Virus record (IMG/VR): IMGVR_UViG_3300043419_000731 | Span: 1 to 64,000 of that record | Strand: one strand, 5' to 3' | Source of the DNA: a virus | Length of the DNA stretch: 64,000 nucleotides | Shown: in pieces, positions 1 to 64,000 of the stretch | Position numbering within the stretch: position 1 is the first letter of the stretch | How the letters are laid out: each line of letters opens with the position of its first letter | The notes under the pieces: generated by a model | What the model saw: only the letters and a program-made list of their open reading frames with translations | Databases searched by the model: none | Told to the model about the DNA's origin: nothing | Program-made: the position numbers and the translations under genes

Positions 1-811
1 TAGAACTAGCAAAGCAGGAAAGGGAGATGCAGCAGATCTCGTAAATACTGGAAAAGCAGCTGGAGTTCTTAAGGGTGACCTAAAGGGTGTTGATGTAGGA
101 ACTGAAGCTCTTAAACTAATGAATGGGCCTGTAGATGCAATCACTGCAGCACTTTCATCAAAGGGCATAACAATGGGCAGTGGTGATATTATTATTAATG
201 GTAAAAAGGTTGACCTTGGAGGAGATAAGCCAGTTACGCCAAAGACTGTAACTAAGCCAACAGGTGGTGGAAAGAGCAGTACAACAATTGATCCAAAATC
301 AACACTACCTCCAACTTTTTCTACAAATAAACAAGCAGATAAAGCAGCATCTGATCCTACAAAAAATACATTTACAAGTAGTGACGGATCTAAATGGTTC
401 CTAACATCTAATCCAAAATCAGGAGCCAAATGGACAAGTGGTACATGGAGCATACCAGCAGTCAAAGCTGGATATGGAACAATGAAGCTTGATCCAAAGA
501 TCCCAACAATTGTTGGAGATCGTGGTCCTGAAATGGCATTTGGAGGAATGATTATTCCTAATATGGCAAAGGTTCCATTTGCATCTCCAAGATATGATGT
601 TAATCAGGCAGCTAAGATGTTTGAGCCAATGGCTCCATCTTCAAGCGGAAGTGTAATCAATCTAACACAAAATATCTATCCATCAGATGGCATGAATACA
701 GATGCGTTTGTCAGACAAGTAGTATCAATGACAAAGCAAGCAATTGGACAAGATGCTAAGTTAAATGCTAAAATGGTTGGAACAACTAAGAATGTGAGCA
801 TCAAATCATGA
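1..811 (+). CDS. Tail tape measure protein, C-terminal part (cut by window edge)
   Basis: The frame is open from the left edge (first whole codon at position 2) to the stop at 811, so about the last 269 residues are seen. The motif PTIVGDRGPEMAFGG followed by a hydrophobic stretch is the typical end of actinophage tape measure proteins, and the tail ends in VINLTQNIYPSDGMNTDAF, also common there. The protein sets tail length and is packed inside the tail tube. Gly/Ser/Thr/Pro-rich linker sequence precedes the motif. The next gene overlaps by 4 nt (ATGA), as expected for a tail operon. A start at 119 would be artificial because the frame continues upstream. Confidence 0.85.
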   Translation, partial: RTSKAGKGDAADLVNTGKAAGVLKGDLKGVDVGTEALKLMNGPVDAITAALSSKGITMGSGDIIINGKKVDLGGDKPVTPKTVTKPTGGGKSSTTIDPKSTLPPTFSTNKQADKAASDPTKNTFTSSDGSKWFLTSNPKSGAKWTSGTWSIPAVKAGYGTMKLDPKIPTIVGDRGPEMAFGGMIIPNMAKVPFASPRYDVNQAAKMFEPMAPSSSGSVINLTQNIYPSDGMNTDAFVRQVVSMTKQAIGQDAKLNAKMVGTTKNVSIKS

Positions 812-1269
812 CATTGACTTTACCAGTAGGCTCTGCCCTTTATATAGATACCTCTACAACAGACACTCCAACATGGGTGAAGTTGTCAGAGCATAACCGC
901 TCACCTATATCAATTGATACAAATAGAATTGAAAAGACTCAAAGAATGTCAGGCGGAACTTTAAGAAAAGTTTGGATTGCTGATAAGAAAACACTCAGTA
1001 CAAGCTGGAGTATGCTGCCAACAAATGATGCTGCCACCGTAGATGGCGGGTATGGAGCTGGATCCCTAAGATCATTCTATTATGGAGACAAGGGCAAGAA
1101 TACATTTAAGGTAAAGATTTCATATAATGGAGTTTCAGCAAGAGATGAGATATTGCTTATGTCATTTACCTCATGCTCATTTACTGTGGTTAAAAGAAAT
1201 GTAAAAGAAAAAAGCACAGATTCTCCACAAGAATTTTGGGATGTGTCAATCGGTCTGGAAGAAGTATAA
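808..1269 (+). CDS. Minor tail protein (distal-tail type)
   Basis: 153 residues. It begins MTLTLPVGSALYIDTS and is rich in beta-forming residues, with the W-x-K/R-x-x-x-T pattern of small tail baseplate proteins that follow the tape measure. Recognition rests mainly on position: between the tape measure and a large tail protein, with translational overlaps at both ends (ATGA at 808, TAATG at 1267). No catalytic motif is seen. It probably sits at the tail tip or connects tube and baseplate. Confidence 0.65.
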   Translation: MTLTLPVGSALYIDTSTTDTPTWVKLSEHNRSPISIDTNRIEKTQRMSGGTLRKVWIADKKTLSTSWSMLPTNDAATVDGGYGAGSLRSFYYGDKGKNTFKVKISYNGVSARDEILLMSFTSCSFTVVKRNVKEKSTDSPQEFWDVSIGLEEV

Positions 1270-4200
1270 TGCTAACAGCTTCAACCGCCACAATAAATGC
1301 ATTAAATCAATCTCAATCTATCAACATTAAAAATGGATGCTGGATTGAGTATAACATGAATAGTCTAATTGATGGTAAAGCAATTACTGCTCCAGATGGA
1401 GTTTTAACTGTTACCAAAGAGGATGGGGCAGGAAATAAATATAAGCCTTTTGAAAAGCTATTTCCAATAACATCTATTATTGATCCAAGAAGGCCCAAGA
1501 CGGCTGGAATTAAATATATGATTGCAGGTGACCCAAGTCTAACAAAAGACGGTACATCTGGCGTAATAGATAAATATAAGACTGCAGCTAATTTTGCATC
1601 TAGACTATATTTCTCAGGCGCAAAAATGGTTTATAAATACTGGGTAACACCTGTGGCGTCTGGCACATCATTGTCTAATTGTGTATTGACTGCAACATAT
1701 CCTGCTAATAAAACTGCTGTTGCAAATAAGATAGTTGTTAAATTTGAAACATCACACTCTAAGCCAGTTAATTGGACTTTGAAGCTTGTAGGATTGACAG
1801 GCACCGAAACAACAATAGCAACAAATGTGGTTGTGCCAAGTAATGGAGTTGTTAATCTTTATTATAATGGTAGCGCATGGACAACAACAGAATTTACATC
1901 CCCGCCAGCTGGAGTTAATCTAAGTGCTCTAAAGCTTGAGATCTCATCACTAGATACATCGGGCGGGTATGTAGGAGTAATAGAGCTTTCACCTAGATAT
2001 GTAATAGATGCTACAAGCAGGTTAATATCTATGACAATAAACAAATCATCCTCAGATGATATATCTGGAATCATTCCAGTAGGAAATGTTACAGCAAACT
2101 CAATCTATATTGATCTAAATGCCTATGACAAGAACTATGAGTACTACGATAAGACTGTGGCATTTAATAAAGATAAACTTAACTTGTACAAAGACACAAT
2201 ACTTAGACCATTTGTGAATATAGGATCAGAAAAAATAAACCTTGGAATATTTTACACAGACTCATTTTCTGTCAGTGAGTTTGGAGATGTAAGTATAACT
2301 GGGCTAGATGGGGCTAAAGAGCTTCAGTATATAAAGCCACCAGATATTGTATGTGACAATATGACTTCAGTTGCCATTATTAGAAGACTCCTAGATTCAG
2401 TAGGATTTACAAACTATAATTTTAATTTAACAACAACTGATACAACCGTTATATCCCCATACCACTGGTATACAGATCAGTCCAAGACTGTCTGGGAGCA
2501 TATTCAGGATCTCTGTAAAGATACTCAAATGATAGCAACATTTGATGAGCTTGATGTTTTACAGTTTTATCCAAGAGATTATATCTTTAAAAAAGATAAG
2601 CAAACTAATTTAAAGCTAAGAGATAGAAATATTGGCAGCAACCTTGCAAACATATCTTCTATCTCAGTAGAAAATGTTCCATCCGTAAAGGCAGTTAAGA
2701 TAGTTTATACGCCACAACTTGTTAGCTCATATAGAGGAACAGGCGAAAATCTTTATGATGCTCCAGTGATTACTTTAGGTGCATCTGCAATTGTTAATGA
2801 CATATTGCCAACTCAGCCTTCTTATACAAATAACTCAGGTGAAGTTGCAGCACTAGGCGTTGTTTCTTGTGAGCCAGTAGTTCTCTCTGGTCTTGGATCA
2901 ACTCAGTATTCATTCAAAGGATATTTAGTAATTGAAAAAGAAATTATTGAATATGATGCAATAGAGTACAGCTACGCAGAGGTAGATACTGGAACAGTAA
3001 AATATAAGTGGATAACATCAGATTCAGATGTTGCAAAGTACCAGGGGCTTGCGAAGCCTTCAACATTCAAGCCTACAAATAATTATAGAATTAAAGCTAG
3101 GAATGCATTTGGTGTGCTTGGCCCAGTTACCTCTTCATACACTCAAGATATGATGAATAAGGACATGACGCACAAATTAGGAAATTCAGATGATGGATGG
3201 ACTCAGCTAGAGTGGGACTCCAAGACTGGAATATTTGCCTCAAGCCCAGGATCAATGGTTACAACAAGTATTCCAAGCTATGATCCAAAGGGTCCAGATA
3301 CACAAAAACTTTTATATAATGGCGTATCAAGATCAATGGCTACCCTTTTTGCTAATGACGTTACGTATGTGCCAAGCCCAGATCCAGCAAAGCCAACAGA
3401 AGATAAGTATATTCCAAATACATTTTATAAGATTGCAACAACTACAGCTCAATATACAGGAAGTGCAGACAAGGCTTTTGCTATAGGAGCAAACATGTAC
3501 TTCCCACTTACTGTTGATAAAACAACAAAGAACGTTACTGGCAACCAGATGACTGTAGCTGGACTTGCATTTTCATTAAGTGAAAATAATCAAAGTGGCT
3601 ACATGTTATCAATAGCTACATCTCAAAATAGCAATGGCGATAAAACATATAGGGATGTAAATTTTTATAAAATTGTTAATGGCAAGCCAGAGCCAATGAT
3701 TACAAGCCAAAAAGATACAGATGGGACTATCATTACAAATATTAATGGTGGAGATTTATATAAAGTAGAGATCAAAGCATTAGACATTATGAATGGTACA
3801 GATGAGAATAGGGTATTTAAGATTGCCCTAAATGGAAAGATCGTGGGTGTTACAGATGCTTCCCCTATACCTTTAACAAATAAAATAGGAATAGCTTCTC
3901 TTCAGGGCACAACATCATTTGACTACGTATATACCGCTAGCATTACTAAAGAAGAGTTTGGTCTGACTTCATCTTTTGACGCATACTCAGGATTCCTTTC
4001 TAGCAATTCATCAATGGTTAAAACATTTAGCGATTTTGTTTTTAATAAAACTGATAAGCCAAAGACAGAGGTGTGGCTAAGAGAATTTGGTCCAGTAGCT
4101 CGTGAGCTTAGAAGAATAAATGGCAGATACACAAATGCCCCAGGTTATCCTTTGTATCCATCAATTGTTCAGAATAATGATGTTACTCTAGTTGGCTCCT

Positions 4201-4676
4201 CACTTGATCCATTTACCATGGATATATTTGTCATGAATAATACTGGAGCTTTTGCAGACCTCGCTAATGGTCAAGAAAAATCATTTGTTGTGGTTGGAAA
4301 TCAAATTACGCCTTCTGACTCATTTGAATATATTGATCCAAAGCTTACTGATGAAGACAAGGCAGAAGGAATAGCGTTTGACTCAGTTTGGATTCAAAAA
4401 GAATCTGAAGCGGAAAGCCTATCAAAATGGATTACTGGACAATGGTCTAAGCAGCAGAAGGTGGTAAGTGTAGAGACATTTATAAACCCTCTAATTCAGA
4501 TTGGCGATGTAGTTGAAATATCATATCCTTCAAGCCAGCTATACTCATCTGAAGATACAAATCCAGCATACGCTGTTGGCAAATATATAGTGTTAACTGT
4601 AGAGAATAACTATGATGATACAAGTGCTCCAGTTACTAATTTAATGTGTAGATCAATCTACACTGAAATGGTATAA
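1269..4676 (+). CDS. Large minor tail protein (baseplate or tail-tip)
   Basis: 1135 residues from ATG 1269, chosen over an in-frame ATG at 1236 because it overlaps the previous stop (TAATG) and has GGAAGAAG just upstream. The N-terminal half reads like a tail-tip hub (WIEYNMNSLIDGKAI, then LRDRNIGSNLANISSI near residue 460). The middle (about residues 650-900) looks like a carbohydrate-binding or laminin-like beta sandwich (SYDPKGPDTQKLLYNG... FKIALNGKIVGVTD). The last 150 residues return to a hub-like fold with WITGQWSKQQKVVSVETF. Its likely role is tail-tip structure with host-surface contact. The domain reading is inference; the tail assignment is firm from context. Confidence 0.75.
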   Translation: MLTASTATINALNQSQSINIKNGCWIEYNMNSLIDGKAITAPDGVLTVTKEDGAGNKYKPFEKLFPITSIIDPRRPKTAGIKYMIAGDPSLTKDGTSGVIDKYKTAANFASRLYFSGAKMVYKYWVTPVASGTSLSNCVLTATYPANKTAVANKIVVKFETSHSKPVNWTLKLVGLTGTETTIATNVVVPSNGVVNLYYNGSAWTTTEFTSPPAGVNLSALKLEISSLDTSGGYVGVIELSPRYVIDATSRLISMTINKSSSDDISGIIPVGNVTANSIYIDLNAYDKNYEYYDKTVAFNKDKLNLYKDTILRPFVNIGSEKINLGIFYTDSFSVSEFGDVSITGLDGAKELQYIKPPDIVCDNMTSVAIIRRLLDSVGFTNYNFNLTTTDTTVISPYHWYTDQSKTVWEHIQDLCKDTQMIATFDELDVLQFYPRDYIFKKDKQTNLKLRDRNIGSNLANISSISVENVPSVKAVKIVYTPQLVSSYRGTGENLYDAPVITLGASAIVNDILPTQPSYTNNSGEVAALGVVSCEPVVLSGLGSTQYSFKGYLVIEKEIIEYDAIEYSYAEVDTGTVKYKWITSDSDVAKYQGLAKPSTFKPTNNYRIKARNAFGVLGPVTSSYTQDMMNKDMTHKLGNSDDGWTQLEWDSKTGIFASSPGSMVTTSIPSYDPKGPDTQKLLYNGVSRSMATLFANDVTYVPSPDPAKPTEDKYIPNTFYKIATTTAQYTGSADKAFAIGANMYFPLTVDKTTKNVTGNQMTVAGLAFSLSENNQSGYMLSIATSQNSNGDKTYRDVNFYKIVNGKPEPMITSQKDTDGTIITNINGGDLYKVEIKALDIMNGTDENRVFKIALNGKIVGVTDASPIPLTNKIGIASLQGTTSFDYVYTASITKEEFGLTSSFDAYSGFLSSNSSMVKTFSDFVFNKTDKPKTEVWLREFGPVARELRRINGRYTNAPGYPLYPSIVQNNDVTLVGSSLDPFTMDIFVMNNTGAFADLANGQEKSFVVVGNQITPSDSFEYIDPKLTDEDKAEGIAFDSVWIQKESEAESLSKWITGQWSKQQKVVSVETFINPLIQIGDVVEISYPSSQLYSSEDTNPAYAVGKYIVLTVENNYDDTSAPVTNLMCRSIYTEMV

Positions 4677-4683
4677 TGTTAAT
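4669..4683 (+). promoter_or_regulatory. Extended -10 promoter, leaderless spacing
   Basis: TGG plus TATAAT (4672-4677) overlaps the stop codon of the upstream tail gene. ATG 4684 follows after exactly 6 nt (GTTAAT), so transcription would start at the A of the start codon. No ribosome site lies between. First of 13 such sites in the window. Confidence 0.6.
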
Positions 4684-5046
4684 ATGAGCAATCAAAAACA
4701 ACAAGCATCCAAGCTACCTAAATCCAAAAAGCTATTGCTATTCCCAGGCGATAAGCTTATTAACGTATTGAACCCAGACCTTTATATAATTGTTGATCCT
4801 TCAACTCTTACCCAGGCGGAGATTCAAGGCATTCAGGATGACATTGATGATTTTATTGATGATGACGAGACAGAAACTGAAGTTGAAGATGCCTCAAATT
4901 TAGATGCCCCAAACCTTGAGGACATTAAATTAATTAGCAAAACATTGGTTACAGATGGAAATAAAAATCAATATGTAGAATTTAAGTTTAATATTAAAAA
5001 TCACGTTGGAGAAGAAGTAATAGGAGTAAATGGATATGGACAATAA
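4684..5046 (+). CDS. Small acidic tail-region protein
   Basis: 120 residues. A basic start (KQQASKLPKSKK) precedes LLLFPGDKLINVLNPDLYIIVDP, then a strongly acidic patch (DDIDDFIDDDETETEVED, residues about 55-75). No family recognised. It lies between the tail hub and a tail protein, so a structural or assembly role is likely. It overlaps the next gene by 11 nt. It has its own -10 with leaderless geometry, so it may also be made separately from the tail operon. Confidence 0.7.
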   Translation: MSNQKQQASKLPKSKKLLLFPGDKLINVLNPDLYIIVDPSTLTQAEIQGIQDDIDDFIDDDETETEVEDASNLDAPNLEDIKLISKTLVTDGNKNQYVEFKFNIKNHVGEEVIGVNGYGQ

Positions 5047-5992
5047 TCTTTCATTAGCTGGAGAGTATCGCTTCTATGAAGACGGTAAAGAAATTTATAG
5101 ATCTAAAAACATTCTTACAAAGTTTGGCAAAAGATACTTAACTCAATACCTTGCTGGTAAAGCTACCACTAACGCTAAAGATATTGCAGTTGGCATTGGT
5201 TCAAGCACACCTTCAGAAAATAACACAGGGCTAGATTTTGAGTTCTATAGATCTCAAGTAAATCTTTCCAGCGTTGATATTCAGACAAGTGCTACAACTG
5301 GGTTGAGTACCTATGGCGTTGTATATAAGACAACTCTTCCAGTGGAGCTTGCAGGAATAATTTCAGAGATAGGCCTGTTCCCTAGCGTGACTTTAGGGGC
5401 TACAGATTATGCAAGCAAGTCAATATCTAATTTTTCTGACTACCAGCAGTGGACTGATGATGACGGGGAATACTCAATATTAGTTACTACTCCAACACCA
5501 AGAAACGGCTCTAATCATTTATCATTAACTGCAGCTTCAGCATCTATCAATCAGTACTCAGCAAATATAGAGTTAGACATAACTGGTTATAGTCCAAATG
5601 ACAGCTTAACTATTGCTTACGTACAAAATGATCTTAACCTAGACTATACATTTGTAAGGCTATATAGTTCATCTACAGACTATTATGAAATAAGATACCC
5701 AGGAGAAACATCAATTGGAGACAAGATATCCTCATTGACATTAAACAATTTATATTCAAGCGGATACGGAAGCGGAACACCAGACAGCTCCTCGATAATT
5801 AAGATATCAATAGGAGCAAGAGCAAAGTCATCAGGAGCAACAACAGTGCTCTTAGATGGCGTAAGAATTAACGATGAAGATTCATTTAGATCAGACTATG
5901 GTTTAATAAGTAGATCAAAGCTGACCAACCCAATTACAAAATCAATTGGTAGACAAATGGATATCGAATACAGACTAGGACTATCATTCTAA
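5036..5992 (+). CDS. Minor tail protein
   Basis: 318 residues from ATG 5036. An earlier ATG at 5030 is possible, but GGAG at about 5022 is better spaced for 5036. The start reads YRFYEDGKEIYRSKNILTKF, a pattern seen in phage tail-fibre-associated proteins, followed by a beta-rich body with a concanavalin- or jelly-roll-like region (residues about 140-260: SDYQQWTDDDGEYSILVTT, RLYSSSTDYYEIRYPG). It probably binds a surface sugar or attaches the fibre; the fold is inferred from composition only. Confidence 0.65.
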   Translation: MDNNLSLAGEYRFYEDGKEIYRSKNILTKFGKRYLTQYLAGKATTNAKDIAVGIGSSTPSENNTGLDFEFYRSQVNLSSVDIQTSATTGLSTYGVVYKTTLPVELAGIISEIGLFPSVTLGATDYASKSISNFSDYQQWTDDDGEYSILVTTPTPRNGSNHLSLTAASASINQYSANIELDITGYSPNDSLTIAYVQNDLNLDYTFVRLYSSSTDYYEIRYPGETSIGDKISSLTLNNLYSSGYGSGTPDSSSIIKISIGARAKSSGATTVLLDGVRINDEDSFRSDYGLISRSKLTNPITKSIGRQMDIEYRLGLSF

Positions 5993-5993
5993 A

Positions 5994-8639
5994 ATGACAA
6001 CCTCATCTTGGTATAAAGGGCCAGCTCCAGACTTACAAAAAACAGAAGGCGATGCCGCTACAGCTGCGGGCACAACTACTGCTGGCTCATATGACAAGAT
6101 AATTAGACTTCCTCTTGTAAAGAATAAAAAATATAAGTTTTGGTTTACATACCTGTACGAAGATGCAGAAACCAAGAAAATAACAGAGGGACCAAGATCT
6201 CCAATAGTTGAATCTGCTTTTGATATTCCAAACCTAACAAAACCAGTACTAAACCTAACAGTAACTGCGTCATATAGAGCATACGGAGTTAAGTTTGATT
6301 TTGACCCCACTAGCGTTCAAGAAGATGTTATTATATATGAAAGCCTAACAGGTTTATTTGCTGGAGAAGAATATATCGTTTATGTTGGAAACTCTACAAA
6401 CGTAACAATTCAGACGGGCAGCACAGCTAAGAGATGGGTTAAAGTTGTTGTAAGAGACAAGTGGCTAGACACCAACAGATCTTCATCTGCTATTGTTGAA
6501 GTTACTCCATTAAATCCAGACCCAGACACAACCTTTACGGTTGCAAATCCAACAACAGCTACCGCTTCAGCATCAATTGATCCAAAAGATTTGAGCGGAT
6601 TTAGCGTTGTATCAACAATTAACTGGGCGGTATCAGCTGATACAAGAGCTGCAGGATATTCAATTAGATGGTCTACAACAAATCCATCAACAGGAACACC
6701 ATTGTGGGAGTATGCATCAGTTGCAGGAAGAACTACAAACACCTATACAGCAACAGGGCTAATCCCAAATACAACTTATTATTACCAAGTAACCTCAGTT
6801 ACTCCATACGACGTGCCAAACTGGACAGGCGTAGAGACAAGAACATTTATAGCATCAGATGCAGATGGAACAGCAGCAGGAGCTTTAGCAAGACTTAAAT
6901 CCTTTATAGCGATTGGCGGAGTTTCACAGGATCTGTTTAAAATAGGAACGGGAATTGCACAAAGTATTAATCTTAATACAGAGCCTTTAGCAAGCCCAAC
7001 ATTAACCGCAGGTACATATCACGGTATCATATTAAATAAATCAACAACAAATGTTGGTAACAATTTTTGGCTAACAACTGGGCAATTCAGAGTTGGAAAC
7101 TCAACAGAGTTTATGTATTGGAACGGTACAGATTTAAATCTTACTGGAAACATTAATGCTACAGGTGGTAAGTTCACTGGAAACGTACAGCTAGCCGTAC
7201 CTACTGGTGGAACAACAAGCGGATCCCTGTATGCTGGAGCATCAGCAACATCTGGGGCCAGACTAAGGCTTAATGATCAAGGTTTATTTGCATACGATGG
7301 ATTAGCTACAGATGCTACAGTTTCAATTACAAAAGATGGAACCATTGATGCCCGTAAGGGATATATCGGTGGCTGGACTATTGCTGCTACATCTCAAACA
7401 TCAGGAACAATATCTAGAAATAACACAATTCTTGATAGCAATGGAAATATTACAGTCGGAGATAAAACTGGAACTGTAGGTTCTGCAGTTAGACTTAGTG
7501 CAACTGATCCTACATATAGAATTTGGGTAGGATCAACATCATCATCAAATGCTCCATTTAGAGTAGATGCAAATGGTAAGCTTTATGCAACAGGTGCAGT
7601 ATTTACATCTTCTTCAATTGATGGTTATGCTACTACGGCTGCATTGGGAAATTATGCTACAACTGCAACCGTCACACCAATTGGCACAAAAGCACAGTCG
7701 GCGTATGATAAAGCTGTTGCCAATGAGTCTGGTCTGACTGCATTACAAAACAGAACTACTAATGCCGAGAATGCTATAGCATTAAAAGTTTCTGCCACAG
7801 CAGTAGCAGATGCTATAAACAATAATACAACAACAATTAATGGCGCTAAGATAACTACTGGAACAATTGAGCTTAATACATTAAAGGTTGTTGGAAATAC
7901 TACAAATGGGTTATTTATTGACAATAATGGAATTAGAGGATACTCTGGGTCTGTAAATACATTCAGCCTATCTTCAACAGGCTCTCTTTCAGTAAGAGGT
8001 AATATTTTTGCTACTTCAGGAAATGTGGGAGGCTTTGCACTAGGAGCTGCCGACATGACAGCAGCAACAAATACTTACCCTAGAATCATATTTGGAAATA
8101 AGGTTTTATTAGGATCAATTGATCTAGGTGCAGACTTTGGATTAAGAATTGGCAACCCTTATGGAACAGCTGGGCAATCATTTAGAGTAAATACTGCAGA
8201 TAACGTAAATAGAATTACTGTAGACAGTGCTGATAAAGTTTATGCTGCAGAAATTAGAAATATTGTAAGAGCGGTTGGCTTCAGGCATATGGGAGATGGA
8301 TTTGTTTCAGATTCATCTGCTAGATATAAAGAAAATATAACAGAGGTTCCCAAAAGATACTATGAAAGAATTTTAGATGTACCAATCAATTTTTATACAT
8401 ATAAGTATGATAACAATGAAATACCAGAAGAGATGTGGGGCACACACAGCTTTGGCCCAATAGCAGAGGATATCGATTCCTCTGGCCTAGGATACTTTAT
8501 TCAAAGAGATCTTGATGGGAAAATAACTTCATTTAAAAATGAACAAAAGTATCCTTTCTTGTTAATACCAATAGTGCGTGATTTAAAATTAAAAATTGAA
8601 GAGATGGAAGCAAAGATATTAGAACTGGAGAGTAGATAG
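5994..8639 (+). CDS. Tail fibre with fibronectin-like domain and C-terminal S74 chaperone
   Basis: 881 residues. An N-terminal beta region is followed by a fibronectin type III-like domain (about residues 200-290, ending TTYYYQVTSVTPYDVP) and a long repetitive Gly/Thr/Asn beta-fibre shaft. The C-terminal 110 residues form a peptidase S74 intramolecular chaperone: FVSDSSARYKENI carries the conserved Ser-x-x-x-Lys pattern, ending in a coiled coil (LKLKIEEMEAKILELESR). In this family the C-terminal domain trimerises the fibre and then cleaves itself off. It starts 1 nt after the previous stop, so translation is probably coupled. This is the best host receptor-binding candidate in the window. Confidence 0.85.
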   Translation: MTTSSWYKGPAPDLQKTEGDAATAAGTTTAGSYDKIIRLPLVKNKKYKFWFTYLYEDAETKKITEGPRSPIVESAFDIPNLTKPVLNLTVTASYRAYGVKFDFDPTSVQEDVIIYESLTGLFAGEEYIVYVGNSTNVTIQTGSTAKRWVKVVVRDKWLDTNRSSSAIVEVTPLNPDPDTTFTVANPTTATASASIDPKDLSGFSVVSTINWAVSADTRAAGYSIRWSTTNPSTGTPLWEYASVAGRTTNTYTATGLIPNTTYYYQVTSVTPYDVPNWTGVETRTFIASDADGTAAGALARLKSFIAIGGVSQDLFKIGTGIAQSINLNTEPLASPTLTAGTYHGIILNKSTTNVGNNFWLTTGQFRVGNSTEFMYWNGTDLNLTGNINATGGKFTGNVQLAVPTGGTTSGSLYAGASATSGARLRLNDQGLFAYDGLATDATVSITKDGTIDARKGYIGGWTIAATSQTSGTISRNNTILDSNGNITVGDKTGTVGSAVRLSATDPTYRIWVGSTSSSNAPFRVDANGKLYATGAVFTSSSIDGYATTAALGNYATTATVTPIGTKAQSAYDKAVANESGLTALQNRTTNAENAIALKVSATAVADAINNNTTTINGAKITTGTIELNTLKVVGNTTNGLFIDNNGIRGYSGSVNTFSLSSTGSLSVRGNIFATSGNVGGFALGAADMTAATNTYPRIIFGNKVLLGSIDLGADFGLRIGNPYGTAGQSFRVNTADNVNRITVDSADKVYAAEIRNIVRAVGFRHMGDGFVSDSSARYKENITEVPKRYYERILDVPINFYTYKYDNNEIPEEMWGTHSFGPIAEDIDSSGLGYFIQRDLDGKITSFKNEQKYPFLLIPIVRDLKLKIEEMEAKILELESR

Positions 8640-8842
8640 TGTTTAAGTTTTGGTGCTCCATATGCATAGACGATAAAGAGATGTATGCTGAATCAATAGA
8701 TAATGGCTGGGGCTATGCAAACTGCCCAGATTGTGGAACTTCTTTAAAAGAACCATTTTCAAGGCATAGCGGAATAACAGATGAAGAGATGACTACTGAA
8801 TCTTATAGATTACTGCATGGGCTAGACAACAATACGCCATAA
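8639..8842 (+). CDS. Small zinc-ribbon protein
   Basis: 67 residues from a GTG that overlaps the stop of the fibre gene. Two Cys pairs, CSIC (residues 5-8) and CPDC (about 30-33), form a zinc ribbon. The C-terminal half is acidic and ends SYRLLHGLDNNTP. Function unknown; the spacing suggests one metal site. It is one of many single-domain zinc proteins in this genome. Confidence 0.7.
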   Translation: MFKFWCSICIDDKEMYAESIDNGWGYANCPDCGTSLKEPFSRHSGITDEEMTTESYRLLHGLDNNTP

Positions 8843-8851
8843 TGGTATACT
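8823..8851 (+). promoter_or_regulatory. Sigma70-type promoter with extended -10
   Basis: TAGACA (8823-8828), 17 nt, TATACT (8846-8851) with TGG just upstream of the -10. The transcript would start near 8858 and carry AAGGAG before ATG 8874. It lies inside the end of the zinc-ribbon gene. Confidence 0.65.
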
Positions 8852-8873
8852 GTAAATCTATCAAGGAGATATA

Positions 8874-9035
8874 ATGGATAACAAACTAGAACTAGTAGCA
8901 CAGGCTTTACAGCAACGTGTAGGCGAGATTGTCTCACAATATGAGACTCATGTTGCATTGCTTCGTGCTGAAATAACACAATTAACAGAACAAATTAAAT
9001 CACAGGAAGTTCCAGCGGAACAACCAAAGGAGTAA
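8874..9035 (+). CDS. Small coiled-coil protein
   Basis: 53 residues, MDNKLELVAQALQQRVGEIV..., almost wholly a charged helix with heptad-like spacing. AAGGAG lies 7 nt upstream. It is followed within 3 nt by the next gene. Such short helical proteins at the end of actinophage tail operons are common but uncharacterised. No function assigned. Confidence 0.75.
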   Translation: MDNKLELVAQALQQRVGEIVSQYETHVALLRAEITQLTEQIKSQEVPAEQPKE

Positions 9036-9038
9036 AAA

Positions 9039-9479
9039 ATGGCAATTGACCCAATGAAAATAGCTGCAGGAGATCCAGTGACATCGGATCTAATTGCTAC
9101 AATTATTAAGAATATTAATACGTTGTCAACTCCAGCAGCTACTACAAACATAAATATAGAAAACGCTGGTGCAAAGCAGCCAGCGGCAACTGTATCTTCA
9201 ACTGTTCTTGCAAAAGAAGGAAGCAAGGCAGTTAAGTCATCAGATAAAGGCGGGTCAAAGGCTACAGTTAAATTTGGTCAAACATTTAATGGAACACCAC
9301 ACGTCTGGGTACAAATAAATACTATTGGGCAATCTTCTCCATCATGGGCTAACTGCCAGGTATTTCCACAGATTGAAAGCATAACTGCAACAGATGCAGT
9401 AATTAGATTCAGAACAAATACAGCAAACACCACAGTTAAATATACATTGTTTGCTGCAGGAGAAATAGCTAGCAAATAA
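9039..9479 (+). CDS. Putative small structural protein, H-lectin-like C-terminal half
   Basis: 146 residues. The N-terminal half is Ala/Thr-rich and probably extended. The C-terminal 75 residues (KFGQTFNGTPHVWVQINTI ... NTTVKYTLFAAGEIASK) have the F-x(5)-PHV-W-V pattern of small H-type lectin or tail-tip beta sandwiches. It is the last gene before an inverted repeat with a T-run at 9524, so it closes the tail operon. A receptor or sugar contact role is inference. Confidence 0.65.
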   Translation: MAIDPMKIAAGDPVTSDLIATIIKNINTLSTPAATTNINIENAGAKQPAATVSSTVLAKEGSKAVKSSDKGGSKATVKFGQTFNGTPHVWVQINTIGQSSPSWANCQVFPQIESITATDAVIRFRTNTANTTVKYTLFAAGEIASK

Positions 9480-9483
9480 GCTA

Positions 9484-9511
9484 TTGACAAGCTAAATCAA
9501 TATGTTACACT
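9484..9511 (+). promoter_or_regulatory. Sigma70 promoter TTGACA-16-TACACT
   Basis: A perfect -35 (9484-9489, in CTATTGACA) and TACACT (9506-9511). The start point near 9518 is only a few nt before the hairpin at 9524, so the mRNA for the phosphoesterase would begin with that hairpin unless it terminates there. Confidence 0.6.
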
Positions 9512-9523
9512 TAGCGTAACATT

Positions 9524-9548
9524 AAAGTCACGTACCCGTGACTTTTTT
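9524..9548 (+). terminator. Hairpin with T-run: tail operon terminator or leader attenuator
   Basis: A 9-bp stem (AAAGTCACG / CGTGACTTT) with a 4-nt TACC loop and six T at 9543-9548: a textbook intrinsic terminator. It can stop the tail operon, but because a promoter lies just upstream it may also control read-through into the gene at 9566. Confidence 0.75.
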
Positions 9549-9565
9549 ACATATTAAGGTAGATA

Positions 9566-10366
9566 ATGAGTAACGATTTAAAGTGGATGATTTCATCCGA
9601 CCAGCAGTTCCCATATCAGGATGACAAGATGATCGCACTTTGGTTTAAGGTCATGAAGTGGTTTAAGCCAGATGTCGTTGACTACCTTGGCGATACAGAT
9701 GATCAGGCTTGCTACAGCAAGTATACAGAGGGACGCTCAGCAGAGTTTTTAAATTATCACAAGAATGATAGCAAGGACTTGATTGTTCCAATGATGCGCC
9801 ATGAAGCAAAAGGCGCTAGAGACTTTTATGCAAAGACAAGAGATATGCTACCAGATGCTCAGCTGTTCTCTGCTCTAGGCAATCACGATATTAGAGTATT
9901 TAATTATGTAGATGCAAAGCTTCCAGACTACATCTCAGAGGTTACACCAGAGGCTTTATGGAGCTTAGACTCATTGGGATACGAGTACATCTATTACAAT
10001 GAATTGCCAAAGCGCCGTTTTGGAGATATCCATGTTCATCATGGACTATCAATTGCTGCAACTGGTTCTGTTCGCAAGGACATGGAAGACTTGCAGATCT
10101 CTCTTATTCGAGGTCACTCACATAGAATTGCTTCCCATCTGGTTACATATGAACTTAGAAATAATGGCGAGGGAGAAACTCTTAGAGGCTATGAGCTAGG
10201 GCACATGTGTGATGAAAAGTCTGACGGCATGAAGTATATGCAACACCACGACTGGCAGAAGGGTTTTGCAATTGCTCATATTGTAAATGATTACCCACAT
10301 ATTCAGATGATTCATGTGGCTCCAGATTATTCATGCGTAGTGGATGGAAAGTTGTTTACTCTATAA
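9566..10366 (+). CDS. Calcineurin-like metallophosphoesterase
   Basis: 266 residues. The metal-binding motifs appear in family order: SSDQQFPY near the N-terminus, YLGDTDD (about 40), GNHD (about 112), and GHSH (about 186) after VHHGLS. These form the two-metal site that hydrolyses phosphomonoesters or diesters. Phage members may act on nucleotides, RNA ends or polynucleotide 3' phosphates; the substrate cannot be told here. It opens the replication block. A promoter at 9484 and a hairpin leader precede it. Confidence 0.85.
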   Translation: MSNDLKWMISSDQQFPYQDDKMIALWFKVMKWFKPDVVDYLGDTDDQACYSKYTEGRSAEFLNYHKNDSKDLIVPMMRHEAKGARDFYAKTRDMLPDAQLFSALGNHDIRVFNYVDAKLPDYISEVTPEALWSLDSLGYEYIYYNELPKRRFGDIHVHHGLSIAATGSVRKDMEDLQISLIRGHSHRIASHLVTYELRNNGEGETLRGYELGHMCDEKSDGMKYMQHHDWQKGFAIAHIVNDYPHIQMIHVAPDYSCVVDGKLFTL

Positions 10367-10551
10367 TGTGGTGCGGTAAATGCAAGGGTAGAGTTTTTGT
10401 AGATAGAGTATTTTCACAGAAACTACATATGGAACTGTTTTGCATCATGTGCGGGAAACGCTGGATGATTAATAAGGAAACGAGTGCTTTCGGTAAATGG
10501 CTAGATCAAAAAGAGACAGCAAATCAAAAGTTTTACGGTATTTCTTCTTAA
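10366..10551 (+). CDS. Zinc-ribbon protein
   Basis: 61 residues from ATG 10366, which overlaps the previous stop (TAATG); an upstream in-frame ATG at 10333 lies inside the phosphoesterase and is less likely. CGKC (3-6) and CIMC (26-29) form a zinc ribbon; the last third is basic and polar. It overlaps the next gene by 55 nt. Function unknown; nucleic-acid binding is plausible. Confidence 0.65.
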   Translation: MWCGKCKGRVFVDRVFSQKLHMELFCIMCGKRWMINKETSAFGKWLDQKETANQKFYGISS

Positions 10552-10982
10552 ACGATAAAGTACATAAAGTACTAAGCGCATCTAGATCAAAGGATGAGCT
10601 TATTGCCTGGTGCTATCCAGATAAAAAGAGAATGCTGTATTCATACTCTCAAGTAAAAAAGAATATGGAGACGGCATACACAATAGTTCAAGTTTCTTCT
10701 ATGCTTAATAAACACAGAGTTACAATACAGGATTATATCTTAGAGGGCAAAGTTATGACTCCTACTAAGATATATCCTATAGGTGAGCCAGATAGTACAT
10801 CATGGTCTCAGTATATGTTTAATCAGAAAAACATTCTTGATATACATCAACATATATTAGATTCAGGACATTCATCTGAAGTTCCATCACGAACAGAGCT
10901 TTTGGGTCTTCTCAAAAACAACTTTATATTGTATACTAAAACAGATGAGGGAAAGTTCGTCCCAGTATGGAAGGCGGAATAA
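10497..10982 (+). CDS. MerR/excisionase-like helix-turn-helix protein
   Basis: 161 residues. A basic N-terminus (MARSKRDSKSK) is followed near residue 60 by AYTIVQVSSMLNKHRVTIQDYI, a winged-helix motif of the excisionase/MerR type, then a wing-like segment KVMTPTKIYPIG. The C-terminus (EVPSRTELLGLLKNN) could contact a partner. It is probably a sequence-specific DNA-binding protein. It lies upstream of the helicase and primase genes in one run of overlapping ORFs. Confidence 0.65.
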   Translation: MARSKRDSKSKVLRYFFLNDKVHKVLSASRSKDELIAWCYPDKKRMLYSYSQVKKNMETAYTIVQVSSMLNKHRVTIQDYILEGKVMTPTKIYPIGEPDSTSWSQYMFNQKNILDIHQHILDSGHSSEVPSRTELLGLLKNNFILYTKTDEGKFVPVWKAE

Positions 10983-11092
10983 TGGCAAGCAGTCGTATAG
11001 TTATATGCCCTGAATGCAATAAAGAGCTTGAAGTAAGATCTGATTTTGCATACATGACATTATCTAATCATATTAAAAAGGAGCACAGATGA
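10982..11092 (+). CDS. Tiny zinc-finger protein
   Basis: 36 residues from ATG 10982 (TAATG overlap) to a TGA that overlaps the next start. CPEC (9-12) and H-x4-H near the end (NHIKKEH) fit a CCHH zinc finger. No function known. Start and stop overlaps with both neighbours support it as real in spite of its size. Confidence 0.6.
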   Translation: MASSRIVICPECNKELEVRSDFAYMTLSNHIKKEHR

Positions 11093-11292
11093 CAACAAAG
11101 GTAAAAGTAGATTTATCATTTACTAGAAATCTTGGTAACTATGAGAGCATTAAGATTGGCATAGGCATTGAGGATGATGTCCGCCAAGGTGAGACAGTTG
11201 ATGCTGCAACCGAAAGAGTATATGCCTTTGTTGAGAACAAGCTTATTGAGAAGACACAAGAAGTAGAAGAAGAGCTCAAGCGTGGCAAGTGA
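11089..11292 (+). CDS. Small conserved-type phage protein
   Basis: 67 residues, KVKVDLSFTRNLGNYESIKIGIGIEDDVR..., one short beta sheet followed by a long charged helix (AATERVYAFVENKLIEKTQEVEEELKR). AAGGAG lies 8 nt upstream. It sits just ahead of the helicase and may be a replisome accessory factor; that is from position only. Confidence 0.65.
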   Translation: MTTKVKVDLSFTRNLGNYESIKIGIGIEDDVRQGETVDAATERVYAFVENKLIEKTQEVEEELKRGK

Positions 11293-11605
11293 TAAAGGAC
11301 CTTATATTCTTTTAAGCCTGTACCAATCTTTATTTAAAGAGAAGTATGGTCGTGTTCCAACTATTAATAAGTTCCGTGAAAAATGGGCTATGCAAGATGT
11401 CATTGATAGTGTAGGATATGACCGTGCAAAAGAATTGTTAGAGTACTACTTTGGTCTTACCAAGAATGGTCACCCACTTCAATTCTTTTTCTATAACTTT
11501 GATAAGATGGATGCACTAAAGATTGAGATTGAAAAAGATAAAGAGAAGCGTCGTTTGTTACTGGAAGAAACGAAGAAAATGGTAGAGCAAGGCGGAATAG
11601 AGTGA
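11282..11605 (+). CDS. Helicase-adjacent protein, possible loader or replisome factor
   Basis: 107 residues from GTG 11282. A helical protein with KYGRVPTINKFREKWAMQDVIDSVGYDRAKELLEYYF and a long C-terminal charged helix (MDALKIEIEKDKEKRR). It overlaps the helicase gene (GTGA at 11602), so expression is probably coupled. No known family is certain. Position before a DnaB-like gene is where phage helicase loaders often lie, but no ATPase motif is present. Confidence 0.6.
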   Translation: MASDKGPYILLSLYQSLFKEKYGRVPTINKFREKWAMQDVIDSVGYDRAKELLEYYFGLTKNGHPLQFFFYNFDKMDALKIEIEKDKEKRRLLLEETKKMVEQGGIE

Positions 11606-12864
11606 ATACAGAAGCAACATTAATTTCTGCAGTATGTAAGAATAAAGACATCAGCACACTGCTAGCAGATAACGTGGACGATCTATTTACTTCCCATAAA
11701 GATATTTGGGAAGGGTTAAAGTCATACTACTATAAGTTTAAGGCTGTACCAGAAGTTGGTATTCTTCAGGAGAAGTTTAAAGATTTTGAGCCAGTAGAAA
11801 CAAAGGCTGAGACAGGCTACTATTTAGATACATTAAAGAATGAGTTCTTGTCTGCTAAGCTAAAGACAATTCTTTTGAAGAGTGGTTCTGCTCTAAAAGA
11901 AGATGCTGCATCTAGAGTTCTTGAGCAAATGCAGAGTCAGTTAGCAGGGCTAAGCCGTTTTACAAACAATGTACGAGATTTAGATATCACCGATGCTGAT
12001 GCAGCAATTAGACACATGGAGTTGTTGCGTGTAAGGTCTGCCGAAATGGGTGGCTCTCCAGGCATCAAGACAGGTTTTGAGGCGATAGATCTTGCATACC
12101 CAACAGGTATGGCTCCAGGACACCTAATCGTCGCTATCGGCTGGCCAGGCCGTGGTAAGACATGGTTCACATCTTATCTTGCTTGCAAGGCTTGGGAGCA
12201 AGGGTTCAAGCCAATGATCGTGTCACTTGAAATGTCTCCAGAAAATATGCGTGACCGTATTTATACCATGTTAGGGTCTGGTCTGTTTAAGGCTTCTGAT
12301 TTTTCAAAGGGAGATATCAATATTGATGACTTCCGTTCATGGTCACAAAAGAAGTTTGAGAATAAGAATAGCTTTATTCTGATTTCAAATGAGGGAAATA
12401 CTGAAGTTACTCCTGCAACTATTCAGGGTAAGATTGACCAGCATAAACCAGACCTAGTTATTCTAGATTACCACCAGCTATTTAATGATAACAAGCGTAG
12501 CAACTCTGAAGTTGAGCGTAACCGAAATGTTTCTCGTGAGTTCAAGATGCTTGCAGTATCAAACAACATCCCAATTATCGACATTACCGCAGCAACCGCA
12601 GACGATGTATCAGATCAAGACAATCCTCCGATGATGTCGCAGGTTGCTTGGTCTAAGGCAATTGAGTACGATGCTGACATGGCTATGGCTGTCCATAGAT
12701 ATCCAGGAACTAACATGATCGAGGTTGTTTCTAGAAAGAACCGACATGGACATGAGTTTGGTTTATACTTAGATTGGGATATCAATAGAGGTATCGTCAA
12801 AGAGATTTATGAGAATCCATTCCAGAATAATGAATCACAAACAAATAAAAAGATTTCAGGTTAA
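11602..12864 (+). CDS. DnaB-like replicative helicase
   Basis: 420 residues from GTG 11602. The N-terminal helical domain (about 1-120) is shorter than in DnaB. The RecA-like motor has Walker A GWPGRGKT (residues 180-187), Walker B DLVILDYH (about 284-291), and motif-4-like residues SNNIPIIDITA. It would unwind the fork and recruit the primase encoded two genes downstream. The end MTMAVHRYPG...IEVVSRKNRHG holds the arginine-finger region. The C-terminus is short and polar. Confidence 0.9.
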   Translation: MNTEATLISAVCKNKDISTLLADNVDDLFTSHKDIWEGLKSYYYKFKAVPEVGILQEKFKDFEPVETKAETGYYLDTLKNEFLSAKLKTILLKSGSALKEDAASRVLEQMQSQLAGLSRFTNNVRDLDITDADAAIRHMELLRVRSAEMGGSPGIKTGFEAIDLAYPTGMAPGHLIVAIGWPGRGKTWFTSYLACKAWEQGFKPMIVSLEMSPENMRDRIYTMLGSGLFKASDFSKGDINIDDFRSWSQKKFENKNSFILISNEGNTEVTPATIQGKIDQHKPDLVILDYHQLFNDNKRSNSEVERNRNVSREFKMLAVSNNIPIIDITAATADDVSDQDNPPMMSQVAWSKAIEYDADMAMAVHRYPGTNMIEVVSRKNRHGHEFGLYLDWDINRGIVKEIYENPFQNNESQTNKKISG

Positions 12865-13120
12865 AGTTGAATTTCTAGATGACTCTGATATGATTCGTGT
12901 CAAGCATCAATATGAAAGTATGCTGACACATCAGATGAGAGACAAGGGTTATGTCAGGGTACTTGACATAGACACTAACTTTTCGGTAGAATTTGACGGA
13001 CAAACATGGGTGTTCTTAATGACACTCTATGGAGTATATGTAGGAAAGAAGAAGGCATGGCAATCAGAAGCAATTACGCAAGGAAAGCTGATTCCACGCA
13101 GTACGCTGTCTCGCAAGTAA
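12830..13120 (+). CDS. Small protein between helicase and primase
   Basis: 96 residues from ATG 12830 (MNHKQIKRFQVKVEFLDD); an in-frame ATG at 12809 is possible. It overlaps the helicase gene by 35 nt and the primase by 64 nt. Beta-rich with a basic tail (LIPRSTLSRK). No family recognised. The tight nesting between helicase and primase suggests a replisome role. Confidence 0.55.
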   Translation: MNHKQIKRFQVKVEFLDDSDMIRVKHQYESMLTHQMRDKGYVRVLDIDTNFSVEFDGQTWVFLMTLYGVYVGKKKAWQSEAITQGKLIPRSTLSRK

Positions 13121-14049
13121 AAGCAATTGTAAAGGCTCTAGGTCTTCATGAAACATCAGAGGCAAACAATAATTTACTTATGTACTGTCCGTTTCATTCA
13201 AATAGACATACCGCAAGCTTTAGTATTAGCTGTGAGAACGGCGCTTGGCTTTGCTATAACCCAGCATGTGGCGAGTCAGGAAGCTTAATTGAGCTTGTTA
13301 AAAGAGTGCTACATAAAAATGATTTTGAAGCCCTACGCTTTATTAGCTCTAAGCAAAATGAAGCCTTAGAGAATTTTGATGAACTACTTGAAAACTTAAT
13401 GGAAGAAAAGCCAGAGTTTGAGGAGTTTCCACAAGAGACAATAGATAGACTACATGCCGATCTAGCTGGAAATAAAGCGGCAAGAGATTACTTAGGTTCA
13501 AGACTTATTACAAAAGAGTCTGCAGAACACTTTACTCTAGGATACTCTCCAGCAATGAAGATGGTTGTTACTCCAGTTCATAGTCCAGACGGGCTACCGA
13601 TTGGTATTGTAGGCAGATCAATTGAGGGAAAGTCTTTTAAGAACAGTACCAACCTGCCAAAGAGCAAAACGCTATTTAATATTCATCGTGCTAAGAAAAT
13701 TGGAAGCAACGTAATAGTTGTAGAGTCTAACTTCGATGCAATAAGAGTTCATCAGGCTGGATTCCCAAACGTTGTAGCAACCCTTGGGGGATCTTTGTCA
13801 TCAGAGCAGCAAAGACTCCTAAATAAGTATTTCAGCACAATCATTGTAATGACTGATGCTGATGAGGCTGGGCGTGAGCTTGGTCTAAGTATTGCAAATA
13901 GATTGAATACAAAAGATATCTTGTGGGCATCATACGATTATGGTAAGATATACCCTCATGAAGCCAAAGATGTGGGCGATATGACGGAAGAAGAGATAAA
14001 GCAGTGCATAAAAAACTCAGTTTCCCATATTGAATATGTCAGCTGGTAA
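13057..14049 (+). CDS. DnaG-type DNA primase
   Basis: 330 residues from ATG 13057 (MAIRSNYARK), chosen over 13006 because GAAGAAGG precedes it. A CHC2-like zinc domain is seen as CPFH (44-47) and CYNPACG (66-72). The TOPRIM domain has the catalytic Glu in VVESNFDA (E223) and the DxD in MTDADEAG (D267, D269). It makes RNA primers for lagging-strand synthesis. It is about half the length of bacterial DnaG and lacks a long helicase-binding C-terminus, as is usual in phages. Confidence 0.9.
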   Translation: MAIRSNYARKADSTQYAVSQVKAIVKALGLHETSEANNNLLMYCPFHSNRHTASFSISCENGAWLCYNPACGESGSLIELVKRVLHKNDFEALRFISSKQNEALENFDELLENLMEEKPEFEEFPQETIDRLHADLAGNKAARDYLGSRLITKESAEHFTLGYSPAMKMVVTPVHSPDGLPIGIVGRSIEGKSFKNSTNLPKSKTLFNIHRAKKIGSNVIVVESNFDAIRVHQAGFPNVVATLGGSLSSEQQRLLNKYFSTIIVMTDADEAGRELGLSIANRLNTKDILWASYDYGKIYPHEAKDVGDMTEEEIKQCIKNSVSHIEYVSW

Positions 14050-14084
14050 TGATATACTAGTAACACAGATGGATCTATACCATC
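14030..14084 (+). promoter_or_regulatory. Extended -10 promoter with 5' hairpin leader
   Basis: TTGAAT (14030-14035), 17 nt, TATACT (14053-14058) preceded by TGA. Just past the expected start near 14065 lies GATGG (14068-14072) / CCATC (14080-14084), so the mRNA would begin with a small hairpin. AAGGAG and ATG 14107 follow. Confidence 0.65.
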
Positions 14085-14106
14085 AACTACAAACTAAGGA
14101 GATACA

Positions 14107-14778
14107 ATGGGTATCGTTAAAGGACTAAAAGACCTAAATAAGGTTATGGATGCACCGCAACACTCAAGCGGTGATGGAGTAAAAGCACGTTGGGCAAAGC
14201 TTGAAGATGCAGAAAGCGTTAAAGTTCGTTTTCTTCAAGAGCTTGATCCAGATTCACCAACATACAACGAAAAAGCAGGCCTAGGCTTTATTGCCGTAGA
14301 GCACACAAATCCAAAAGACTATCGTCGCAAGGCGCTTTGTTCAATGGAAGACCAAGGTAAGTGCTATGGCTGTGAACAACACCGCAAAGATTATAAGGCA
14401 GGATGGAAGGGTCGCTCACGACTTTACATCAATGTTCTTATTGACGACGGCAAGGAAGATCCATATGTAGCGATTCTTTCTCAAGGCTCAAGCGGAAAGA
14501 CAATCACACCAACACTCATCGAATACGCTGGAGAAATGGGATCGATTACAAATCTCATGTGGCGTATTAAGCGTTCAGGTACAAAGACTGACACAAGCTA
14601 TACAATTATTCCACTCGCAAAAGATGAAGAAGCATTTGATTCATCTTCACTCGAACTGTACGATCTTGAAACAACAGCAGTTCGTGACTTGCCATACACA
14701 GAGCAAGAAGCTTTCTTTGCTGGTGAGGGCGGACAAGCAGAAGAGCCTTCTGCTTCTAGCAGCAGCGTAGATTGGTAA
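14107..14778 (+). CDS. T4 gp32-like single-stranded DNA-binding protein
   Basis: 223 residues. The layout matches gp32: a basic N-terminus, an OB-like core with a zinc cluster C78, C86, C89, H92 (CSMEDQGKCYGCEQH), and an acidic, Ser-rich C-terminal tail ending SSSSVDW. In gp32 the tail binds replication and recombination proteins. It coats ssDNA at the fork and helps RecA loading. It has its own strong promoter and a terminator at once after the stop, so it is probably a separate, highly made unit. Confidence 0.8.
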   Translation: MGIVKGLKDLNKVMDAPQHSSGDGVKARWAKLEDAESVKVRFLQELDPDSPTYNEKAGLGFIAVEHTNPKDYRRKALCSMEDQGKCYGCEQHRKDYKAGWKGRSRLYINVLIDDGKEDPYVAILSQGSSGKTITPTLIEYAGEMGSITNLMWRIKRSGTKTDTSYTIIPLAKDEEAFDSSSLELYDLETTAVRDLPYTEQEAFFAGEGGQAEEPSASSSSVDW

Positions 14779-14790
14779 ATAACTAAATAG

Positions 14791-14816
14791 CAGGGGCAGT
14801 CTATTGACTGCCCCTG
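14791..14816 (+). terminator. Strong bidirectional-type terminator after the SSB gene
   Basis: A perfect 11-bp stem CAGGGGCAGTC / GACTGCCCCTG with a 4-nt loop, flanked by AACTAAATA and TATTATTTAG that extend the pairing. The 3' flank is T-rich. The 3' arm also holds the -35 of the next promoter. Confidence 0.85.
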
Positions 14817-14838
14817 TATTATTTAGTAGAATGACATC
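14804..14838 (+). promoter_or_regulatory. TTGACT-17-TAGAAT promoter, leaderless spacing
   Basis: -35 at 14804-14809 inside the terminator hairpin, -10 TAGAAT at 14827-14832, then 6 nt to ATG 14839. The stretch TATTATTTAGTAGAAT is repeated exactly before the subtilase gene at 40676-40691. Confidence 0.65.
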
Positions 14839-15045
14839 ATGATTTCATACGAGATACCAGATCCATTTGATACATTTGTTGAAAACAAATACAAAGATTA
14901 CAAGGGAATGCTTTATGATTTCTTTGCCAGAGAATGGCATATGAAGGCCGCCTGTTGTGGCGAAGAATTATATGCACCAAATAAAAAGACAATGACTAAG
15001 ATTAGACTTTATCATACTAGAAACGAATGCTTGGGCGGATACTAA
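14839..15045 (+). CDS. Small protein upstream of DNA polymerase
   Basis: 68 residues, MISYEIPDPFDTFVENKYKD.... It is aromatic-rich and contains AACCGEEL. No family recognised. The stop overlaps the polymerase start (TAATG at 15043), so the two are probably co-translated from the leaderless-type promoter at 14804. Confidence 0.65.
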   Translation: MISYEIPDPFDTFVENKYKDYKGMLYDFFAREWHMKAACCGEELYAPNKKTMTKIRLYHTRNECLGGY

Positions 15046-18000
15046 TGAGCTTTACACACCTACATGTTCACTCCTATTATTCATTAATGGATGGACTAAA
15101 TTCACCTAAAGAATTATGTCAAGCAGCGCTAGATGCTGGACAAACTGCGATTGCAATCACAGACCATGGTACTCTCTCGTCACACAGAGATATGCAGATT
15201 GCCGCAAAGGAAATTGGCATTAAGCCGATTCTTGGTGTTGAGGCGTATATTTCTCCAACAGATAGATTTGATAGATCATCTAAAACAGATAAATCTATTC
15301 AGGCCTATAACCATATTATTTTACTAGCAAAAAATAAGAAGGGGTTGGAGAATATTAATGCTCTGCAAGAGCTTGCTTGGAATGAAGGCTTTTACCATAA
15401 GCCACGTATTGATAGAGAGGTGTTAAATGAATATAAGGAAGGCATTATTGTTCTTTCTGGATGTCTCAACGGCCTTATTTCTAAGGCTATCGAAAGGAAT
15501 GAGTTCTCTGAGGCTACACTTATTCTCAAGGATTTTAAAAAGAATTTCGGTGAAGATTTTTATATTGAGGTTCAATCTCACAACCCAAAAGAAATTAATG
15601 AAAAGCTACTTGAATTTGCAGATGAACTCAAAATCAAAGCGGTAGCAACAGGAGATGCACACTTCGCTAAAGAAGAAGATAGAATCCTAGAAGAAGCACT
15701 TCTTATTTTGTCTACATCTCCAAAGGCAGAGAAGGATTCAGATTTTGAAATGTCTAGAAACATCAAAGACATGTTAGATAGATTTAACTATCTTTATCCT
15801 GATCGTAGAATCTCATTTCAAGATATGAACCTGTTTATTCAAAGCCGTTCCGAAATTGAAGCAGACTTCAATAAGTCTGGAATTAATCGAACAGACATTT
15901 ATGAAAATACAATGGAGATTGCTGATAAGGTAGAAGACTATGACTTTCATCAAGGCCTTGATCTTTTGCCAGTGCCGAAGACTGATGCCGATGAAAGACT
16001 ACGGGAGTTGGCTGAAAGTGGCTTAGAGAGGCTTCAGAAGGCTTCTGACCCTGCATACATCGACAGACTTAACGAAGAGCTAGCAATTATTGCTAAGAAG
16101 AACTTTGCTTCGTATTTCTTGGTAGTAGGAGATATGATTAATTGGGCTAAAGAAAATGATATTCGTGTAGGTCCAGGTCGTGGCTCTGCTGCAGGCTCAT
16201 TGGTCTGCTACGCTCTTGGAATTACAGATGTAGATCCAATTGAATATAACTTGCTGTTCTTTAGATTTATCAATGAAGAGCGTAATGACTTTCCAGATAT
16301 CGATACAGACTTTGAAGACCGTCGCCGTAAAGAAGTTAAAGATTATTTAAAGAAAAAGTTTAAGCACGTAGCATCAATCTCAACATATACTTATTTTAAA
16401 GATAAGGGTGTTGTTCGTGATGCTGCTCGTGTATTTATGGTGCCACTTCAAGAAGTAAACCGTGCACTAAAGACTGTTGATACATTTGAAGATTTTATTG
16501 ATTCTCCAAATACAAAAGAATTTAGAATGAAGTACCCAGAGGTTGTGTGGCTTGCAGACAGATTACGTGGAAGAATTCGTTCAGTAGGAGTCCATGCCGC
16601 AGGTGTTGTGGTTGCTAAAGATGATCTAAGAAAGTTTGCACCAGTAGAGTCTCGTGAAGATTCACAAGACAAGGTGTCTGGAAGAATCCCTGTTGTTGCA
16701 TATGATATGGATACAGTTGCGGACATTGGGCTTATTAAGCTAGATGCTCTGGGCCTAAAGACACTTTCTGTTATATCCGATACTCTTAAGTCAATCAAAG
16801 AAAGATCTGGAAAAGATATTGATCTTTCCAAACTTTCTCTTGATGATCCAAAGGTTTATCAGATGTTGAATGATGGATATACTAAGGGTGTGTTCCAGGC
16901 AGAAGCAACACCATATACAAACCTTCTCATCAAAATGGGTGTAGATAAGTTTGAAGACCTAGCAGCATCTAACGCATTGGTCAGACCAGGCGCTATGAAT
17001 ACTGTAGGTGCATCTTATATCAATAGAAAAAATGGCAATGAGGCAGTAGACTATAGCCATACAATCATGAAGCCTTTTACAGAAAACACTTATGGTGTTA
17101 TTATATATCAGGAGCAGGTTATGCAGGCATGCGTACACCTTGGTGGTATGACTTGGGCAGAGGCTGATAAGGTCCGCAAGATTATTGGAAAGAAAAAGGA
17201 TGCAAAAGAGTTCGACCAGTTCAAGGATAAGTTTATTACTGGGGCTTCAGAACACATTTCTAAGAAAAAAGCGGAAGCGCTATGGCATGACTTTGAAGCT
17301 CACGCAGGTTATTCTTTTAACCGTTCCCATGCTGTTGCTTACTCTATGCTATCTTACTATACTGCTTGGCTCAAAACTTATTATCCTTTGGAATTCATGT
17401 TCTCGATTCTTAAGAACGAAAATGACAAAGACGCCAGAACAGAGTATCTGATCGAGGCTAAAAGATTAGGCCTTAAGGTTTTACTTCCACACATCAATGA
17501 ATCTGATCTTTATTTCTCTTTGCAGAAAGATTCAATTAGATTTGGTTTAGCTGAGATAAAATTTATTTCAGACAGTATTGCAAATAAAATTATAGAAAGA
17601 AGACCATACAGTGATTATGCTGACTTTATTGAGAAGGCATCAAAGAAAGGCTCTGGCATTAATAGCCGTGCTGTTACTGCTCTTAACGCCATCGGCGGTG
17701 CTGCGTTCCCTGATAACAAAAGGCAAGGAAATGAAAAAGACAATTACTACGAATATCTAGGTATTCCAACATTTAATCTTGAAGGCATTCCTCCAAGAAT
17801 TAAAGCGCAAGCTAGACCAATCAATGAGTTTGATGACCTAGGTTCTTTCATTATGTTTGGAATGGTTAAATCAATTAAGCGAGGTAATGGCTGGGCTAGA
17901 GTTGAGCTTGTTGATGAAAGCGGAACAGTTGGACTATTCCATACAGAGCAAACTCAAATTGAAACAAACCAGATGTACTTTATTCTTGTAGGAGATAACC

Positions 18001-18314
18001 GTATTGCTAGATACATTAAGGTCTCAGACATTGATCCAAAATCAGATGACTTATTTGTAGACTATCTATACAGAAAAGAATATGATCTTGAGGAAGATGA
18101 ATACATTGTAGTAAACTTTACGCCTTATACAACTAAGGCGGGTAAACAAATGAGCCACCTAATCCTATCTAATAGGGACAAGGAGCTAACAAGAGCTATT
18201 GCATTCCCAGCGATGTACAAGATGACATTGGCTAAAATGCGTGAAGGAATGAAGTGCAAGGTTACATTATCTAAGCTGGATGATGGAACATTAAGTATCA
18301 AGGAGATAAAATGA
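15045..18314 (+). CDS. DNA polymerase III alpha subunit
   Basis: 1089 residues from ATG 15045 (MSFTHLHVHSYYSLMDGL); an upstream in-frame ATG at 15027 lies inside the previous gene. The PHP domain at the N-terminus has HLHVH (5-9) and ITDHGTLS. The C-family catalytic core has GPGRGSAAGS (376-385) and PDIDTDF (417-423, two catalytic Asp). A helix-hairpin-helix region (about 790-850) and an OB-like C-terminal part follow. A possible proofreading role of the PHP domain is inferred from family. It is the main replicative polymerase; no separate exonuclease subunit or sliding clamp is seen in the window. Confidence 0.92.
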   Translation: MSFTHLHVHSYYSLMDGLNSPKELCQAALDAGQTAIAITDHGTLSSHRDMQIAAKEIGIKPILGVEAYISPTDRFDRSSKTDKSIQAYNHIILLAKNKKGLENINALQELAWNEGFYHKPRIDREVLNEYKEGIIVLSGCLNGLISKAIERNEFSEATLILKDFKKNFGEDFYIEVQSHNPKEINEKLLEFADELKIKAVATGDAHFAKEEDRILEEALLILSTSPKAEKDSDFEMSRNIKDMLDRFNYLYPDRRISFQDMNLFIQSRSEIEADFNKSGINRTDIYENTMEIADKVEDYDFHQGLDLLPVPKTDADERLRELAESGLERLQKASDPAYIDRLNEELAIIAKKNFASYFLVVGDMINWAKENDIRVGPGRGSAAGSLVCYALGITDVDPIEYNLLFFRFINEERNDFPDIDTDFEDRRRKEVKDYLKKKFKHVASISTYTYFKDKGVVRDAARVFMVPLQEVNRALKTVDTFEDFIDSPNTKEFRMKYPEVVWLADRLRGRIRSVGVHAAGVVVAKDDLRKFAPVESREDSQDKVSGRIPVVAYDMDTVADIGLIKLDALGLKTLSVISDTLKSIKERSGKDIDLSKLSLDDPKVYQMLNDGYTKGVFQAEATPYTNLLIKMGVDKFEDLAASNALVRPGAMNTVGASYINRKNGNEAVDYSHTIMKPFTENTYGVIIYQEQVMQACVHLGGMTWAEADKVRKIIGKKKDAKEFDQFKDKFITGASEHISKKKAEALWHDFEAHAGYSFNRSHAVAYSMLSYYTAWLKTYYPLEFMFSILKNENDKDARTEYLIEAKRLGLKVLLPHINESDLYFSLQKDSIRFGLAEIKFISDSIANKIIERRPYSDYADFIEKASKKGSGINSRAVTALNAIGGAAFPDNKRQGNEKDNYYEYLGIPTFNLEGIPPRIKAQARPINEFDDLGSFIMFGMVKSIKRGNGWARVELVDESGTVGLFHTEQTQIETNQMYFILVGDNRIARYIKVSDIDPKSDDLFVDYLYRKEYDLEEDEYIVVNFTPYTTKAGKQMSHLILSNRDKELTRAIAFPAMYKMTLAKMREGMKCKVTLSKLDDGTLSIKEIK

Positions 18315-18526
18315 CAGAAGAAATTGAGTCATCTAGCGCTGAAGACATTTTTGGAACACTGAGTGTACCAAAGATATTGATTGCTACAATTCAAACGCTA
18401 GGTGAAATTACCGTACCAACAGACGCATTCATTAATGCTGGAACAGAAGATCAGGAATTACAGGTTGATTACAATTCAGATAATCAAACATTTACATTTA
18501 AGCTAAAGGTAAAAGATGTCGAATAA
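18311..18526 (+). CDS. Small acidic protein
   Basis: 71 residues starting at an ATGA overlap with the polymerase stop. Acidic N-terminus (TEEIESSSAEDIFGTL), then a beta-rich body. No known family. The coupling to the polymerase gene suggests a replication accessory role, but nothing in the sequence proves it. Confidence 0.6.
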   Translation: MTEEIESSSAEDIFGTLSVPKILIATIQTLGEITVPTDAFINAGTEDQELQVDYNSDNQTFTFKLKVKDVE

Positions 18527-18869
18527 AGATGTAGAGCTTCCAACAGACTACGGACTAGATGTGCTTGCTGCAATCTTACATGAAACAGCAATTGAAAAAG
18601 GTTTCTGGGATAACCCAAAAAACTTTGATGTGTTTGGAAATAAACTTGCACTAGTGCATTCTGAGGTTACAGAAGTTCTTGAGGCAATCAGAAAGAATAA
18701 AGGTTCAGAAGAAATTGTCGAAGAAATGGCAGACATCCTAATTAGAACTCTTGATCTGTATGCATCAATGCGTAATGGCGGATTCATAGATCACAGTCTA
18801 GATGAAATTTTATTTAAAAAGATGGAAGTAAATAAAGCTCGCCCAAAGCTTCACGGCAATTTATTTTAA
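18516..18869 (+). CDS. MazG-like nucleotide pyrophosphohydrolase
   Basis: 117 residues. An all-alpha protein with the metal-binding pattern of the MazG/dUTPase superfamily: KLALVHSEVTEVLEAIR (E-x2-E) then EEIVEEMADILIRTLDL (E-x3-D). It would hydrolyse NTPs or dNTPs to monophosphates and pyrophosphate, cleaning the nucleotide pool or lowering alarmone signals during infection. It overlaps the upstream gene by 11 nt. Confidence 0.75.
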   Translation: MSNKDVELPTDYGLDVLAAILHETAIEKGFWDNPKNFDVFGNKLALVHSEVTEVLEAIRKNKGSEEIVEEMADILIRTLDLYASMRNGGFIDHSLDEILFKKMEVNKARPKLHGNLF

Positions 18870-18878
18870 TGATATAAT
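18850..18878 (+). promoter_or_regulatory. Promoter of the recA gene
   Basis: TTCACG (18850-18855), 17 nt, TATAAT (18873-18878) with TGA extension. It overlaps the stop of the MazG-like gene. The leader is about 18 nt, with AAGAGAAAAG before ATG 18903. Confidence 0.6.
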
Positions 18879-18902
18879 TGTATCAAAGAGAAAAGATAAT
18901 AA

Positions 18903-19907
18903 ATGACTATAGCGATTGATGATATCCTAGCAGGATTAGATCCAAAAACAAGAGCAAGAGTAAAAGCAGCACAAGATGTAAAAGTTGAAAAGCAAAAGAC
19001 ACCAAGCATAGGATTGAACATGGCGCTCAAGGGTGGCCTTGGTTATGGACGACAAGTTCTTGTTTGGGGTAACAAGTCTGCAGGAAAGTCTTCTTTCTGT
19101 TTGCAGATGATTGCTCTTGCACAGAAAGACGGAAAGACTTGTGCATGGATTGATGCAGAGGCATCATATGATCAGTCTTGGGCTGAAGCTTTAGGAGTAG
19201 ATTCTGCTTCCCTTATTTACTCACCAGCGAAAACAGTAAATGATATGGTTGATGTTGCCACAAAGCTAATGGATGCTGGAGTAGACATTATCGTTGTAGA
19301 TTCAATCTCAGCACTTCTACCTGCAATCTATTTTGAAAAAGACGGAAATGAAATGAAGGATTTGCAAGACACAAAGCAAATCGGCGCAGAAGCAAAGGAT
19401 ATGACTCACGCAGTCAAGATGTTAAACTATGCAAACAAAAATACACTACTGGTTCTCATCTCACAGCAAAGAAATCAATTTGGATCTATGCATGCTTCCC
19501 ATATCCCAACGGGGGGAATGGCGGTCAAGTTCTTTTCTTCAACAGTCATTAAGCTATGGTCTTCTGAAGCTGAAGCAAATGCGATTAAAGCGGGCGTTCA
19601 AGTTGGTGACAAAATCATTGAACAGCGAGTTGGCAGACCAGTCAATTGGATTATTGATTACAACAAGCTCGGCCCCCCTAACCTTTCAGGACAATACGAT
19701 TTCTATTACCAAGGAGAAACCCTAGGAGTAGATGGCGTTGGCGAAACTCTTGATGTTGCGGAGATGGTTGGCGCAGTAGAAAAGGGTGGCGCTTGGTATA
19801 CAGTTAATGGTGAGAGACTACAAGGTCGTGCTAAAGCTGTTGCATACTTAAGAGAAAATCCAGATGTTGTTGAAAAGCTTGTTGGTGATATCAGTGCCAA
19901 ATCTTAA
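18903..19907 (+). CDS. recA: RecA-like recombinase
   Basis: 334 residues. Walker A GNKSAGKSS (56-64), Walker B VDIIVVDSISALLP (about 127), and the L2-like loop followed by PTGGMAVKFFSSTVIKLW. It resembles bacterial RecA more than T4 UvsX in length and motifs. It makes presynaptic filaments on ssDNA for recombination-dependent replication and repair. The separate extended -10 promoter suggests strong expression. The C-terminal domain (NGERLQGRAKAVAYLREN) matches phage RecA-type proteins. Confidence 0.88.
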   Translation: MTIAIDDILAGLDPKTRARVKAAQDVKVEKQKTPSIGLNMALKGGLGYGRQVLVWGNKSAGKSSFCLQMIALAQKDGKTCAWIDAEASYDQSWAEALGVDSASLIYSPAKTVNDMVDVATKLMDAGVDIIVVDSISALLPAIYFEKDGNEMKDLQDTKQIGAEAKDMTHAVKMLNYANKNTLLVLISQQRNQFGSMHASHIPTGGMAVKFFSSTVIKLWSSEAEANAIKAGVQVGDKIIEQRVGRPVNWIIDYNKLGPPNLSGQYDFYYQGETLGVDGVGETLDVAEMVGAVEKGGAWYTVNGERLQGRAKAVAYLRENPDVVEKLVGDISAKS

Positions 19908-20091
19908 TGAGTTTTTAAATAAATCTACAATAGATACTGTTCCACTTGATGAAAGAGTTGAGGTCATTGAGCAGATGAGACCTTGCTCTAAGTGCGATCT
20001 TTATGTTGACTCTTACATGTTTAATAATCAAACTATGGAAATGTACTGGAGATGTAAAGACGGTCACGAAACAAGATATCAGGTAGGTTAA
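19894..20091 (+). CDS. Zinc-ribbon protein
   Basis: 65 residues from GTG 19894 (VPNLNEFLNKST read as Met-Pro...). An upstream ATG at 19864 lies inside recA and would add a hydrophobic stretch. CSKC (residues about 31-34) pairs with C and H in WRCKDGHE near the C-terminus. Function unknown; stop overlaps the next start. Confidence 0.55.
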   Translation: MPNLNEFLNKSTIDTVPLDERVEVIEQMRPCSKCDLYVDSYMFNNQTMEMYWRCKDGHETRYQVG

Positions 20092-20396
20092 TGTCAGAGA
20101 GAGCAGAAGTTAAAAGAGATGGGGCTAAAGCCCAGAAAAACTCTGGTCGTGGCGACTATCAAAAGGGTGATGCTCAATGGAAGCAGTTTCTTGTAGATTA
20201 TAAAGAGGCAGGATCTTCTTTTACACTAAACAAAGACAACTGGGCCAAGATCTGTACTGATACATTTAAGGTAAACAGAGATATGTATCCAGCCTTAAAA
20301 ATTATTATAGGCAAGGAAGCCAAGGTTAGACTTGGCATAATAGAGTGGGCTGTATTAGAAGAGCTAATACAGTTCTGGGAGGAGAATCATGAGTAA
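20091..20396 (+). CDS. Hjc-like PD-(D/E)XK endonuclease, possible Holliday junction or single-strand nuclease
   Basis: 101 residues. SERAEVKRDGAKAQKNSGRGDY, then a D...DYKEA pattern (FLVDYKEAG) and a later strand (KIIIGKEAKVRLGIIEW) look like a minimal PD-(D/E)XK fold such as small archaeal resolvases. Small actinophage proteins of this shape are usually annotated only as hypothetical, so this is inference. Its location after recA fits recombination. Confidence 0.5.
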   Translation: MSERAEVKRDGAKAQKNSGRGDYQKGDAQWKQFLVDYKEAGSSFTLNKDNWAKICTDTFKVNRDMYPALKIIIGKEAKVRLGIIEWAVLEELIQFWEENHE

Positions 20397-21192
20397 TGTT
20401 GGACAGTATTATGTGTCACAGCTCCTAACTGAAGCGGAAACAATACATTATTCAAACCTAATTGATTCCCTATATGACAGATGGTCTATTCGTAAGTTTA
20501 ACGGAGGACACTATTATACTTTAGGCCTTGCCACTCATTTAGATGGGCCAACGCACGAAGAAGATGCTAGTGAAGAATACATTGCAAGATGTCGTGAAAG
20601 CAATGCAATGCTATTAAAATACTTTCATCCACTTTACGACAAGGCTGTTAAAGAAATATCAACTAAGCTAGGAGAATGTGAGCTAATATCTGATGGACCC
20701 CTACCTGGATTCTACATATATGGAGAGCCTAAGTCACGCAAAGAGCCAATCGAGCTGGAGCGTACAGAGACAGTAAGTGCAATACATAGAGATGTTCAAG
20801 TAGATAGACTTAATTACTTATGGAATAGATACTCTGATGTTGACAACACAACAACAATGTCTTTTACATTTGCAATTGATGTTCCTGAATTTGGAGCAAG
20901 TATTGCTCTGTGGGATCAGGAAGACAAAGGGCTGTTTTCTAATACAGAGTATGCTAAATGGGCTAAGTCTATAGACTACACATCATACCCAGACAATGTA
21001 TATATGCTTGAAAATAATATCAAAAATAAGATTCCAGATATTGTACAGCATAAGCCAGGACAAATATTTTTTCAAGAAGGTGCAATATATCATGCTGTTG
21101 GTCATACGCAAAAGCCAATGAGTAACGATAGAAGAATTACCTTACAAGGGTTTGGTAAAAAATGTGACGGGGTATGGAGGCTATGCTTTTAA
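20389..21192 (+). CDS. 2OG-Fe(II) oxygenase-like protein
   Basis: 267 residues. H133-R-D135 (AIHRDVQV) supplies two iron ligands, H235 (AIYHAVGH) the third, and R248/R249 in NDRRITLQG binds 2-oxoglutarate. Strand order TMSFTFAIDVPEFGAS fits a double-stranded beta helix. The substrate is unknown; many phage proteins of this type modify proteins or nucleic acids. It lies in the replication block, apart from the other three oxygenases, which suggests a different target. Confidence 0.6.
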   Translation: MSNVGQYYVSQLLTEAETIHYSNLIDSLYDRWSIRKFNGGHYYTLGLATHLDGPTHEEDASEEYIARCRESNAMLLKYFHPLYDKAVKEISTKLGECELISDGPLPGFYIYGEPKSRKEPIELERTETVSAIHRDVQVDRLNYLWNRYSDVDNTTTMSFTFAIDVPEFGASIALWDQEDKGLFSNTEYAKWAKSIDYTSYPDNVYMLENNIKNKIPDIVQHKPGQIFFQEGAIYHAVGHTQKPMSNDRRITLQGFGKKCDGVWRLCF

Positions 21193-21296
21193 TGACTATC
21201 TTTCTTTTAGGTATTATGATAGGATTCTCTCTAGGATACCCGCTTGGATTATTTATAGACAAATTAGACAAAAGGATAAAAAATGACAGAAGATAA
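21192..21296 (+). CDS. Single-span membrane microprotein
   Basis: 34 residues. One hydrophobic helix (TIFLLGIMIGFSLGYPLGLF) followed by a charged tail (DKLDKRIKNDRR). Start overlaps the upstream stop, and its end overlaps the next gene start. Function unknown; could be a membrane-disturbing or lysis-related peptide, but location among replication genes does not favour that. Confidence 0.55.
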   Translation: MTIFLLGIMIGFSLGYPLGLFIDKLDKRIKNDRR

Positions 21297-21621
21297 AAAC
21301 ACACTTCAATTAATTAGTGATATTACAGAGTTCAATGATCTTCATGAGTACATGAAGGATGAGCATCTAGATAGAGCTCTTGCTATTGTAGTTAAGATTT
21401 TGATGAACCCAGAAGTGCCTTCTGCTAAAGCCCCAGTTCTTATTATGGAGCTTCAGGCTATGTCTACTAAGTTTGGCGTAATGGCTTCAGTCTATTCAAC
21501 CATTGCAAAGGATAAAGCGGGAACAGTAAATAACAATAAGAAGAACGTTTATTATTCAGTAAAGGAGTCCATAGACAAACTTGTAGATGCACTTAAGTAT
21601 GTCGTTAGGTACAACTCATAA
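21283..21621 (+). CDS. Helical protein of unknown function
   Basis: 112 residues, mostly alpha (EYMKDEHLDRALAIVVKIL, KAPVLIMELQAMSTKFGVM). It overlaps the membrane microprotein at its start and the nuclease gene at its stop. Possible partner of the downstream RecB/Cas4-like nuclease, by position only. Confidence 0.65.
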   Translation: MTEDKNTLQLISDITEFNDLHEYMKDEHLDRALAIVVKILMNPEVPSAKAPVLIMELQAMSTKFGVMASVYSTIAKDKAGTVNNNKKNVYYSVKESIDKLVDALKYVVRYNS

Positions 21622-22412
21622 TGGGCAGAGATATAGTAAAGAACCTTAAATTTAAGAAGCATACTGGAAAATTTTTTGACCCAGAAAGATTTGCTGATCT
21701 TCTTGATGAGGCTTATAGAAATACAAAAAGAGCAGATGGATCAATGACAAAGAAGTCATTTAGTCCTAGCTCGCTTGGATATGGACACGGCAAATGCCCA
21801 AGATATTGGTACATGGCATTTTCTGGTGCAGTATTCATTGATGATAACGATGCAGTAGCAGTGGCTAATATGGCACAGGGAACTCAGGCTCACGAAAGAC
21901 TTCAGAAGCTTATATCTACAATGCCAGAGTGGAGAGCTGAAGAAGAAGAGATTGTAAATGAGTACCCACCAATTCGTGGCTTCATTGATTTAATTATGGA
22001 ATACGATGGCGAGACCGTGATTGGTGAAATTAAGACGGCTAAGCAAGAAGTGTGGGATACAAGACAATCAGAGATGAAGTCATCTGCCAACCACATGCTA
22101 CAGCTACTTACATACATGAAGTTAAAGAATGCTAAAGAGGGATTCTTTTTGTATGAAAACAAGAATACGCAAGAGATCCTTATTATTCCTATTTCTATGA
22201 ATGACAAGAACAAGAAAATAATTGAAGACACATTCCTCTGGATGCAAGAAGTATATGACAATTTTAAAGATGGAGATATCCCTATGCGACCTGCTGGGGC
22301 CACTAAGTCTAAAATGCCATGCACATATTGTCCAATTAAAAAAGAATGTTATAGTAAAGATACTCCAGTAGGGACTGTTCAGATTGAATTATTTGAGGTG
22401 GCTGGAATATGA
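21621..22412 (+). CDS. Cas4/RecB-family nuclease with Fe-S cysteine set
   Basis: 263 residues. The nuclease core shows GFIDLIM (metal Asp) and GEIKTAKQ (E-x-K), with E/H upstream (AHERLQKL). A cysteine in GKCPRYW near residue 57 and three in CTYCPIKKEC near 235-244 form the four-Cys iron-sulfur pattern of Cas4/AddB-type exonucleases. It would resect DNA ends for RecA-mediated recombination. No CRISPR array or cas genes are near, so a CRISPR role is unlikely. Confidence 0.8.
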   Translation: MGRDIVKNLKFKKHTGKFFDPERFADLLDEAYRNTKRADGSMTKKSFSPSSLGYGHGKCPRYWYMAFSGAVFIDDNDAVAVANMAQGTQAHERLQKLISTMPEWRAEEEEIVNEYPPIRGFIDLIMEYDGETVIGEIKTAKQEVWDTRQSEMKSSANHMLQLLTYMKLKNAKEGFFLYENKNTQEILIIPISMNDKNKKIIEDTFLWMQEVYDNFKDGDIPMRPAGATKSKMPCTYCPIKKECYSKDTPVGTVQIELFEVAGI

Positions 22413-22687
22413 TATGCATTAATTCTGAGTGCCAAAAAGATTTTGAGGCAAAGACACACAACCAAAAGTATTGTTCAGATGAGTGCTGTCGTGTGGCAAC
22501 CAATAAAAGAATTATGGAAAAGTACTATGAGAAGAAAGCCATTAAGAAAGGCGCAATCAGACATTGCAAGAAATGCAAATCTGTTCTAAGTAGATACAAT
22601 TCTGAAAATGTATGTTCATCTTGTCAAAAGACTAACTACAAGAAAACAAAAAACTTATTGTCGGAGATTATAGATGAAATTAGCTAG
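22409..22687 (+). CDS. Double zinc-ribbon protein
   Basis: 92 residues. Two metal sites: CINSEC...YCSDECC at the N-terminus and CKKC...CSSC near residues 54-70, joined by a basic helix (KRIMEKYYEKKAIKK). It probably binds nucleic acid. It overlaps the nuclease gene by 4 nt and the resolvase gene by 14 nt. Confidence 0.65.
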   Translation: MICINSECQKDFEAKTHNQKYCSDECCRVATNKRIMEKYYEKKAIKKGAIRHCKKCKSVLSRYNSENVCSSCQKTNYKKTKNLLSEIIDEIS

Positions 22688-23240
22688 CCTTGTTAAGACA
22701 AAAGCAAATAGAGTTTTAGGCATAGATGCCTCAACAAACTCTATAGCTTTTTGCTTGATGGAAGATGATGTGCCGCTGAAATGGGGCAAGATCAATCTTG
22801 TAGGCGAAGATATCTATGAAAAGATATATGATGCTAAAAACAAAATGTCTATGATGTTAGAAGAACTAAAGAGTGATTACATAGTTGTAGAAGGAGCAGT
22901 ACTTGTCAGATCACCAGATGCTGTGATAAAATTATCATATGTATATGGAGTTGTTATTGCTGAGCTCATGTCTACTGGCGCTAAAGTTATTACCATTAGC
23001 CCATCCGCTTGGCAATCATATATTGGTAACAAGAATCCTACAAAGGAAGAGAAGTCTGCAATAAGACTGGCTAACCCAGGATATGCAGATTCATGGTATA
23101 AGAATCAATTGCGTAATATGAGAAAGCAAAGAACTGCTGATTATTTTAATAAGAAATATGGTTTACAAATTGTGGATTTTGATGTTGCAGACAGCTTTGG
23201 TATTGCACATTATAGTAACCAGGTGCTTACTAAGCGATGA
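22674..23240 (+). CDS. RuvC-like Holliday junction resolvase
   Basis: 188 residues. RNase H-fold motifs in RuvC order: VLGIDASTNS (first catalytic Asp), YIVVEGAVL (Glu), and DVADSFGIAHY (Asp pair) at the C-terminus. It would resolve recombination or replication branches before packaging, alongside the terminase genes that follow. A basic insert WYKNQLRNMRKQRTADYF may contact the junction. Confidence 0.75.
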   Translation: MKLASLVKTKANRVLGIDASTNSIAFCLMEDDVPLKWGKINLVGEDIYEKIYDAKNKMSMMLEELKSDYIVVEGAVLVRSPDAVIKLSYVYGVVIAELMSTGAKVITISPSAWQSYIGNKNPTKEEKSAIRLANPGYADSWYKNQLRNMRKQRTADYFNKKYGLQIVDFDVADSFGIAHYSNQVLTKR

Positions 23241-23383
23241 AACTATACCAGAGTAAAGATTGGCTTTACAGAAGATATGTAGTGCAAAAGAAAACAGTTA
23301 CTGAAATCGGTAAAGAGTGCGGTGTCTCTGCTATGACTATACAGAGATATTTACAAGAGTTTGGATTGTTAAGAAAAAAATGA
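23237..23383 (+). CDS. Small helix-turn-helix protein
   Basis: 48 residues. KTVTEIGKECGVSAMTIQRYL is a clear HTH of the type seen in resolvases and HNH-associated modules, with basic ends (KKT, LLRKK). It starts at an ATGA overlap with the resolvase gene and ends in an ATGA overlap with the next. It may be a tiny repressor or a targeting subunit for the resolvase. Confidence 0.65.
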   Translation: MKLYQSKDWLYRRYVVQKKTVTEIGKECGVSAMTIQRYLQEFGLLRKK

Positions 23384-23706
23384 CGGGTTACCCAAATAAA
23401 GACGGCGGATATCAGGCTTGGATTACAGACCTTCAATTAATTGCAACAGATGCTCCTTCAGGACACCCTATTATTAGAGAGTGTTTAGAGACAGCAGAGA
23501 TGCTAATTAAAAAGAATATCTCCTACGGCAACTCTGCCCTTGATCCAATTAGAATATTTTCAAAGGCGGATTCAACAGAGCAGATTCGTGTCCGTATTGA
23601 TGACAAGCTAAATAGAATTCAAAATGACCAAGCCTTCCCTGGAGATAATGACATTGATGATTTAATTGGGTACTTGATCTTGCTTAAAATAGCCAACAAG
23701 TCCTAG
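23380..23706 (+). CDS. DUF1599-type (nucleotide modification-associated domain 1) protein
   Basis: 108 residues from ATG 23380; an upstream in-frame ATG at 23317 is inside the HTH gene. The features KKNISYGNSALDPIR, then RIDDKLNRI and DIDDLIGYLILL, match the small helical family found beside phage nucleotide-modifying enzymes. The precise reaction is not known. Its presence fits other modification-type enzymes in this genome. Confidence 0.55.
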   Translation: MTGYPNKDGGYQAWITDLQLIATDAPSGHPIIRECLETAEMLIKKNISYGNSALDPIRIFSKADSTEQIRVRIDDKLNRIQNDQAFPGDNDIDDLIGYLILLKIANKS

Positions 23707-23718
23707 TCAACTAAAACG

Positions 23719-23733
23719 TGGTATAATTTAGAT
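23719..23733 (+). promoter_or_regulatory. Extended -10 promoter, leaderless spacing, before terminase
   Basis: TGG plus TATAAT (23722-23727), then TTAGAT and ATG 23734. No ribosome site is available in the 27-nt gap after the preceding gene. Confidence 0.65.
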
Positions 23734-24270
23734 ATGAGCGAATTAGAGCCAGCAGTCCATTTTGACCGTATGAATAAGGTCGTAGAAGAGCTTTTAAAGG
23801 GCAATTCAGCAACCCAGATAGCAACTCTGACGGGCTACTCCCGAAAAGAGGTCCTAGAGTACCTTGATGAATGGAAGTCTGTTGTACATAATGACAACAA
23901 TATACGTGATCGTGCTAGAGAGGCTATCTCAGGAGCAGATCAACATTACGCAATGCTTATCAAAGAGGCATGGAGAACTGTAGAAGATGCAGATCAGCAG
24001 GGAGCTTTGGCTGTAAAGTCAGGAGCTCTAAAGCTTATTGCAGATATTGAAACAAAAAGAATAGCTATGCTTCAGTCTGTAGGTGTCCTAGAGAATACAG
24101 AGATTGCTTCACAGCTTGCCGAAACAGAAAGAAAGCAAGACATACTTGTTGGCATTTTAAAAGAGGTTACTGCTACCTGCCCTAAATGCAAGATGGATGT
24201 TGCAAAAAGATTGTCTCAAATAACTGGGATAGTGGAGTCAATAGTAATCGAAACAGAAGATGTCATTTGA
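23734..24270 (+). CDS. Terminase small subunit
   Basis: 178 residues directly ahead of the large subunit. An N-terminal HTH (NSATQIATLTGYSRKEVLEYL, about 27-48) would recognise the packaging site; a long helical middle may oligomerise; a CPKC (about 149) near the C-terminus is unusual. Expression is likely from the leaderless-type promoter at 23719. Assignment rests on position and architecture. Confidence 0.7.
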   Translation: MSELEPAVHFDRMNKVVEELLKGNSATQIATLTGYSRKEVLEYLDEWKSVVHNDNNIRDRAREAISGADQHYAMLIKEAWRTVEDADQQGALAVKSGALKLIADIETKRIAMLQSVGVLENTEIASQLAETERKQDILVGILKEVTATCPKCKMDVAKRLSQITGIVESIVIETEDVI

Positions 24271-26062
24271 TTTTTCAGACTTAATAGATATTCTAGATGG
24301 CGAAGAGTTTGAAGAAAAGCCAGTAGATTTACAAACGTTTGTAACTAGCCCAGAGTACTTGGGTCTTCCTCCTTTGTCCCAATATCAATATGAGCTTATT
24401 GAAAAATCTTCTCAGGTTTATAAAGAGTCTACTCTTATAAAGTTGTATGGAGAAGAAGAAGGAAAGAAAAGATTTAAGCAGACTTGCAACGAAGTTATAG
24501 CTCAGCTTGGCAAGGGATCTGGAAAAGACTACTCATCAACTATTTCTGTGTCGTACATGGTTTACTTATTGCTATGCTTAAAGGATCCAGCATCTTACTA
24601 TGGCAAACCACCAGGAGACTCAATTGATATCCTTAACATTGCTATTAACGCACAGCAGGCAAGCAATGTTTTCTTTAAGGGATTCAAGACAAGAGTAGAT
24701 AGATCCCCATGGTTTGTTGGAAAGTATGAAGCCAAAGCTTCCGAAATGAAGTTTGATAAAGCAATCACAGTCCACTCTGGTCACTCTCAAAGAGAAGCCT
24801 GGGAAGGATATAACGTTATTGCAGTTATCCTTGATGAGATATCAGGTTTTGCACAAGAAAATACTACAGGACATGATCAGGCTAAAACAGCTGACGCTAT
24901 ATATGACATGTACCGTGCCTCTGTAATGTCCCGTTTCCCAGACTTTGGCAAAGTTATTTTGCTTTCTTTCCCAAGATTTAAAAATGATCCTATTCAAAAA
25001 TTTTATGAGTCAGTCATTGGTGAAAAAGAAACTGTAATTAGAAGCAAGACTTTGAAGATGGATGACGACTTGCCAGATGGCATAGAGGGCAATGAAATAA
25101 CTGTAGAGTGGGAAGAAGACCATATCATTTCATATCTTTATCCCAAGACATATGCTTTAAAAAGACCAACATGGGAAGTGAACCCAACAAAAAAGATTGA
25201 AGACTTTAAGGTAGACTTTTACAAGAACTCCTTAGACGCACTTGGAAGATTTGCATGTATGCCACCAGAGATGGTTGATGCGTTCTTTAAGTCAAGAGAG
25301 AAAGTTGAAAAAGCATTTAGTATAGCGCACCTTGCTGTAGATAAGTTTGGAAGATTAGAAGAATGGTTTAAGCCAGAAGCCGACAGAAAATATTTTATTC
25401 ACGTAGACTTAGCTCAAAAGCATGACCATTGTGCTGTATCGTTAGCCCATGTTGACAGGTGGGTTAATGTGAAGGTTACAAATGAATACTCACAGCCTGC
25501 CCCAATAGTTACAGTAGATGCAGTAAGGTACTGGACACCAACACCAGACAAGTCAGTTGATTTTACTGAAGTTAAAGACTATATTCTTTCTTTAAAAACT
25601 CGTGGATTTGATATTGGAGTCTGTACATTCGATAGATGGAACTCCCATGATATGATGCAGCAGCTTAAAGCATATGGAATCAATACTGAAATTTTGTCTG
25701 TTGCCAAGAAGCACTACGACGATATGGCGATGGTCGTACTGGAAGAAAGACTAAATGGCCCACATATAGAGTTGCTGATTGATGAACTTTTGCAGTTAAA
25801 GATTATGAGAGATAAAGTAGATCACCCTAGAAAGGGATCTAAAGACTTAGCCGATGCTGTTTGCGGATCAATATTTAATGCAATTAGCAGAACTAGACCA
25901 GACATAAATAATCAAATAGATGTACATACATATGAATCAATGAGCTACGACAATGATTTTGGAACAGAGAGCGATGGGGAAACATCATCGTATAATATGA
26001 TCAGGGCCCCCAGGATGCCTGAGTATTTGAGAGAAGCAATGGACAGGATGCAAATAATATGA
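24260..26062 (+). CDS. Terminase large subunit
   Basis: 600 residues. ATPase: Walker A variant GKGSGKD (84-90), Walker B AVILDEISG (D192, E193). RNase H-fold nuclease: D383 in IHVDLAQK, second acidic region CTFDRWNSHD, final D532 in SKDLADAVCG. It cuts concatemers and pumps DNA into the prohead. It overlaps the small subunit by 11 nt. Portal and capsid genes are not in the window and presumably lie to the left of the tape measure, or elsewhere. Confidence 0.9.
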   Translation: MSFDFSDLIDILDGEEFEEKPVDLQTFVTSPEYLGLPPLSQYQYELIEKSSQVYKESTLIKLYGEEEGKKRFKQTCNEVIAQLGKGSGKDYSSTISVSYMVYLLLCLKDPASYYGKPPGDSIDILNIAINAQQASNVFFKGFKTRVDRSPWFVGKYEAKASEMKFDKAITVHSGHSQREAWEGYNVIAVILDEISGFAQENTTGHDQAKTADAIYDMYRASVMSRFPDFGKVILLSFPRFKNDPIQKFYESVIGEKETVIRSKTLKMDDDLPDGIEGNEITVEWEEDHIISYLYPKTYALKRPTWEVNPTKKIEDFKVDFYKNSLDALGRFACMPPEMVDAFFKSREKVEKAFSIAHLAVDKFGRLEEWFKPEADRKYFIHVDLAQKHDHCAVSLAHVDRWVNVKVTNEYSQPAPIVTVDAVRYWTPTPDKSVDFTEVKDYILSLKTRGFDIGVCTFDRWNSHDMMQQLKAYGINTEILSVAKKHYDDMAMVVLEERLNGPHIELLIDELLQLKIMRDKVDHPRKGSKDLADAVCGSIFNAISRTRPDINNQIDVHTYESMSYDNDFGTESDGETSSYNMIRAPRMPEYLREAMDRMQII

Positions 26063-26292
26063 GCGAGTATCAAGAGCTAGCAAAGCAATGCAAGTGCTGC
26101 AGTAAGCATGTTCCACTACCAATAGTTATGAAGTCTTATAACGGTATTGTGGTATGCCCAACAACGCTGCAAAATATAATAGAGTATAAAAGAATATGGG
26201 AGTCATTTGGCAGTAGACCAATGGGCAGCATAAGAAAACATTTTTCTGAATATGTGCAGGATATAGTTGAAGATGAATTCAAAAACATTTGA
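26059..26292 (+). CDS. Small Cys-containing protein after terminase
   Basis: 77 residues. CKCC near residue 11 and VCP near 32 suggest a metal site; the rest is helical (LQNIIEYKRIWESFG). ATGA overlap with the terminase stop. It ends 20 nt inside the next gene. No family recognised. Confidence 0.6.
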   Translation: MSEYQELAKQCKCCSKHVPLPIVMKSYNGIVVCPTTLQNIIEYKRIWESFGSRPMGSIRKHFSEYVQDIVEDEFKNI

Positions 26293-27214
26293 TCTAAATG
26301 ATAAACTCAAAACAATAGACACTCTTAACCAAAGCCCAATTGATATACATGCTTTAAGATTTAAAGATCTTGATAAGAATGATATACCTCATGAGGTAGA
26401 TAAAGATGGCTATCTTATTGTTCATAAAGCTAAAAATGAAGAAATTAAAAATGAAGAGTTGTATTTTGACTATAAGATAAATTCAAGCGGATATAGAAGT
26501 CAACACTTTAAGGAGCTGGATACAGGCAGCATCAATATAGTTTATGCAGGCTGTTCATTCACATATGGTGAAGGACTGCCAGAGGAGTACACATGGCCTC
26601 ATCTCCTAACAAAGAAAATAGAAAAAGATCATCCAGGTAAAAATGTTGAATACTTTAATTTGTCACAACCTGGAGCTGGCGTCCATCAAGTAATTAGAGT
26701 TTGCTTTGACTACTTTAAAAAATATGGAAACCCAGACTATTTATTTCTAATGCTTCCTGATGTTATGAGAGGCATATCTTGGGTAGATCATAGAAGCATG
26801 TATGAGACTTTAATTCCAGACATAAATAATATTGAGGCTGGCCCTTTCTACAAGAAGTATTTTCAGTCAGTTATAGCAGAGAATTTTTGGCTACTTGCTT
26901 CAGATCTGATGCACATTATGGAGCAGTATTGCGAAGCAGCTGGGATAACCCTATTATGGGATGGCTGGCATGATGCTGCAATATGGCCAGACCTTAACTA
27001 CGGCAATAGGATAATTAGAAAAACAATAGATACTCCATTGATACGTACAGAATATTCAAAGCGACATCAGGTTGGAGTATTCCCAGAAAATTTAAATGCA
27101 TTGCCATATTGGGAGTGTGCCCGTGACGGTGGCCACCCAGGAACATGCTGGACAGTTTATCAGTCTGAATCGTACTACGAAAACCTACAAAGGAGAAAAA
27201 ATGAAAAAGGCTAA
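26273..27214 (+). CDS. SGNH/GDSL-type hydrolase, copy 1
   Basis: 313 residues from ATG 26273. The nucleophile motif is IVYAGCSFTYGEGLPEEY (GxSxTxG), an Asn block follows (SQPGAGVHQVIR), and the catalytic D-x2-H is in ARDGGHPG near the end. SGNH enzymes act as esterases, usually on acyl groups of sugars or peptidoglycan. A second copy lies downstream and a carbamoyltransferase follows, which suggests acyl/carbamoyl editing of a glycan. The substrate is inference. Confidence 0.7.
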   Translation: MNSKTFDLNDKLKTIDTLNQSPIDIHALRFKDLDKNDIPHEVDKDGYLIVHKAKNEEIKNEELYFDYKINSSGYRSQHFKELDTGSINIVYAGCSFTYGEGLPEEYTWPHLLTKKIEKDHPGKNVEYFNLSQPGAGVHQVIRVCFDYFKKYGNPDYLFLMLPDVMRGISWVDHRSMYETLIPDINNIEAGPFYKKYFQSVIAENFWLLASDLMHIMEQYCEAAGITLLWDGWHDAAIWPDLNYGNRIIRKTIDTPLIRTEYSKRHQVGVFPENLNALPYWECARDGGHPGTCWTVYQSESYYENLQRRKNEKG

Positions 27215-27299
27215 AAAAATATTTTACAAAATATACTACAGAATATTTTATCCAGATCTATATAAAAAGATTAAGAACAAAAAGGACTTTATATACTAA
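27201..27299 (+). CDS. Tiny basic protein
   Basis: 32 residues, MKKAKKIFYKIYYRIFYPDL..., very Lys/Tyr-rich, with AAAGGAG well placed upstream. It is nested between the two SGNH genes, overlapping both ends. It could be an amphipathic, membrane-active peptide; no function known. Confidence 0.55.
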   Translation: MKKAKKIFYKIYYRIFYPDLYKKIKNKKDFIY

Positions 27300-28234
27300 T
27301 GGACAACTACCCAAGCGGACTCAAGTATTCTGTTAAAAAGTTTATTGATCATGACACTCCTAGAAAAGTTCAGTTTATGGACACAGGAGAAAAAAGGTCT
27401 TTGCCAGATGAAGTTCTAACTGATGATGGATACTGCGTAGTTGATAGTATTACTGAGCCAATCTATGAAGATCAACATAAGTTTCAGTATAAAATAAATG
27501 CGGAGGGATTTAGGTCACAACATTTTAAGACCTTAGATAAAGACTCTACAAATATATTATATGCTGGATGCTCGATGACTTATGGAGTGGGCCTACCTGA
27601 AGAGTACACATGGCATTCACTTTTAACATCTTTAATTAAAGAAAGGCTTCATCCTGAAGTAGAATCTTTTAACGTTGCCTCACCTGGTGCTAGCATACAT
27701 GAGATAGTTAGAAACTGTTTTATATTCTTTGAGAAGTATGGTAATCCAGACTACTTATTCATCTCTGTATCTGACATTGAAAGATCAATTAGCTTTGATA
27801 ATTCTGATGAAAAGTTTAAGCAAATAATTCCTTCTGAATTTAATTTGACTCAGAAAATGTCTAAGCAATTAATTTATGCTTTGTCATCCATCAACACTGC
27901 AAACAATTGGCTGCTATGTGCAGATATAATGTTTATGCTTGAGTCGTATTGCAAATCAGCAGGAATTAAGCTAGTATGGACATCTTGGGTAAGGCAGCAG
28001 GCTGACGATTGGGACAGCCTAAAGTTTGCAAATTACTTAAAGACAGAAGATTACAACATAAGAACTTGGTACTCGCCTATAACGGGTGAGGAAAAACCAG
28101 ATGGGCTAGAAGATAATGCAGACGGACTACCATATTGGGATTATGCCCGTGATGGATCACACCCAGGACTTCTATGGTCAAGAACAGTTTCAAAAAAGTT
28201 TATTGATGAAATTGAAAAGAGATGGTTTGAATAA
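27299..28234 (+). CDS. SGNH/GDSL-type hydrolase, copy 2
   Basis: 311 residues, clearly paralogous to the gene at 26273: shared blocks include YKINxxGxRSQHFKxLD, YAGCSxTYGxGLPEEYTW and YWxxARDGxHPG. Nucleophile in GCSMTYGVG, D-x2-H in ARDGSHPG. The copies differ most in the middle and C-terminal parts, suggesting different substrates or a heterodimer. Stop overlaps the carbamoyltransferase start. Confidence 0.7.
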   Translation: MDNYPSGLKYSVKKFIDHDTPRKVQFMDTGEKRSLPDEVLTDDGYCVVDSITEPIYEDQHKFQYKINAEGFRSQHFKTLDKDSTNILYAGCSMTYGVGLPEEYTWHSLLTSLIKERLHPEVESFNVASPGASIHEIVRNCFIFFEKYGNPDYLFISVSDIERSISFDNSDEKFKQIIPSEFNLTQKMSKQLIYALSSINTANNWLLCADIMFMLESYCKSAGIKLVWTSWVRQQADDWDSLKFANYLKTEDYNIRTWYSPITGEEKPDGLEDNADGLPYWDYARDGSHPGLLWSRTVSKKFIDEIEKRWFE

Positions 28235-29679
28235 TGATTATATTGGGTATTAATGAAACTTCTCATGATGCATCAGCATCTTTAATTAAAGATGGAGAGA
28301 TCCTTTTTGCTGGGCATGCTGAAAGATATAGTAAACAAAAAAATGATTGGTATATCAATAATGAATTAATTAATGATGCTTTATCATACGGTGCACCTGA
28401 TGCTATAGCCTACTATGAGAAACCGCTTCTAAAGGCCTCCAGGCTATTTCTAAGGGGTGGTGCAGGGGATTGGAAGCCAAAGTTTAATATTGAAGGTGTG
28501 CCTAGGAAATCATTTAAGCATCATTACTCACATGCATGTGCAGGATACTATACAAGCAAATTTACAGATGCTGCAATAGTAGTACTTGACGCAATGGGAG
28601 AATATAACACTTCTACCATATGGGTGGGAGAAGGCGAGTCAATTAAGTTAAAGTATAAGCAAGACTACCCAGTAAGCTTTGGATTATTTTATTCAGCATT
28701 CACGGATCTGATTGGCCTGATGCCCAACCAAGAAGAATACATAATGATGGGCATGGCTGCATACGGAGACTGGAAAAGATATTATAAAGAAGTAGATGCC
28801 TATTTCCCTAAATATCATACTCAAACATACAATTTCCATAAGGGTATAACAGACTGGGGATTTGATATTGAAGAAAAAGATAAGTTTGATATAGCAGCGG
28901 CAGTTCAAGTAGTATATGAGCAAAGACTCCTAGACTTCATGAGTATGGCTAAGAGACTGACTGGAAAGAAAAATCTTGTATTCATGGGTGGCTGTGCCCT
29001 AAATAGCAAAGCCAACACATTGCTATGGAACATATTTAAAGATATCTGGATTATGCCAAATCCTGGCGACGCTGGCAGTTCTTTAGGAGCTGCACTAGCT
29101 TTATATGGAAAGCATGTTGACTGGAAAACTCCATATCTTGGATACGATATGGGCGGAGAGTATCCAGTAAAAGATATAGTTGATGCAATACTTAAAGATG
29201 GAATAGTTGCAGTTGCAAGCGGAAGAGCTGAATATGGCCCAAGAGCTTTAGGGAATAGAAGCATACTTGCAGATCCTAGAGATCCAAACATTAAAGATAA
29301 AGTCAACTTAATTAAGCAAAGAGAGCAGTTCCGACCATTTGCACCAGTTGTTTTAGAAGAATGTGCTTCAAAATGGTTTGACATGAAGTTTACAAGCCCA
29401 TACATGCAATACACGGTTAAGTGTTTACAGCCAGAAAAAATTCCATCTGTTGTGCATGTAGACGGAACATCTAGAGTTCAAACTGTAAATAGAGAACAGC
29501 ATAGAGGATTATGGAGAGCAATAAATAAATTCTATATTCATACGGGCGTTCCAATATTATTAAATACAAGTTTAAATATAAAAGGCCAACCACTATTAAA
29601 TGATCATCAAGATGCTATTGACTGGCAGGCGCATTACGGATATAATATACTAACTAGCGGCAGTAGCTTAGTTGGTTAA
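28234..29679 (+). CDS. NodU/CmcH-family carbamoyltransferase
   Basis: 481 residues. The N-terminal Kae1-like domain starts ILGINETSHDASAS and has HHYSHA (H96, H97, H100) and VVLDAMGEYN; the C-terminal carbamoyl-transfer domain has EYGPRALGNRSILADPR and REQFRPFAPVVLEE. Family members move carbamoyl from carbamoyl phosphate through an adenylate to a hydroxyl on sugars, antibiotics or, in some phages, modified DNA bases. Target here unknown. Its last 23 nt overlap a tRNA-Met gene. It ends LTSGSSLVG, slightly shorter than many relatives. Confidence 0.85.
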   Translation: MIILGINETSHDASASLIKDGEILFAGHAERYSKQKNDWYINNELINDALSYGAPDAIAYYEKPLLKASRLFLRGGAGDWKPKFNIEGVPRKSFKHHYSHACAGYYTSKFTDAAIVVLDAMGEYNTSTIWVGEGESIKLKYKQDYPVSFGLFYSAFTDLIGLMPNQEEYIMMGMAAYGDWKRYYKEVDAYFPKYHTQTYNFHKGITDWGFDIEEKDKFDIAAAVQVVYEQRLLDFMSMAKRLTGKKNLVFMGGCALNSKANTLLWNIFKDIWIMPNPGDAGSSLGAALALYGKHVDWKTPYLGYDMGGEYPVKDIVDAILKDGIVAVASGRAEYGPRALGNRSILADPRDPNIKDKVNLIKQREQFRPFAPVVLEECASKWFDMKFTSPYMQYTVKCLQPEKIPSVVHVDGTSRVQTVNREQHRGLWRAINKFYIHTGVPILLNTSLNIKGQPLLNDHQDAIDWQAHYGYNILTSGSSLVG

Positions 29680-29730
29680 AGCCCCGAACTCATAATTCGG
29701 TAATCGTAGGTTCGAGTCCTACCTGCCGCA
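29657..29730 (+). tRNA. tRNA-Met(CAT), elongator-like or Ile2 type
   Basis: Acceptor GCGGCAG / CTGCCGC pairs perfectly, anticodon loop CTCATAA, T-loop TTCGAGT, discriminator A. It lacks the C1-A72 mismatch and GGG/CCC anticodon stem of an initiator. A CAT anticodon could also be lysidine-modified for Ile AUA. The first 23 nt overlap the carbamoyltransferase ORF. Confidence 0.9.
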
Positions 29731-29804
29731 CACCTCTGTAGCTCAGCGGAAGAGCAACAGACTTCTAATCTGTTGGTCGCTGGTTCGATTCCAGCCAGGG
29801 GTGC
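29731..29804 (+). tRNA. tRNA-Arg(TCT)
   Basis: Acceptor CACCTCT / AGGGGTG with one G-T pair, anticodon stem ACAGA/TCTGT with loop CTTCTAA. It directly abuts the previous tRNA. It reads AGA, favoured in AT-rich genomes. Confidence 0.92.
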
Positions 29805-29956
29805 TCAAAGTGCAAATCTGAATAATTTGTGCTAAGATAGTGATTACTGATAAATGTTTTTACCCGCATCATACGAAGTGATTCAGCACGATGGAGATTG
29901 CTCTGCGGAAGTAAATAGGTAGTTACAGTCAGCGGGAATTCCCACGGCTGACACAT
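29805..29956 (+). other. tRNA spacer with hairpins, possible small RNA
   Basis: A 152-nt spacer without a credible ORF. It includes GTCAGC...GCTGAC (29927-29953 region) enclosing GGGAATTCCC. No tRNA fold seen. Confidence 0.3.
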
Positions 29957-30031
29957 TGCGGAGTAGAGCAGTTAGGTTAGCTCGGAAGCCTCATAAGCTT
30001 TAGGTCGTGGGTTCAAATCCCTCCTCCGCAA
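29957..30031 (+). tRNA. tRNA-Met(CAT), second copy
   Basis: Acceptor TGCGGAG / CTCCGCA perfect, anticodon loop CTCATAA with stem GAAGC/GCTTT, T-loop TTCAAAT with one T-T mismatch in its stem. Sequence differs strongly from the first CAT tRNA, so the two probably serve different roles (Met and Ile AUA, or elongator and initiator). Confidence 0.85.
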
Positions 30032-30154
30032 CTAAGGCCCTTAACTGTAGAGTCCACAAGACCAACCTACAGCGGTTACGTGGGACGACTCGAAAGAGTG
30101 GGAAAATCTGGAAGCAGTGTCCAAAGCTGTGAAAAGCTAGTACTAGGTCCGCCA
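30032..30154 (+). other. tRNA spacer with hairpins
   Basis: A 123-nt spacer. CTGTAG...CTACAG can pair, and ACTCGAAAGAGT is a GAAA tetraloop hairpin. No ORF or tRNA fold. Confidence 0.3.
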
Positions 30155-30228
30155 GCGTCAATAGCCCAAATGGTAGAGGCGTCAGTCTTAGGAACTGATT
30201 GTTGTAGGTTCGAGTCCTACTTGATGCA
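30155..30228 (+). tRNA. tRNA with TAG anticodon (Leu CUA reader) but class I body
   Basis: Acceptor GCGTCAA / TTGATGC, anticodon stem TCAGT/ACTGA, loop CTTAGGA (anticodon TAG), variable region only 5 nt (TTGTT), T-loop TTCGAGT, discriminator A. Leu tRNAs normally carry a long variable arm, so the charging identity is uncertain. Confidence 0.8.
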
Positions 30229-30357
30229 CGATATTAAGGTTGAGTGGCAGGTGTATAGACTGACTCCCGACTGGGACAACTGGAGGCCAACGAGCTTATG
30301 TAAAGCCTCATATATCAGATTAGTAAGTTAGTTTGCTCGTAGACTTACTAATCACAT
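30229..30357 (+). other. tRNA spacer with 11-bp hairpin
   Basis: GATTAGTAAGT (30318-30328) pairs perfectly with ACTTACTAATC (30343-30353) around a 14-nt loop, just before tRNA-Trp. It may be a processing signal or a stable small RNA. Confidence 0.4.
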
Positions 30358-30428
30358 ATCGTCTAAGTGTTACGGAAGCACTGCCGTCTCCAAAGCGGCA
30401 AGCCTAGGTTCGACTCCTAGAGACGGTG
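30358..30428 (+). tRNA. tRNA-Trp(CCA)
   Basis: Acceptor ATCGTCT / AGACGGT (one T-G pair), anticodon stem GCCGT/GCGGC, loop CTCCAAA, T-arm CTAGG/CCTAG, discriminator G. Confidence 0.88.
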
Positions 30429-30589
30429 CAGGAAACGTTTGTATGGCAATAGGAACTTTCATTAGCTACGAAAAGTTGGCTTTTTGCTTCCGCAAACTAC
30501 AGGGGCAACTAGGAGTCTACTGTACCATCTCGTCGGGGGATGCGGTTAAAGGCCTTACAGTGTGGAATCTATAAACTGACCCGACATAA
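30429..30589 (+). other. tRNA spacer with enclosed structured segment
   Basis: A 161-nt spacer. GTCGGG near 30533 and CCCGAC near 30581 enclose about 40 nt that include GGCC and AT-rich loops, giving a closed fold just 5' of tRNA-Ser. No ORF. Confidence 0.3.
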
Positions 30590-30672
30590 GGAAATATGGC
30601 AGAGTGGTCGAATGCAACGGTTTGCTAAATCGTAGATCGAAAGATCCATAGGTTCGAATCCTATTGTTTCCG
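30590..30672 (+). tRNA. tRNA-Ser(GCT)
   Basis: Acceptor GGAAATA / TGTTTCC, loop TTGCTAA, long class II variable arm GATCGAAAGATC, T-loop TTCGAAT, discriminator G. Confidence 0.92.
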
Positions 30673-30676
30673 CTTT

Positions 30677-30747
30677 TCTTTCTTCGTCCAAAGGTAGGAC
30701 TCCTGTTTTTGGCACAGGCAATCTTGGTTCGAATCCAGGGGAAAGAG
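30677..30747 (+). tRNA. tRNA-Gln(TTG)
   Basis: Acceptor TCTTTCT / GGAAAGA, D-stem GTCC/GGAC, anticodon stem CCTGT/ACAGG with loop TTTTGGC, T-loop TTCGAAT, discriminator G. Confidence 0.88.
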
Positions 30748-30751
30748 CAAT

Positions 30752-30824
30752 GCTTCTATAGCTCAGTTGGTAGAGCAGCAGACTTTTAATCTGCGGGTCG
30801 ATGGTTCGAGACCATCTGGAGGCA
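30752..30824 (+). tRNA. tRNA-Lys(TTT)
   Basis: Acceptor GCTTCTA / TGGAGGC, D-stem GCTC/GAGC, anticodon stem GCAGA/TCTGC with loop CTTTTAA, T-loop TTCGAGA, discriminator A. Confidence 0.92.
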
Positions 30825-30834
30825 CAATAAATAG

Positions 30835-30846
30835 TATAATGGAGTA
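30835..30846 (+). promoter_or_regulatory. -10 TATAAT with leaderless spacing
   Basis: TATAAT (30835-30840), then GGAGTA and ATG 30847. The six bases also contain GGAG, too close for a normal ribosome site. No TGn extension and no clear -35. Confidence 0.5.
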
Positions 30847-31515
30847 ATGATCAATAAAATAGAGCACACCAAAGATATATTTGAATATGAATCTTTTCTC
30901 TCAGAAGAAGAATGCAAATACCTAATTGATGGCTGGAATGCACAGGACGACTGGGATCTAACGTGCTTCTATAATGCATACGTCATATCTGGTAAAAAAG
31001 ACATTAAAGATGAATTTAAAATTAAAATACACCAGATGTATGACAGGTTTCATAAAATAGCTGAGGAGTCTTTTGGGATTCAACTTAAGCCTCTTTCTCA
31101 AAGTGCTCATAAGTGGACGGTAGGGGCATATGCAGCAGATCATGCTGACAATGCAGATCTAGATGGAACACCTAATGGGTGGGCTGCAAATAAATTAGTA
31201 ACAATTTTATATTTAAATGACAACTACGAGGGCGGGTATCTTACATTTAGAGATCATGACATATCCATCAAGCCAAAGACGGGCACCCTGATTGTATTTG
31301 ATGTAGGAATAAATAATGTTCATGCTGTAACAGAGGTCACAGATGGAGTTAGATATACCATGCTAAATTCTTTTGACTATATAGATTCCCAATATGATGT
31401 GGATTTAGAGCAGGAGAAATTAAAAGAAGAGGCAGCTAAAGAAGAATTAAAGATACATTGGCAAGAAGGCAAGATAAATCCCAATGACGCAACAATGCCG
31501 AAAATGGTATACTGA
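30847..31515 (+). CDS. 2OG-Fe(II) oxygenase, prolyl-4-hydroxylase type
   Basis: 222 residues. Iron ligands H99-A-D101 (AADHADNAD) and H159 (NNVHAVTE), 2-oxoglutarate Arg R169 (DGVRYTM). The core LVTILYLNDNYEGGYLTF is the family hallmark, repeated in the genes at 46148 and 49877. It hydroxylates a protein or small-molecule side chain using O2 and 2-oxoglutarate. The C-terminal 40 residues are a charged helix. The last codons contain the promoter of the next gene. Confidence 0.8.
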   Translation: MINKIEHTKDIFEYESFLSEEECKYLIDGWNAQDDWDLTCFYNAYVISGKKDIKDEFKIKIHQMYDRFHKIAEESFGIQLKPLSQSAHKWTVGAYAADHADNADLDGTPNGWAANKLVTILYLNDNYEGGYLTFRDHDISIKPKTGTLIVFDVGINNVHAVTEVTDGVRYTMLNSFDYIDSQYDVDLEQEKLKEEAAKEELKIHWQEGKINPNDATMPKMVY

Positions 31516-31519
31516 GATT
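31505..31519 (+). promoter_or_regulatory. Extended -10 promoter, leaderless spacing
   Basis: TGG plus TATACT (31508-31513), then GAGATT and ATG 31520. It lies over the last codons of the oxygenase gene. Confidence 0.65.
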
Positions 31520-31990
31520 ATGAAACAACTAATTAACTCTCTACAGGAATTACAATCAAATTCATTCGTATACACTAACTTGGTCAAAGGGTTTTGGCTA
31601 AACACTGAATCAGTTTTAATGAGACAGTCACAAACAGTATATAAGGAAATCTATTTAGAGTCTGAAAGACTTCTACTAGAGACATCCCTGTGGTTACGTA
31701 GACTTGGTGGAGAAGCTTTATACACAATTGAAGAGATTTCTGACAGCCAAACATTAGGCAACGTAAAGCCAGATACCTACTGTGGTGTTGAAATGGCAGT
31801 CCATCTTGTTCCAATTAACAAGAGAATGATTGAAGACATTAAGATATTTACAGATCAAGCAATAGCAAGCAAAGAGTGGGCATTGGTTCAGCATCTATCA
31901 GAGCTGTTGAAAAAGCATCAGGAGTGGAATTGGTTCTTGGAGTCTAGCTTAAAGCTTCCTCCTAATCCATGGAAATCTCTTAAGGACTAA
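31520..31990 (+). CDS. Dps/ferritin-like helical protein
   Basis: 156 residues from ATG 31520 (leaderless-type promoter), preferred over an in-frame start at 31484 inside the oxygenase gene. A four-helix layout with YTNLVKGFWLNTESVLMRQSQTVYKEIYLESERLLLETSLWLRRLGG split across helices resembles Dps, including the LGG turn. The usual ferroxidase His residues are not obvious, though Glu at the E-x2-E positions remain. It may bind DNA or iron during infection. Family assignment is by pattern. Confidence 0.5.
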   Translation: MKQLINSLQELQSNSFVYTNLVKGFWLNTESVLMRQSQTVYKEIYLESERLLLETSLWLRRLGGEALYTIEEISDSQTLGNVKPDTYCGVEMAVHLVPINKRMIEDIKIFTDQAIASKEWALVQHLSELLKKHQEWNWFLESSLKLPPNPWKSLKD

Positions 31991-31992
31991 AA

Positions 31993-33054
31993 TTGAAACC
32001 AGATACATCTACAAGTAATTTATGCTTTGATGACATACTTTTAGTGCCTAAGCATTCTAAAGTTGAAACAAGATATGATATCAAGATAGATACTGTAATT
32101 GGCAACCCAAATAATCCAGAGGCTTGGCTAGAAATGTGGACGCCATTTGTAATGGCTCCCATGGAGTTCATCACAAGTGATCAAATGATACACGCTCTAC
32201 TTGGGTTTGGTGGAGTTGCATTTACTAATAGATTTAAGCCAAGAGAAGAAAGAATATCTAAGTTTAAAAATCTGTTATTTGAAACACAGCATAAGAATAG
32301 ACTTGGGTTTACCATAAGTAACCATGATATATTTGCTGACGAACCACTCATAAAGGAGTTTGTTTCTGCAGGCGGAAAGCTTTTGTTAATCGATACAGCC
32401 TTTGGACACCTACAATACTCTATAGATTCAGTTAAAAGACTTAGGGAGCTTGTTCCAAACCATGTACATATCATGACAGGAAACGTCTCTTCTTATGAAG
32501 CTTATCGTGACCTCATGGAGGCAGGGGCGGACTCAGTAAGAGTAGGTATTGGTGGAGGAGCTGCTTGTACCACAAGAGTTGTAACTGGTTTTGGCGTACC
32601 AGTTCTAGGATCTTTAATTGATGTGTATAGTAAGGTAGACCCAAACCAAGTAAATGGTATTGTTTCAGATGGTGGAATCGTTTCAAATGGAGATATAGTT
32701 AAGGCACTAGCTGCTGGCGCAAGTGCAGTAATGATGGGAAGTAGATTTGCTGGACATGAAGAGTGTGAGGGCCAAGAAGATGGCAAGTTCTTATTCAGAG
32801 GTTTAGCATCTGCAGGAATCCAGATGGACCCAGTGACTGGAACAAAGCCTCCAGCAAACAGGTTTCACGTTGAAGGTGTATCAGGCTACATAGAAAATCG
32901 TGGCCCAGTATCTGATACAATTAATCAAATGATTAACAACTGCAAAAGTGGTATGTCTTACTCTGGGTGTGAAAACTTAAAAACATTTAGAGAACAATCA
33001 AGTTACATAATAGTTTCAGCTCAGTCTCTTAAAGAGTCTGGGAACAGAATATAA
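31993..33054 (+). CDS. IMP dehydrogenase / GMP reductase family protein
   Basis: 353 residues from TTG 31993 (no ATG fits). TIM-barrel markers: [13 protein letters not shown] at the N-terminus, the catalytic Cys loop [12 protein letters not shown] (C192), and [26 protein letters not shown] for phosphate binding. It lacks the CBS domains of cellular IMPDH and its length (353) is nearer GMP reductase. It redirects purine nucleotides, raising GMP or recovering IMP, or feeds a modified-purine pathway. The reaction direction cannot be told. Confidence 0.85.
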
Positions 33055-33065
33055 AGGAGAAAAAA

Positions 33066-33683
33066 ATGGCAGCAAAAGGAAGCCTTGAAGCAATCATTGA
33101 GGTTGCAAAGAAAGAAATTGGGACAATTGAAGGTCCAAAAGATAACGAAACAAAGTATGGTAAGTGGACAGGTGCAAACTTTCTACCATGGTGCCAGTCA
33201 TTTGTTTCATGGTGTGCATTTACTGCAGGCTTAGATCCAAAGAAGTATCCTAAGAGCGCAGCAACAGTAGCAGCATCTGACTGGTTCAAGAAGAATGAAA
33301 GATGGTCTGATGCTCGTAATGATGATCCACAGGCAGGAGACTGGATCTATTTTGATTTCCCAGATGATGGTGTCAATCGCATTTCACATGTAGGACTTTG
33401 TATTAAGAACAATGGCGATGGAACAATCCAGGTTATTGAAGGAAACACTTCAGGAACTGCTAAGGGAGATCAGCGCAATGGCGGAATGTGCGTAGAGAAA
33501 ACTCGTGGATATGTCAAGGACAACAAGAAGAAGCTGCTCAATGCAGTTGTTGGCTGGGGACGACCAGTTTATGCTGGAGAAGAAGATGCCCCACTTCTAA
33601 ACAAGTTGGCACCAGCACCCGCAAAGAAAGCAGCACCTGCTAAGCCAGCAGCTAAAAAAGTAGCACCAAAAAAGACTAAATAA
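33066..33683 (+). CDS. CHAP-domain endolysin
   Basis: 205 residues, AAAGGAG upstream. The CHAP-type Cys-His domain has C43 (FLPWCQSFVSWC) and H108 (RISHVGLC), with GDWIYFDFPD between. It would cut peptidoglycan peptide cross-links or the sugar-peptide amide. The last 35 residues are Ala/Lys/Pro-rich (APAKKAAPAKPAAKK), probably binding the wall through charge. No signal peptide is seen, so a holin is needed; candidates lie at 37283 and 37465. Confidence 0.8.
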   Translation: MAAKGSLEAIIEVAKKEIGTIEGPKDNETKYGKWTGANFLPWCQSFVSWCAFTAGLDPKKYPKSAATVAASDWFKKNERWSDARNDDPQAGDWIYFDFPDDGVNRISHVGLCIKNNGDGTIQVIEGNTSGTAKGDQRNGGMCVEKTRGYVKDNKKKLLNAVVGWGRPVYAGEEDAPLLNKLAPAPAKKAAPAKPAAKKVAPKKTK

Positions 33684-34090
33684 TGTACGAATACTACGTT
33701 AGAAAAGTTGAAGGTGTAGTCGATGGGGACACAATAGATGTCCTCATCGACCTTGGCTTTGATATATTGTTTGCTTCTAGAGTTAGACTGGCTGGCATAG
33801 ACACACCAGAGTCAAGAACAAAAGATTTGGCAGAAAAGAAGCTTGGGCTAGAAGCTAAAGAGTATCTTAAATATAAATTAAAGGATGCTAAGTCTGTAAA
33901 GATTAAGACTGAAAAAATGGATTCGTCAGAAAAATATGGAAGAATACTGGGCTGGATATTTGTAGACGATCAGACTGTATCTATAAATGAGCAGATGATT
34001 TCAGATGGATATGCTTGGGGATACCTTGGGGACACAAAAGTTAAAGATTTTGAAGCCCTAGCAAAAGCGAGAGCAAACTCTAAAAAGTAG
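33683..34090 (+). CDS. Staphylococcal nuclease-like (thermonuclease) protein
   Basis: 135 residues. The OB-fold nuclease motifs are VVDGDTIDV, RLAGIDTPESR and EKYGRILGWIFV, giving the catalytic Arg, Asp and Glu. It may degrade host DNA or RNA or recycle nucleotides. No signal peptide. Stop-start overlap with the endolysin gene. Confidence 0.85.
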   Translation: MYEYYVRKVEGVVDGDTIDVLIDLGFDILFASRVRLAGIDTPESRTKDLAEKKLGLEAKEYLKYKLKDAKSVKIKTEKMDSSEKYGRILGWIFVDDQTVSINEQMISDGYAWGYLGDTKVKDFEALAKARANSKK

Positions 34091-34152
34091 TTGCAATCTG
34101 CACCTACAAAATGATATAATAGATTAGTACCTGCCGAAATGGGGGTACTAAT
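34091..34152 (+). promoter_or_regulatory. Promoter plus inverted-repeat leader of the hsp20 gene
   Basis: TTGCAA (34091-34096), 18 nt, TATAAT (34115-34120) with TGA extension. A 9-bp inverted repeat ATTAGTACC (34123-34131) / GGTACTAAT (34144-34152) covers the start point. AAGGAG lies outside it, so the ribosome site is not sequestered. Confidence 0.7.
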
Positions 34153-34179
34153 TTAACTCGCTTAAAAGGAGCAAAAAAA

Positions 34180-34596
34180 ATGGTAACAAATTTCGCCATG
34201 GATCTTTTCAAGGATCCATTTTTTATTGGTTTCAACCGAGAGTTGGAACGTTTTAACAGTCTAAGCAAAGTAAACAATACAGCGTTTCCGCCGTATGATT
34301 TGCTAAAGCTTGATGAGGATAACTATCAATTGTCTTTGGCAGTTGCTGGATTCACAAGAGATGATCTAACTGTATCGATTGAGGACGGAAGTCTTTGGAT
34401 TACAGGTGAAATCAAAGAGGTCTTAGATGCAGAAGTTGTTCATAAAGGAATAGCTGCACGTAAGTTTACAAGAATCTTTGAGCTTAGTGAATACATGGAA
34501 GTATCCAATGTTGAGCTAAAGGATGGAATGCTACATATCAATGTGGTACGAAACATCCCAAAGGAAAAGCAACCAAAAGTCCTAAAAATTAAATAA
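34180..34596 (+). CDS. hsp20: Small heat shock protein (Hsp20)
   Basis: 138 residues. The alpha-crystallin domain runs from about residue 42 to 130: FPPYDLLKLDEDNYQLSL, VSIEDGSLWITGE, then the usual GVL-type end reads DGMLHINVVRNIP. It holds unfolded proteins and may help capsid or host protein stability. It is transcribed on its own from a strong promoter with a structured leader. The N-terminal arm (MVTNFAMDLFKDPFF) is short. Confidence 0.85.
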   Translation: MVTNFAMDLFKDPFFIGFNRELERFNSLSKVNNTAFPPYDLLKLDEDNYQLSLAVAGFTRDDLTVSIEDGSLWITGEIKEVLDAEVVHKGIAARKFTRIFELSEYMEVSNVELKDGMLHINVVRNIPKEKQPKVLKIK

Positions 34597-34690
34597 CATT
34601 CTGTACGTCGGTGGACATCGGGATATGTAGGAAGCGTACAGCGTACACCTGAGCATGTGTTTAAAAGGCTCACTATAGAAAAGGGAAGCA
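34597..34690 (+). other. Intergenic segment with hairpin
   Basis: CTGTACG (34601-34607) pairs with CGTACAG (34635-34641), with a tandem GCGTACA repeat at the 3' arm. No ORF. Possible processing site or weak terminator without T-run. Confidence 0.3.
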
Positions 34691-34873
34691 ATGCCAGTAT
34701 ACGAATATAAGTGTGAATGCAATGATAAGGTTGTTCCATTCAACATGTCAATTAAAGACTATCAGCCTAATCAAACCTGTGTTGATTGTGGTAAAGATAT
34801 GCAAAGACATTACACGCCAACAGGAATTCAGTTTAAAGGTAATGGCTTCTACAAAACAGATAATCCTAAGTAG
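34691..34873 (+). CDS. FmdB-type zinc-ribbon protein
   Basis: 60 residues. MPVYEYKCECNDK, CVDCGKDMQRH and IQFKGNGFYKTDNP are the exact layout of FmdB-family regulatory proteins, with four Cys for zinc. Family members occur across actinobacteria and their phages; the role is not settled. Confidence 0.8.
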   Translation: MPVYEYKCECNDKVVPFNMSIKDYQPNQTCVDCGKDMQRHYTPTGIQFKGNGFYKTDNPK

Positions 34874-34888
34874 TTTAAACTAACATTC

Positions 34889-34929
34889 TGCTATAATTAC
34901 TAAGTAATCAAAAATATTGCATTACTTAG
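34889..34929 (+). promoter_or_regulatory. Extended -10 promoter followed by 9-bp inverted repeat
   Basis: TGC plus TATAAT (34892-34897). CTAAGTAAT (34900-34908) and ATTACTTAG (34921-34929) pair perfectly around a 12-nt loop at the expected start point. GGGGAT follows before TTG 34941. Confidence 0.65.
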
Positions 34930-34940
34930 GGGATCCTTAG

Positions 34941-37289
34941 TTGACTAGAAAGATTAAGTATTATCTAACCAGCCTTTTTATAATCGGCTGGCTTTTCCTT
35001 TTTGGACCTAGCATAGCAAGTGCTGATGAAGTTACTGTTCAAGTAACACCAGTAAATCCTTCTTCAGATACCGCCACAGCAACCACTCCTATTACAGTTG
35101 AGATAGTTGCAAATAAAGTAGAAGCAGCAGAAACAACACTACAGGCAGCAGCACAAACACAAAGCAATGCGATCATATCTGCAATTCAGGCAAATGTTCC
35201 AAATACAGACACTCAGACTGCTACTCAAATTGCTACAACTCAAGAGCCGATTGCAACTGCGGTTGCAGAGGCTACAGTCAAGGTTCAAGAGGCTAATAAT
35301 GTAATTCAATCTGCTGAGACAGCAGTAACAGTTGCAGTAACTGCCCAAGCAGCGGTTGAATCACAAACTGCTGTGGTTGCTACAGCAATTACAACAGTAG
35401 AGTCAGCCACAGCAGTAGTTGCTACTGCAACAGAGAATGTAGTATTGGCAACAGCAGCTGTAGAATCTCAAACAGCTGTAGTACAATTAGATACGCTGGC
35501 TGTAGCAGAAGCACAATCTACTGTACAAGAATTCACCAGTCCTGGATTAAAAGTAGAAGTTTACAATGTACAGGGTCAGAACAACGCTCCAGTACTTCCA
35601 GACAATGCTGTTCCTATTCATACAACTGTTGACACTAACGGGATTAATGAGCAATGGGGTGGCGGAAACGTCGCTGGTTCTAACCGTAGTGAGGATGTAA
35701 TTGTTAAATACACAGGAACTTGGACGCCTTCAGTTGATGTAACTCATGTTCTTGCTCCAGCAGATGATGGTGTAAAACTTTATCTTGATGGTCAGATTGT
35801 TATTAACGACTGGTATGATAAAGGCGGAGGAGGAAGCGTTAATCAGGTTTCTGTATCCGCTGGAACTAGCAAAGCTTTTGAGTTGTGGTACTACGAAAAC
35901 GGTGGTGGTGCTGGTGTTTGGTTCTACCGTTATAACTCATTAACAGGCTGGATAATAGCACCTGGTTCTGAGTTTTCTCAATCATCTGCCAGCCCAGAAC
36001 AGTTAGCGGCACTACAAGCTGCTCAGAACATTCTTGCTAGTGATACGGCAGTACTAACAACCCTCACAGCAGAAAAAACAGAGGCTGAAACAAATCTAAC
36101 AAACGCTCAATCAAACCTAACATCTGCTGAAACAAACCTAACAACAGAACAACAAAACCTCACAATAGCAAATCAAAACCTAACAATTGCTATTCAGACA
36201 GCAGATTCTTTTGCAAATACAGCAACAACAAAAGTAAATGAAGCAGTAACTGCAATGACAAATGCGGCACAGGTTACAGTTAATTATTATGCAGAGCAAC
36301 AAGCAGCAGCACAGGCCGCTGCAAATGCAGCAGCGGAAGCTGCAGCGCAAAGAGCAGCTGCACAAGTAGCAGCAACGGAAGCTGCCGCCAAAGCAGCAGC
36401 GGAAGCTGCAGCAAAGGCAGAAGTAGAAGCCAAAGCAGCAGCGGAAGCTGCAGCAAAGGCAGAAGCAGATCGTGTAGCCGCAGAGGAAGCCGCTGCTAAA
36501 GCAGAGGCTGATCGTGTAGCAGCAGAAGAAGCTGCAGCAAAGGCTGAAGTTGAAGCAAAAGAACAAGCAGAAGCAGATGCTAAGGCTGAAGCAGATAGAT
36601 TAGAAGCAGAGGCAAAAGCGGCAGCTCAGGCAGAAGCAGATGCTAAGGCTGAAGCAGAGGCAAAAGCTCAAGAAGAAGCAAACGCTAAAGCAGAAGCGGA
36701 GGCTAAAGCACAAGAAGCAGCAGATGCAAAAGCAGAAGCTGAAGCAAAAGCTGCAGAGCTAGAAACGGCAAAAAAAGAAGCAGAAAAATTAAAGAAAGCA
36801 GCAGCGGAAGGAAAGTTAAGTGAAGAGCAAAAGGAAGTTGTTGTAGAAAAACTACTTGAATCAATTGAGCCTGGAAAAACAGTTTCATCTGCAGATATAA
36901 AAGCAGCAGGCGTATCTTATTCCGATTTACCACCAACAACACCAGTAGATGTTCGTACTGATGAAAATGGAAATGCGGTTGTAATTACCGCAGCAGTTGC
37001 TGCTCAAGTAGAATTACTACAAAACCCAGGAGCTCTTGTAGAAGAATTATTTACAAATCCAGCGGCAGCATTAGCTGCATTTGGAAGTATAGGTGCAGAT
37101 ATGTCAGATGAAGAAAGAGAAGAAGCAACAGACATGGTTGTTGCTACAGTTGTAGCAGCAGGTGCAGCAATTAACGCAGCAGCAGTTGCTACAGGAGGAG
37201 CCACTGGAGGTGGCACAGGAGGCGGAGGAAGTTCTGGTGGAGGCTCAGGAGCAAATTCACCAGGTTCACGAGGAGGAAGAAGATGGTAA
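34941..37289 (+). CDS. Secreted PA14-domain / Ala-rich coiled-coil protein
   Basis: 782 residues from TTG 34941. A clear signal peptide (YYLTSLFIIGWLFLFGPSIASA) is followed by a Thr/Ala/Val helical region, then a PA14-like beta domain (about residues 195-345: GLKVEVYNVQGQNN ... SRSEDVIVKYTGTW ... DDGVKLYLDGQIVI), then a TolA-like helix of Ala/Glu/Lys/Asp repeats (about 440-640) and a Gly-rich end. PA14 domains bind glycans. Export from the infected cell or display on the host surface would be unusual for a phage and may block other phages or bind neighbours. Direct repeats (AEADAKAEAEAKAQ) are visible. Confidence 0.75.
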   Translation: MTRKIKYYLTSLFIIGWLFLFGPSIASADEVTVQVTPVNPSSDTATATTPITVEIVANKVEAAETTLQAAAQTQSNAIISAIQANVPNTDTQTATQIATTQEPIATAVAEATVKVQEANNVIQSAETAVTVAVTAQAAVESQTAVVATAITTVESATAVVATATENVVLATAAVESQTAVVQLDTLAVAEAQSTVQEFTSPGLKVEVYNVQGQNNAPVLPDNAVPIHTTVDTNGINEQWGGGNVAGSNRSEDVIVKYTGTWTPSVDVTHVLAPADDGVKLYLDGQIVINDWYDKGGGGSVNQVSVSAGTSKAFELWYYENGGGAGVWFYRYNSLTGWIIAPGSEFSQSSASPEQLAALQAAQNILASDTAVLTTLTAEKTEAETNLTNAQSNLTSAETNLTTEQQNLTIANQNLTIAIQTADSFANTATTKVNEAVTAMTNAAQVTVNYYAEQQAAAQAAANAAAEAAAQRAAAQVAATEAAAKAAAEAAAKAEVEAKAAAEAAAKAEADRVAAEEAAAKAEADRVAAEEAAAKAEVEAKEQAEADAKAEADRLEAEAKAAAQAEADAKAEAEAKAQEEANAKAEAEAKAQEAADAKAEAEAKAAELETAKKEAEKLKKAAAEGKLSEEQKEVVVEKLLESIEPGKTVSSADIKAAGVSYSDLPPTTPVDVRTDENGNAVVITAAVAAQVELLQNPGALVEELFTNPAAALAAFGSIGADMSDEEREEATDMVVATVVAAGAAINAAAVATGGATGGGTGGGGSSGGGSGANSPGSRGGRRW

Positions 37290-37462
37290 GAATAATAAAG
37301 AATATCCTAAAGGATATGGTAGACCAAGCATGGACGCTTCTCGGTATGTTTATTGCTTGGGTAGTTCTGGACGGAAGTGCAAAGACAATTGTTGGATATG
37401 GAATTATAGCTACAACTGCCCTTTGGATTATTACAAGCCCGATCAGAAATAGAGAGGAATAA
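37283..37462 (+). CDS. Two-span membrane protein, holin candidate A
   Basis: 59 residues from ATG 37283, with AGGAGGAAG upstream inside the preceding gene. Two hydrophobic helices (WTLLGMFIAWVVL and IVGYGIIATTALWIIT) flank a short polar turn (DGSAKT), a class II holin layout. The N-terminus is basic. It sits beside another membrane protein, which could be its partner or antiholin. Confidence 0.6.
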   Translation: MVRIIKNILKDMVDQAWTLLGMFIAWVVLDGSAKTIVGYGIIATTALWIITSPIRNREE

Positions 37463-37464
37463 AA

Positions 37465-37755
37465 ATGGCAAAAGCGTATATTGAAGAACCGCAGCATGTA
37501 GGCGGAGGAGCAATTGCAAGCATAAATAATATTATTGCTAGAATTGTAGCTGTATTTGCAGCTTCTGGACTTTCAGTAATTGGAGCAGGTGCAGTAGTTG
37601 GAATTAGCACAGCTAAAGCAGTAATTTTAGCAGGAACTTTAGGAGTAGCAACAGTAGTTGAAAAGCTTGCTCGTGGATTTCTAGATGATGGCAAATTAAC
37701 TGTAGATGAGATTAATGCAGCATTCTCAGCAGTAGACAAAAAATCTGCTAAGTAA
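37465..37755 (+). CDS. Membrane protein, holin candidate B
   Basis: 96 residues. Two Ala/Val/Gly-rich helices (RIVAVFAASGLSVIGAGAVV, AVILAGTLGVATVVEKL) and a charged C-terminal helix (DDGKLTVDEINAAFSAVDKK) that looks like an EF-hand remnant. GAGGAAT precedes ATG at close range. This pattern recurs beside lysis genes in actinophages. It would permeabilise the membrane for the CHAP endolysin, 3.8 kb upstream. Confidence 0.55.
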   Translation: MAKAYIEEPQHVGGGAIASINNIIARIVAVFAASGLSVIGAGAVVGISTAKAVILAGTLGVATVVEKLARGFLDDGKLTVDEINAAFSAVDKKSAK

Positions 37756-37770
37756 TGATATAATTAGAGC
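37756..37770 (+). promoter_or_regulatory. Extended -10 promoter, leaderless spacing
   Basis: TGA plus TATAAT (37759-37764), then TAGAGC and ATG 37771. TGA overlaps the stop region of holin candidate B. Confidence 0.6.
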
Positions 37771-37920
37771 ATGAATAAATATCGCATAAAATTAGATGTA
37801 GAGGTAGAAGTAGAAGCCTTTAATGCTGAAGATGCAAGCGAATATATTCATGATATATTTAATATAGATGACGAAATTAAAAAGATTAATATCGTAAAAA
37901 TATCACCATTAAATCATTGA
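37771..37920 (+). CDS. Small acidic protein
   Basis: 49 residues, MNKYRIKLDVEVEVEAFNAEDASEYI..., a short beta-alpha-beta fold. It has the leaderless-type promoter just upstream, and the -35 of the tRNA promoter overlaps its stop codon. Function unknown. Confidence 0.65.
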   Translation: MNKYRIKLDVEVEVEAFNAEDASEYIHDIFNIDDEIKKINIVKISPLNH

Positions 37921-37961
37921 CAAGGCCACTGTACAGAGTGTATAATTATACAGTACAGTGG
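37917..37961 (+). promoter_or_regulatory. Consensus promoter with palindromic flanks for tRNA-Asn/Leu
   Basis: TTGACA (37917-37922), 18 nt, TATAAT (37941-37946). CCACTGTAC (37926-37934) and GTACAGTGG (37953-37961) pair perfectly and bracket the -10; the 14-nt core TGTATAATTATACA is itself a palindrome. A TTTT tail follows, so it could also act as a weak terminator. Confidence 0.7.
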
Positions 37962-37973
37962 TTTTGTGCATAT

Positions 37974-38046
37974 TGGTCCATAGCTCAGTTGGTAGAGCGC
38001 CAAACTGTTAATTTGGATGTCCCAGGATCGAGACCTGGTGGACCAG
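37974..38046 (+). tRNA. tRNA-Asn(GTT)
   Basis: Acceptor TGGTCCA / TGGACCA perfect, anticodon stem CCAAA/TTTGG with loop CTGTTAA, T-loop TCGAGA type, discriminator G. Confidence 0.92.
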
Positions 38047-38050
38047 CATA

Positions 38051-38134
38051 TGCCCGAATGGTGGAATCGGTATACACGACAGACTTAAAATTTGTTGCTT
38101 CACAGCATGTCGGTTCAAGTCCGACTTCGGGTAC
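38051..38134 (+). tRNA. tRNA-Leu(TAA)
   Basis: Acceptor TGCCCGA / TCGGGTA, anticodon stem ACAGA/TTTGT with loop CTTAAAA, long class II variable arm (TGCTTCACAGCA), T-arm GTCGG/CCGAC, discriminator C. Confidence 0.9.
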
Positions 38135-38152
38135 TAGAAAAGGTAAAGTAAT

Positions 38153-38386
38153 TTGTTACATTTAACGGAGAAAGGTGTTGAGATTTTTATCAAAAGGTCT
38201 CAATCAAAAACACAAGATTCATTTTGGAATAACTATGACCTTGTGATTTGGAAAAAAGATAACGGCGGCTATAGTTCTGTTGACGGAATGTATAGAAAAG
38301 ATGCTTGGGGCAAGTCAGAAAAAATTTCTGTCAGCCGTGAAGGAATTTGGAAGCTGCCAAAAAAATATGTCAAGTATTTTAAATAA
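38153..38386 (+). CDS. Small protein, TTG start
   Basis: 77 residues from TTG 38153. GVEIFIKRSQSKTQDSFWNNYDLVIWKKDNG... is a beta-rich, basic fold. No ATG fits; the region upstream is the tRNA-Leu end. It overlaps the WhiB gene by 20 nt. Function unknown; start uncertain. Confidence 0.5.
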   Translation: MLHLTEKGVEIFIKRSQSKTQDSFWNNYDLVIWKKDNGGYSSVDGMYRKDAWGKSEKISVSREGIWKLPKKYVKYFK

Positions 38387-38678
38387 TTTAGGTATAGAAA
38401 AAGAAGATCCAAAATGGTGGGACCTTGCGCTATGTAAAGGCATGGATACCAATCTATTTTTTGATAAATATGAATCAGATATCAACATCGCAAAAAGCAT
38501 TGATGAGGCATGCTTGTCTTGTCCAGTAATAAAGATATGCCATGATAGCGGGATTGAAAATGCAGATTATGGGGTATGGGGTGGAGTATTCCTAAGCTCT
38601 GGATCAGTTGATAAATCTAGAAATGCACATAAGACTAAAGATGTGTGGAGAAGAATAAAGGAAAAACATGTTTATTGA
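38367..38678 (+). CDS. WhiB-family iron-sulfur transcription factor
   Basis: 103 residues from ATG 38367; an in-frame ATG at 38280 lies inside the preceding gene. Cluster ligands C23, C49, C52, C58 (ACLSCPVIKIC) and the G[VI]WGG turn (GVWGG, about 69-73) define the family. A basic C-terminal tail (RIKEKH) may touch DNA. WhiB proteins occur only in actinobacteria and their phages, where they bind the sigma factor or block host WhiB. It supports the host inference. Confidence 0.88.
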   Translation: MSSILNNLGIEKEDPKWWDLALCKGMDTNLFFDKYESDINIAKSIDEACLSCPVIKICHDSGIENADYGVWGGVFLSSGSVDKSRNAHKTKDVWRRIKEKHVY

Positions 38679-38988
38679 TAAGAACAAGAATCATTTTAAA
38701 TATGGAATTAATGAATGGACTGGTGAGCCAAATAAACCAGTATTCTATAATAAAGCAATGGCTCTAAAGATAAGAGAGTTAGCAAAGCCAACAAGTGCTT
38801 TGCAGATGGATATAGTCAAGTATCCAGAGTTTTTAGCTATAAGGTTATATGAAGATAACTTTGCACAATTTGATGGCTCAATGAGAGTCAGAGTAATAGA
38901 ATATGTAGAAATGGTAAAAAATATCTTGGAATCATATGGAGTAAGAGTTGAGCTTGAAGGAAAGCCAGGAGGAAAGAACAATGGATAA
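38668..38988 (+). CDS. Conserved-looking small protein
   Basis: 106 residues. KYGINEWTGEPNKPVFYNKAM followed by helices (LQMDIVKYPEFLAIRLYEDN, VRVIEYVEMVKNILESYGV) and a Gly/Lys tail. It starts inside the WhiB gene end and overlaps the next gene by 8 nt. Possibly co-regulated with WhiB. No family recognised. Confidence 0.6.
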   Translation: MFIDKNKNHFKYGINEWTGEPNKPVFYNKAMALKIRELAKPTSALQMDIVKYPEFLAIRLYEDNFAQFDGSMRVRVIEYVEMVKNILESYGVRVELEGKPGGKNNG

Positions 38989-39217
38989 GGTATTATGCTA
39001 CTCATGCAATAAGAGTAAAAATGAGCTAACTGCCAAGAAATCTTCGCTATTAGCAATCAACCTGTTGCTATGCAAGACATGCACAGAGAATAAGCTTGAG
39101 CCCCGCTGGATAGTTATCCTGGCTGGAAGACAATATGGCGCAGATCATGTTAAAGAGTTTATTGCTAAAAAGCGATATGTTGGCTTAGACATAACTGCAT
39201 CTGAATTATTAATCTAA
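38981..39217 (+). CDS. Zinc-ribbon protein
   Basis: 78 residues from ATG 38981, with AGGAGG 7 nt upstream; a TTG at 38948 is less likely. CYSC (5-8) and CKTC (about 30-33) form the ribbon; the C-terminus (DHVKEFIAKKRYVG) is basic. Function unknown. Confidence 0.65.
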   Translation: MDKVLCYSCNKSKNELTAKKSSLLAINLLLCKTCTENKLEPRWIVILAGRQYGADHVKEFIAKKRYVGLDITASELLI

Positions 39218-39230
39218 TATAGATATTACG

Positions 39231-39246
39231 GTATAATATTCATATA
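39231..39246 (+). promoter_or_regulatory. TATAAT close to start codon
   Basis: TATAAT (39232-39237) with 9 nt to ATG 39247, giving an almost leaderless mRNA. No TGn extension and no strong -35. Confidence 0.4.
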
Positions 39247-39561
39247 ATGAATATTACTACGCAAATAATTATAACCTTATTTGCCGCTTCTATAAGCGGC
39301 TTGCTCACAGCGCAAGTAAATTCTAGAAGATTAAAAAAAGAAAAAGCTATTCAGGCTGCAGATAAAGCCCATGACCAGCTTTTACTTGAGGTAAAAGATC
39401 TTCAGATTAAGCTATATAAATTAGAAAAAGACTTGACCGAATGGAAGGAAAAGTATTTTGAGGCCCTTCAAGAATTAATTAAAGTCAAAGGCGAGCTAGA
39501 AAAGACTATGATTAGGCTCAGCCATGTAGAAATACATGAGGAAGAATTAAACGATATCTAG
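39247..39561 (+). CDS. Membrane-anchored coiled-coil protein
   Basis: 104 residues. One N-terminal span (IIITLFAASISGLLTAQV), then a long heptad helix (LLLEVKDLQIKLYKLEKDL, ELIKVKGELEKTMIRLSHVE). This is the layout of an inner-membrane spanin or a cell-envelope tether, but lysis in actinophages usually needs no spanin. Function open. Confidence 0.6.
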   Translation: MNITTQIIITLFAASISGLLTAQVNSRRLKKEKAIQAADKAHDQLLLEVKDLQIKLYKLEKDLTEWKEKYFEALQELIKVKGELEKTMIRLSHVEIHEEELNDI

Positions 39562-39581
39562 CACTTCGAATTTATATTTAG

Positions 39582-39593
39582 TATACTAGAATC
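39582..39593 (+). promoter_or_regulatory. -10 TATACT, leaderless spacing
   Basis: TATACT (39582-39587), AGAATC, ATG 39594. No TGn extension. Confidence 0.5.
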
Positions 39594-40151
39594 ATGACAT
39601 GTATAGTAGCCATTGCCCAAAATGGGGTAGTTTATATGGGATCAGATCACGCAGCATCAGATGATAAGACTGGATGGATACTTTCACGCAAAGAGCCAAA
39701 ATGTTTTAAAGTTGGACAGTATGGCGTTGCGTTTACAGATTCATTTAGAATGGGACAAATCTTACAGTACTCATGGGTCCCACCAAAGTACACTCCTACA
39801 AAAACAAACTCTGGATTAGATAAGTTTATGAGAACAAAGTTTATTGATTCAGTCAAGCAAGCATTCAAAGACGGCGGTTATGGAAGCATAGGGTCATCAT
39901 CCGATGAAGACACTGGAGGAATCTTTATTGTTGGAGTTGAAGGAAGAATCTTTACAATCGACGAAGACTTTCATGTTGGAGAAAATGTTGTTAACTACAT
40001 GGCGGAAGGCAGTGGTGGTCAGATAGCACTAGGAGCCTTATACGCAACAAAGAATCAAAAGAACCCTAAGCTAAGGCTAAAGGCTGCCCTAGAAGCTGCT
40101 ACAGAGTTTAACATGAGCGTAGCAGCCCCATATACATACATTCAAGTTTAG
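39594..40151 (+). CDS. HslV/proteasome-like Ntn hydrolase
   Basis: 185 residues. MTCIVAIAQNGVVYMGSDHAAS is the start of a T1-type threonine hydrolase: after removal of Met, Thr2 would be the nucleophile, D18 sits at the family position 17, and EPKCFKVGQYGVAF supplies the catalytic-Lys region (K36). SGGQIALGALYA later matches the conserved GSGG-type turn. In bacteria HslV forms a chambered protease with HslU. No ATPase partner is visible, so it may use a host partner or act alone. A phage copy is rare in my knowledge. Confidence 0.75.
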   Translation: MTCIVAIAQNGVVYMGSDHAASDDKTGWILSRKEPKCFKVGQYGVAFTDSFRMGQILQYSWVPPKYTPTKTNSGLDKFMRTKFIDSVKQAFKDGGYGSIGSSSDEDTGGIFIVGVEGRIFTIDEDFHVGENVVNYMAEGSGGQIALGALYATKNQKNPKLRLKAALEAATEFNMSVAAPYTYIQV

Positions 40152-40165
40152 TGTATAATTGAGTT
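40151..40165 (+). promoter_or_regulatory. -10 TATAAT, leaderless spacing
   Basis: TATAAT (40154-40159), TGAGTT, ATG 40166. It overlaps the stop of the Ntn hydrolase gene. Confidence 0.5.
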
Positions 40166-40522
40166 ATGAAAACTTTCATAGCAGCATTGTCAGCACTTGG
40201 TTTATTTTCTGCATTCAAATCATTTAGATCAAGATATGCTGTAGGCATTTATTATATTGACAAGCTTGAAGAGGTTCAAGAGCAGATCAGAAAGGCCACT
40301 GGCCCATTTGATATAAATGATCTTAAGCCAGAAAACTATGACAACGCTATGGATGTCAGAGGCACCCCAACACATCTTTGCCCATGCGGTTGCAACATAT
40401 GGAATGTCAAGGTTATATTTGAAGACTTTGAGGTTGCAACATACTTCCTGGATATGGAATGCGCTAATTGTGGGACAATGGCGACAGCACCAACACTATT
40501 AGATAAAGAAAAGATGGAATGA
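40166..40522 (+). CDS. Zinc-ribbon protein with hydrophobic N-terminus
   Basis: 118 residues. KTFIAALSALGLFSAF may be an anchor or signal. CPCGC and CANCG (about residues 68-105) form a zinc site. It lies between the HslV-like and subtilase genes, so an envelope or protease-linked role is possible but unproven. Confidence 0.6.
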   Translation: MKTFIAALSALGLFSAFKSFRSRYAVGIYYIDKLEEVQEQIRKATGPFDINDLKPENYDNAMDVRGTPTHLCPCGCNIWNVKVIFEDFEVATYFLDMECANCGTMATAPTLLDKEKME

Positions 40523-40656
40523 TTAAAAATAAAAAGATTAAAGAATTAGATAAAAAGATATTCGAGTTAGAGGCTAGGCTGGCTATTATGGAGTTACAGC
40601 TAAATAGTCTTATTATAAGCCAAAATCTAGATCTCGACGCAGAAAAATGGTACTAG
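40519..40656 (+). CDS. Small coiled-coil protein
   Basis: 45 residues, MIKNKKIKELDKKIFELEARLAIM..., one heptad-repeat helix. ATGA overlap with the upstream gene. It resembles a short oligomerisation or chaperone peptide. Confidence 0.55.
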   Translation: MIKNKKIKELDKKIFELEARLAIMELQLNSLIISQNLDLDAEKWY

Positions 40657-40663
40657 AATACTA

Positions 40664-40697
40664 TTGACAATCTACTATTATTTAGTAGAATTAAGGC
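40664..40697 (+). promoter_or_regulatory. TTGACA-16-TAGAAT promoter, leaderless spacing
   Basis: A perfect -35 (40664-40669, in CTATTGACA) and -10 TAGAAT (40686-40691), then TAAGGC and ATG 40698. TATTATTTAGTAGAAT is identical to the promoter at 14817-14832. Confidence 0.7.
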
Positions 40698-41819
40698 ATG
40701 AATAAAAAACTAATAACTGTATTACTATCACTATCATTTATTGTGCCTATGGCGGTACATGCTAACGCTGCTCCAGCAGCCCCAACGATTGCTATCCTAG
40801 ACACAGCTCTGGACTCATCGCTACCAGCATTTCAGGGCAAGGTAATTCAAGAAGTTTGCATTCTTCAGTTCGGCCTATGCCCAAATAATCAGTCATTTAT
40901 GGAAGGCCCAGGAGCAGCAGCAATGTCTGCTAACACAATCACTATGAACGGATTTGATCATGGTACTCAAATGGCATCTGTATTTGTTAAAACAAATCCA
41001 AATGCCAATATTGTATTCATTAGAATTATTGGAGATAAGGCAGGAGTTCGTCAGCCAGCAGGGGAGCCAACAGTATATAACGCTCTTAACTGGGTAAAAG
41101 CAAATGCATTAAAGTATAACATTCAGGCAGTAAGTATGTCGCAAGGCCACCATAATATTGGTGCAGCGGGAACAGATTATTGTCCAAAGACTCCAGTAAC
41201 TGAGCAGGCAGTAAAAGACCTTACGGCAATGCAAATTCCAGTGTTCTTTCCTTCTGGAAATGGTCGTGATTACTCACGTATTGATTGGCCAGCATGCCTA
41301 GATGTTTCAGTTTCTGTAGGATATACAGATCAGCAGGGAGAAATTTCTTCTTCTAGCAATAACGATGCAACAAAGCTTGACTTCTTTGCACTAGGATTTT
41401 TTACAAGCGCAGGTCCAGGTAATGTTCTAAAGAATATCTCAGGCTCATCTTCTGCTACACAGGTAATGGCAGCAAACTGGATTGCATATAAAACTGCAAA
41501 GCCAACTGCTACATATCAAGAAACTTTAGATGCATTCAGAAGTACTGCAGTTTCTACCGTTGGCCGTCAAGGAAAGTTTAATAAGCTTGTTGACTTAAAT
41601 AAAGCATTATCATATACTTCAGCCAAGCCCTCTGCACCAAGTGCAGCGGAACTTGCAGCAGCAGAAGCAGCAGCGCAGGCAGCAGCAAAAGCTGCCTTAC
41701 AAACACAAGTGAATGCTGCAATTGCAGCAGCAGAAGCACAGTATCAAATTGAATTAAAGGCTGCACAAGATAAGCTTGCTGCAACAAAGGCGACATGGTT
41801 GGCAAAACTCAATGGCTGA
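40698..41819 (+). CDS. Secreted subtilisin-like serine protease (S8)
   Basis: 373 residues. Signal peptide KKLITVLLSLSFIVPMAVHANA. Catalytic triad: D35 (IAILDTALD), H88 (FDHGTQMAS), Ser in GSSSATQVMA (about S251), with the oxyanion Asn in FPSGNGRD. A C-terminal Ala-rich helix follows (AAEAAAQAAAKAALQTQV). It is released outside the cytoplasmic membrane during infection and could cut surface proteins, phage receptors or the secreted proteins encoded nearby. A protease with both signal and triad is an unusual phage cargo. Confidence 0.8.
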   Translation: MNKKLITVLLSLSFIVPMAVHANAAPAAPTIAILDTALDSSLPAFQGKVIQEVCILQFGLCPNNQSFMEGPGAAAMSANTITMNGFDHGTQMASVFVKTNPNANIVFIRIIGDKAGVRQPAGEPTVYNALNWVKANALKYNIQAVSMSQGHHNIGAAGTDYCPKTPVTEQAVKDLTAMQIPVFFPSGNGRDYSRIDWPACLDVSVSVGYTDQQGEISSSSNNDATKLDFFALGFFTSAGPGNVLKNISGSSSATQVMAANWIAYKTAKPTATYQETLDAFRSTAVSTVGRQGKFNKLVDLNKALSYTSAKPSAPSAAELAAAEAAAQAAAKAALQTQVNAAIAAAEAQYQIELKAAQDKLAATKATWLAKLNG

Positions 41820-42018
41820 ATTAACAGTAATGGATGAAATCATTGGCGAAGTTGCTGAGGGTCTATATAAAAAATGGATTTCAGCAATGCCTGATGATGA
41901 AAAGAATCAACAAGCATTTAGTGCAATGTCAAAAAATGCACATGAAACAACTCTATTTGTAATTCAAGATTTTATGAATAGATTTAATGCAGCAGCGGAG
42001 GAGTTAAAGGATCAATGA
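41812..42018 (+). CDS. Small helical protein
   Basis: 68 residues from ATG 41812 (an upstream TTG at 41776 lies in the protease gene). MAELTVMDEIIGEVAEGLYKKW... is all-helical. It overlaps the protease gene and the thioredoxin gene. Function unknown. Confidence 0.6.
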   Translation: MAELTVMDEIIGEVAEGLYKKWISAMPDDEKNQQAFSAMSKNAHETTLFVIQDFMNRFNAAAEELKDQ

Positions 42019-42317
42019 TTGTCACAGATGAGACATTTGAATCAACACTATCTGCTCATGATTTAGTGCTCATAGATTTTTGGGCACCTTGGTGTGGACC
42101 ATGTAAAAAGATATCACCAATCTTAGATGAAATCTCAGATGAGCGTGGTTTATGGGTTGGAAAGTTAAATGTTGATGAGAATCCAGTAAAAACTGCTGAA
42201 TACTCTGTTGCTACTATCCCATATATGGTACTATTTAAGTCTGGTCAACCAGTAAAGACCATTACGGGCGCAAAGCCAAAGCATGTAATGCTTGAGGAGC
42301 TTTCGGAATGGATCTAG
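42015..42317 (+). CDS. trxA: Thioredoxin
   Basis: 100 residues. The active site WCGPC (C27, C30) lies in LIDFWAPWCGPCKK; the cis-Pro loop is VATIPYMVLF. Reduces disulfides or supports ribonucleotide reductase or polymerase in the host. Strongly overlaps its neighbours (4 nt and 10 nt). Confidence 0.9.
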   Translation: MIVTDETFESTLSAHDLVLIDFWAPWCGPCKKISPILDEISDERGLWVGKLNVDENPVKTAEYSVATIPYMVLFKSGQPVKTITGAKPKHVMLEELSEWI

Positions 42318-42502
42318 AAAATATAGACTCAGATCATTTAGAGTTTGAGATATGGTTGAAGAGCGGATATGACAGAGGATGGATTACTGATGTATTTTGT
42401 AATACACACGATGGTTCACCTATGACAGAAGAAGAAATGCAAGAATGGGATGAAGGCGGAGACCCGTGTTCGTTTCAGGTAAAGGTATTACCACTAAACT
42501 AA
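42308..42502 (+). CDS. Small acidic protein
   Basis: 64 residues. ITDVFCNTHDGSPMTEEEMQEWDEGGDPCSFQV has two Cys and one His, perhaps a small metal site. Similar short acidic proteins occur in actinophages with unknown function. Confidence 0.65.
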   Translation: MDLENIDSDHLEFEIWLKSGYDRGWITDVFCNTHDGSPMTEEEMQEWDEGGDPCSFQVKVLPLN

Positions 42503-42548
42503 CTTTCTGCGCTCATCTAGAGGCAGATTAATTAAGGAGAAAAAATAA

Positions 42549-43637
42549 ATGAAGTCATTTAAGAAACTATCGATTGCTACTGCTGCAGCTCTAGCAATTA
42601 CAACTGTTTCTGTAGCAACATCTTCGGCAGCACCACTAGCCGTTACGGTTGCAACAGTAACAAACGCAACAACATCTGCAGCACCTGCATCAGTTGCAGT
42701 ACCAGCAGCAAACCAGATCACATCTGGTACATCAGTAGCTTTAGCAGCAACTGCTGACACAAATACAGTAGTGTCTTTTGTAGCATCAGATACAATTAAG
42801 CTTGTAACTGCTTTGCACACAACAGATGCACCAAAGACAATTGCTTCTGGAGTATCTACACTATCACTAACATCAGCAGGATCAGCGCTTACTGTTTACG
42901 CTTATACAACAAGCGTTAAGGTTGGAACAGTAACAATTACAAACGGCGGTTATTCAACTGTTGTTTACATCAAGGGAACAGCAGGAGCAGCATCAAATGT
43001 TGCAGTCGCAGTCCCAGCAGCATCAGCAGTTGGAACAATTCCAACAGTAACTGTATCTGCTACAGACGTGTTTGGTAACCCAATTCTTACAGGTGAAACA
43101 ATCACTGCAACAGTTCTCGGTTCAACATTCTCAGATGGGACCATCACAAAGACACTCGTTACTTCTACAACAGCAGAAGCAACAGCAGACACAACTCTAG
43201 TTGCTGGCTCAAAGACTGCATCACTTGCAGTTGGCGTTGCTGGAACAGTTACAGTTGTAGTTACAGGTGCAACATCAGCAGCAACAGTTGCTGGCTTGAC
43301 AGCACCAACAAAGGCAGCACAGGCAGCATTTACTGTATCTGATCTTAATGGTACAGTAGCAACACTTACTGCACAGCTCGCAGCAGAGAAGGCTGGACGT
43401 GCACTTGATGCACAGGCAGCAGCAAATGTTCTCGCAGCAGAGAAGGCTGGACGTGCAGCAGATAAGGTTGCAGCAGATAAGGCACTTGCGGACGCAAAGG
43501 CAGCATCTGATTCAGCAACAGCAACAGCAAAGGCAGCAGCAGATCTTGCTCGTGCAACATATGTTGCAGAGTACAACGCTCTTGCTAAGAAGTGGAACGC
43601 TAAGAATCCAAAGGCTAAGGTTGCACTTAAGAAGTAA
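42549..43637 (+). CDS. Secreted host-like surface protein
   Basis: 362 residues with a signal peptide (SIATAAALAITTVSVATSSAA). The main part is Ala/Val/Thr-rich beta sheet (Ig or pilin-like, about 40-255), then a coiled-coil with repeated AAEKAGRA (about 270-340), and a basic end (AKKWNAKNPKAKVALKK). Composition resembles actinobacterial envelope proteins more than a phage structural protein, so transfer from a host is possible. AAGGAG lies ahead of ATG 42549. A strong terminator closes it. Confidence 0.65.
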   Translation: MKSFKKLSIATAAALAITTVSVATSSAAPLAVTVATVTNATTSAAPASVAVPAANQITSGTSVALAATADTNTVVSFVASDTIKLVTALHTTDAPKTIASGVSTLSLTSAGSALTVYAYTTSVKVGTVTITNGGYSTVVYIKGTAGAASNVAVAVPAASAVGTIPTVTVSATDVFGNPILTGETITATVLGSTFSDGTITKTLVTSTTAEATADTTLVAGSKTASLAVGVAGTVTVVVTGATSAATVAGLTAPTKAAQAAFTVSDLNGTVATLTAQLAAEKAGRALDAQAAANVLAAEKAGRAADKVAADKALADAKAASDSATATAKAAADLARATYVAEYNALAKKWNAKNPKAKVALKK

Positions 43638-43646
43638 TTAACTTCG

Positions 43647-43682
43647 ATTAAAGGGGCAGGACTCAGGTCTTGCCCCTTTAAT
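43647..43682 (+). terminator. Strong intrinsic terminator
   Basis: ATTAAAGGGGCAGGAC pairs with GTCTTGCCCCTTTAAT around a TCAG loop (16 bp with one G-T pair). T-rich 3' flank, symmetrical, so it could work in both directions. Confidence 0.85.
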
Positions 43683-43689
43683 ATTTAAA

Positions 43690-43704
43690 TGATAGAATTG
43701 AGAT
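43690..43704 (+). promoter_or_regulatory. Extended -10 TAGAAT, leaderless spacing
   Basis: TGA plus TAGAAT (43693-43698), TGAGAT, ATG 43705. It follows the terminator directly, so it starts a new unit. Confidence 0.65.
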
Positions 43705-43923
43705 ATGGAATCAAACAAAAGAAGTTTATATAAGTCGTTTACTTGGCCAGCAGTTCATATAGGATTTGTTGGCACATTAGTCTACTTTTTTGAGAAGGCT
43801 ATTACTGGCGAAGCCCACTGGGAGTATGCTGGTGCATTTGCAATAATTTATACTTTATGTGAGATGGTCGGATACTTTTTGCACGAAAGAGCGTGGTCAA
43901 AGTTTGGAAGTAAGGTTAAATAA
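43705..43923 (+). CDS. DUF2061-type membrane protein
   Basis: 72 residues. Two membrane spans (HIGFVGTLVYFFEKAI, AGAFAIIYTLCEMVGYF) and the family end FLHERAW. In bacteria DUF2061 proteins are small inner-membrane proteins of unknown role. Its presence in a phage suggests a copied host gene. It heads the enzyme island. Confidence 0.75.
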   Translation: MESNKRSLYKSFTWPAVHIGFVGTLVYFFEKAITGEAHWEYAGAFAIIYTLCEMVGYFLHERAWSKFGSKVK

Positions 43924-44066
43924 TGGGAAAGCATAACGATAAAATTAAAAAAGCTTTAGAGCAAAGAATTGCTGCAACACCAAATGGGGCGGGATACAAG
44001 AAGCCTGGATCAATGAATAAGAAGAAAACAGGCTATAGAGGACAAGTAGCAAAGGGTCCTAAGTAA
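43923..44066 (+). CDS. Small basic protein
   Basis: 47 residues. GKHNDKIKKALEQRIAATPNGAGYKKPGSMNKKKTGYRGQVAKGPK is highly basic in two parts. TAATG overlap with the DUF2061 gene. It probably binds nucleic acid or a membrane; function unknown. Confidence 0.55.
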   Translation: MGKHNDKIKKALEQRIAATPNGAGYKKPGSMNKKKTGYRGQVAKGPK

Positions 44067-44069
44067 TTA

Positions 44070-44192
44070 ATGCTCAGCGATAAGTGTGAAATAAAAGATT
44101 GTAATAAGCCAGCCAAGCACATAGGCTCATTGCCTGAGACTGGTATTATTGATATGTGTGCAGATTGTTACCACAGATTATATAGGTCATAA
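44070..44192 (+). CDS. Small Cys-containing protein
   Basis: 40 residues. CEIKDC (6-11) and CADC (about 30-33) give a likely zinc site, and it ends YHRLYRS. Two nt separate it from the radical SAM start. It may be a peptide substrate or a co-factor for that enzyme; neither is shown. Confidence 0.5.
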   Translation: MLSDKCEIKDCNKPAKHIGSLPETGIIDMCADCYHRLYRS

Positions 44193-44194
44193 TA

Positions 44195-45196
44195 ATGAAT
44201 AAGTATTTAATCAAGGCAGTCCAGCTTGATGTAAATGGCTTATGCAATTCTTCTTGCTGGTTTTGCCCAGTCGCCTATGCTGGTAATCCAAAGTCAGCAA
44301 TAAGAGATATGCCTTTATCAGAGATAGAGGATATATTTATTCAATTGACTGAAGGCAAAGGTGACTTTGTAGATCCAGGTCTATCTATAGTTTACTCTGC
44401 TAATTACAATGAGGTTCTTTTGTATAAAGAGTTTGACGCAATGATGGATCTATATGCAAAGTATAATTTTAAAACTAACATACTAACCAACGGAGTCAAC
44501 CTAACTAAATCTAAAACCGATTTACTTATCAAGCACAAAGATTCAATACAGGGAATACTATTAAACATCCCATCATCTGATCCAGAAACTTGGTCTAAAT
44601 ATGTTGGTATGAATATAAACCTGTTTGATAAAGTAATTAATAATGTTAAGCATTTTATAGAAGAAAATAATAAGCTTGAGAATCCAATATTTATTCATTT
44701 AATGATAAATGGTATCAATGAGCTATCATTGACTGAAAATGGTGGATGGCTTAACCTATTAGAAAATGCTCCAATAATGGATCTAAGCCTAGAGAGTGGT
44801 GATCTAAAAAAGGAGCATGATAGATTTCAATCTATATTCCCTAATTTAAGTATAAGCACAGCTCATCACCTATACGACAGGGCGGCACACCTTGAAACAC
44901 ATAAGGTTATGACTCAGGGACCTGCTATTGAAAAGTATTTAAAGGTAAATGGTAGTCGTGTAATTGGATGCAATGGTGGTCTTGGAGTTAGAAGTAGAAC
45001 TAATGAATGGATACATATTAACCCAAATGGAGATTTATTTATTTGCTGTGCTGATTATGATTTTGAAACAATATATGGCAACGCATTTAGCCAGTCAATA
45101 AAGGAAATATGGCACAGCAAGTCAAGGTCTGACATGGTTGAAGAGTCCTATTCTAAGATGTGCACGAGCTGTTCTGCGGCCATTTGGGGCGACTGA
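44195..45196 (+). CDS. Radical SAM protein with C-terminal SPASM-like cysteines
   Basis: 333 residues. The cluster motif is C17-x3-C21-x2-C24 (GLCNSSCWFCP). C-terminal cysteines in GCNGG, LFICCADYDF and MCTSCSA suggest a SPASM or twitch domain that holds extra iron-sulfur clusters, typical of peptide-modifying enzymes. It abstracts hydrogen with a 5'-deoxyadenosyl radical. It is followed at once by a run of tiny ORFs and then an oxygenase, which makes a peptide-modifying role attractive but unproven. The stop overlaps the next start. Confidence 0.8.
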   Translation: MNKYLIKAVQLDVNGLCNSSCWFCPVAYAGNPKSAIRDMPLSEIEDIFIQLTEGKGDFVDPGLSIVYSANYNEVLLYKEFDAMMDLYAKYNFKTNILTNGVNLTKSKTDLLIKHKDSIQGILLNIPSSDPETWSKYVGMNINLFDKVINNVKHFIEENNKLENPIFIHLMINGINELSLTENGGWLNLLENAPIMDLSLESGDLKKEHDRFQSIFPNLSISTAHHLYDRAAHLETHKVMTQGPAIEKYLKVNGSRVIGCNGGLGVRSRTNEWIHINPNGDLFICCADYDFETIYGNAFSQSIKEIWHSKSRSDMVEESYSKMCTSCSAAIWGD

Positions 45197-45300
45197 TGTG
45201 CTGGTTATGTGGGTGCGCTGATCATGTTGGCCTAGGCAACGAGAGAGAGCCTGAAGAGAAGCCTGATCCTAATCAACTAAATGCTATAATAGAGTCATAA
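45196..45300 (+). CDS. Tiny Cys-motif protein CWLCGC
   Basis: 34 residues, MCWLCGCADHVGLGNEREPE..., TGATG overlap with the radical SAM stop. Shares M-C-x2-C-G-C with the ORF at 45657. The end overlaps the promoter of the next unit. It may be a metal-binding peptide or a radical SAM substrate. Confidence 0.55.
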   Translation: MCWLCGCADHVGLGNEREPEEKPDPNQLNAIIES

Positions 45301-45321
45301 GCGGAATACTAGTCCCGCTTA
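45282..45321 (+). promoter_or_regulatory. Extended -10 promoter with 7-bp hairpin leader
   Basis: TGC plus TATAAT (45285-45290). TAAGCGG (45298-45304) pairs with CCGCTTA (45315-45321), right at the expected start (about 45297). TAGGAG lies before ATG 45347. Confidence 0.65.
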
Positions 45322-45346
45322 AATAAATAACCTATAGGAGTACCAA

Positions 45347-45505
45347 ATGACAACAAATGGAATTAACGGTGGTGGTTTTGAAGCTGCTAAGCCAGCAGGA
45401 ACTAACAGCATCAATGCACACTATTCAGACAATACAGGATCAGCATTCCCAGCAACAGATAAGTCAACACAAGACGGTTCAGGCGTAGGCCAGGGCGGAA
45501 AGTAA
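45347..45505 (+). CDS. Small Gly-rich protein
   Basis: 52 residues, MTTNGINGGGFEAAKPAGTN... ending SGVGQGGK. No Cys; disordered and Gly/Ser-rich. TAGGAG upstream. It is the first gene of a new transcript and might be a small structural or peptide precursor. Confidence 0.55.
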   Translation: MTTNGINGGGFEAAKPAGTNSINAHYSDNTGSAFPATDKSTQDGSGVGQGGK

Positions 45506-45507
45506 TA

Positions 45508-45657
45508 ATGTCGATCTTTGATAAAGAAGAAGTTGTAGCACCAACACAGGCAGCAGCAGTTGCTGCAGCTATAAAGCCATCGGCTAAGGTTGAGTGCACA
45601 AGAGACACAAGAGGCGATGCTCCTTGTGCAGTGAAGGATTGCGAGAACTGTAACTAA
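45508..45657 (+). CDS. Small Cys-rich-ended protein
   Basis: 49 residues. A helix (VAPTQAAAVAAAIKPSAK) precedes a C-terminal cluster VECTRDTRGDAPCAVKDCENCN with four Cys. Leader-like and core-like halves are compatible with a modified peptide, but a zinc or Fe-S site fits equally. TAATG junction with the next ORF. Confidence 0.5.
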   Translation: MSIFDKEEVVAPTQAAAVAAAIKPSAKVECTRDTRGDAPCAVKDCENCN

Positions 45658-45845
45658 TGTGCATAATGTGTGGTTGCGGAGATTCTAGTAATTTCGGAGA
45701 TATTAAATCACAAGATGCCCCAATGTTTACAATTGGAGATATTTTTGGTGGAGATATAGACGACTTATCAGAGTCAGGTATTAGAGACAGAGATTCTGAA
45801 TCTACTTATAACCCAAGCGGAGAAGTAGAAGACGATAATGACTAA
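45657..45845 (+). CDS. Small Cys-motif protein CIMCGCGD
   Basis: 62 residues. M-C-I-M-C-G-C-G-D at the very start, then an acidic body (IDDLSESGIRDRDSESTYN). The N-terminal three-Cys motif matches the ORF at 45196. Real start supported by overlap with the previous stop. Confidence 0.5.
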   Translation: MCIMCGCGDSSNFGDIKSQDAPMFTIGDIFGGDIDDLSESGIRDRDSESTYNPSGEVEDDND

Positions 45846-46044
45846 TAGTTTTAAAAAAGAAGATGGTACTGGCATGGTTCCACCAGCTAACGCTGGTGCA
45901 CCTGCTGGTGCTGTAACAAGCACAAACACGCCAAAGAGATATCCAAGGCAGGGTGTAAGAATAGATACTAATAAGCATGGCATTCGAAGAGAAACAAGCT
46001 TAGTACCTAAGCCACCTAAAAAAAGCGGTAGAAAGAAAGTTTAA
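45838..46044 (+). CDS. Small Pro/Ala/Lys-rich protein
   Basis: 68 residues. PPANAGAPAGAVTST followed by a basic tail KPPKKSGRKKV. Disordered, with ATGA-type overlap with the neighbour. Function unknown. Confidence 0.5.
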   Translation: MTNSFKKEDGTGMVPPANAGAPAGAVTSTNTPKRYPRQGVRIDTNKHGIRRETSLVPKPPKKSGRKKV

Positions 46045-46133
46045 TGTGTAGATCATGTGGTGATTGTTCAAAAGAACATTCATTTAACATTGATGATGCA
46101 ATAGATGGGGTTCTAGATTCTCCCATCATTTAG
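46044..46133 (+). CDS. Tiny Cys-motif protein CRSCGDC
   Basis: 29 residues, MCRSCGDCSKEHSFNIDDAIDG.... Shares the N-terminal M-C-x2-C-G pattern with the two ORFs at 45196 and 45657. TAATG overlap. It ends 14 nt before the oxygenase start. Confidence 0.5.
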   Translation: MCRSCGDCSKEHSFNIDDAIDGVLDSPII

Positions 46134-46147
46134 ATATTGGAGTTGTG

Positions 46148-46789
46148 GTGAGCGTTTTAAATATAGATGCTATTGTAAATCAAGGGTATCAGTTTGAGCA
46201 GCTTGATGAGAACATTCTCCTTATAAAAAACTTTTTAACAGATGAAGACCTCAGTATTCTTTGGGATATTATAAATAATTCTACAGATGAAGACTGGGGT
46301 CTTCAACTGCACTACACCAAGCACCTAGAAGATCGTGCAGAAGAGCTTACTGGCAAGCGTGATATAGATGCTGCAGGCATAGAAAGAACCGATAACTGGG
46401 ACGACAAGGTTACACCATTGAGTGGTAAGACGCATCTTGTTCAAGATTTGCCAGAGCGGGTATCAAAATTTTTTAGCAGTGATTGTGGATTTGAATTCAG
46501 AAGCTTTGGAACTATACAGAGAATGTATAAAGGCACTGAGTTAAAAGCACACTACGATGATAGAGCAGATGTAAGACATGTCTGGGCATCAGTTGCTTAT
46601 ATTAATGATGATTATAATGGCGGAGAACTTTACTTTACACACAAAAATATACAGATTAAACCACCAAAGGGTAGTATCATGATATTCCCAGCAACTGAGG
46701 AATACGAGCATGGAGTAAAGCATGTAATAGATGGCCCATTCAGATATGTGCTTCCTGCATTTATCTTCGATCACTCTAAAAAGATATAA
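46148..46789 (+). CDS. 2OG-Fe(II) oxygenase, prolyl-4-hydroxylase type
   Basis: 213 residues from GTG 46148 (GGAG 5 nt upstream; GTG 46145 also possible). H135-Y-D137 (KAHYDDRADV) and the distal His in EHGVKHV bind iron; the Arg in PFRYVL binds 2-oxoglutarate. The core YINDDYNGGELYF matches the copies at 30847 and 49877. It lies directly between the small Cys peptides and the PLP enzyme, suggesting a shared substrate. Confidence 0.8.
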   Translation: MSVLNIDAIVNQGYQFEQLDENILLIKNFLTDEDLSILWDIINNSTDEDWGLQLHYTKHLEDRAEELTGKRDIDAAGIERTDNWDDKVTPLSGKTHLVQDLPERVSKFFSSDCGFEFRSFGTIQRMYKGTELKAHYDDRADVRHVWASVAYINDDYNGGELYFTHKNIQIKPPKGSIMIFPATEEYEHGVKHVIDGPFRYVLPAFIFDHSKKI

Positions 46790-47847
46790 TGTATTCATTT
46801 GAAACAAGAGCCATTTCCAGCGGAAGGCCAGATCGATACCCAGATGGACCGCTAAACACACCAGTATCACTTAATTCTACCTACACAGCAGGTGGATCAT
46901 GGGGATATGGTCGGTATGGAAATGATTCATGCATCTCGCTAGAGGAAACGATATCTCAATTAGAGGGCGGAAAGACATTAGCATTTGCATCAGGAATGTC
47001 AGCAATAAGCTCTTTGTTTTCAACAATACCAGTTGGATCAGTAGTTGTCTCATCAAATCAGGGCTATGCTGGAGTTAATGCAACTATGCAAAAACTTCAT
47101 GATGAAGGCAAGATATTTGCAAGATTTGTTGACATATCAAATACTGGAGAAGTTTTAGCCAGCATCGAAGGTGCTTACATGCTATGGCTGGAGTCTCCAA
47201 CAAATCCAAGACTTGATATAGCTGATTTAAACAGACTTATCAGAGCATGTAATAGAACTGGAGTTATTGTTGGAGTTGATAATACTTTTGCAACTCCCAT
47301 TAACCAGAGGCCTCTGGAGTTGGGTGCAGATATGTCTATGAACTCTGTCACTAAGTATTTAGCTGGACATAGTGATGTATTGATGGGCTCTATATCTTTT
47401 AATAATCAAGGCCTATATGATTCAGTAGAGTTTGCAAGAAAAATCAATGGCACAATACCACAGCCATTTGAAGCATGGCTTGCCCTCAGAGGAATTAGAA
47501 CATTTCCATTAAGATTTAAAAAAGCAGAATCAAATGCAAAGCAGCTTTTTAATTTAATTAGTAATCACCCAATGATTTCAAAAGTTTATTACCCAGGGTT
47601 TGGCGCCATGATCTCATTTGAAGTAGACGCTTCACCAGAAGAAGTTGAAGATATTTGCAACAGATCAAAGCTTATTGCTAATGCTACTAGCCTTGGAAGC
47701 GTGGAATCAATATGGGAAAGAAGAAGGCGTTGGGCCCTAGAGAGCCCTTTGGTCTCTGAAAGTTTAATTAGATTATCTGTTGGATGCGAGGATGTCGAAG
47801 ATATCTGGAATGATATAATAGAATCATTAAGCAAATATGCCAGATAG
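46789..47847 (+). CDS. Cystathionine gamma-synthase/lyase-family PLP enzyme
   Basis: 352 residues. FETRAISSGRPDRYPDGPLNTPVSLNSTY at the N-terminus, the PLP-anchor K189 in NSVTKYLAGHSDVLMG, and VDNTFATP match MetB/MetC-type enzymes. It is 30-40 residues short of cellular forms. Such enzymes do beta- or gamma-elimination or replacement on Cys, Met or homoserine derivatives. In phages PLP enzymes occur in thymidine hypermodification and amino-acid pathways. Start overlaps the oxygenase stop (TAATG). Confidence 0.85.
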   Translation: MYSFETRAISSGRPDRYPDGPLNTPVSLNSTYTAGGSWGYGRYGNDSCISLEETISQLEGGKTLAFASGMSAISSLFSTIPVGSVVVSSNQGYAGVNATMQKLHDEGKIFARFVDISNTGEVLASIEGAYMLWLESPTNPRLDIADLNRLIRACNRTGVIVGVDNTFATPINQRPLELGADMSMNSVTKYLAGHSDVLMGSISFNNQGLYDSVEFARKINGTIPQPFEAWLALRGIRTFPLRFKKAESNAKQLFNLISNHPMISKVYYPGFGAMISFEVDASPEEVEDICNRSKLIANATSLGSVESIWERRRRWALESPLVSESLIRLSVGCEDVEDIWNDIIESLSKYAR

Positions 47848-48082
47848 AAAATTAATAGATGGCAGTATTGCTAAAGAGTACAGCGATCCAGTAACCATAA
47901 CAGTCTACACCAAAGCTCCAACAAAATGGAAGCTTACTGATATGCAAACTGGAGAAGAGTATATAGCAGATTTTCGCCCAGCTAAAGTTGATGCATTGGC
48001 TATGATTAAAATGGGCGGATTCAGGAATATACAAAAAAATACATACGGGACGTGGGTTAAAATTGAGAAAACTACTGAATAA
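47837..48082 (+). CDS. Small protein, paralogue A
   Basis: 81 residues. The block ITVYTKAPTKWKLTDMQTGEEYIA is repeated, with changes, in the next gene. A beta-hairpin-rich fold is likely. Overlaps the PLP gene by 11 nt. Function unknown. Confidence 0.6.
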   Translation: MPDRKLIDGSIAKEYSDPVTITVYTKAPTKWKLTDMQTGEEYIADFRPAKVDALAMIKMGGFRNIQKNTYGTWVKIEKTTE

Positions 48083-48119
48083 TGTATATGGATTTCTTCC
48101 AAGGGTCTATCAAGGTGCT

Positions 48120-48299
48120 ATGGTGGAAGAGTTTCCAAAGGCTGTGGATTTAACAATACACACAAAGGCGCCAGGTAAATGGCTACTAATCGATTTAGAA
48201 ACTGGTCAAGAGTACATAGGGTCAGATGTTCCTACTAAATATGGCAGGTGGAAAAGACTAAAAGACAGGTATGTTCCAGACAACCAGGACATGCTATAA
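48120..48299 (+). CDS. Small protein, paralogue B
   Basis: 59 residues from ATG 48120 (AAGGTG upstream). A longer form from TTG 48063 is possible and would overlap paralogue A. LTIHTKAPGKWLLIDLETGQEYIGS aligns with paralogue A at about half of its positions. Tandem duplication inside the enzyme island. Confidence 0.55.
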   Translation: MVEEFPKAVDLTIHTKAPGKWLLIDLETGQEYIGSDVPTKYGRWKRLKDRYVPDNQDML

Positions 48300-48306
48300 T
48301 TGTATA
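48292..48306 (+). promoter_or_regulatory. Extended -10 promoter, leaderless spacing to a short ORF
   Basis: TGC plus TATAAT (48295-48300), TGTATA, ATG 48307. The main gene starts at 48329 with AGGGGG upstream. Confidence 0.55.
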
Positions 48307-48339
48307 ATGAAACATAGGGGGATAGACAATGAAAATTAA
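48307..48339 (+). CDS. Possible leader peptide
   Basis: 10 residues, MKHRGIDNEN, in a different frame from the gene at 48329 and overlapping its start. It would be read first on a leaderless mRNA and could adjust translation of the downstream gene. Low certainty. Confidence 0.3.
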   Translation: MKHRGIDNEN

Positions 48340-48913
48340 ATCAATCGGATTAAATCTTAACGGCGGAAGAGGCTTACGCACATTTTTAACAGATTCAGGC
48401 TTTAAGGTAAAATACTTCTATGATTACAGCGGAATCCCAGTAGGCACATATTACGAGAACCTATCTGGAATTGAGTCATATCTAGATTCTGTTGATGACG
48501 GATCAGTAGATGTTATTATTGACTTCCCAATTAACCTAGCATTTAAGCATGCCTACGAAAAGGATTCAGATACAAAGTTTATCTGTCTCCAAAAAGACGT
48601 AGAGAAGTGGCTAGATGTATGGGGTAAGACTATGCAGAAGTATGCAAGCGCTGAGCCATATCAGTTTGAAGAGGCTTTCTGTAAGGCATATTTAGATACA
48701 TCAAAAACTAAGATTTCAGATCTCACAGAAGAAGAGCTAAGAACTATCTATGCTGAGCATTATGCTGCAGTGGAAGAATTCTTCAAAGATAAGCCTAACT
48801 TTTTAAAGGTACACCTAGATGATCCACAGATCTCTGCCAAGCTAAGAACATTCTTTGAAATAACATCAGATATCGAGTTTGATACCTTGTCTGATGAAGC
48901 GGCTATTGCGTAG
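48329..48913 (+). CDS. Sulfotransferase-like protein
   Basis: 194 residues. The layout is like glycan sulfotransferases: N-terminal LNLNGGRGLRTFLTDSGFKV (in place of the P-loop that binds PAPS), VDVIIDFPINLAFKHAY, and DTKFICLQKDVEKWLDVW (the D-x-K/R-E-x-W element), then FLKVHLDDP. The P-loop is degenerate, so the donor or the activity may differ. It fits a glycan-decorating island. Confidence 0.45.
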   Translation: MKIKSIGLNLNGGRGLRTFLTDSGFKVKYFYDYSGIPVGTYYENLSGIESYLDSVDDGSVDVIIDFPINLAFKHAYEKDSDTKFICLQKDVEKWLDVWGKTMQKYASAEPYQFEEAFCKAYLDTSKTKISDLTEEELRTIYAEHYAAVEEFFKDKPNFLKVHLDDPQISAKLRTFFEITSDIEFDTLSDEAAIA

Positions 48914-48926
48914 TTAGGGTAACACT

Positions 48927-49064
48927 ATGGATGTGATAATGGCTCCATGTTTTTATTGTACTAATAAGGCAGAGTACTTAGCACTAGAAGTTGCAAAAGT
49001 TAATGAAAAGTTAGAGGTCGTTGAGGTCTGTAAAGATCACTTTGTTTTCCCAGGTGTTTCTTAA
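48927..49064 (+). CDS. Small Cys/His protein
   Basis: 45 residues. CFYC (8-11) and C-x2-H in EVCKDHF give a zinc-site pattern. TAATG overlap with the next gene. Similar to the C-terminal segment of that next protein (ECHFC ... CKNH), so the two may be related modules. Confidence 0.55.
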   Translation: MDVIMAPCFYCTNKAEYLALEVAKVNEKLEVVEVCKDHFVFPGVS

Positions 49065-49876
49065 TGGATTTGCCTCACAATGTTGAATCTAGGCTGACGA
49101 TTACTGGGTTTACAATGAACCCAATAACTGATTCATATATATTAAAAGCGGTGCTTACTGGATTAACTTCTTATAAAGAAGAGCATCTATGCGATTATGG
49201 TCATCAAGTAATTCATAAGAACTATCTAGGTCAAAGAATATCTGACCCAATGATTACAAACTGTATGCAATATGGTTTTATTCAAGGGCATGTTGTTCTT
49301 ACAAACGGCTGGATCAATATCAGAATAACAAGTGATGTGTACCCTGCCAAAGTGGTGGCAGATGTTTATTTAAATAACAGTATGCCTGATGCAGATATCA
49401 TAATTGATCATTTGTGCGCCCCAGCCTTACCACTAGATGGTATGGGATTATTTGATTATACATACACCCTACAGTCTACTCCAATACCTAACACTGCAAT
49501 GAGCAAGCATAACAAGATGGAGTCTCCATACAAGGTAAACGAGCCAGCAAAGGTATCTGAAGACAAGGTGGAGGTTACATTAAATAAGCTATCTACTATT
49601 GAATGCCATTTTTGCTCATCACCAGCTACAACATGGTTGATTATAGGGCCACCTATGAGCCCTGATGCTACTAGTTTAACTCCACCTAGGGTGGTAACTT
49701 CATGCAAGAATCATATCGGAAACGGCAGAGTAACAGAGATTAGGTATAATATAGATGAGATACCAGAGAATGACTTCGTAGTGGCTGGCAATAATGCCGC
49801 TCAATATGAAATGCTAGATGTTTTAGACGAAAATAGAAATTTTCAATATACTATCAATAAGATAAAGGAGACTTAA
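49064..49876 (+). CDS. Two-domain protein, N-terminal AdoMet decarboxylase-like pattern, C-terminal zinc ribbon
   Basis: 270 residues. The N-terminal 130 residues end in VVLTNGWINIRITSDVYPAK followed by VVADVYLNN, which resembles the strand order of small S-adenosylmethionine decarboxylases but lacks the cleavage Ser and His pair. The C-terminal part has ECHFC (about 180) and CKNH (about 213), a zinc-ribbon pattern. I do not assign an enzyme. It sits between a small Zn protein and an oxygenase. Confidence 0.35.
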   Translation: MDLPHNVESRLTITGFTMNPITDSYILKAVLTGLTSYKEEHLCDYGHQVIHKNYLGQRISDPMITNCMQYGFIQGHVVLTNGWINIRITSDVYPAKVVADVYLNNSMPDADIIIDHLCAPALPLDGMGLFDYTYTLQSTPIPNTAMSKHNKMESPYKVNEPAKVSEDKVEVTLNKLSTIECHFCSSPATTWLIIGPPMSPDATSLTPPRVVTSCKNHIGNGRVTEIRYNIDEIPENDFVVAGNNAAQYEMLDVLDENRNFQYTINKIKET

Positions 49877-50590
49877 ATGTCAAACATGGAAAAAGTAACT
49901 ATAGAAGGTGATCTATGGTACATAGAGAACTTCTTAACACAAGAAGAATTGGATTTCTTTAAGCCTTTTATGGATGATCATGATGGATGGTATACAACCA
50001 TGCGTTCACCATACAAAAATATTTTAAATAAGTTTATTGAAAATGATATTCCAAGAAATGAAGATGGAACAACAGGAGTTGCAACACCTGATGACCCAAG
50101 AATTTACTACCCAATGTTAAGCGACCCAGGTGGGGTATTTGATAGATTGCTTCAGGTTATGCCACCAATATACCGACCACATGCATCGCTTCAGACATTT
50201 AAGTATTGCACAGATGAAGAGATTGCAAGAGATTTAAATGATGGAGATAGAGAAAAGCTCACGCTTGGCGGTACTATCCCACTTGATCCTAGCAAGGTAG
50301 ATTGGGCAATGAACTGGCACTCTGAATGGGACGAAACAAGCCCAGTGCCTCCATTTAAGCTTTCATTATCTTTATATCTCAATGATGATTACGAGGGCGG
50401 AATCCTTGAGTTTAAGCATAAGCCATACAAGATTAAGCCTAAAGCAGGAATGCTAGTAGGAGTACCAGTAACGAAAGACTTCGAGCATAGAGTTACTAGA
50501 ATTACTTCTGGCAATTGGAGACACACATTATATGGTGCTTCATGGAATGATCCAGACAATATACCTGTGAGTACAGCTGACGACTGCTAA
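49877..50590 (+). CDS. 2OG-Fe(II) oxygenase, prolyl-4-hydroxylase type
   Basis: 237 residues, AAGGAG upstream. Iron ligands NWHSEWDE (H-x-E variant) and FEHRVTR, 2OG Arg in NWRHTLY. Core LSLYLNDDYEGGILEF. The H-x-E motif differs from the H-x-D of the other copies, so it may have a different activity. Adjacent to the glycosyltransferase, so a hydroxyl it adds could be glycosylated next. Confidence 0.75.
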   Translation: MSNMEKVTIEGDLWYIENFLTQEELDFFKPFMDDHDGWYTTMRSPYKNILNKFIENDIPRNEDGTTGVATPDDPRIYYPMLSDPGGVFDRLLQVMPPIYRPHASLQTFKYCTDEEIARDLNDGDREKLTLGGTIPLDPSKVDWAMNWHSEWDETSPVPPFKLSLSLYLNDDYEGGILEFKHKPYKIKPKAGMLVGVPVTKDFEHRVTRITSGNWRHTLYGASWNDPDNIPVSTADDC

Positions 50591-50593
50591 TTC

Positions 50594-51583
50594 ATGGAGC
50601 TAAATAGCAAGACTATATTCATAAATCTAGGTGCATTCAACGAGTTGTATCTAGACTTAATGATAAGTAATTGTTTAAGTAATGCTGAATTTCCTGACAG
50701 AATTAAGATAGGCTTATTCTTGCACGATAGCCACGGCTTAAAAGAAGACCTATCTGCATACTCTAAGAACTTAAAGGTAGGCTACTTTGATTACCCAGCA
50801 GCCCTAGGTTGCTGTATTGGAAGAGAGATGGCTCATGCGTTCTATGATGGGGAAGACTATTATCTTCAATTAGATGCACATATGCTATTTCAAAAAAACT
50901 GGGACACAATCTTAATAAATAAGTTTGAAAAGATAAAGTTGAAGTATCCTAAGCCAGTTATATCATACTATGTTCCGTGGTGGGCTGTCAAACAAAATGG
51001 AAAATTCTTTGCATATTCTTCAGATATAAAGACATTCCATAATGGCGGAATGAAGTTTGATGTTGAAGATAGCCTTAGAGCTAAGTATCCTAAGCCTACA
51101 GGAGACTATACAAAGTGGGAAGAAATACCAGAAGGATACATTGAGCATCACCAGATAGCAGGACACTTTATTTTTTCTGATCCAAGCGTATTTGATGAAG
51201 TAAGACCAGATACCACCATCATGTTTGGTCCAGAAGAATCACTGCTGGCTTTAAGGTTATGGACAAGAGGATATAGAATATTTGCAATAAATGAACCCGT
51301 GGTCTGGCATTTAAATAAGGGCTATAATAATGTTAACCCGTACATGAGAAGGTCTGCATACTTTAAGACTGATGAGTTAGCTAAACATTATTTTGATAAG
51401 AATCACAGGGCATTAAAGAAGTCAAGGAAGATATTTACGGGAGAATACACGGGCTACTGGGGTGCTCCAAACATGGAATTATTGGCGGCATATGAGCATG
51501 CAGCAAAGCTATCCTATAAAGAGTATTTTAGATTACTTGATGAGAGATACCCAAACGATCCACCTGAATCAAGGATGCTATAG
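50594..51583 (+). CDS. GlcNAc-type glycosyltransferase
   Basis: 329 residues. The GT-A metal motif is DAH (D94-A-H96) in DYYLQLDAHMLFQKNWD; IGREMAHAFYDGEDY and GPEESLLALRLWTRGYRI also match the family of UDP-GlcNAc transferases that modify hydroxyproline-type residues (Skp1-like, PF11397). Following an oxygenase of prolyl-hydroxylase type, hydroxylation then glycosylation of a protein is an attractive pathway. Substrate not shown. Confidence 0.7.
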   Translation: MELNSKTIFINLGAFNELYLDLMISNCLSNAEFPDRIKIGLFLHDSHGLKEDLSAYSKNLKVGYFDYPAALGCCIGREMAHAFYDGEDYYLQLDAHMLFQKNWDTILINKFEKIKLKYPKPVISYYVPWWAVKQNGKFFAYSSDIKTFHNGGMKFDVEDSLRAKYPKPTGDYTKWEEIPEGYIEHHQIAGHFIFSDPSVFDEVRPDTTIMFGPEESLLALRLWTRGYRIFAINEPVVWHLNKGYNNVNPYMRRSAYFKTDELAKHYFDKNHRALKKSRKIFTGEYTGYWGAPNMELLAAYEHAAKLSYKEYFRLLDERYPNDPPESRML

Positions 51584-51587
51584 CCTA

Positions 51588-51622
51588 TTGACCAGACCTT
51601 GCCTATATTGTATACTAGGCAA
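51588..51622 (+). promoter_or_regulatory. TTGACC-17-TATACT promoter, leaderless spacing, with flanking palindrome
   Basis: -35 (51588-51593) and -10 (51611-51616), then AGGCAA, ATG 51623. TTGCCTA (51599-51605) and TAGGCAA (51616-51622) are inverted around the -10, so a repressor could cover it. Confidence 0.65.
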
Positions 51623-51736
51623 ATGACTGAACCAAAGATTATGCGAATGGACTGGCGTTCATTAGGTTACTGGCCAGTATACAAAGATGGCAAACTTACA
51701 TGGGAAAAGGATCCAGATGAACGAACAACAATTTGA
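51623..51736 (+). CDS. Small protein
   Basis: 37 residues, MTEPKIMRMDWRSLGYWPVYKDG..., leaderless-type start. It overlaps the next ORF by 20 nt. Aromatic-rich and acidic at the end. Function unknown. Confidence 0.55.
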   Translation: MTEPKIMRMDWRSLGYWPVYKDGKLTWEKDPDERTTI

Positions 51737-51836
51737 TGATGAATTTAATGTAGAAATATTAACACAATCTATTGTAGATAAAGCCAAAGCAGAAGTAAAG
51801 GCTCGTTACGGAAATAAGAAAAGACATAGGCAATGA
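51717..51836 (+). CDS. Small helical protein
   Basis: 39 residues. NEQQFDDEFNVEILTQSIVDKAKAEVKARYGNKKRHRQ has an acidic half and a basic end. Overlaps neighbours at both ends. Function unknown. Confidence 0.55.
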   Translation: MNEQQFDDEFNVEILTQSIVDKAKAEVKARYGNKKRHRQ

Positions 51837-52000
51837 TTAAAGATTTTATAACAGGAGCAGTACCACTAGGTTTATTTTTGTACCTTGGAGTATTTCATAC
51901 AACAGTCTTTGTTGTACTTTTTATGGGGTTTGGATTAGCTTTTGCTTCATACCTTATTGGCGTATCAATAAGAGAAGAGTTTTTTGATGATCGCAATTAA
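51833..52000 (+). CDS. Two-span membrane protein
   Basis: 55 residues. Hydrophobic stretches AVPLGLFLYLGVFHTTVFVV and FGLAFASYLIGVSI with a very short loop, acidic C-terminus (REEFFDDRN). Could be an antiholin or membrane-signal peptide; unassigned. Confidence 0.6.
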   Translation: MIKDFITGAVPLGLFLYLGVFHTTVFVVLFMGFGLAFASYLIGVSIREEFFDDRN

Positions 52001-52166
52001 TGGACCAATGCAAGGTAAATTCTATAATACCTCAGAGATAACTAAGACAGTTATTGATCATGTGAGGATTGAGTATGCTATATTTGAGCTTACTTACTAC
52101 CGCACAAAAAATGGATGGGCATTCCATTCATGGAAAAATCTATTTAATACAAGGGGAATAAAATGA
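51987..52166 (+). CDS. Small protein
   Basis: 59 residues from ATG 51987 (a TTG at 51984 is the other choice). AINGPMQGKFYNTSEITKT... is a beta-rich fold with many aromatics. Overlaps its neighbours. No family recognised. Confidence 0.55.
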   Translation: MIAINGPMQGKFYNTSEITKTVIDHVRIEYAIFELTYYRTKNGWAFHSWKNLFNTRGIK

Positions 52167-52384
52167 GCTCACCAATTATCGTATTCAATCCAAGCGGGTT
52201 AACAGATGAGCAGGTTAAACTAATTAAACAGGCACTTGATGACGCTTATCATGCAGGGTATGAAACTGCTAAAGAGTTTTATCAGCTTAAGTTTAATACA
52301 ACAACTACAACTAGCCCAAATACTGGCATTACATGGTCACAACCTCCGTATACAGTAAATAATTGTGAATGTAAGCCTAAATAA
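52163..52384 (+). CDS. Small protein
   Basis: 73 residues. A helical core (LTDEQVKLIKQALDDAYHAG) and a Thr/Asn/Pro-rich tail ending CECKPK. TAATG overlap with the next ORF. Function unknown. Confidence 0.6.
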   Translation: MSSPIIVFNPSGLTDEQVKLIKQALDDAYHAGYETAKEFYQLKFNTTTTTSPNTGITWSQPPYTVNNCECKPK

Positions 52385-52599
52385 TGCCCATTCATATTCC
52401 AATCTACGTTAATGATAGATTAATTAAAACTTATCATATTGGGCGGTTAGAAGGAGATACCAATCCTGATTCAATCAATAAGTATCTAATTATAGAAGAT
52501 GATCAGCTTTGGCAGGTAGGAAAAGAGTTTACTCATAGATATGGAGATGGCATAGACACTTGTGTAATCAAGGGTATAAATGCTATGATGAATATATGA
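52384..52599 (+). CDS. Small protein
   Basis: 71 residues, MPIHIPIYVNDRLIKTYHIGRLEG.... Beta-rich with an isolated Cys. Overlaps the next ORF by 4 nt. Function unknown. Confidence 0.55.
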   Translation: MPIHIPIYVNDRLIKTYHIGRLEGDTNPDSINKYLIIEDDQLWQVGKEFTHRYGDGIDTCVIKGINAMMNI

Positions 52600-52733
52600 T
52601 ATCAACTATGGAGCTTATGATGATTAAAGAGGCGGTTTCTACTACTGCCCTTGAAAATGGGTGGGATAAAGAAAAGGAAAAAGAAATGTTTAATCAGGCA
52701 GTTTCATTTCTTATTGAAAAGGAGTTATTATGA
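52596..52733 (+). CDS. Small helical protein
   Basis: 45 residues, ending NQAVSFLIEKELL. ATGA overlaps at both ends. Acidic helix. Function unknown. Confidence 0.5.
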   Translation: MISTMELMMIKEAVSTTALENGWDKEKEKEMFNQAVSFLIEKELL

Positions 52734-52981
52734 TAGAGCCTCCTATGGGTTCAGTAGTTGTCGATACGTGTGGCTCTGCATGGCAAAGAAGTCCAGTTGG
52801 GTGGTCTTCATGCGGGTCAGACGGATCTTGGAACTATACTTGGAAAGAGCTATTAAAAGAGTTAAATAGATATATGGATTATCCAACAGAAGCGTGGGCT
52901 CCAGTGCTAGGAGACAAACGATTGCCCTGTATTGTTTATGTTCCGCATGAAGAATTAATTTGGGGGGATGAAGATGAGTAA
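52730..52981 (+). CDS. Small Trp/Pro-rich protein
   Basis: 83 residues. PMGSVVVDTCGSAWQRSPVGWSSC with WNYTWKELLKELNRY reads like a binding domain. Two Cys. ATGA overlap. Function unknown; small globular fold likely. Confidence 0.55.
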   Translation: MIEPPMGSVVVDTCGSAWQRSPVGWSSCGSDGSWNYTWKELLKELNRYMDYPTEAWAPVLGDKRLPCIVYVPHEELIWGDEDE

Positions 52982-53249
52982 AGATAAAATTGAAAGACCA
53001 GCATACATCATTAAAGTTACTCGTGACTGGAAATATGGCAAGCGGGCTAGATTCTGGGATATTCAGAAATGGTATCAAATGGGTAAAGGTCCAGAAGATG
53101 GCTACTGGGGAAATGCCTGTAAAGGCGGTCTATCATATTCTGATTGGGGTATGTGGAGAGCTATTGATAAGCGCCTAAAGAAGATGAAGTTTGGCTATCA
53201 TGTAAATCATTTTAGTTTAGATAGACAATCAATAGAGGAACCAAAATGA
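52974..53249 (+). CDS. Small aromatic basic protein
   Basis: 91 residues from ATG 52974 (GGGGGG 8 nt upstream; ATG 52968 also possible). KYGKRARFWDIQKWYQMGKG and HVNHFSLD. It overlaps the next gene by 4 nt. Function unknown. Confidence 0.55.
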   Translation: MSKDKIERPAYIIKVTRDWKYGKRARFWDIQKWYQMGKGPEDGYWGNACKGGLSYSDWGMWRAIDKRLKKMKFGYHVNHFSLDRQSIEEPK

Positions 53250-53527
53250 TTTATAAATTTGTAGAAAAGTATCTTATGCGCCCTAAACGCCTTAGAAAAG
53301 CAATTGAGGCAGTAGTACATGAAAATGATGAGTTGTTACGCAGGCTTGCAGAATATGAAGAAGAAGGGCCAACTAATCTAGCATGGTCGGAAGGAGATAG
53401 ATGGTATGGATGGACTTACAATCCTAATTCTAAACGTTATTACTTTGATGATATTGGCAATGAATCATTAATGGGTTTATGGGAAGATCAATGGGCCAGG
53501 GAAGAAGCTAATGACAATAAAGCTTAA
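53246..53527 (+). CDS. Small helical protein
   Basis: 93 residues. RPKRLRKAIEAVVHENDELLRRLAEYEEE is a coiled coil; the second half is acidic with many Trp/Tyr. Function unknown. Confidence 0.55.
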   Translation: MIYKFVEKYLMRPKRLRKAIEAVVHENDELLRRLAEYEEEGPTNLAWSEGDRWYGWTYNPNSKRYYFDDIGNESLMGLWEDQWAREEANDNKA

Positions 53528-53684
53528 TGCTTTTTGTGTATCATGCAACAAAAATGTAGAAGGCAGGCTAACAGAGATGGAAGTCCTAGACTCTGGTAAT
53601 TGGCTATATAGGGGTGAATGCCCAGAATGCTATTATGAAATCAAGAGGGTAATTCCACACGAAAAGGACACAAATGATAGATAA
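53511..53684 (+). CDS. Zinc-ribbon protein
   Basis: 57 residues. CVSC (9-12) and CPEC (about 38-41) form the ribbon. Overlaps its neighbours at both ends. Nucleic acid or protein binding, unassigned. Confidence 0.6.
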   Translation: MTIKLNAFCVSCNKNVEGRLTEMEVLDSGNWLYRGECPECYYEIKRVIPHEKDTNDR

Positions 53685-53820
53685 GCTTATTAGTCTTATA
53701 TGCAATATGTTTGATCACAAGTTAGATCCAAACAACTGGCAATATGAGTCATATACAGGGCAAACTTACTATTTCTGTAATAGATGTAAATACTATGTAC
53801 CTTTGTACTATATTGACTAA
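53674..53820 (+). CDS. Small Cys/His protein
   Basis: 48 residues. C10...H15 and CNRC (about 36-39) could hold zinc. ATGA-type overlap. Aromatic-rich C-terminus. Function unknown. Confidence 0.55.
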   Translation: MIDKLISLICNMFDHKLDPNNWQYESYTGQTYYFCNRCKYYVPLYYID

Positions 53821-53875
53821 TTTGATCGCAATTAGTGAACGCAAAAAGTGAAAAAGTGCGGCGGTAGAGACCATA

Positions 53876-53911
53876 TTGTCACGATGTGACTAGATATGAT
53901 ACAATTGTCCT
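53876..53911 (+). promoter_or_regulatory. TTGTCA-18-TACAAT promoter, leaderless spacing, with operator-like repeat
   Basis: -35 53876-53881 and TGA-extended -10 (53900-53905), TGTCCT, ATG 53912. GTCAC/GTGAC (53878-53890, 3-nt spacer) overlaps the -35. Confidence 0.65.
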
Positions 53912-54151
53912 ATGACTAATGAATTTGAACTAAACGACGAAGAGCTATCCAAGACATACATCTCAGATGATGAGCATGTCGACAAATGGAACAATATGGA
54001 GAAGGCTTGCTGGGCGGGATATAAGCAAGTAGGCATGAAGGACAAGGGTGGCAAAAGAGTCCCTAATTGCGTACCTATCAATAAAGCGACGGGACTACCA
54101 GAAGAACCAGAAACTTCCTGGAATGGTGTATTTAAACCAAAGGTAGACTAA
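53912..54151 (+). CDS. Small protein with a capsid-scaffold-like motif
   Basis: 79 residues. WAGYKQVGMKDKGGKRVPNCVP is a motif often seen in actinophage structural or scaffold proteins, but an isolated copy this short is unusual. Acidic N-terminus. It may be a decoy, a maturation partner or a remnant. Confidence 0.6.
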   Translation: MTNEFELNDEELSKTYISDDEHVDKWNNMEKACWAGYKQVGMKDKGGKRVPNCVPINKATGLPEEPETSWNGVFKPKVD

Positions 54152-54253
54152 TTGCTACATACAACAATAGACCTACTTATCCTTATTGGCGTATGGGTCA
54201 ATGCTTATATAAATATACAGCATCATATTGCTAGAAAGAAGAAAGCATTATGA
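54152..54253 (+). CDS. Tiny membrane protein (TTG start)
   Basis: 33 residues from TTG 54152. Hydrophobic helix TTIDLLILIGVWVNAYINI and a basic end (ARKKKAL). Overlaps the next start by 4 nt. Start and reality less certain. Confidence 0.45.
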   Translation: MLHTTIDLLILIGVWVNAYINIQHHIARKKKAL

Positions 54254-54393
54254 GTATATTAGATAACCTTGAGGCATATCTTGAGTTTGATGATCTAGGT
54301 AAAGCTTGGAAAGATGCACCAGACTGGTGCGATGATTGCAATTCAAATCCTGGAGAGAAATGTCCAGATTGTGGATATACGCATAATTGTTAG
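54250..54393 (+). CDS. Small zinc-ribbon protein
   Basis: 47 residues. CDDC (about 29-32) and CPDC (about 40-43) give a zinc site in the C-terminal half; the N-terminus is acidic (EAYLEFDDLGKAW). ATGA overlap with the ORF before it. Function unknown. Confidence 0.6.
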   Translation: MSILDNLEAYLEFDDLGKAWKDAPDWCDDCNSNPGEKCPDCGYTHNC

Positions 54394-54434
54394 TTGACTA
54401 GAATATATTTATATTTAATTAAAGGCGGGAAGAA

Positions 54435-54599
54435 ATGAAATGCTACTACTGTACTAAAGAAGCTATACATATAAAGACCTATAGAGATGATGTAGATGGG
54501 ATTACATATCCATTTGAACATTGTGAAGATCACCAAGATATAGACGATATGACCCAAGAAGCAGTGGATCTATGGGCATCTCAAAGTACCTTTGAATAA
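54435..54599 (+). CDS. Small zinc-ribbon protein, last rightward gene
   Basis: 54 residues. CYYC (3-6) and HCEDH near residue 31 give a zinc site; the end is acidic (QEAVDLWASQSTFE). GGCGGGAAGAA upstream. It closes the rightward arm before the non-coding hub. Confidence 0.6.
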   Translation: MKCYYCTKEAIHIKTYRDDVDGITYPFEHCEDHQDIDDMTQEAVDLWASQSTFE

Positions 54600-54951
54600 A
54601 GCCAAAATACACATCTAACTCCTATATCCCCCTCCCTTTTATCTCCTTTCTAAGAGCCTCTGGAAGGCTTTATATGTGGAGTAAAGTGGAGCATTGTGGA
54701 GAATTTATACTCTAGATTATAGTTAATATACTATAGTTATATCTATCTAAAGATATATGTGTAATTGAGCATACCCCATCTTAAACGTAATGTCAATAGG
54801 ACAAATCGGACATATTTACCCCCATATAGCAGCATATTGATCTAAATTTGTCAAGGGATTTTTTGAGGAATTTTGATCTATTTTGCCATATTCTCTACAG
54901 ATTTGTCGACATTTAATAATGATTATATATTTAATTAGACATATTCTGTAG

Positions 54952-55047
54952 CATTTTCAGGGGTTTTTGTCAAGCCTTCGTAAATAGAAAAATTTGCCCC
55001 AACTTTCAGGGGTTTTGATCAGCTCTCGTAAATAGAAAATTTTGCCC
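54952..55047. repeat. Tandem ~48-bp direct repeat with CAGGG...CGTAA element
   Basis: Copy A and copy B differ at a few positions. Each has TTTTCAGGGGTTTT-like, CTTCGTAAATAGAAAA-like and TTTGCCC parts. Copies of the bipartite core recur at 58198, 60017, 61341 and 63379. Confidence 0.7.
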
Positions 55048-55067
55048 ATATGCCCACAGCATACAAA

Positions 55068-55100
55068 AAATCCACAGGATGTGGATAACCCTGTGGATAA
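55068..55100. other. DnaA-box-like cluster
   Basis: TGTGGATAA at 55080-55088 and 55092-55100 is the exact reverse complement of TTATCCACA; AAATCCACA at 55068-55076 matches 7 of 9 in the other direction. Spacing between the perfect boxes is 12 nt. Confidence 0.6.
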
Positions 55101-55156
55101 TTTGGGCAATATATGTTTATCTATATCACCAGGCATTCTTCTCTCATTGTATATGC

Positions 55157-55528
55157 CTAATTGAATGGATCTAGTTCTTCACTCCGCCATCCAAATCTAT
55201 GTTCCTTTACTTCCTCCCGCTTTGGGACTGTAAAAGAACGGGAAGGCAACTTAAGATTAACTAAGTTGTTATCTTCTTGGTATGCTTTGATACATTCGTT
55301 CAATTCATTAGCAAGAGATAGACCTTCGGTTGTTTCATTTCTATTTAGATATACATTGTACATCTTGGCTTGCTCAGATATAATCGATACAATCATTTCC
55401 ATAATTCGGTCAATTGTGTGTAATGGCTGTTCAGCCATATATCGACCAAATACTGTTGGATTAAACCAATGGTCATCTGTTAGATTTACTAGTGATTCTG
55501 CTACTTTGATTTCAGGTGATTTACTCAT
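55157..55528 (-). CDS. Unknown early-type protein
   Basis: 123 residues. Helical (HTIDRIMEMIVSIISEQAKMY, LANELNECIKAYQEDNN). Ribosome site GGCGGAAGGCGG before ATG 55528. Promoter TATAAT at 55554-55559 (minus strand) with TGA extension. It is the last leftward gene and ends beside the non-coding hub. No family recognised. Confidence 0.65.
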   Translation of the reverse strand: MSKSPEIKVAESLVNLTDDHWFNPTVFGRYMAEQPLHTIDRIMEMIVSIISEQAKMYNVYLNRNETTEGLSLANELNECIKAYQEDNNLVNLKLPSRSFTVPKREEVKEHRFGWRSEELDPFN

Positions 55529-55553
55529 CTGTCCGCCTTCCGCCTAACTGTCG

Positions 55554-55562
55554 ATTATATCA
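55554..55562 (-). promoter_or_regulatory. Extended -10 promoter of the gene at 55528
   Basis: Reading leftward, TGA plus TATAAT (55559-55554). It follows the terminator of the Lsr2-like gene. Confidence 0.5.
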
Positions 55563-55573
55563 AAAATAAGAGA

Positions 55574-55605
55574 GGGGGTCAAGGACCAACGAAGCCTGGA
55601 CCCCC
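55574..55605 (-). terminator. Terminator of the Lsr2-like gene
   Basis: GGGGGTC (55574-55580) pairs with GACCCCC (55599-55605); leftward transcription reads TCTCTTATTTTT after the stem. Confidence 0.6.
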
Positions 55606-55613
55606 ACCCTGAA

Positions 55614-55763
55614 TTACTTTGCCTTGTTGCTTGGTGTTTCTGCAGTAAACTTAATACCCTTGGCCTCTGCCTCTGCTAGAGCTACCTTAGCTGCTCCTGA
55701 GAAACGACCACGCACACCTACTGTAATGCCCTGCTGCTTTAGATATTCACGCTTTGTTGCCAT
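55614..55763 (-). CDS. Lsr2-like DNA-binding peptide
   Basis: 49 residues, TKREYLKQQGITVGVRGRFS then AAKVALAEAEAKGI. VRGRFS followed by an Ala-rich helix mirrors the C-terminal minor-groove-binding half of actinobacterial Lsr2. It could silence or counter-silence AT-rich DNA, including this phage's own. Promoter TTTACA-17-TATAAT (55828-55800, minus) and GAAAGGGG ribosome site. Confidence 0.6.
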   Translation of the reverse strand: MATKREYLKQQGITVGVRGRFSGAAKVALAEAEAKGIKFTAETPSNKAK

Positions 55764-55799
55764 TTGATTATCCCCTTTCAAGAGATGTTATTTGTACTA

Positions 55800-55828
55800 A
55801 TTATATAAGATATCCACGATTTTGTAAA
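55800..55828 (-). promoter_or_regulatory. Promoter TTTACA-17-TATAAT
   Basis: Minus strand: TTTACA (55828-55823), 17 nt, TATAAT (55805-55800). A partial copy of the CGTAA...GCCC element (55835-55855) lies just upstream. Confidence 0.6.
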
Positions 55829-55855
55829 TACCTTCGTAACATATTTTTTTTGCCC

Positions 55856-55996
55856 TTAGATCAAATTGACTTGCTCAACTCGATCTTTAATTAATTTAGC
55901 AATGATGTTATGGGCTTCGATGTTTTCTGTTTCTGACCCACCCCATAGCAATTGCTGTGCTTTATTTAATTGATCATTGATGTACTCATCACTCAT
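55856..55996 (-). CDS. Small helical protein
   Basis: 46 residues, MSDEYINDQLNKAQQLLW.... ATGAGTGA overlap with the gene to its right. Function unknown. Confidence 0.6.
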   Translation of the reverse strand: MSDEYINDQLNKAQQLLWGGSETENIEAHNIIAKLIKDRVEQVNLI

Positions 55997-56345
55997 CTTC
56001 ATCTTCGTCCTCATCCCCGTCATATAGTTCGATGATACCTTCTTCGGTCATCCAGTCCCGTACGGCCTCATAGAGGTCCTCTGTGCCATACTCCAGTGTG
56101 AACCCGTTCTTGTCAGCCTGCGTGAAGAACAGTTCCCACATTTCTTCTTCATCCTTGGCTGTACAGTAATCAGGGTCTCCGCCCTGCATAATGTCAGTCC
56201 AGATAGATAGCGCTACATCCCATGTCCACACCCAAACCAGGGGAGGGAAGACCCCTAGTTCACCAATCTTATCTACAATTAAAGTAATATCCTTGTAGAC
56301 ATCCTTCATTCGTGTACTTTCTTGTAGGTCTAATTGATTACTCAT
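55989..56345 (-). CDS. Unknown acidic protein
   Basis: 118 residues from ATG 56345 (GGAG 9 nt upstream); an in-frame ATG at 56363 is possible. Trp-rich centre (PPLVWVWTWDVALSIW) and a C-terminal poly-acid (DGDEDEDEDE). It may mimic DNA. Overlaps the next gene at both ends. Confidence 0.65.
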   Translation of the reverse strand: MSNQLDLQESTRMKDVYKDITLIVDKIGELGVFPPLVWVWTWDVALSIWTDIMQGGDPDYCTAKDEEEMWELFFTQADKNGFTLEYGTEDLYEAVRDWMTEEGIIELYDGDEDEDEDE

Positions 56346-56607
56346 TACGTTCTCCAATCGCAAATGATAGTTGATATGTTAGATTATATAAAGATACTAA
56401 TGTATCAAGGGCACCTTCACATCTTGTGCGGTCCATAGAGTCCATGGCTTCTTCTGATTCATCTTCAATTGCTTGTGCTTCTGCCAACTCCTGCTCAGCA
56501 ATGAGCATTAGATTCTTTAGTTCACCGTGCATGATGTCAAGGCCTGATACTCCTGCGTTGACCATGCGCTGTAGGTGTGGCGGTAGTCCGATGTCTTCTG
56601 AATTCAT
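56338..56607 (-). CDS. Unknown helical protein
   Basis: 89 residues from ATG 56607, with AAGGAG upstream; ATG 56637 gives a basic extension (MANSIRRRY). Helical with acidic heptads (LIAEQELAEAQAIEDESEEAM). No family recognised. Confidence 0.65.
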   Translation of the reverse strand: MNSEDIGLPPHLQRMVNAGVSGLDIMHGELKNLMLIAEQELAEAQAIEDESEEAMDSMDRTRCEGALDTLVSLYNLTYQLSFAIGERNE

Positions 56608-56738
56608 TACATATCTCCTTCTGATAGAGTTAGCCAAGTAGTACAGTATTTGCAGTGGTCCATTTTTAGCGGGGAAGTAACAGAATGAGTACTATCAATA
56701 ATAGACTCAATCTTGTCTAGAACATCATCCAATGTCAT
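56607..56738 (-). CDS. Small protein with HCKYC motif
   Basis: 43 residues. DHCKYCTTW near the C-terminus is a possible metal site. It follows an early promoter module (56766-56788), with GAAAGG before ATG 56738. The TAA overlaps the next start. Confidence 0.6.
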   Translation of the reverse strand: MTLDDVLDKIESIIDSTHSVTSPLKMDHCKYCTTWLTLSEGDM

Positions 56739-56920
56739 TATTCATACCTTTCGTTTGAAGAGTTCATTATATCAGTGGCCACTGACAAAAGGTGCTTGGT
56801 TGCATAAATCTGTCCTTCTATATCTACCACATGGATAGAACAAGGATTCTCCTCTAGGTCTTGTTCTAAACTAATTAGATGCAACTTCATATATTCTAGG
56901 AAGTATGATGATCGTGTCAT
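56738..56920 (-). CDS. Small helical protein
   Basis: 60 residues. SYFLEYMKLHLISLEQDLEENP... Its C-terminal codons LLSVATDIMNSSNERYE are encoded by the promoter module and ribosome site of the next gene. Function unknown. Confidence 0.65.
   Translation of the reverse strand: MTRSSYFLEYMKLHLISLEQDLEENPCSIHVVDIEGQIYATKHLLSVATDIMNSSNERYE
56766..56788 (-). promoter_or_regulatory. Early promoter module 1
   Basis: Minus strand: TTGTCA (56788-56783), 11 nt, TATAAT (56771-56766) with TGA extension. The module lies inside the end of the upstream gene. TCAGTGGCCACTGA is a perfect palindrome here. Confidence 0.6.
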
Positions 56921-56921
56921 C

Positions 56922-57182
56922 CTATGCCTCCAGCTTCATTCTAATAATGTCATATGCGTCAATCGCACCTGCTGAATAATCATTCATTTCGTTGTCGCCT
57001 TCTTCTTCATATTGCTTACGCAATTCAGTTAGTTCAGCAATTCGACCTTCTGCAAATTTGCGGAGGGTATCAATAACATCTAAAGCAGCACATTCTCCGC
57101 AATAGGCATTGTAGTCTTCTTCTTCTGTATATGGAATAGATGTTCCACAATCATTACACCAAGACTCATCGCGCATTCCCAT
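56922..57182 (-). CDS. Zinc-ribbon protein
   Basis: 86 residues from ATG 57182 (TAATG overlap with the upstream stop). CNDC...CGEC near the N-terminus, then a charged helix (LRKFAEGRIAELTELRKQY). Possible DNA-binding early protein. Confidence 0.65.
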   Translation of the reverse strand: MGMRDESWCNDCGTSIPYTEEEDYNAYCGECAALDVIDTLRKFAEGRIAELTELRKQYEEEGDNEMNDYSAGAIDAYDIIRMKLEA

Positions 57183-57367
57183 TATTCTCCCCATGGCCCT
57201 TCAATAAGTCCTTCTTGATATGCAGCAATAATATTCATGGTTTCATGAAGAATGCAATCGCAATCTCCACCGTTCATGTTTTCCATAAATTCAAAATGAG
57301 AATAGTTATCCTCATAGATAGCAGTAACTAGTTCATGAATTGCATATGGTTTTGTATCACTCTTCAT
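57182..57367 (-). CDS. Small protein
   Basis: 61 residues. HELVTAIYEDNYSHFEFMENMNGGDCDC..., two adjacent Cys. Overlaps the next gene by 11 nt. Function unknown. Confidence 0.6.
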   Translation of the reverse strand: MKSDTKPYAIHELVTAIYEDNYSHFEFMENMNGGDCDCILHETMNIIAAYQEGLIEGPWGE

Positions 57368-58085
57368 TTGATTCTACCTTTCGATATTCAGGGACATTGG
57401 TTTCTAAGTATATAGCATGGGTCTGACATCCTGCGACAGACTCTAGGTCTGCCTCACCAAGCCAGTTACATTTAGAACAGATTTGATTGTCACAATCTTC
57501 ACACCACTCTAGGGTATCAATAGCATCACAATCACGGCACTTAGTGTCATATTCTGATTCTGAGATAACTACACCACGGAGAATCTCACATTCTCCACCC
57601 CAGCCTGTTTCTTCCTCATATGATAAAGTAAATAGTAATGTTGGGTATTGTGCAGATAGTTTTTGTAGGGCAGGCATAGGGCGTGACCATGCTGTATTAA
57701 AGTTATAATAAACTACTTTGTTATCGCCATTAGCGACAGGCCCTTCAATATATGTATCAGGAAACTTTTCTAGTTCAGATACAGCCACATCCCATTTGGT
57801 ACCCCATTCACGGTTATTGAAGTTGTACCAATCGTTGCCCTCAAATGCCAAACTAAACTTTTCGGGGAAGACAGGTTGCGAATGATATGCATCAAGGTCG
57901 GTAGGTGCAATAATGTTGCGGAAACTAAAGATAGGATTAGGATACTTGCGTTGTTCCACAGAATAAGCCAAATCACCATTAGGTTTAATAGAATCTACAA
58001 ATGGTGTATTCATCTGTTCAACTAATTTATCTACTTGCTCAGGATTACCCTCAATAGTTAATCCATTATATACCCAGTTTGGCAT
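57357..58085 (-). CDS. Api92/YubB ferredoxin-like protein with zinc domain
   Basis: 242 residues from ATG 58085. The start MPNWVYNGLTIEGN and the block NREWGTKWDVAVSEL are the known pattern of the phage and plasmid Api92-like ferredoxin-fold family. The C-terminal part has CRDC, CEDC and CSKC (about 190-220), a zinc cluster fused to it. Role unknown; often early and possibly DNA-associated. GAAAGG ribosome site after an early promoter module. Confidence 0.75.
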   Translation of the reverse strand: MPNWVYNGLTIEGNPEQVDKLVEQMNTPFVDSIKPNGDLAYSVEQRKYPNPIFSFRNIIAPTDLDAYHSQPVFPEKFSLAFEGNDWYNFNNREWGTKWDVAVSELEKFPDTYIEGPVANGDNKVVYYNFNTAWSRPMPALQKLSAQYPTLLFTLSYEEETGWGGECEILRGVVISESEYDTKCRDCDAIDTLEWCEDCDNQICSKCNWLGEADLESVAGCQTHAIYLETNVPEYRKVESNEE

Positions 58086-58112
58086 ATTTATCCTTTCGTT
58101 TGATATATGAGA

Positions 58113-58135
58113 ATTATACACTGGACCACTGACAA
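58113..58135 (-). promoter_or_regulatory. Early promoter module 2
   Basis: Minus strand: TTGTCA (58135-58130), 11 nt, TATAAT (58118-58113), then a leader ending in CGAAAGG. Confidence 0.6.
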
Positions 58136-58197
58136 ATGGAATACATATGCCCTGTGTTCTACACCACATGGATCAGAGCTGATCCCATATTGTGAAA

Positions 58198-58226
58198 TTT
58201 TCAGGGAATTTACTTGACACCCGTAA
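58198..58226. repeat. CAGGG...CGTAA element, copy D
   Basis: TTTTCAGGG at 58198 and CCGTAA ending 58226, 29 bp in all. No DnaA box beside this copy. Confidence 0.6.
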
Positions 58227-58264
58227 AAGAGATATGTTACCCTCAGTCTTTGCGGGCAAATAGA

Positions 58265-58290
58265 AATCCCCCAGTCAAAGCTGGGGGATT
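58265..58290 (-). terminator. Strong terminator, CCCCCAG/CTGGGGG
   Basis: A 10-bp stem AATCCCCCAG / CTGGGGGATT with a 6-nt loop; leftward reading continues TTTCTATTT. It would end the short RNA from 58415. Confidence 0.75.
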
Positions 58291-58410
58291 ATGAATATGG
58301 CTGCCTGGATTTCCAACGAAAGAAATAAACCCGCTTTACTTAGCACCTGGCCCGTAGACTAGTAGATGCACCATTTCATTTCCTATTAAAACCAGGACCC
58401 AAGGTCCTGG
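58265..58410 (-). ncRNA. Candidate small RNA or micro-ORF transcript
   Basis: An extended -10 (TGC TATAAT, 58420-58415) lies between the stop at 58426 and a hairpin (58410-58392), and the terminator at 58290-58265 ends the unit after about 145 nt. Inside is a 12-codon ORF (58374-58336, MVHLLVYGPGAK) with AGGA 6 nt upstream. No longer ORF exists. Confidence 0.4.
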
Positions 58411-58414
58411 ATTA

Positions 58415-58423
58415 ATTATAGCA
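58415..58423 (-). promoter_or_regulatory. Extended -10 promoter
   Basis: Minus strand TGC plus TATAAT (58420-58415). It falls after the stop of the 58426 gene. Confidence 0.5.
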
Positions 58424-58425
58424 TA

Positions 58426-58791
58426 TTACTCAACTGAAACTAGGGAGTACTTGTCTACAAAGGATGAGAGACTAGTTGAAAATACTTCCGTAGTCAGGTC
58501 CTCTTCCATTAGTGTAAATGTCTTCTTATTCCAGTCAATGATTGGTACCCTGTGCTCATTATCTGCTAACTCATTAACGGTAATGCCCCAGCCAGTGGTT
58601 GACTGCCATTCTTCATTAATTAAATTAGAGATAGCAATGCGTGTTGCATATGATTCATCAGACCACCTTGGCTCTGCTGCTCGTACAGCGCTAGCCAAAT
58701 TCTGCAACATCATGTGCCCCGCCCAGTGTCCATACAAAAACACTGTATCGCCCTTGCGGTCTTTAAACCCAAAGTTTGCTCTGTCGCCCAT
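58426..58791 (-). CDS. Unknown early protein
   Basis: 121 residues. MGDRANFGFKDRKGDTVFLYGHWAGHMM is a recurring start in actinophage early proteins; WSTTGWGITVNELADNEHRV follows in the middle part with a small change (QSTTGWGI). Beta-rich fold. Function unknown. Confidence 0.75.
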   Translation of the reverse strand: MGDRANFGFKDRKGDTVFLYGHWAGHMMLQNLASAVRAAEPRWSDESYATRIAISNLINEEWQSTTGWGITVNELADNEHRVPIIDWNKKTFTLMEEDLTTEVFSTSLSSFVDKYSLVSVE

Positions 58792-58792
58792 T

Positions 58793-58990
58793 TTATTCCG
58801 CCGTTTCTAGTTGTGGTGTTACTTCTACCTTGTTCAATTCTATCACTTCATAGGCCGCTCTGTCTAGGCCCCTTTTATTGCTGTTATAATGATGGCCACA
58901 GAAAGCAAGCTCTCCGCCAACTAGTTTAACTAGATACATAGAGTCTGCAGATCCGCAGGCATCGCATGGAATATATTCTCTATCTCTCAT
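58793..58990 (-). CDS. DUF7455-type zinc protein
   Basis: 65 residues. CDACG (9-13) and FCGHH (about 31-35) with the hydrophobic strand between are the layout of small actinophage and actinobacterial zinc proteins. Overlaps the upstream gene by 4 nt. Confidence 0.7.
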   Translation of the reverse strand: MRDREYIPCDACGSADSMYLVKLVGGELAFCGHHYNSNKRGLDRAAYEVIELNKVEVTPQLETAE

Positions 58991-59133
58991 AGAGAGCCAC
59001 CCTCAATCATTTCTGCAAGGCGGTCAAGAATCCATGTATCGATATCAGCGATATCAATCTCTGCAAGCTTTTCCATAAGTTCCTCACGAGCAAACTTATA
59101 TCCATCCTCAAAGCCATCTTTATAATCTGACAT
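58987..59133 (-). CDS. Small acidic helical protein
   Basis: 48 residues, MSDYKDGFEDGYKFAREELM.... TAGGAG 7 nt upstream. Function unknown; related short sequences start many actinophage early proteins. Confidence 0.65.
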   Translation of the reverse strand: MSDYKDGFEDGYKFAREELMEKLAEIDIADIDTWILDRLAEMIEGGSL

Positions 59134-59141
59134 CTTATCTC

Positions 59142-59345
59142 CTAATATCCTGTCGCTTCTTTATCTGACCAGTATGATTCTGTTAAACCATACTTATCAC
59201 GAATGCGACTTACTTTCTCAATACTACCAGTTCCGATATTGAATGTCAATGGTCCGCATTGTTCTGGGTCCAAACCAATCAACTCCGCTTCCCAGGTAGC
59301 CCGTGCAAAGGCTACCTGAGATGGAGCAGTTAATTCAAAATACAT
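59142..59345 (-). CDS. Small protein
   Basis: 67 residues, FELTAPSQVAFARATWEAELIGLDPEQCGPLTF in shape. Alpha/beta; one Cys. Stop overlaps nothing; start overlaps the next gene's stop. Function unknown. Confidence 0.65.
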   Translation of the reverse strand: MYFELTAPSQVAFARATWEAELIGLDPEQCGPLTFNIGTGSIEKVSRIRDKYGLTESYWSDKEATGY

Positions 59346-59770
59346 TAGTACGCACCTTCTTCTACTCGGTCAATCTCAAAGTTATTCACAGACATTTCTG
59401 ATGCATATGAATCAACAGTTAGATTAGAAGATACAAAGTCTTCGATACCGTCAAAGTCACCTGTCAAATCAACTTCAACAGTTGCATCAACACGAACCCA
59501 AACAGTAACTTCAATTTCCTTGGTTAGAGGAACATCGAACATCTCTGCAATCTCAGCCAATGATTCTTGGTCTGATGAATCTGCGTAGTTCTCTTCAAGG
59601 AATGTACGGAGTTGTGATTCCTTGCGGTACCACTGGTTCTGCTTCTCAGTAAGATTCTTAAGTTGCCAAACCATGTGACGAATATCTGATTCAGTATATG
59701 TTTTAGTAATTAGGTCATCACCCTCGACCCACTGCAACTGCATTGTTACTGGTGTTGTTGTTTCTTCCAT
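59345..59770 (-). CDS. Short form from internal start
   Basis: 141 residues from ATG 59770, preceded by CGAAAGAGGAAACA and the early promoter module at 59802-59824. It has the same layout as the other early genes in the arm, so it is probably made on its own. Beta-rich C-terminus; unknown role. Confidence 0.6.
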   Translation of the reverse strand: MEETTTPVTMQLQWVEGDDLITKTYTESDIRHMVWQLKNLTEKQNQWYRKESQLRTFLEENYADSSDQESLAEIAEMFDVPLTKEIEVTVWVRVDATVEVDLTGDFDGIEDFVSSNLTVDSYASEMSVNNFEIDRVEEGAY

Positions 59771-59959
59771 TGTTTCCTCTTTCGTTGTTGTTGTAGAAGG
59801 AATTGTAGCATCGACCACTGACAAAAGGATGCAGGCGGTCCCGCATCTGCAAGTGAGGTCCATCACACCATTAGGCCATCCATAGCCATCCTTAAATGTG
59901 TATTCAATTAATGCATCACAATCACCTGGGCATATCCAGGTATATTTCTGATAGTTCAT
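59345..59959 (-). CDS. Fused two-part early protein with internal start
   Basis: 204 residues from ATG 59959. The first 63 residues hold CPGDC and CRC (a zinc-type domain), then TTTTKEET, and the rest begins at an internal Met (59770) that has its own promoter module and GAAAGAGG. The second part (MEETTTPVTMQLQW...) has an acidic region (DADDSSDQES-like) and EIEVTVWVRVDATVEVDLTG. Either two genes fused in frame or one gene with a second start. Confidence 0.65.
   Translation of the reverse strand: MNYQKYTWICPGDCDALIEYTFKDGYGWPNGVMDLTCRCGTACILLSVVDATIPSTTTTKEETMEETTTPVTMQLQWVEGDDLITKTYTESDIRHMVWQLKNLTEKQNQWYRKESQLRTFLEENYADSSDQESLAEIAEMFDVPLTKEIEVTVWVRVDATVEVDLTGDFDGIEDFVSSNLTVDSYASEMSVNNFEIDRVEEGAY
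59802..59824 (-). promoter_or_regulatory. Early promoter module 3
   Basis: Minus strand: TTGTCA (59824-59819), 11 nt, TACAAT (59807-59802) with TGC extension. It lies inside the long ORF. Confidence 0.6.
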
Positions 59960-59984
59960 TTTCCCTCTTTCGTTGTATAGGAGT

Positions 59985-60007
59985 ATTATAGGGCATAGCA
60001 CTGACAA
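59985..60007 (-). promoter_or_regulatory. Early promoter module 4
   Basis: Minus strand: TTGTCA (60007-60002), 11 nt, TATAAT (59990-59985). The element copy E begins 9 nt upstream. Confidence 0.6.
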
Positions 60008-60016
60008 ATGGAATAG

Positions 60017-60045
60017 TTTTCAGGGATTTTCTTTGTGATCCGTAA
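60017..60045. repeat. CAGGG...CGTAA element, copy E
   Basis: TTTTCAGGG at 60017-60025 and CCGTAA ending at 60045, 29 bp. Confidence 0.6.
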
Positions 60046-60111
60046 CACAAAAAACTGGCCTTCCCTATTGCGGGCGCATACTTATGCATTGATATGCATA
60101 AATATGTTTTG

Positions 60112-60185
60112 CGATCCATAACGGACTTGAACCGTCGACCTCTACCGTGACAGGGTAGCGCTCTAACCAACTGAGCTAATGGACC
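60112..60185 (-). tRNA. tRNA-Asp(GTC)
   Basis: Leftward: acceptor GGTCCAT / ATGGATC, anticodon stem CTACC/GGTAG with loop CTGTCAC, T-loop TTCAAGT, discriminator G. It is the only tRNA in the leftward arm. Confidence 0.92.
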
Positions 60186-60228
60186 AATAAGGTGAGCAGT
60201 TTTAAATCTTGCTCAGGATTATTTTTAT

Positions 60229-61233
60229 TTAGAAAGTTGCAACCATTCGATACAACTTATTTTTTTCTGCGGTAAGAACAGGGTCAAATCCTGATGCACC
60301 CGCCATAAGTGATTCAGAGTTGCCACGCCCTGAACGATAGTAATCTAGGCGCTCAGTTAGCGCATTGAATGCGCCCCACTTTGTGCCCTTGATTGTGGCG
60401 TTAGTTGGTGAGTTATGATAAAGGTCATCGATTAGGACAACTTTATTTTCCCACTTCTTGATTGCGCCCTTAGCATCTTTCTCAGGCTTTGGATAGATTG
60501 TCTGAATCAACTTTGAGAATTCAGCATCGGTGATTGCTTGAGAATAAAGTGCTTGAGCATTCTTCTCAAATTCATCAAAGTATCCAAGCGCAAGCCCAAG
60601 AGTTTCACGAGCAACTTGAATGCGACCTTCAACAGATTGCGTGTGGCGAATCTTGAAAGATTGCTTAGCGCTCTTCATTGCAAGGTTGAGAGTGTTTTGG
60701 CATACAACACGAACAGGGGTAACCGCTGCTTGAACAGCAACAGAACCATCGTGTGATGTCCATACGATTAGATATAACTTGGTTTCGTCATTGGCGCCTT
60801 GTGGGTCAAGAACCATTGTGCGAGGAATATCCACAGTGCCGAATACAACTTTGCCCTGCTTAAGAGAACCAGCAGATTCCCAACGGCAGTCAGCGTTAGC
60901 ATCGTGAATTGCATCAGCGAATGCAAACAATTCTTCATTCTGCACAGGCTTGTAGCGCTTACCAACAGTAGCAAGAACATCAGTTCCGCCATTGAATGGG
61001 TTATCACGCAACACGAGAGATGCAGTTGAAACATCATTCCAAGATTCTGGAATATGCTCAGCGATTGGAGAAAGACGAACATTCCAATTTGCTAACTTTG
61101 CTTCTTCAAGCATTGTTGCAGTTGTAACTTCTTCATCTTGTGTAAAGATGCGGTTTGCAAGGTTGTGCCAAGCAGGAGCACCACGGAGAGCGAATGCAAC
61201 TTCGCCATTTTCGACTTCGAGATTATGAGCCAT
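60229..61233 (-). CDS. DUF932-type phage protein
   Basis: 334 residues from ATG 61233 (GAAAGG upstream); an in-frame ATG at 61263 lies in the promoter. VENGEVAFALRGAPAWHNLANRI, RYKPVQNEELFAFADAI, and the block RTMVLDPQG then TKLYLIVWTSHDGSVAVQA are the family pattern found in phages and plasmids. The role is unknown but it is nearly always early. The largest leftward gene here. Confidence 0.85.
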   Translation of the reverse strand: MAHNLEVENGEVAFALRGAPAWHNLANRIFTQDEEVTTATMLEEAKLANWNVRLSPIAEHIPESWNDVSTASLVLRDNPFNGGTDVLATVGKRYKPVQNEELFAFADAIHDANADCRWESAGSLKQGKVVFGTVDIPRTMVLDPQGANDETKLYLIVWTSHDGSVAVQAAVTPVRVVCQNTLNLAMKSAKQSFKIRHTQSVEGRIQVARETLGLALGYFDEFEKNAQALYSQAITDAEFSKLIQTIYPKPEKDAKGAIKKWENKVVLIDDLYHNSPTNATIKGTKWGAFNALTERLDYYRSGRGNSESLMAGASGFDPVLTAEKNKLYRMVATF

Positions 61234-61262
61234 TTTTTGCCTTTCGTTTGGTTGATTAAGCA

Positions 61263-61285
61263 ATTATAACAGGTGGGTCTGACAT
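61263..61285 (-). promoter_or_regulatory. Early promoter module 5
   Basis: Minus strand: ATGTCA (61285-61280), 11 nt, TATAAT (61268-61263) with TGT extension. Confidence 0.6.
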
Positions 61286-61340
61286 TTACAAGGTTAGTTA
61301 GTCATTTGTCCGAATTGTCTGACGTGATCAATCTCACAAA

Positions 61341-61381
61341 TTTTCAGGGTTTTCCACAGATCCCCGTAACGCTGTGGATAA
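61341..61381. other. CAGGG...CGTAA element, copy F, with DnaA boxes
   Basis: TTTTCAGGG at 61341-61349, CCGTAA ending 61369. TTTTCCACA (61350-61358, 8 of 9 to the box) lies inside, and perfect TGTGGATAA at 61373-61381 follows. Confidence 0.6.
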
Positions 61382-61410
61382 CCCCGCAAAAGCGGGGGCC
61401 GAGCTGGGGA

Positions 61411-61671
61411 TTAACTCCCCAACTCTACCTTAGTCGCATTTCGAATTATGTTTTTATTAAATTCAACTGTCTTCTCATCAAGAAACATTGCAGTTGTCTT
61501 TTTCTTTTTTACATTATCAAAAACGTAAGCATTTACTTTGCCGCTAAAGTTTCTGATGTTACTGAATACTAATTCAGTTAAGTATTCTTTATCAACACCT
61601 TGATCCGAATAAATCGTGATGTCGTTCATTTTGTTTGCATCGTAGATTTCTACTCTGAAACGATTTGCCAT
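61411..61671 (-). CDS. Small early protein
   Basis: 86 residues, MANRFRVEIYDANKMND.... AAAGGTAATACA upstream. Beta strands then a basic stretch (VKKKKTTAMFLD). No family recognised. Confidence 0.65.
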   Translation of the reverse strand: MANRFRVEIYDANKMNDITIYSDQGVDKEYLTELVFSNIRNFSGKVNAYVFDNVKKKKTTAMFLDEKTVEFNKNIIRNATKVELGS

Positions 61672-61742
61672 TGTATTACCTTTGTTAGTAGTTGTCCCCG
61701 AAGGGAGAGCAGTTTGGCGACATACTCAGGTCGTTGGATTAG

Positions 61743-62159
61743 TTAGAGATAACGAGCAATTTGCTTCATTGTTGAAGCATTAACTGTTTCCTCATCTGTC
61801 ATCTTTAGAATTGTGAGAGCATTTGTGATGTCCTCTACAATTTCGTTGTATGAGTGCTGGTGCATAATTGTAAAATCACGCTGTGGCTCTGTTGGCAAAT
61901 CTTTCTCTGCAACTGTCAAATCAAAGTCAATGTTGAGAGTGTTATTCCAAGAGCGATAAGAAGTGCGAAGGTTCTCTGACTTCTTGATGTTTGCGATTGC
62001 ATAATCCTGAAGTTCCTTCTGCCAAATCTTACGAGCCTTTTCATACTTAGCCTCGTTTGCGCCTTGCTCAGCATACTCTTTCTTGATTGTTGCTAACTTT
62101 GTTTCCAAAGCCTTAATTACCTTTGGTGTTGCCACCTTTACTGTGATTGCTCTTGACAT
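61743..62159 (-). CDS. Early protein
   Basis: 138 residues, SRAITVKVATPKVIKALETKLA.... Charged helical middle (YEKARKIWQKELQDYAIANIKK). GAAAGAGG upstream. Function unknown; seen as a separate unit because a promoter module precedes it. Confidence 0.7.
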   Translation of the reverse strand: MSRAITVKVATPKVIKALETKLATIKKEYAEQGANEAKYEKARKIWQKELQDYAIANIKKSENLRTSYRSWNNTLNIDFDLTVAEKDLPTEPQRDFTIMHQHSYNEIVEDITNALTILKMTDEETVNASTMKQIARYL

Positions 62160-62194
62160 TTTTCCTCTTTCGTTGGTTGGTTGATGTTATGAGT

Positions 62195-62217
62195 ATTATA
62201 GCAGGGGGGTCTGACAT
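62195..62217 (-). promoter_or_regulatory. Early promoter module 6
   Basis: Minus strand: ATGTCA (62217-62212), 11 nt, TATAAT (62200-62195) with TGC extension; a CCCCC/GGGGG hairpin (62220-62233) lies just upstream. Confidence 0.6.
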
Positions 62218-62298
62218 TTCCCCCGAAGGGGGGAGAGTTCTTACTTACGACATTGGGCTAGAACACTCTCCTAAACTGCCCCTGTTTCGATTATTTAG

Positions 62299-62475
62299 TT
62301 ATACTAGAGAACTTGCTGAAACTGTTGTCCAGCGTGTTTCCTTCGTTGGCATTTCTAGCAACACACGCACCGAGCCAGATGCTTGTGGGTGGATTTCTTT
62401 AATCACACCTGTCTTCTTTGACTTGAGGGTGGTGAATAAATCTCCAACCTGATACAACTTGTCTTGTATTGTCAT
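62299..62475 (-). CDS. Small SH3-like protein
   Basis: 58 residues from ATG 62475; ATG 62526 lies in the promoter. TIQDKLYQVGDLFTTLKSKK and VRVLLEMPTKETRW suggest a five-strand beta barrel, often found in small phage proteins that bind DNA or proteins. Function unknown. Confidence 0.6.
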   Translation of the reverse strand: MTIQDKLYQVGDLFTTLKSKKTGVIKEIHPQASGSVRVLLEMPTKETRWTTVSASSLV

Positions 62476-62503
62476 TTGCTTCCTTCTTTCTGTGTAGGGT
62501 AGT

Positions 62504-62526
62504 ATTGTAGCATTGGGGTCTGACAT
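62504..62526 (-). promoter_or_regulatory. Early promoter module 7
   Basis: Minus strand: ATGTCA (62526-62521), 11 nt, TACAAT (62509-62504) with TGC extension. Confidence 0.6.
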
Positions 62527-62574
62527 CTGTCTAGCCCTATCTCACTATTTGAGAGAATTATTGTGTGATTAGTA

Positions 62575-62715
62575 TCACAAGTAGTCGGTTAGGTCGCCAT
62601 CCATTATTTCGCTGACATCCACGCCTTCAGACTCAGCAATTGCATCCCATAGATCGGATTCTGTAAAATCTCCTTCAGGGTGCCACTCAGCTAAAATCTC
62701 ATAGACATTACTCAT
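62575..62715 (-). CDS. Small acidic protein
   Basis: 46 residues, MSNVYEILAEWHPEGDF.... Almost only acidic helix. Overlaps the next gene by 8 nt. Function unknown. Confidence 0.65.
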   Translation of the reverse strand: MSNVYEILAEWHPEGDFTESDLWDAIAESEGVDVSEIMDGDLTDYL

Positions 62716-62983
62716 CGTAGTCCTCCTGTGGTAGCCAAGCATCTAGGTGGTGAGCATCTACGATAGCCGATGCAGGGCAAGTATCTTGACCTCGCCAAAA
62801 TACGCCTTCAGGAAGGCTAATCTCACGGGAGTAGTCCTCCTCATAGTATGCGTCAATTGCTTCGATGCAAGCATCTACCATAGCGACGGGGACGGGTGGA
62901 TAATGATTAGCCTGAAGGTGATAAGCAAGTCCAGCCTCAAGTGATAAATCTTCTGCAAGTCCTACTGCGGTTGTGTATCCCAT
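62708..62983 (-). CDS. Early protein
   Basis: 91 residues. MGYTTAVGLAEDLSLEAGLAYHLQ is helical; then PPVPVAMVDACIEAIDAYYEE. Similar small acidic proteins are widespread in actinophage early regions. Ribosome site AAAGGAAA. Confidence 0.7.
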   Translation of the reverse strand: MGYTTAVGLAEDLSLEAGLAYHLQANHYPPVPVAMVDACIEAIDAYYEEDYSREISLPEGVFWRGQDTCPASAIVDAHHLDAWLPQEDYDE

Positions 62984-63015
62984 TTTATTTCCTTTGTTCG
63001 TTGGTTGATAAGAGT

Positions 63016-63051
63016 ATTGTATCAGGGGGCACTGACATTATCAGTGCCCCC
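63016..63051 (-). promoter_or_regulatory. Early promoter module 8 inside an 11-bp inverted repeat
   Basis: Minus strand: ATGTCA (63038-63033), 11 nt, TACAAT (63021-63016) with TGA extension. GGGGGCACTGA (63025-63035) and TCAGTGCCCCC (63041-63051) pair perfectly across the ATGTCA element, so the same DNA may serve as terminator for the gene at 63058 and as operator. Confidence 0.65.
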
Positions 63052-63057
63052 ATTAGA

Positions 63058-63276
63058 TTATTTAGAGATAGATAGTTCTGCCCAAGAGTAGCCCGTGTTT
63101 GCAACTTCCAAAACCTTTGCTATTTCTAGTGCAGCGTGTGTTGCTTCTGAACACATCTTTGTAAGTTCATCCTCAGATAAAGATAATAGGGCAGGCAGTA
63201 ATCGAGCCTCAATTTTATCTAGGTCAATAGTAGCCATAAAACTAACTGTGTGTGGTACTTTCATTACATTAGCCAT
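63058..63276 (-). CDS. Small early protein
   Basis: 72 residues. ATIDLDKIEARLLPALLSLSEDE then a helix. CGAAAGG ribosome site. Function unknown. Confidence 0.65.
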   Translation of the reverse strand: MANVMKVPHTVSFMATIDLDKIEARLLPALLSLSEDELTKMCSEATHAALEIAKVLEVANTGYSWAELSISK

Positions 63277-63305
63277 TTGTTGCCTTTCGTTGTTGGTATG
63301 AGAGT

Positions 63306-63328
63306 ATTATAGCCGAAGCCACTGACAT
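63306..63328 (-). promoter_or_regulatory. Early promoter module 9
   Basis: Minus strand: ATGTCA (63328-63323), 11 nt, TATAAT (63311-63306), followed by ACTCTC. Confidence 0.6.
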
Positions 63329-63378
63329 TTCATAATCCATTTACGGCGTGTCGCAGCTTTTGTGAGAATGATCACAAA

Positions 63379-63419
63379 TTTTCAGGGTCTGTGGATAACT
63401 CCCGTAAGCCTGTGGAAAA
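63379..63419. other. CAGGG...CGTAA element, copy G, with DnaA boxes
   Basis: TTTTCAGGG at 63379-63387 and CCGTAA ending 63407. Perfect TGTGGATAA at 63390-63398 lies inside; TGTGGAAAA at 63411-63419 matches 8 of 9. Confidence 0.6.
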
Positions 63420-63451
63420 CCCCCCACAAAAGAGAGGGCCTGCATATTTAT

Positions 63452-63583
63452 TCAGTCTTCTGAATATCTATGCTTGCGCTTTCGTGTATATTTTTTCTTA
63501 TTGCGAACAGGGGTTGCGGCATTTGATCTCCGCAACTCCTGCACACGCTTAATTCTATTCAACACATTTGCATTTCTTAACAC
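63452..63583 (-). CDS. Small very basic protein
   Basis: 43 residues from GTG 63583 (GGAG 9 nt upstream). VQELRRSNAATPVRNKKKYTRKRKHRY is strongly basic and probably binds nucleic acid. Overlaps the zinc ORF to its right. Start not certain. Confidence 0.5.
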   Translation of the reverse strand: MLRNANVLNRIKRVQELRRSNAATPVRNKKKYTRKRKHRYSED

Positions 63584-63659
63584 TTAACACATCTCCTTCA
63601 ATATATACCGCACCAAAATCTTCACAACTATCACACACAAACATTTCTACCAGTTGCAT
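63555..63659 (-). CDS. Tiny zinc-ribbon protein
   Basis: 34 residues from ATG 63659. CDSC (9-12) and CKC (30-32) form a ribbon over the whole protein. Its start is just after the stop of the gene at 63660. Confidence 0.55.
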   Translation of the reverse strand: MQLVEMFVCDSCEDFGAVYIEGDVLSVKKCKCVE

Positions 63660-63845
63660 TTATTTAGCCGCCTTCATCTTGTAGTTACTTGCTTCGTGAA
63701 ATCTTACGACATCAAATCGTGGATTATCTTTTGCAAACATCTCCGCAAAATCTGTAACGACCTTAGAAAATAAAGCGGGGTGAGTTTTGTTGCTCATATA
63801 GTTTAGAATTTCGGCAGTTGCCACATAATCTTTGCGAGTCATCAT
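63660..63845 (-). CDS. Small early protein
   Basis: 61 residues. TRKDYVATAEILNYMSNKTH, then VVTDFAEMFAKDNPRFDVVR reads like a small actinophage helical protein. CGAAAGG upstream. It starts within the gene to its right (ATGATGA overlap). Confidence 0.7.
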   Translation of the reverse strand: MMTRKDYVATAEILNYMSNKTHPALFSKVVTDFAEMFAKDNPRFDVVRFHEASNYKMKAAK

Positions 63846-64000
63846 TTTGTTACGACCTTTCGTCCTTCACGATAAAATATGCGTGTATACATTTTGCCAG
63901 TTGGCATTTGGAGATTTACAGTTGCGTATTCATTAGCCCAACCCCAATCAACAAAATTGTTAAATGCGGTGAAAGCCTCTAAAGCGTCGGCATAGTTCTT
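63842..64000 (-). CDS. Unknown early protein, cut by right window edge
   Basis: Only the last 52 residues are visible (KNYADALEAFTAFNN ... EGRKVVTK). The ORF is open to position 64000. Aromatic residues and a basic end. The ribosome site of the next gene lies in its last codons. Confidence 0.6.
   Translation of the reverse strand, partial: KNYADALEAFTAFNNFVDWGWANEYATVNLQMPTGKMYTRIFYREGRKVVTK

What the first reader, a model, noticed from the sequence alone, without database searches (positions are those of the whole stretch)
44195..46789. Radical SAM/SPASM enzyme followed by tiny peptide-like ORFs and an oxygenase: possible peptide-modifying system
Between the radical SAM gene and the 2OG oxygenase lie six ORFs of 29-68 aa (45196, 45347, 45508, 45657, 45838, 46044). 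Three begin with M-C-x-x-C-G (45196 CWLCGC, 45657 CIMCGCGD, 46044 CRSCGDC), and 45508 ends in a four-Cys cluster. A PLP enzyme of cystathionine type follows at once. SPASM radical SAM enzymes usually modify peptides, and 2OG oxygenases and PLP sulfur enzymes can act on the same targets. I know of no described phage RiPP-like cassette with this set. The small proteins could instead be independent metal proteins.
Basis: inference. Interest (0 to 1): 0.7.

Follow-up and report, generated by a model that had tools for sequence, protein, structure and literature searches.

The report
Phage enzyme paired with tiny peptide

Summary
Of the six small ORFs, only the first (MCW, 45196) belongs to the radical SAM enzyme (radSAM). 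MCW-type peptides occur in 46 IMG/VR contigs, always on a contig carrying the radSAM gene; 46 of 48 radSAM contigs carry the peptide. On a backbone-gene tree of 58 genomes both are present (23) or both absent (35), with 5 well-supported switches. The inserted block ends at about MCW codon 23-28; the rest of that ORF is a pre-existing extended -10 promoter (TGNTATAAT) of the next gene, so the real peptide is about 23 aa. ORFs s2-s6 are backbone genes: s4- and s6-type MCxxCG peptides are widespread where radSAM is absent (0 of 164 loci). The cystathionine-lyase-type PLP enzyme (27/27 contigs) and the 2OG oxygenase (9 contigs) are nested accessories. The enzyme has a twitch-like domain (one auxiliary cluster), not a seven-cysteine SPASM domain, and fits no named NCBIfam family. 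Most likely MCW is its peptide substrate; a metal-binding partner (same Cys2/5/7 spacing as the HypB nickel site) is the main rival. The chemistry is untested.

The parts
44195..45196 (+). radSAM: radical SAM enzyme, 333 aa, CxxxCxxC (C17,C21,C24) plus C259,C284,C285,C323,C326; twitch-like C-terminal domain
45196..45264 (+). MCW peptide, functional part (about 23 codons): MCWLCGCADHVGLGNEREPEEKP; start overlaps the radSAM stop (TGATG)
45265..45300 (+). tail of ORF 45196 (DPNQLNAIIES), backbone DNA read through as codons; shared with radSAM-less relatives
45282..45290 (+). extended -10 promoter element TGCTATAAT for the s2-s6 genes, inside the MCW ORF tail
45299..45320 (+). AAGCGG...CCGCTT inverted repeat in the s2 leader, seen in related loci with and without radSAM
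46145..46789 (+). 2OG-Fe(II) oxygenase, optional accessory (9 radSAM contigs, all PLP+; no ortholog in 164 radSAM-less loci)
46789..47847 (+). PLP enzyme of the cystathionine gamma-lyase/synthase family, optional accessory (27 of 48 radSAM contigs, none found without radSAM)
45347..45505 (+). s2, backbone small ORF, not part of the cassette
45508..45657 (+). s3, backbone small ORF with C-terminal cysteines (lost in L002), not part of the cassette
45657..45845 (+). s4, MCxxCGC microprotein of a slot that is common without radSAM
45838..46044 (+). s5, backbone small basic ORF (present in 58 of 58 tree genomes)
46044..46133 (+). s6, MCxxCGxCSKEH microprotein, common without radSAM
44070..44192 (+). 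p40, 40-aa CxxxxC/CxxC ORF on the left side of the insertion slot

Best explanation
The unit is a two-gene module in a variable slot of a phage backbone: a twitch-type radical SAM enzyme, with a dedicated peptide of about 23 aa (MCW[LIM]CGCADH[VI]G[LP]GN[ED][RK] plus a charged tail) whose start codon overlaps or closely follows the enzyme's stop. SHOWN: the two genes are gained and lost together, the peptide is under stronger purifying selection than the enzyme's C-terminal part, and the other small ORFs are not part of the unit. INFERRED: the peptide is the enzyme's substrate. The 5'-deoxyadenosyl radical would abstract an H atom from the conserved C-W-x-C-G-C-A-D-H stretch, and the auxiliary [4Fe-4S] cluster would take up the second electron, giving an oxidative Cys- or Trp-centred crosslink. 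In subclades the PLP lyase and then the 2OG oxygenase would tailor it further. The product would act inside the infected cell; no exporter or leader peptidase was recognised among the neighbouring genes examined.
For: (1) MCW pattern scan: 45 contigs, each with the enzyme gene directly upstream or one gene away; L054's fetched piece is cut short but its contig has it. A pattern with no Trp required found only one more contig, L109's, which also has the enzyme. (2) 46 of 48 enzyme contigs have the peptide. (3) 58 distinct genomes on a backbone tree: 23 both, 35 neither; 9 switches on the best tree, 5 on well-supported branches, peptide following the enzyme in 5 of 5. (4) They stay together when the PLP gene lies between them (L012-L015). 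(5) Seven empty-site comparisons: homology resumes 68-111 bases after the MCW start. (6) MCW codons 2-17: pN 0.089, pS 0.836, against 0.182/0.719 for the last 100 enzyme codons; W3, C2, C5, C7, A8, D9, H10, G12 invariant in 30 distinct sequences while third positions vary. (7) Cluster cysteines C17,C21,C24 and C259,C284,C285,C323,C326. Weak similarity to peptide maturases (KxxxW cyclase, WgkB, DynA, ACGX); PDB neighbours include SuiB, SkfB, EpeE, anSME.
Against: No RRE domain and no leader/core division in the peptide. The best PDB sequence match is the small-molecule enzyme BtrN (1.5e-9). The Cys2/5/7 motif also sits at the N-terminus of several other microprotein families in phages without the enzyme, so those cysteines can do something that needs no radSAM. 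Two enzyme genes lack the peptide (L107; L110 with only the tail left). Five supported switches alone do not reach p<0.05 (0.0625). The invariance of residues 1-10 is partly fixed by the search pattern. Nothing chemical was tested.
Confidence: 0.45

Rival explanations
1. MCW is a metal-binding microprotein partner of the enzyme, not a substrate: after Met removal the N-terminal amine with Cys2, Cys5, Cys7 (and His10) binds a metal ion or cluster and serves as chaperone, reductant or extra cluster ligand for radSAM.
For: Cys2/Cys5/Cys7 plus the N-terminal amine is the high-affinity Ni(II) site of E. coli HypB (PMC7055735). CxxCGC sits at residue 2 in 114 of 141 occurrences in these loci (22 more directly after an internal Met, 5 truly internal), and about seven microprotein families plus two 2OG oxygenases (L026, L034) start with MCxxC, so position at the N-terminus matters. 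Dps-like ferritin genes occur in 17 of 45 MCW loci against 1 of 164 radSAM-less loci.
Against: W3, A8, D9, G12 and the GN at 14-15 are conserved in MCW only, more than a metal site needs. Other MCxxCGC peptides need no radSAM, so sharing the motif does not explain the strict pairing.
Confidence: 0.3
2. The enzyme works on a small molecule or another protein (sugar, nucleotide or virion glycan) like BtrN or BlsE, and MCW is only a co-inherited member of the phage microprotein family.
For: BtrN is the best PDB sequence match; DesII and BlsE are among the structural neighbours; the neighbourhood holds a sulfotransferase-like ORF, a GlcNAc-type glycosyltransferase and further 2OG oxygenases; L107 carries the enzyme without the peptide.
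Against: Strict pairing through several switches, retention across gene rearrangement, and strong purifying selection on a 17-residue peptide.
Confidence: 0.2
3. One reading: radSAM with all six small ORFs as alternative peptide substrates, tailored by the 2OG and PLP enzymes.
For: All are adjacent and co-directional; three share MCxxCG starts.
Against: s4- and s6-type ORFs are common where the enzyme is absent (0 of 164 loci); s5 is present in all 58 tree genomes whatever the enzyme's state; s2 and s3 are backbone genes; s2-s6 have their own promoter-like element.
Confidence: 0.05

Closest known systems
PqqE/PqqA, StrB/StrA (SuiB/SuiA), WgkB, MftC and similar radical SAM-RiPP pairs
   Same: One radical SAM enzyme with an auxiliary cluster domain beside one short ORF; the peptide is a few dozen residues; weak sequence similarity to KxxxW cyclase and WgkB profiles
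   Different: Here the conserved part is at the extreme N-terminus (no leader), the enzyme has no RRE and a twitch-like rather than SPASM domain, and it is phage-borne; no NCBIfam cut-off is approached
BtrN (2-deoxy-scyllo-inosamine dehydrogenase, PDB 4M7T)
   Same: Radical SAM core with twitch domain; best PDB sequence match (1.5e-9)
   Different: BtrN acts on an aminocyclitol; no peptide partner
EpeE/YydG radical SAM peptide epimerase (PDB 8AI1)
   Same: Second PDB sequence match (9e-5), similar length
   Different: No YydF-like precursor recognised here; match is to the N-terminal part only
HypB N-terminal nickel site
   Same: Met-Cys-x-x-Cys-Gly-Cys start, Cys2/5/7 (PMC7055735)
   Different: MCW has no GTPase domain and adds W3, D9, H10, G12
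A0A6J5RAW2, radical SAM protein of an uncultured Caudovirales phage
   Same: 46% identical, TM 0.73-0.75 in BFVD
   Different: Uncharacterised; its neighbourhood was not available
Streptomyces phages of Stanwilliamsviridae (BillNye)
   Same: DNA polymerase 57.6% identical over 100%; distant relatives of the backbone
   Different: BillNye has no match to the MCxxCG start pattern and no radSAM relative is in the INPHARED collection

Membership tests
SPASM-domain radical SAM enzyme | seven-cysteine motif CX9-15GX4C-gap-CX2CX5CX3C-gap-C binding two auxiliary clusters (PMC6231123) | tested here: not met
   Only C259, C284, C285, C323, C326 are conserved in the C-terminal part of 24 sequences; the protein ends seven residues after the CX2C
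Twitch-domain radical SAM enzyme | truncated SPASM binding one auxiliary cluster with up to four Cys | tested here: met
   C259...C284/C285...C323xxC326 gives four to five conserved Cys, as in BtrN (PMC6231123); cluster content itself not measured
Radical SAM superfamily | CxxxCxxC cluster motif and Pfam Radical_SAM above cut-off | tested here: met
   C17-x3-C21-x2-C24; PF04055 36 bits, cut-off 29.5
RiPP biosynthetic pair | dedicated precursor peptide co-occurring with the enzyme | tested here: met
   46 of 46 MCW contigs have the enzyme, 46 of 48 enzyme contigs have the peptide
RiPP biosynthetic pair | leader peptide and RRE (PqqD-like) recognition domain | tested here: not met
   Radical SAM core begins near residue 7; no RRE hit; peptide conserved from residue 1. 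Not all RiPP radical SAM enzymes carry an RRE (own knowledge)
RiPP biosynthetic pair | post-translational modification of the peptide by the enzyme | not testable with these tools
   Needs co-expression and mass spectrometry
Named NCBIfam radical SAM peptide maturases | score above the curated cut-off | tested here: not met
   Best 44 bits against a cut-off of 250 (spiroSPASM); others further off
Prokaryotic viperin | viperin profile match above cut-off | tested here: not met
   20.5 bits, cut-off 180; PADLOC pVip 5.2e-7 over the N-terminal core only
HypB-type nickel site | Cys2, Cys5, Cys7 with free N-terminus | tested here: met
   Invariant in 30 distinct MCW sequences (partly fixed by the search pattern); metal binding itself not testable here
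HypB | G3E GTPase domain | tested here: not met
   MCW ORFs are 23-41 aa
Cystathionine gamma-lyase/synthase family PLP enzymes | PF01053 and catalytic Lys | tested here: met
   1.1e-79; K189 and the Y-x-R and SGM motifs invariant; no NCBIfam equivalog cut-off reached (best 291.7 bits, cut-off 440), so the reaction is open

The most novel reading that the evidence does not exclude
The phage makes a peptide-derived cofactor or chelator: the enzyme modifies the Cys/Trp N-terminus of MCW into a redox or metal-binding group (in the manner of PQQ or methanobactin), or MCW lends its cysteines in trans to complete the truncated auxiliary-cluster domain of the enzyme. Either would be a metal/redox cofactor system encoded by a virus, with the other MCxxCGC microproteins of these phages as related metal carriers.
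Probability: 0.13. Interest if true: 0.85.

Novelty: new variant of a known kind. Interest (0 to 1): 0.57.

Why it matters
It turns a vague 'six peptides and an enzyme' into one testable pair: a 333-aa enzyme and a 23-aa peptide that can be made synthetically. I found no described phage radical SAM-peptide pair of this kind in the papers searched; the nearest is a report of PqqA and radical SAM genes in Lake Baikal viruses (PMC7678222). It also shows that CxxCGC N-termini are a recurring feature of these phages' tiny proteins, an unexplained theme of its own, and that conservation at the C-terminus of a small ORF can be promoter DNA rather than protein.

Tried and rejected
(1) All six ORFs as substrates: rejected by distribution. 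(2) The conserved DPNQLN-DII tail of MCW as a leader or binding motif: rejected; it is the TGNTATAAT promoter element, present right after p40 where radSAM is absent, and missing from the 23-25 aa peptides of L025, L029 and L064 that are followed directly by the PLP gene. (3) A frameshift fusion of radSAM and MCW: rejected because in L012-L015 the PLP gene lies between them. (4) A cellular source: genome-contig scans found no relative of the enzyme; the one MCW-pattern hit (Sphingobacteriaceae MAG, MCWVCGCLQHPDFY) reads as a 14-aa ORF and is taken as chance. (5) Viperin/defence: partial core match only. (6) Fold search: only generic radical SAM neighbours, rmsd mostly 6-11 A, model pLDDT 77 with weak cluster loops; uninformative on substrate. 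(8) tblastn of a 28-aa s6 consensus and of s5 in INPHARED found nothing, so no named phage carries close copies at that sensitivity.
Full report
OBSERVATION. The window is part of a 120,465-base virus record. The three MCxxCG starts at 45196, 45657 and 46044 are the only ones in the whole record and exceed chance (0.1 per 64 kb in Markov-random sequence). Names used here: radSAM (44195), MCW (45196), s2-s6 (45347, 45508, 45657, 45838, 46044), 2OG (46145), PLP (46789), p40 (44070).

WHICH SMALL ORF BELONGS TO THE ENZYME. A scan of IMG/VR (2.9 million contigs) for MCWxCGCADH found 45 contigs. Each has a radSAM relative (56-100% identical) directly upstream, or one gene away where the PLP gene lies between; L054's fetched piece is too short to show it, but its contig is that of L014, which has the gene. 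A looser scan (MC, any residue, a codon with T in the middle, CGCA, any residue, H, a codon with T in the middle, G) gave those 45 plus L109's contig (MCWICGCASHVG), which also has the enzyme. In the other direction, 46 of 48 contigs with the enzyme carry the peptide. L107 lacks it on its 32.7 kb contig, and L110 has an intact enzyme end followed by only the tail of the peptide ORF. The contigs reduce to 25 distinct MCW peptides in the first scan and about 31 distinct enzyme sequences, so repeated sampling of the same phage inflates the raw counts.

BACKBONE AND SLOT. None of the 164 new loci so obtained contains radSAM by an HMM of 24 sequences, and none contains a PLP relative; the best 2OG match is 35%, so no ortholog. 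Yet they share the same gene order: S8 peptidase, thioredoxin, p42549, p43705, p47, p40, s2, s3, s4, s5, s6, p81/p78. Some of these loci are short fragments. In 54 of them both p40 and s2 are present, and in 41 only 59-155 bases lie between them: the empty slot.

THE TAIL OF ORF 45196 IS A PROMOTER ELEMENT. In the empty slots p40 is followed by DNA such as GATCCTAATCAACTAAATGCTATAATA, an inverted repeat and AGGAG before s2. The same DNA is the last third of the MCW ORF, where it reads DPNQLNAII. TGNTATAAT is found in every distinct MCW locus listed except L025, L029 and L064, where the PLP gene follows at once and the peptide is only 23-25 aa. In the window the motif occurs 15 times against 5.5 expected, often at gene ends. 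In seven pairs of related loci with and without the enzyme, homology resumes 68-111 bases after the MCW start, in window terms at about 45265 or a little later. Left-hand homology ends at or upstream of p40, so the variable block includes radSAM and the first 23 or more MCW codons, plus other genes such as the Dps-like one in some phages. That the element is an active promoter is inferred from the consensus, not measured.

REPEATED GAIN AND LOSS. A tree of thioredoxin, p42308 and p43705 DNA from 58 distinct genomes has 23 with and 35 without the enzyme. The label changes 9 times on the best tree and at least 5 times on well-supported branches. MCW has the same state as the enzyme in all 58. 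In the 5 independent supported pairs MCW follows every time, PLP in 3-4, s5 never differs, and s6 follows no pattern. Five pairs cannot reach p<0.05 alone (0.0625), and recombination among backbone genes could change the count. The pairing rests on this together with the collection-wide scans.

SELECTION. Over MCW codons 2-17, pN is 0.089 and pS 0.836; over the last 100 codons of the enzyme 0.182 and 0.719. C2, W3, C5, G6, C7, A8, D9, H10 and G12 are invariant in 30 distinct sequences (the scan pattern fixed most of residues 1-10, but the looser scan added only one variant), while their third codon positions vary freely. The conservation is therefore at protein level.

THE ENZYME. Pfam finds Radical_SAM and SPASM. 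No NCBIfam model comes near its cut-off; the weak hits are mostly peptide maturases. The PDB sequence matches are BtrN (1.5e-9) and EpeE/YydG (9e-5). The AlphaFold model (pLDDT 77, pTM 0.82) has DesII, BtrN, SuiB, SkfB, EpeE and anSME as structural neighbours. Conserved cysteines outside the CxxxCxxC motif are C259, C284, C285, C323, C326, which fits a one-cluster twitch domain, not the seven-cysteine SPASM motif (definitions from PMC6231123 and PMC9012708). PMC6231123 states that function is hard to predict from sequence networks in this group. A 46% identical viral protein of unknown function is in BFVD.

ACCESSORIES. The 27 PLP relatives at 59% or more identity are all on contigs that carry radSAM and an MCW peptide; the next six matches are 26-35% (compared). 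The 2OG gene is in 9 contigs, all PLP-positive. So 2OG is nested in PLP, which is nested in the pair. The PLP enzyme has the family's catalytic residues and is nearest cystathionine gamma-lyases; its reaction is open.

MECHANISM. Shown by sequence: a near-obligate association of one enzyme with one about-23-aa peptide, independent of the other small ORFs. Inferred: the peptide is the substrate (0.45). The main rival is a metal-binding partner (0.30), because Cys2, Cys5, Cys7 and the N-terminal amine form the high-affinity nickel site of HypB (PMC7055735), because the motif is tied to residue 2, and because it heads several other microprotein families that live without the enzyme and even the oxygenases of L026 and L034. 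A small-molecule substrate with a bystander peptide is third (0.20). No experiment bears on the choice.

HOST AND NOVELTY. The DNA polymerase is 57.6% identical to that of Streptomyces phage BillNye (Stanwilliamsviridae), so an actinobacterial host is likely but not shown. No INPHARED phage carries the enzyme, and no bacterial or archaeal genome in the pattern scan carries a relative. Literature searches found no phage pair of this kind; that library covers open-licence papers only. I rate it a new variant of a known kind: a radical SAM-peptide pair of unusual build in phages.

Noticed in passing
L116-L279 and window 45657-46133: About seven microprotein families with unrelated tails share an N-terminal MCxxC motif (mostly MCxxCG), nearly always at residue 2; two 2OG oxygenases (L026, L034) begin with it too. 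Function unknown; spacing in many equals the HypB nickel site.
   Followed up: partly
window, 15 sites, e.g. 18870, 23719, 34112, 34889, 37756, 45282, 47811, 48292: TGNTATAAT is enriched (15 against 5.5 expected) and often lies at gene ends or in gaps: probably the phage's extended -10 promoter.
   Followed up: partly
L104:4529-4999 and window 31535-31954: A Dps/ferritin-like gene lies directly upstream of radSAM in the L031-type phages and elsewhere in other radSAM phages (17 of 45 MCW loci against 1 of 164); the window phage has a Dps-like ORF at 31535.
   Followed up: partly
L107: A radSAM relative (60%) without MCW, among TylF-like methyltransferase and IMPDH-like ORFs (names from reading the translations) and followed by the sulfotransferase-like ORF: possibly a different use of the enzyme.
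   Followed up: partly
L110:2340-2420: MCW start region missing while the tail/promoter and the enzyme remain; could be a decayed peptide gene or an assembly fault.
   Followed up: partly
window 47837-48299: Two adjacent ORFs (p81, p78) are paralogues (about 41% over 46 residues) that occur as one or two copies across relatives.
   Followed up: no
window 40698-43637: Subtilase-like protein with signal-like start, thioredoxin, and an Ala/Thr/Ser-rich 362-aa protein without family hits form a conserved block left of the slot.
   Followed up: no
window 28234-29679: Nol-like carbamoyltransferase (phrog_1601, 1.4e-105).
   Followed up: no
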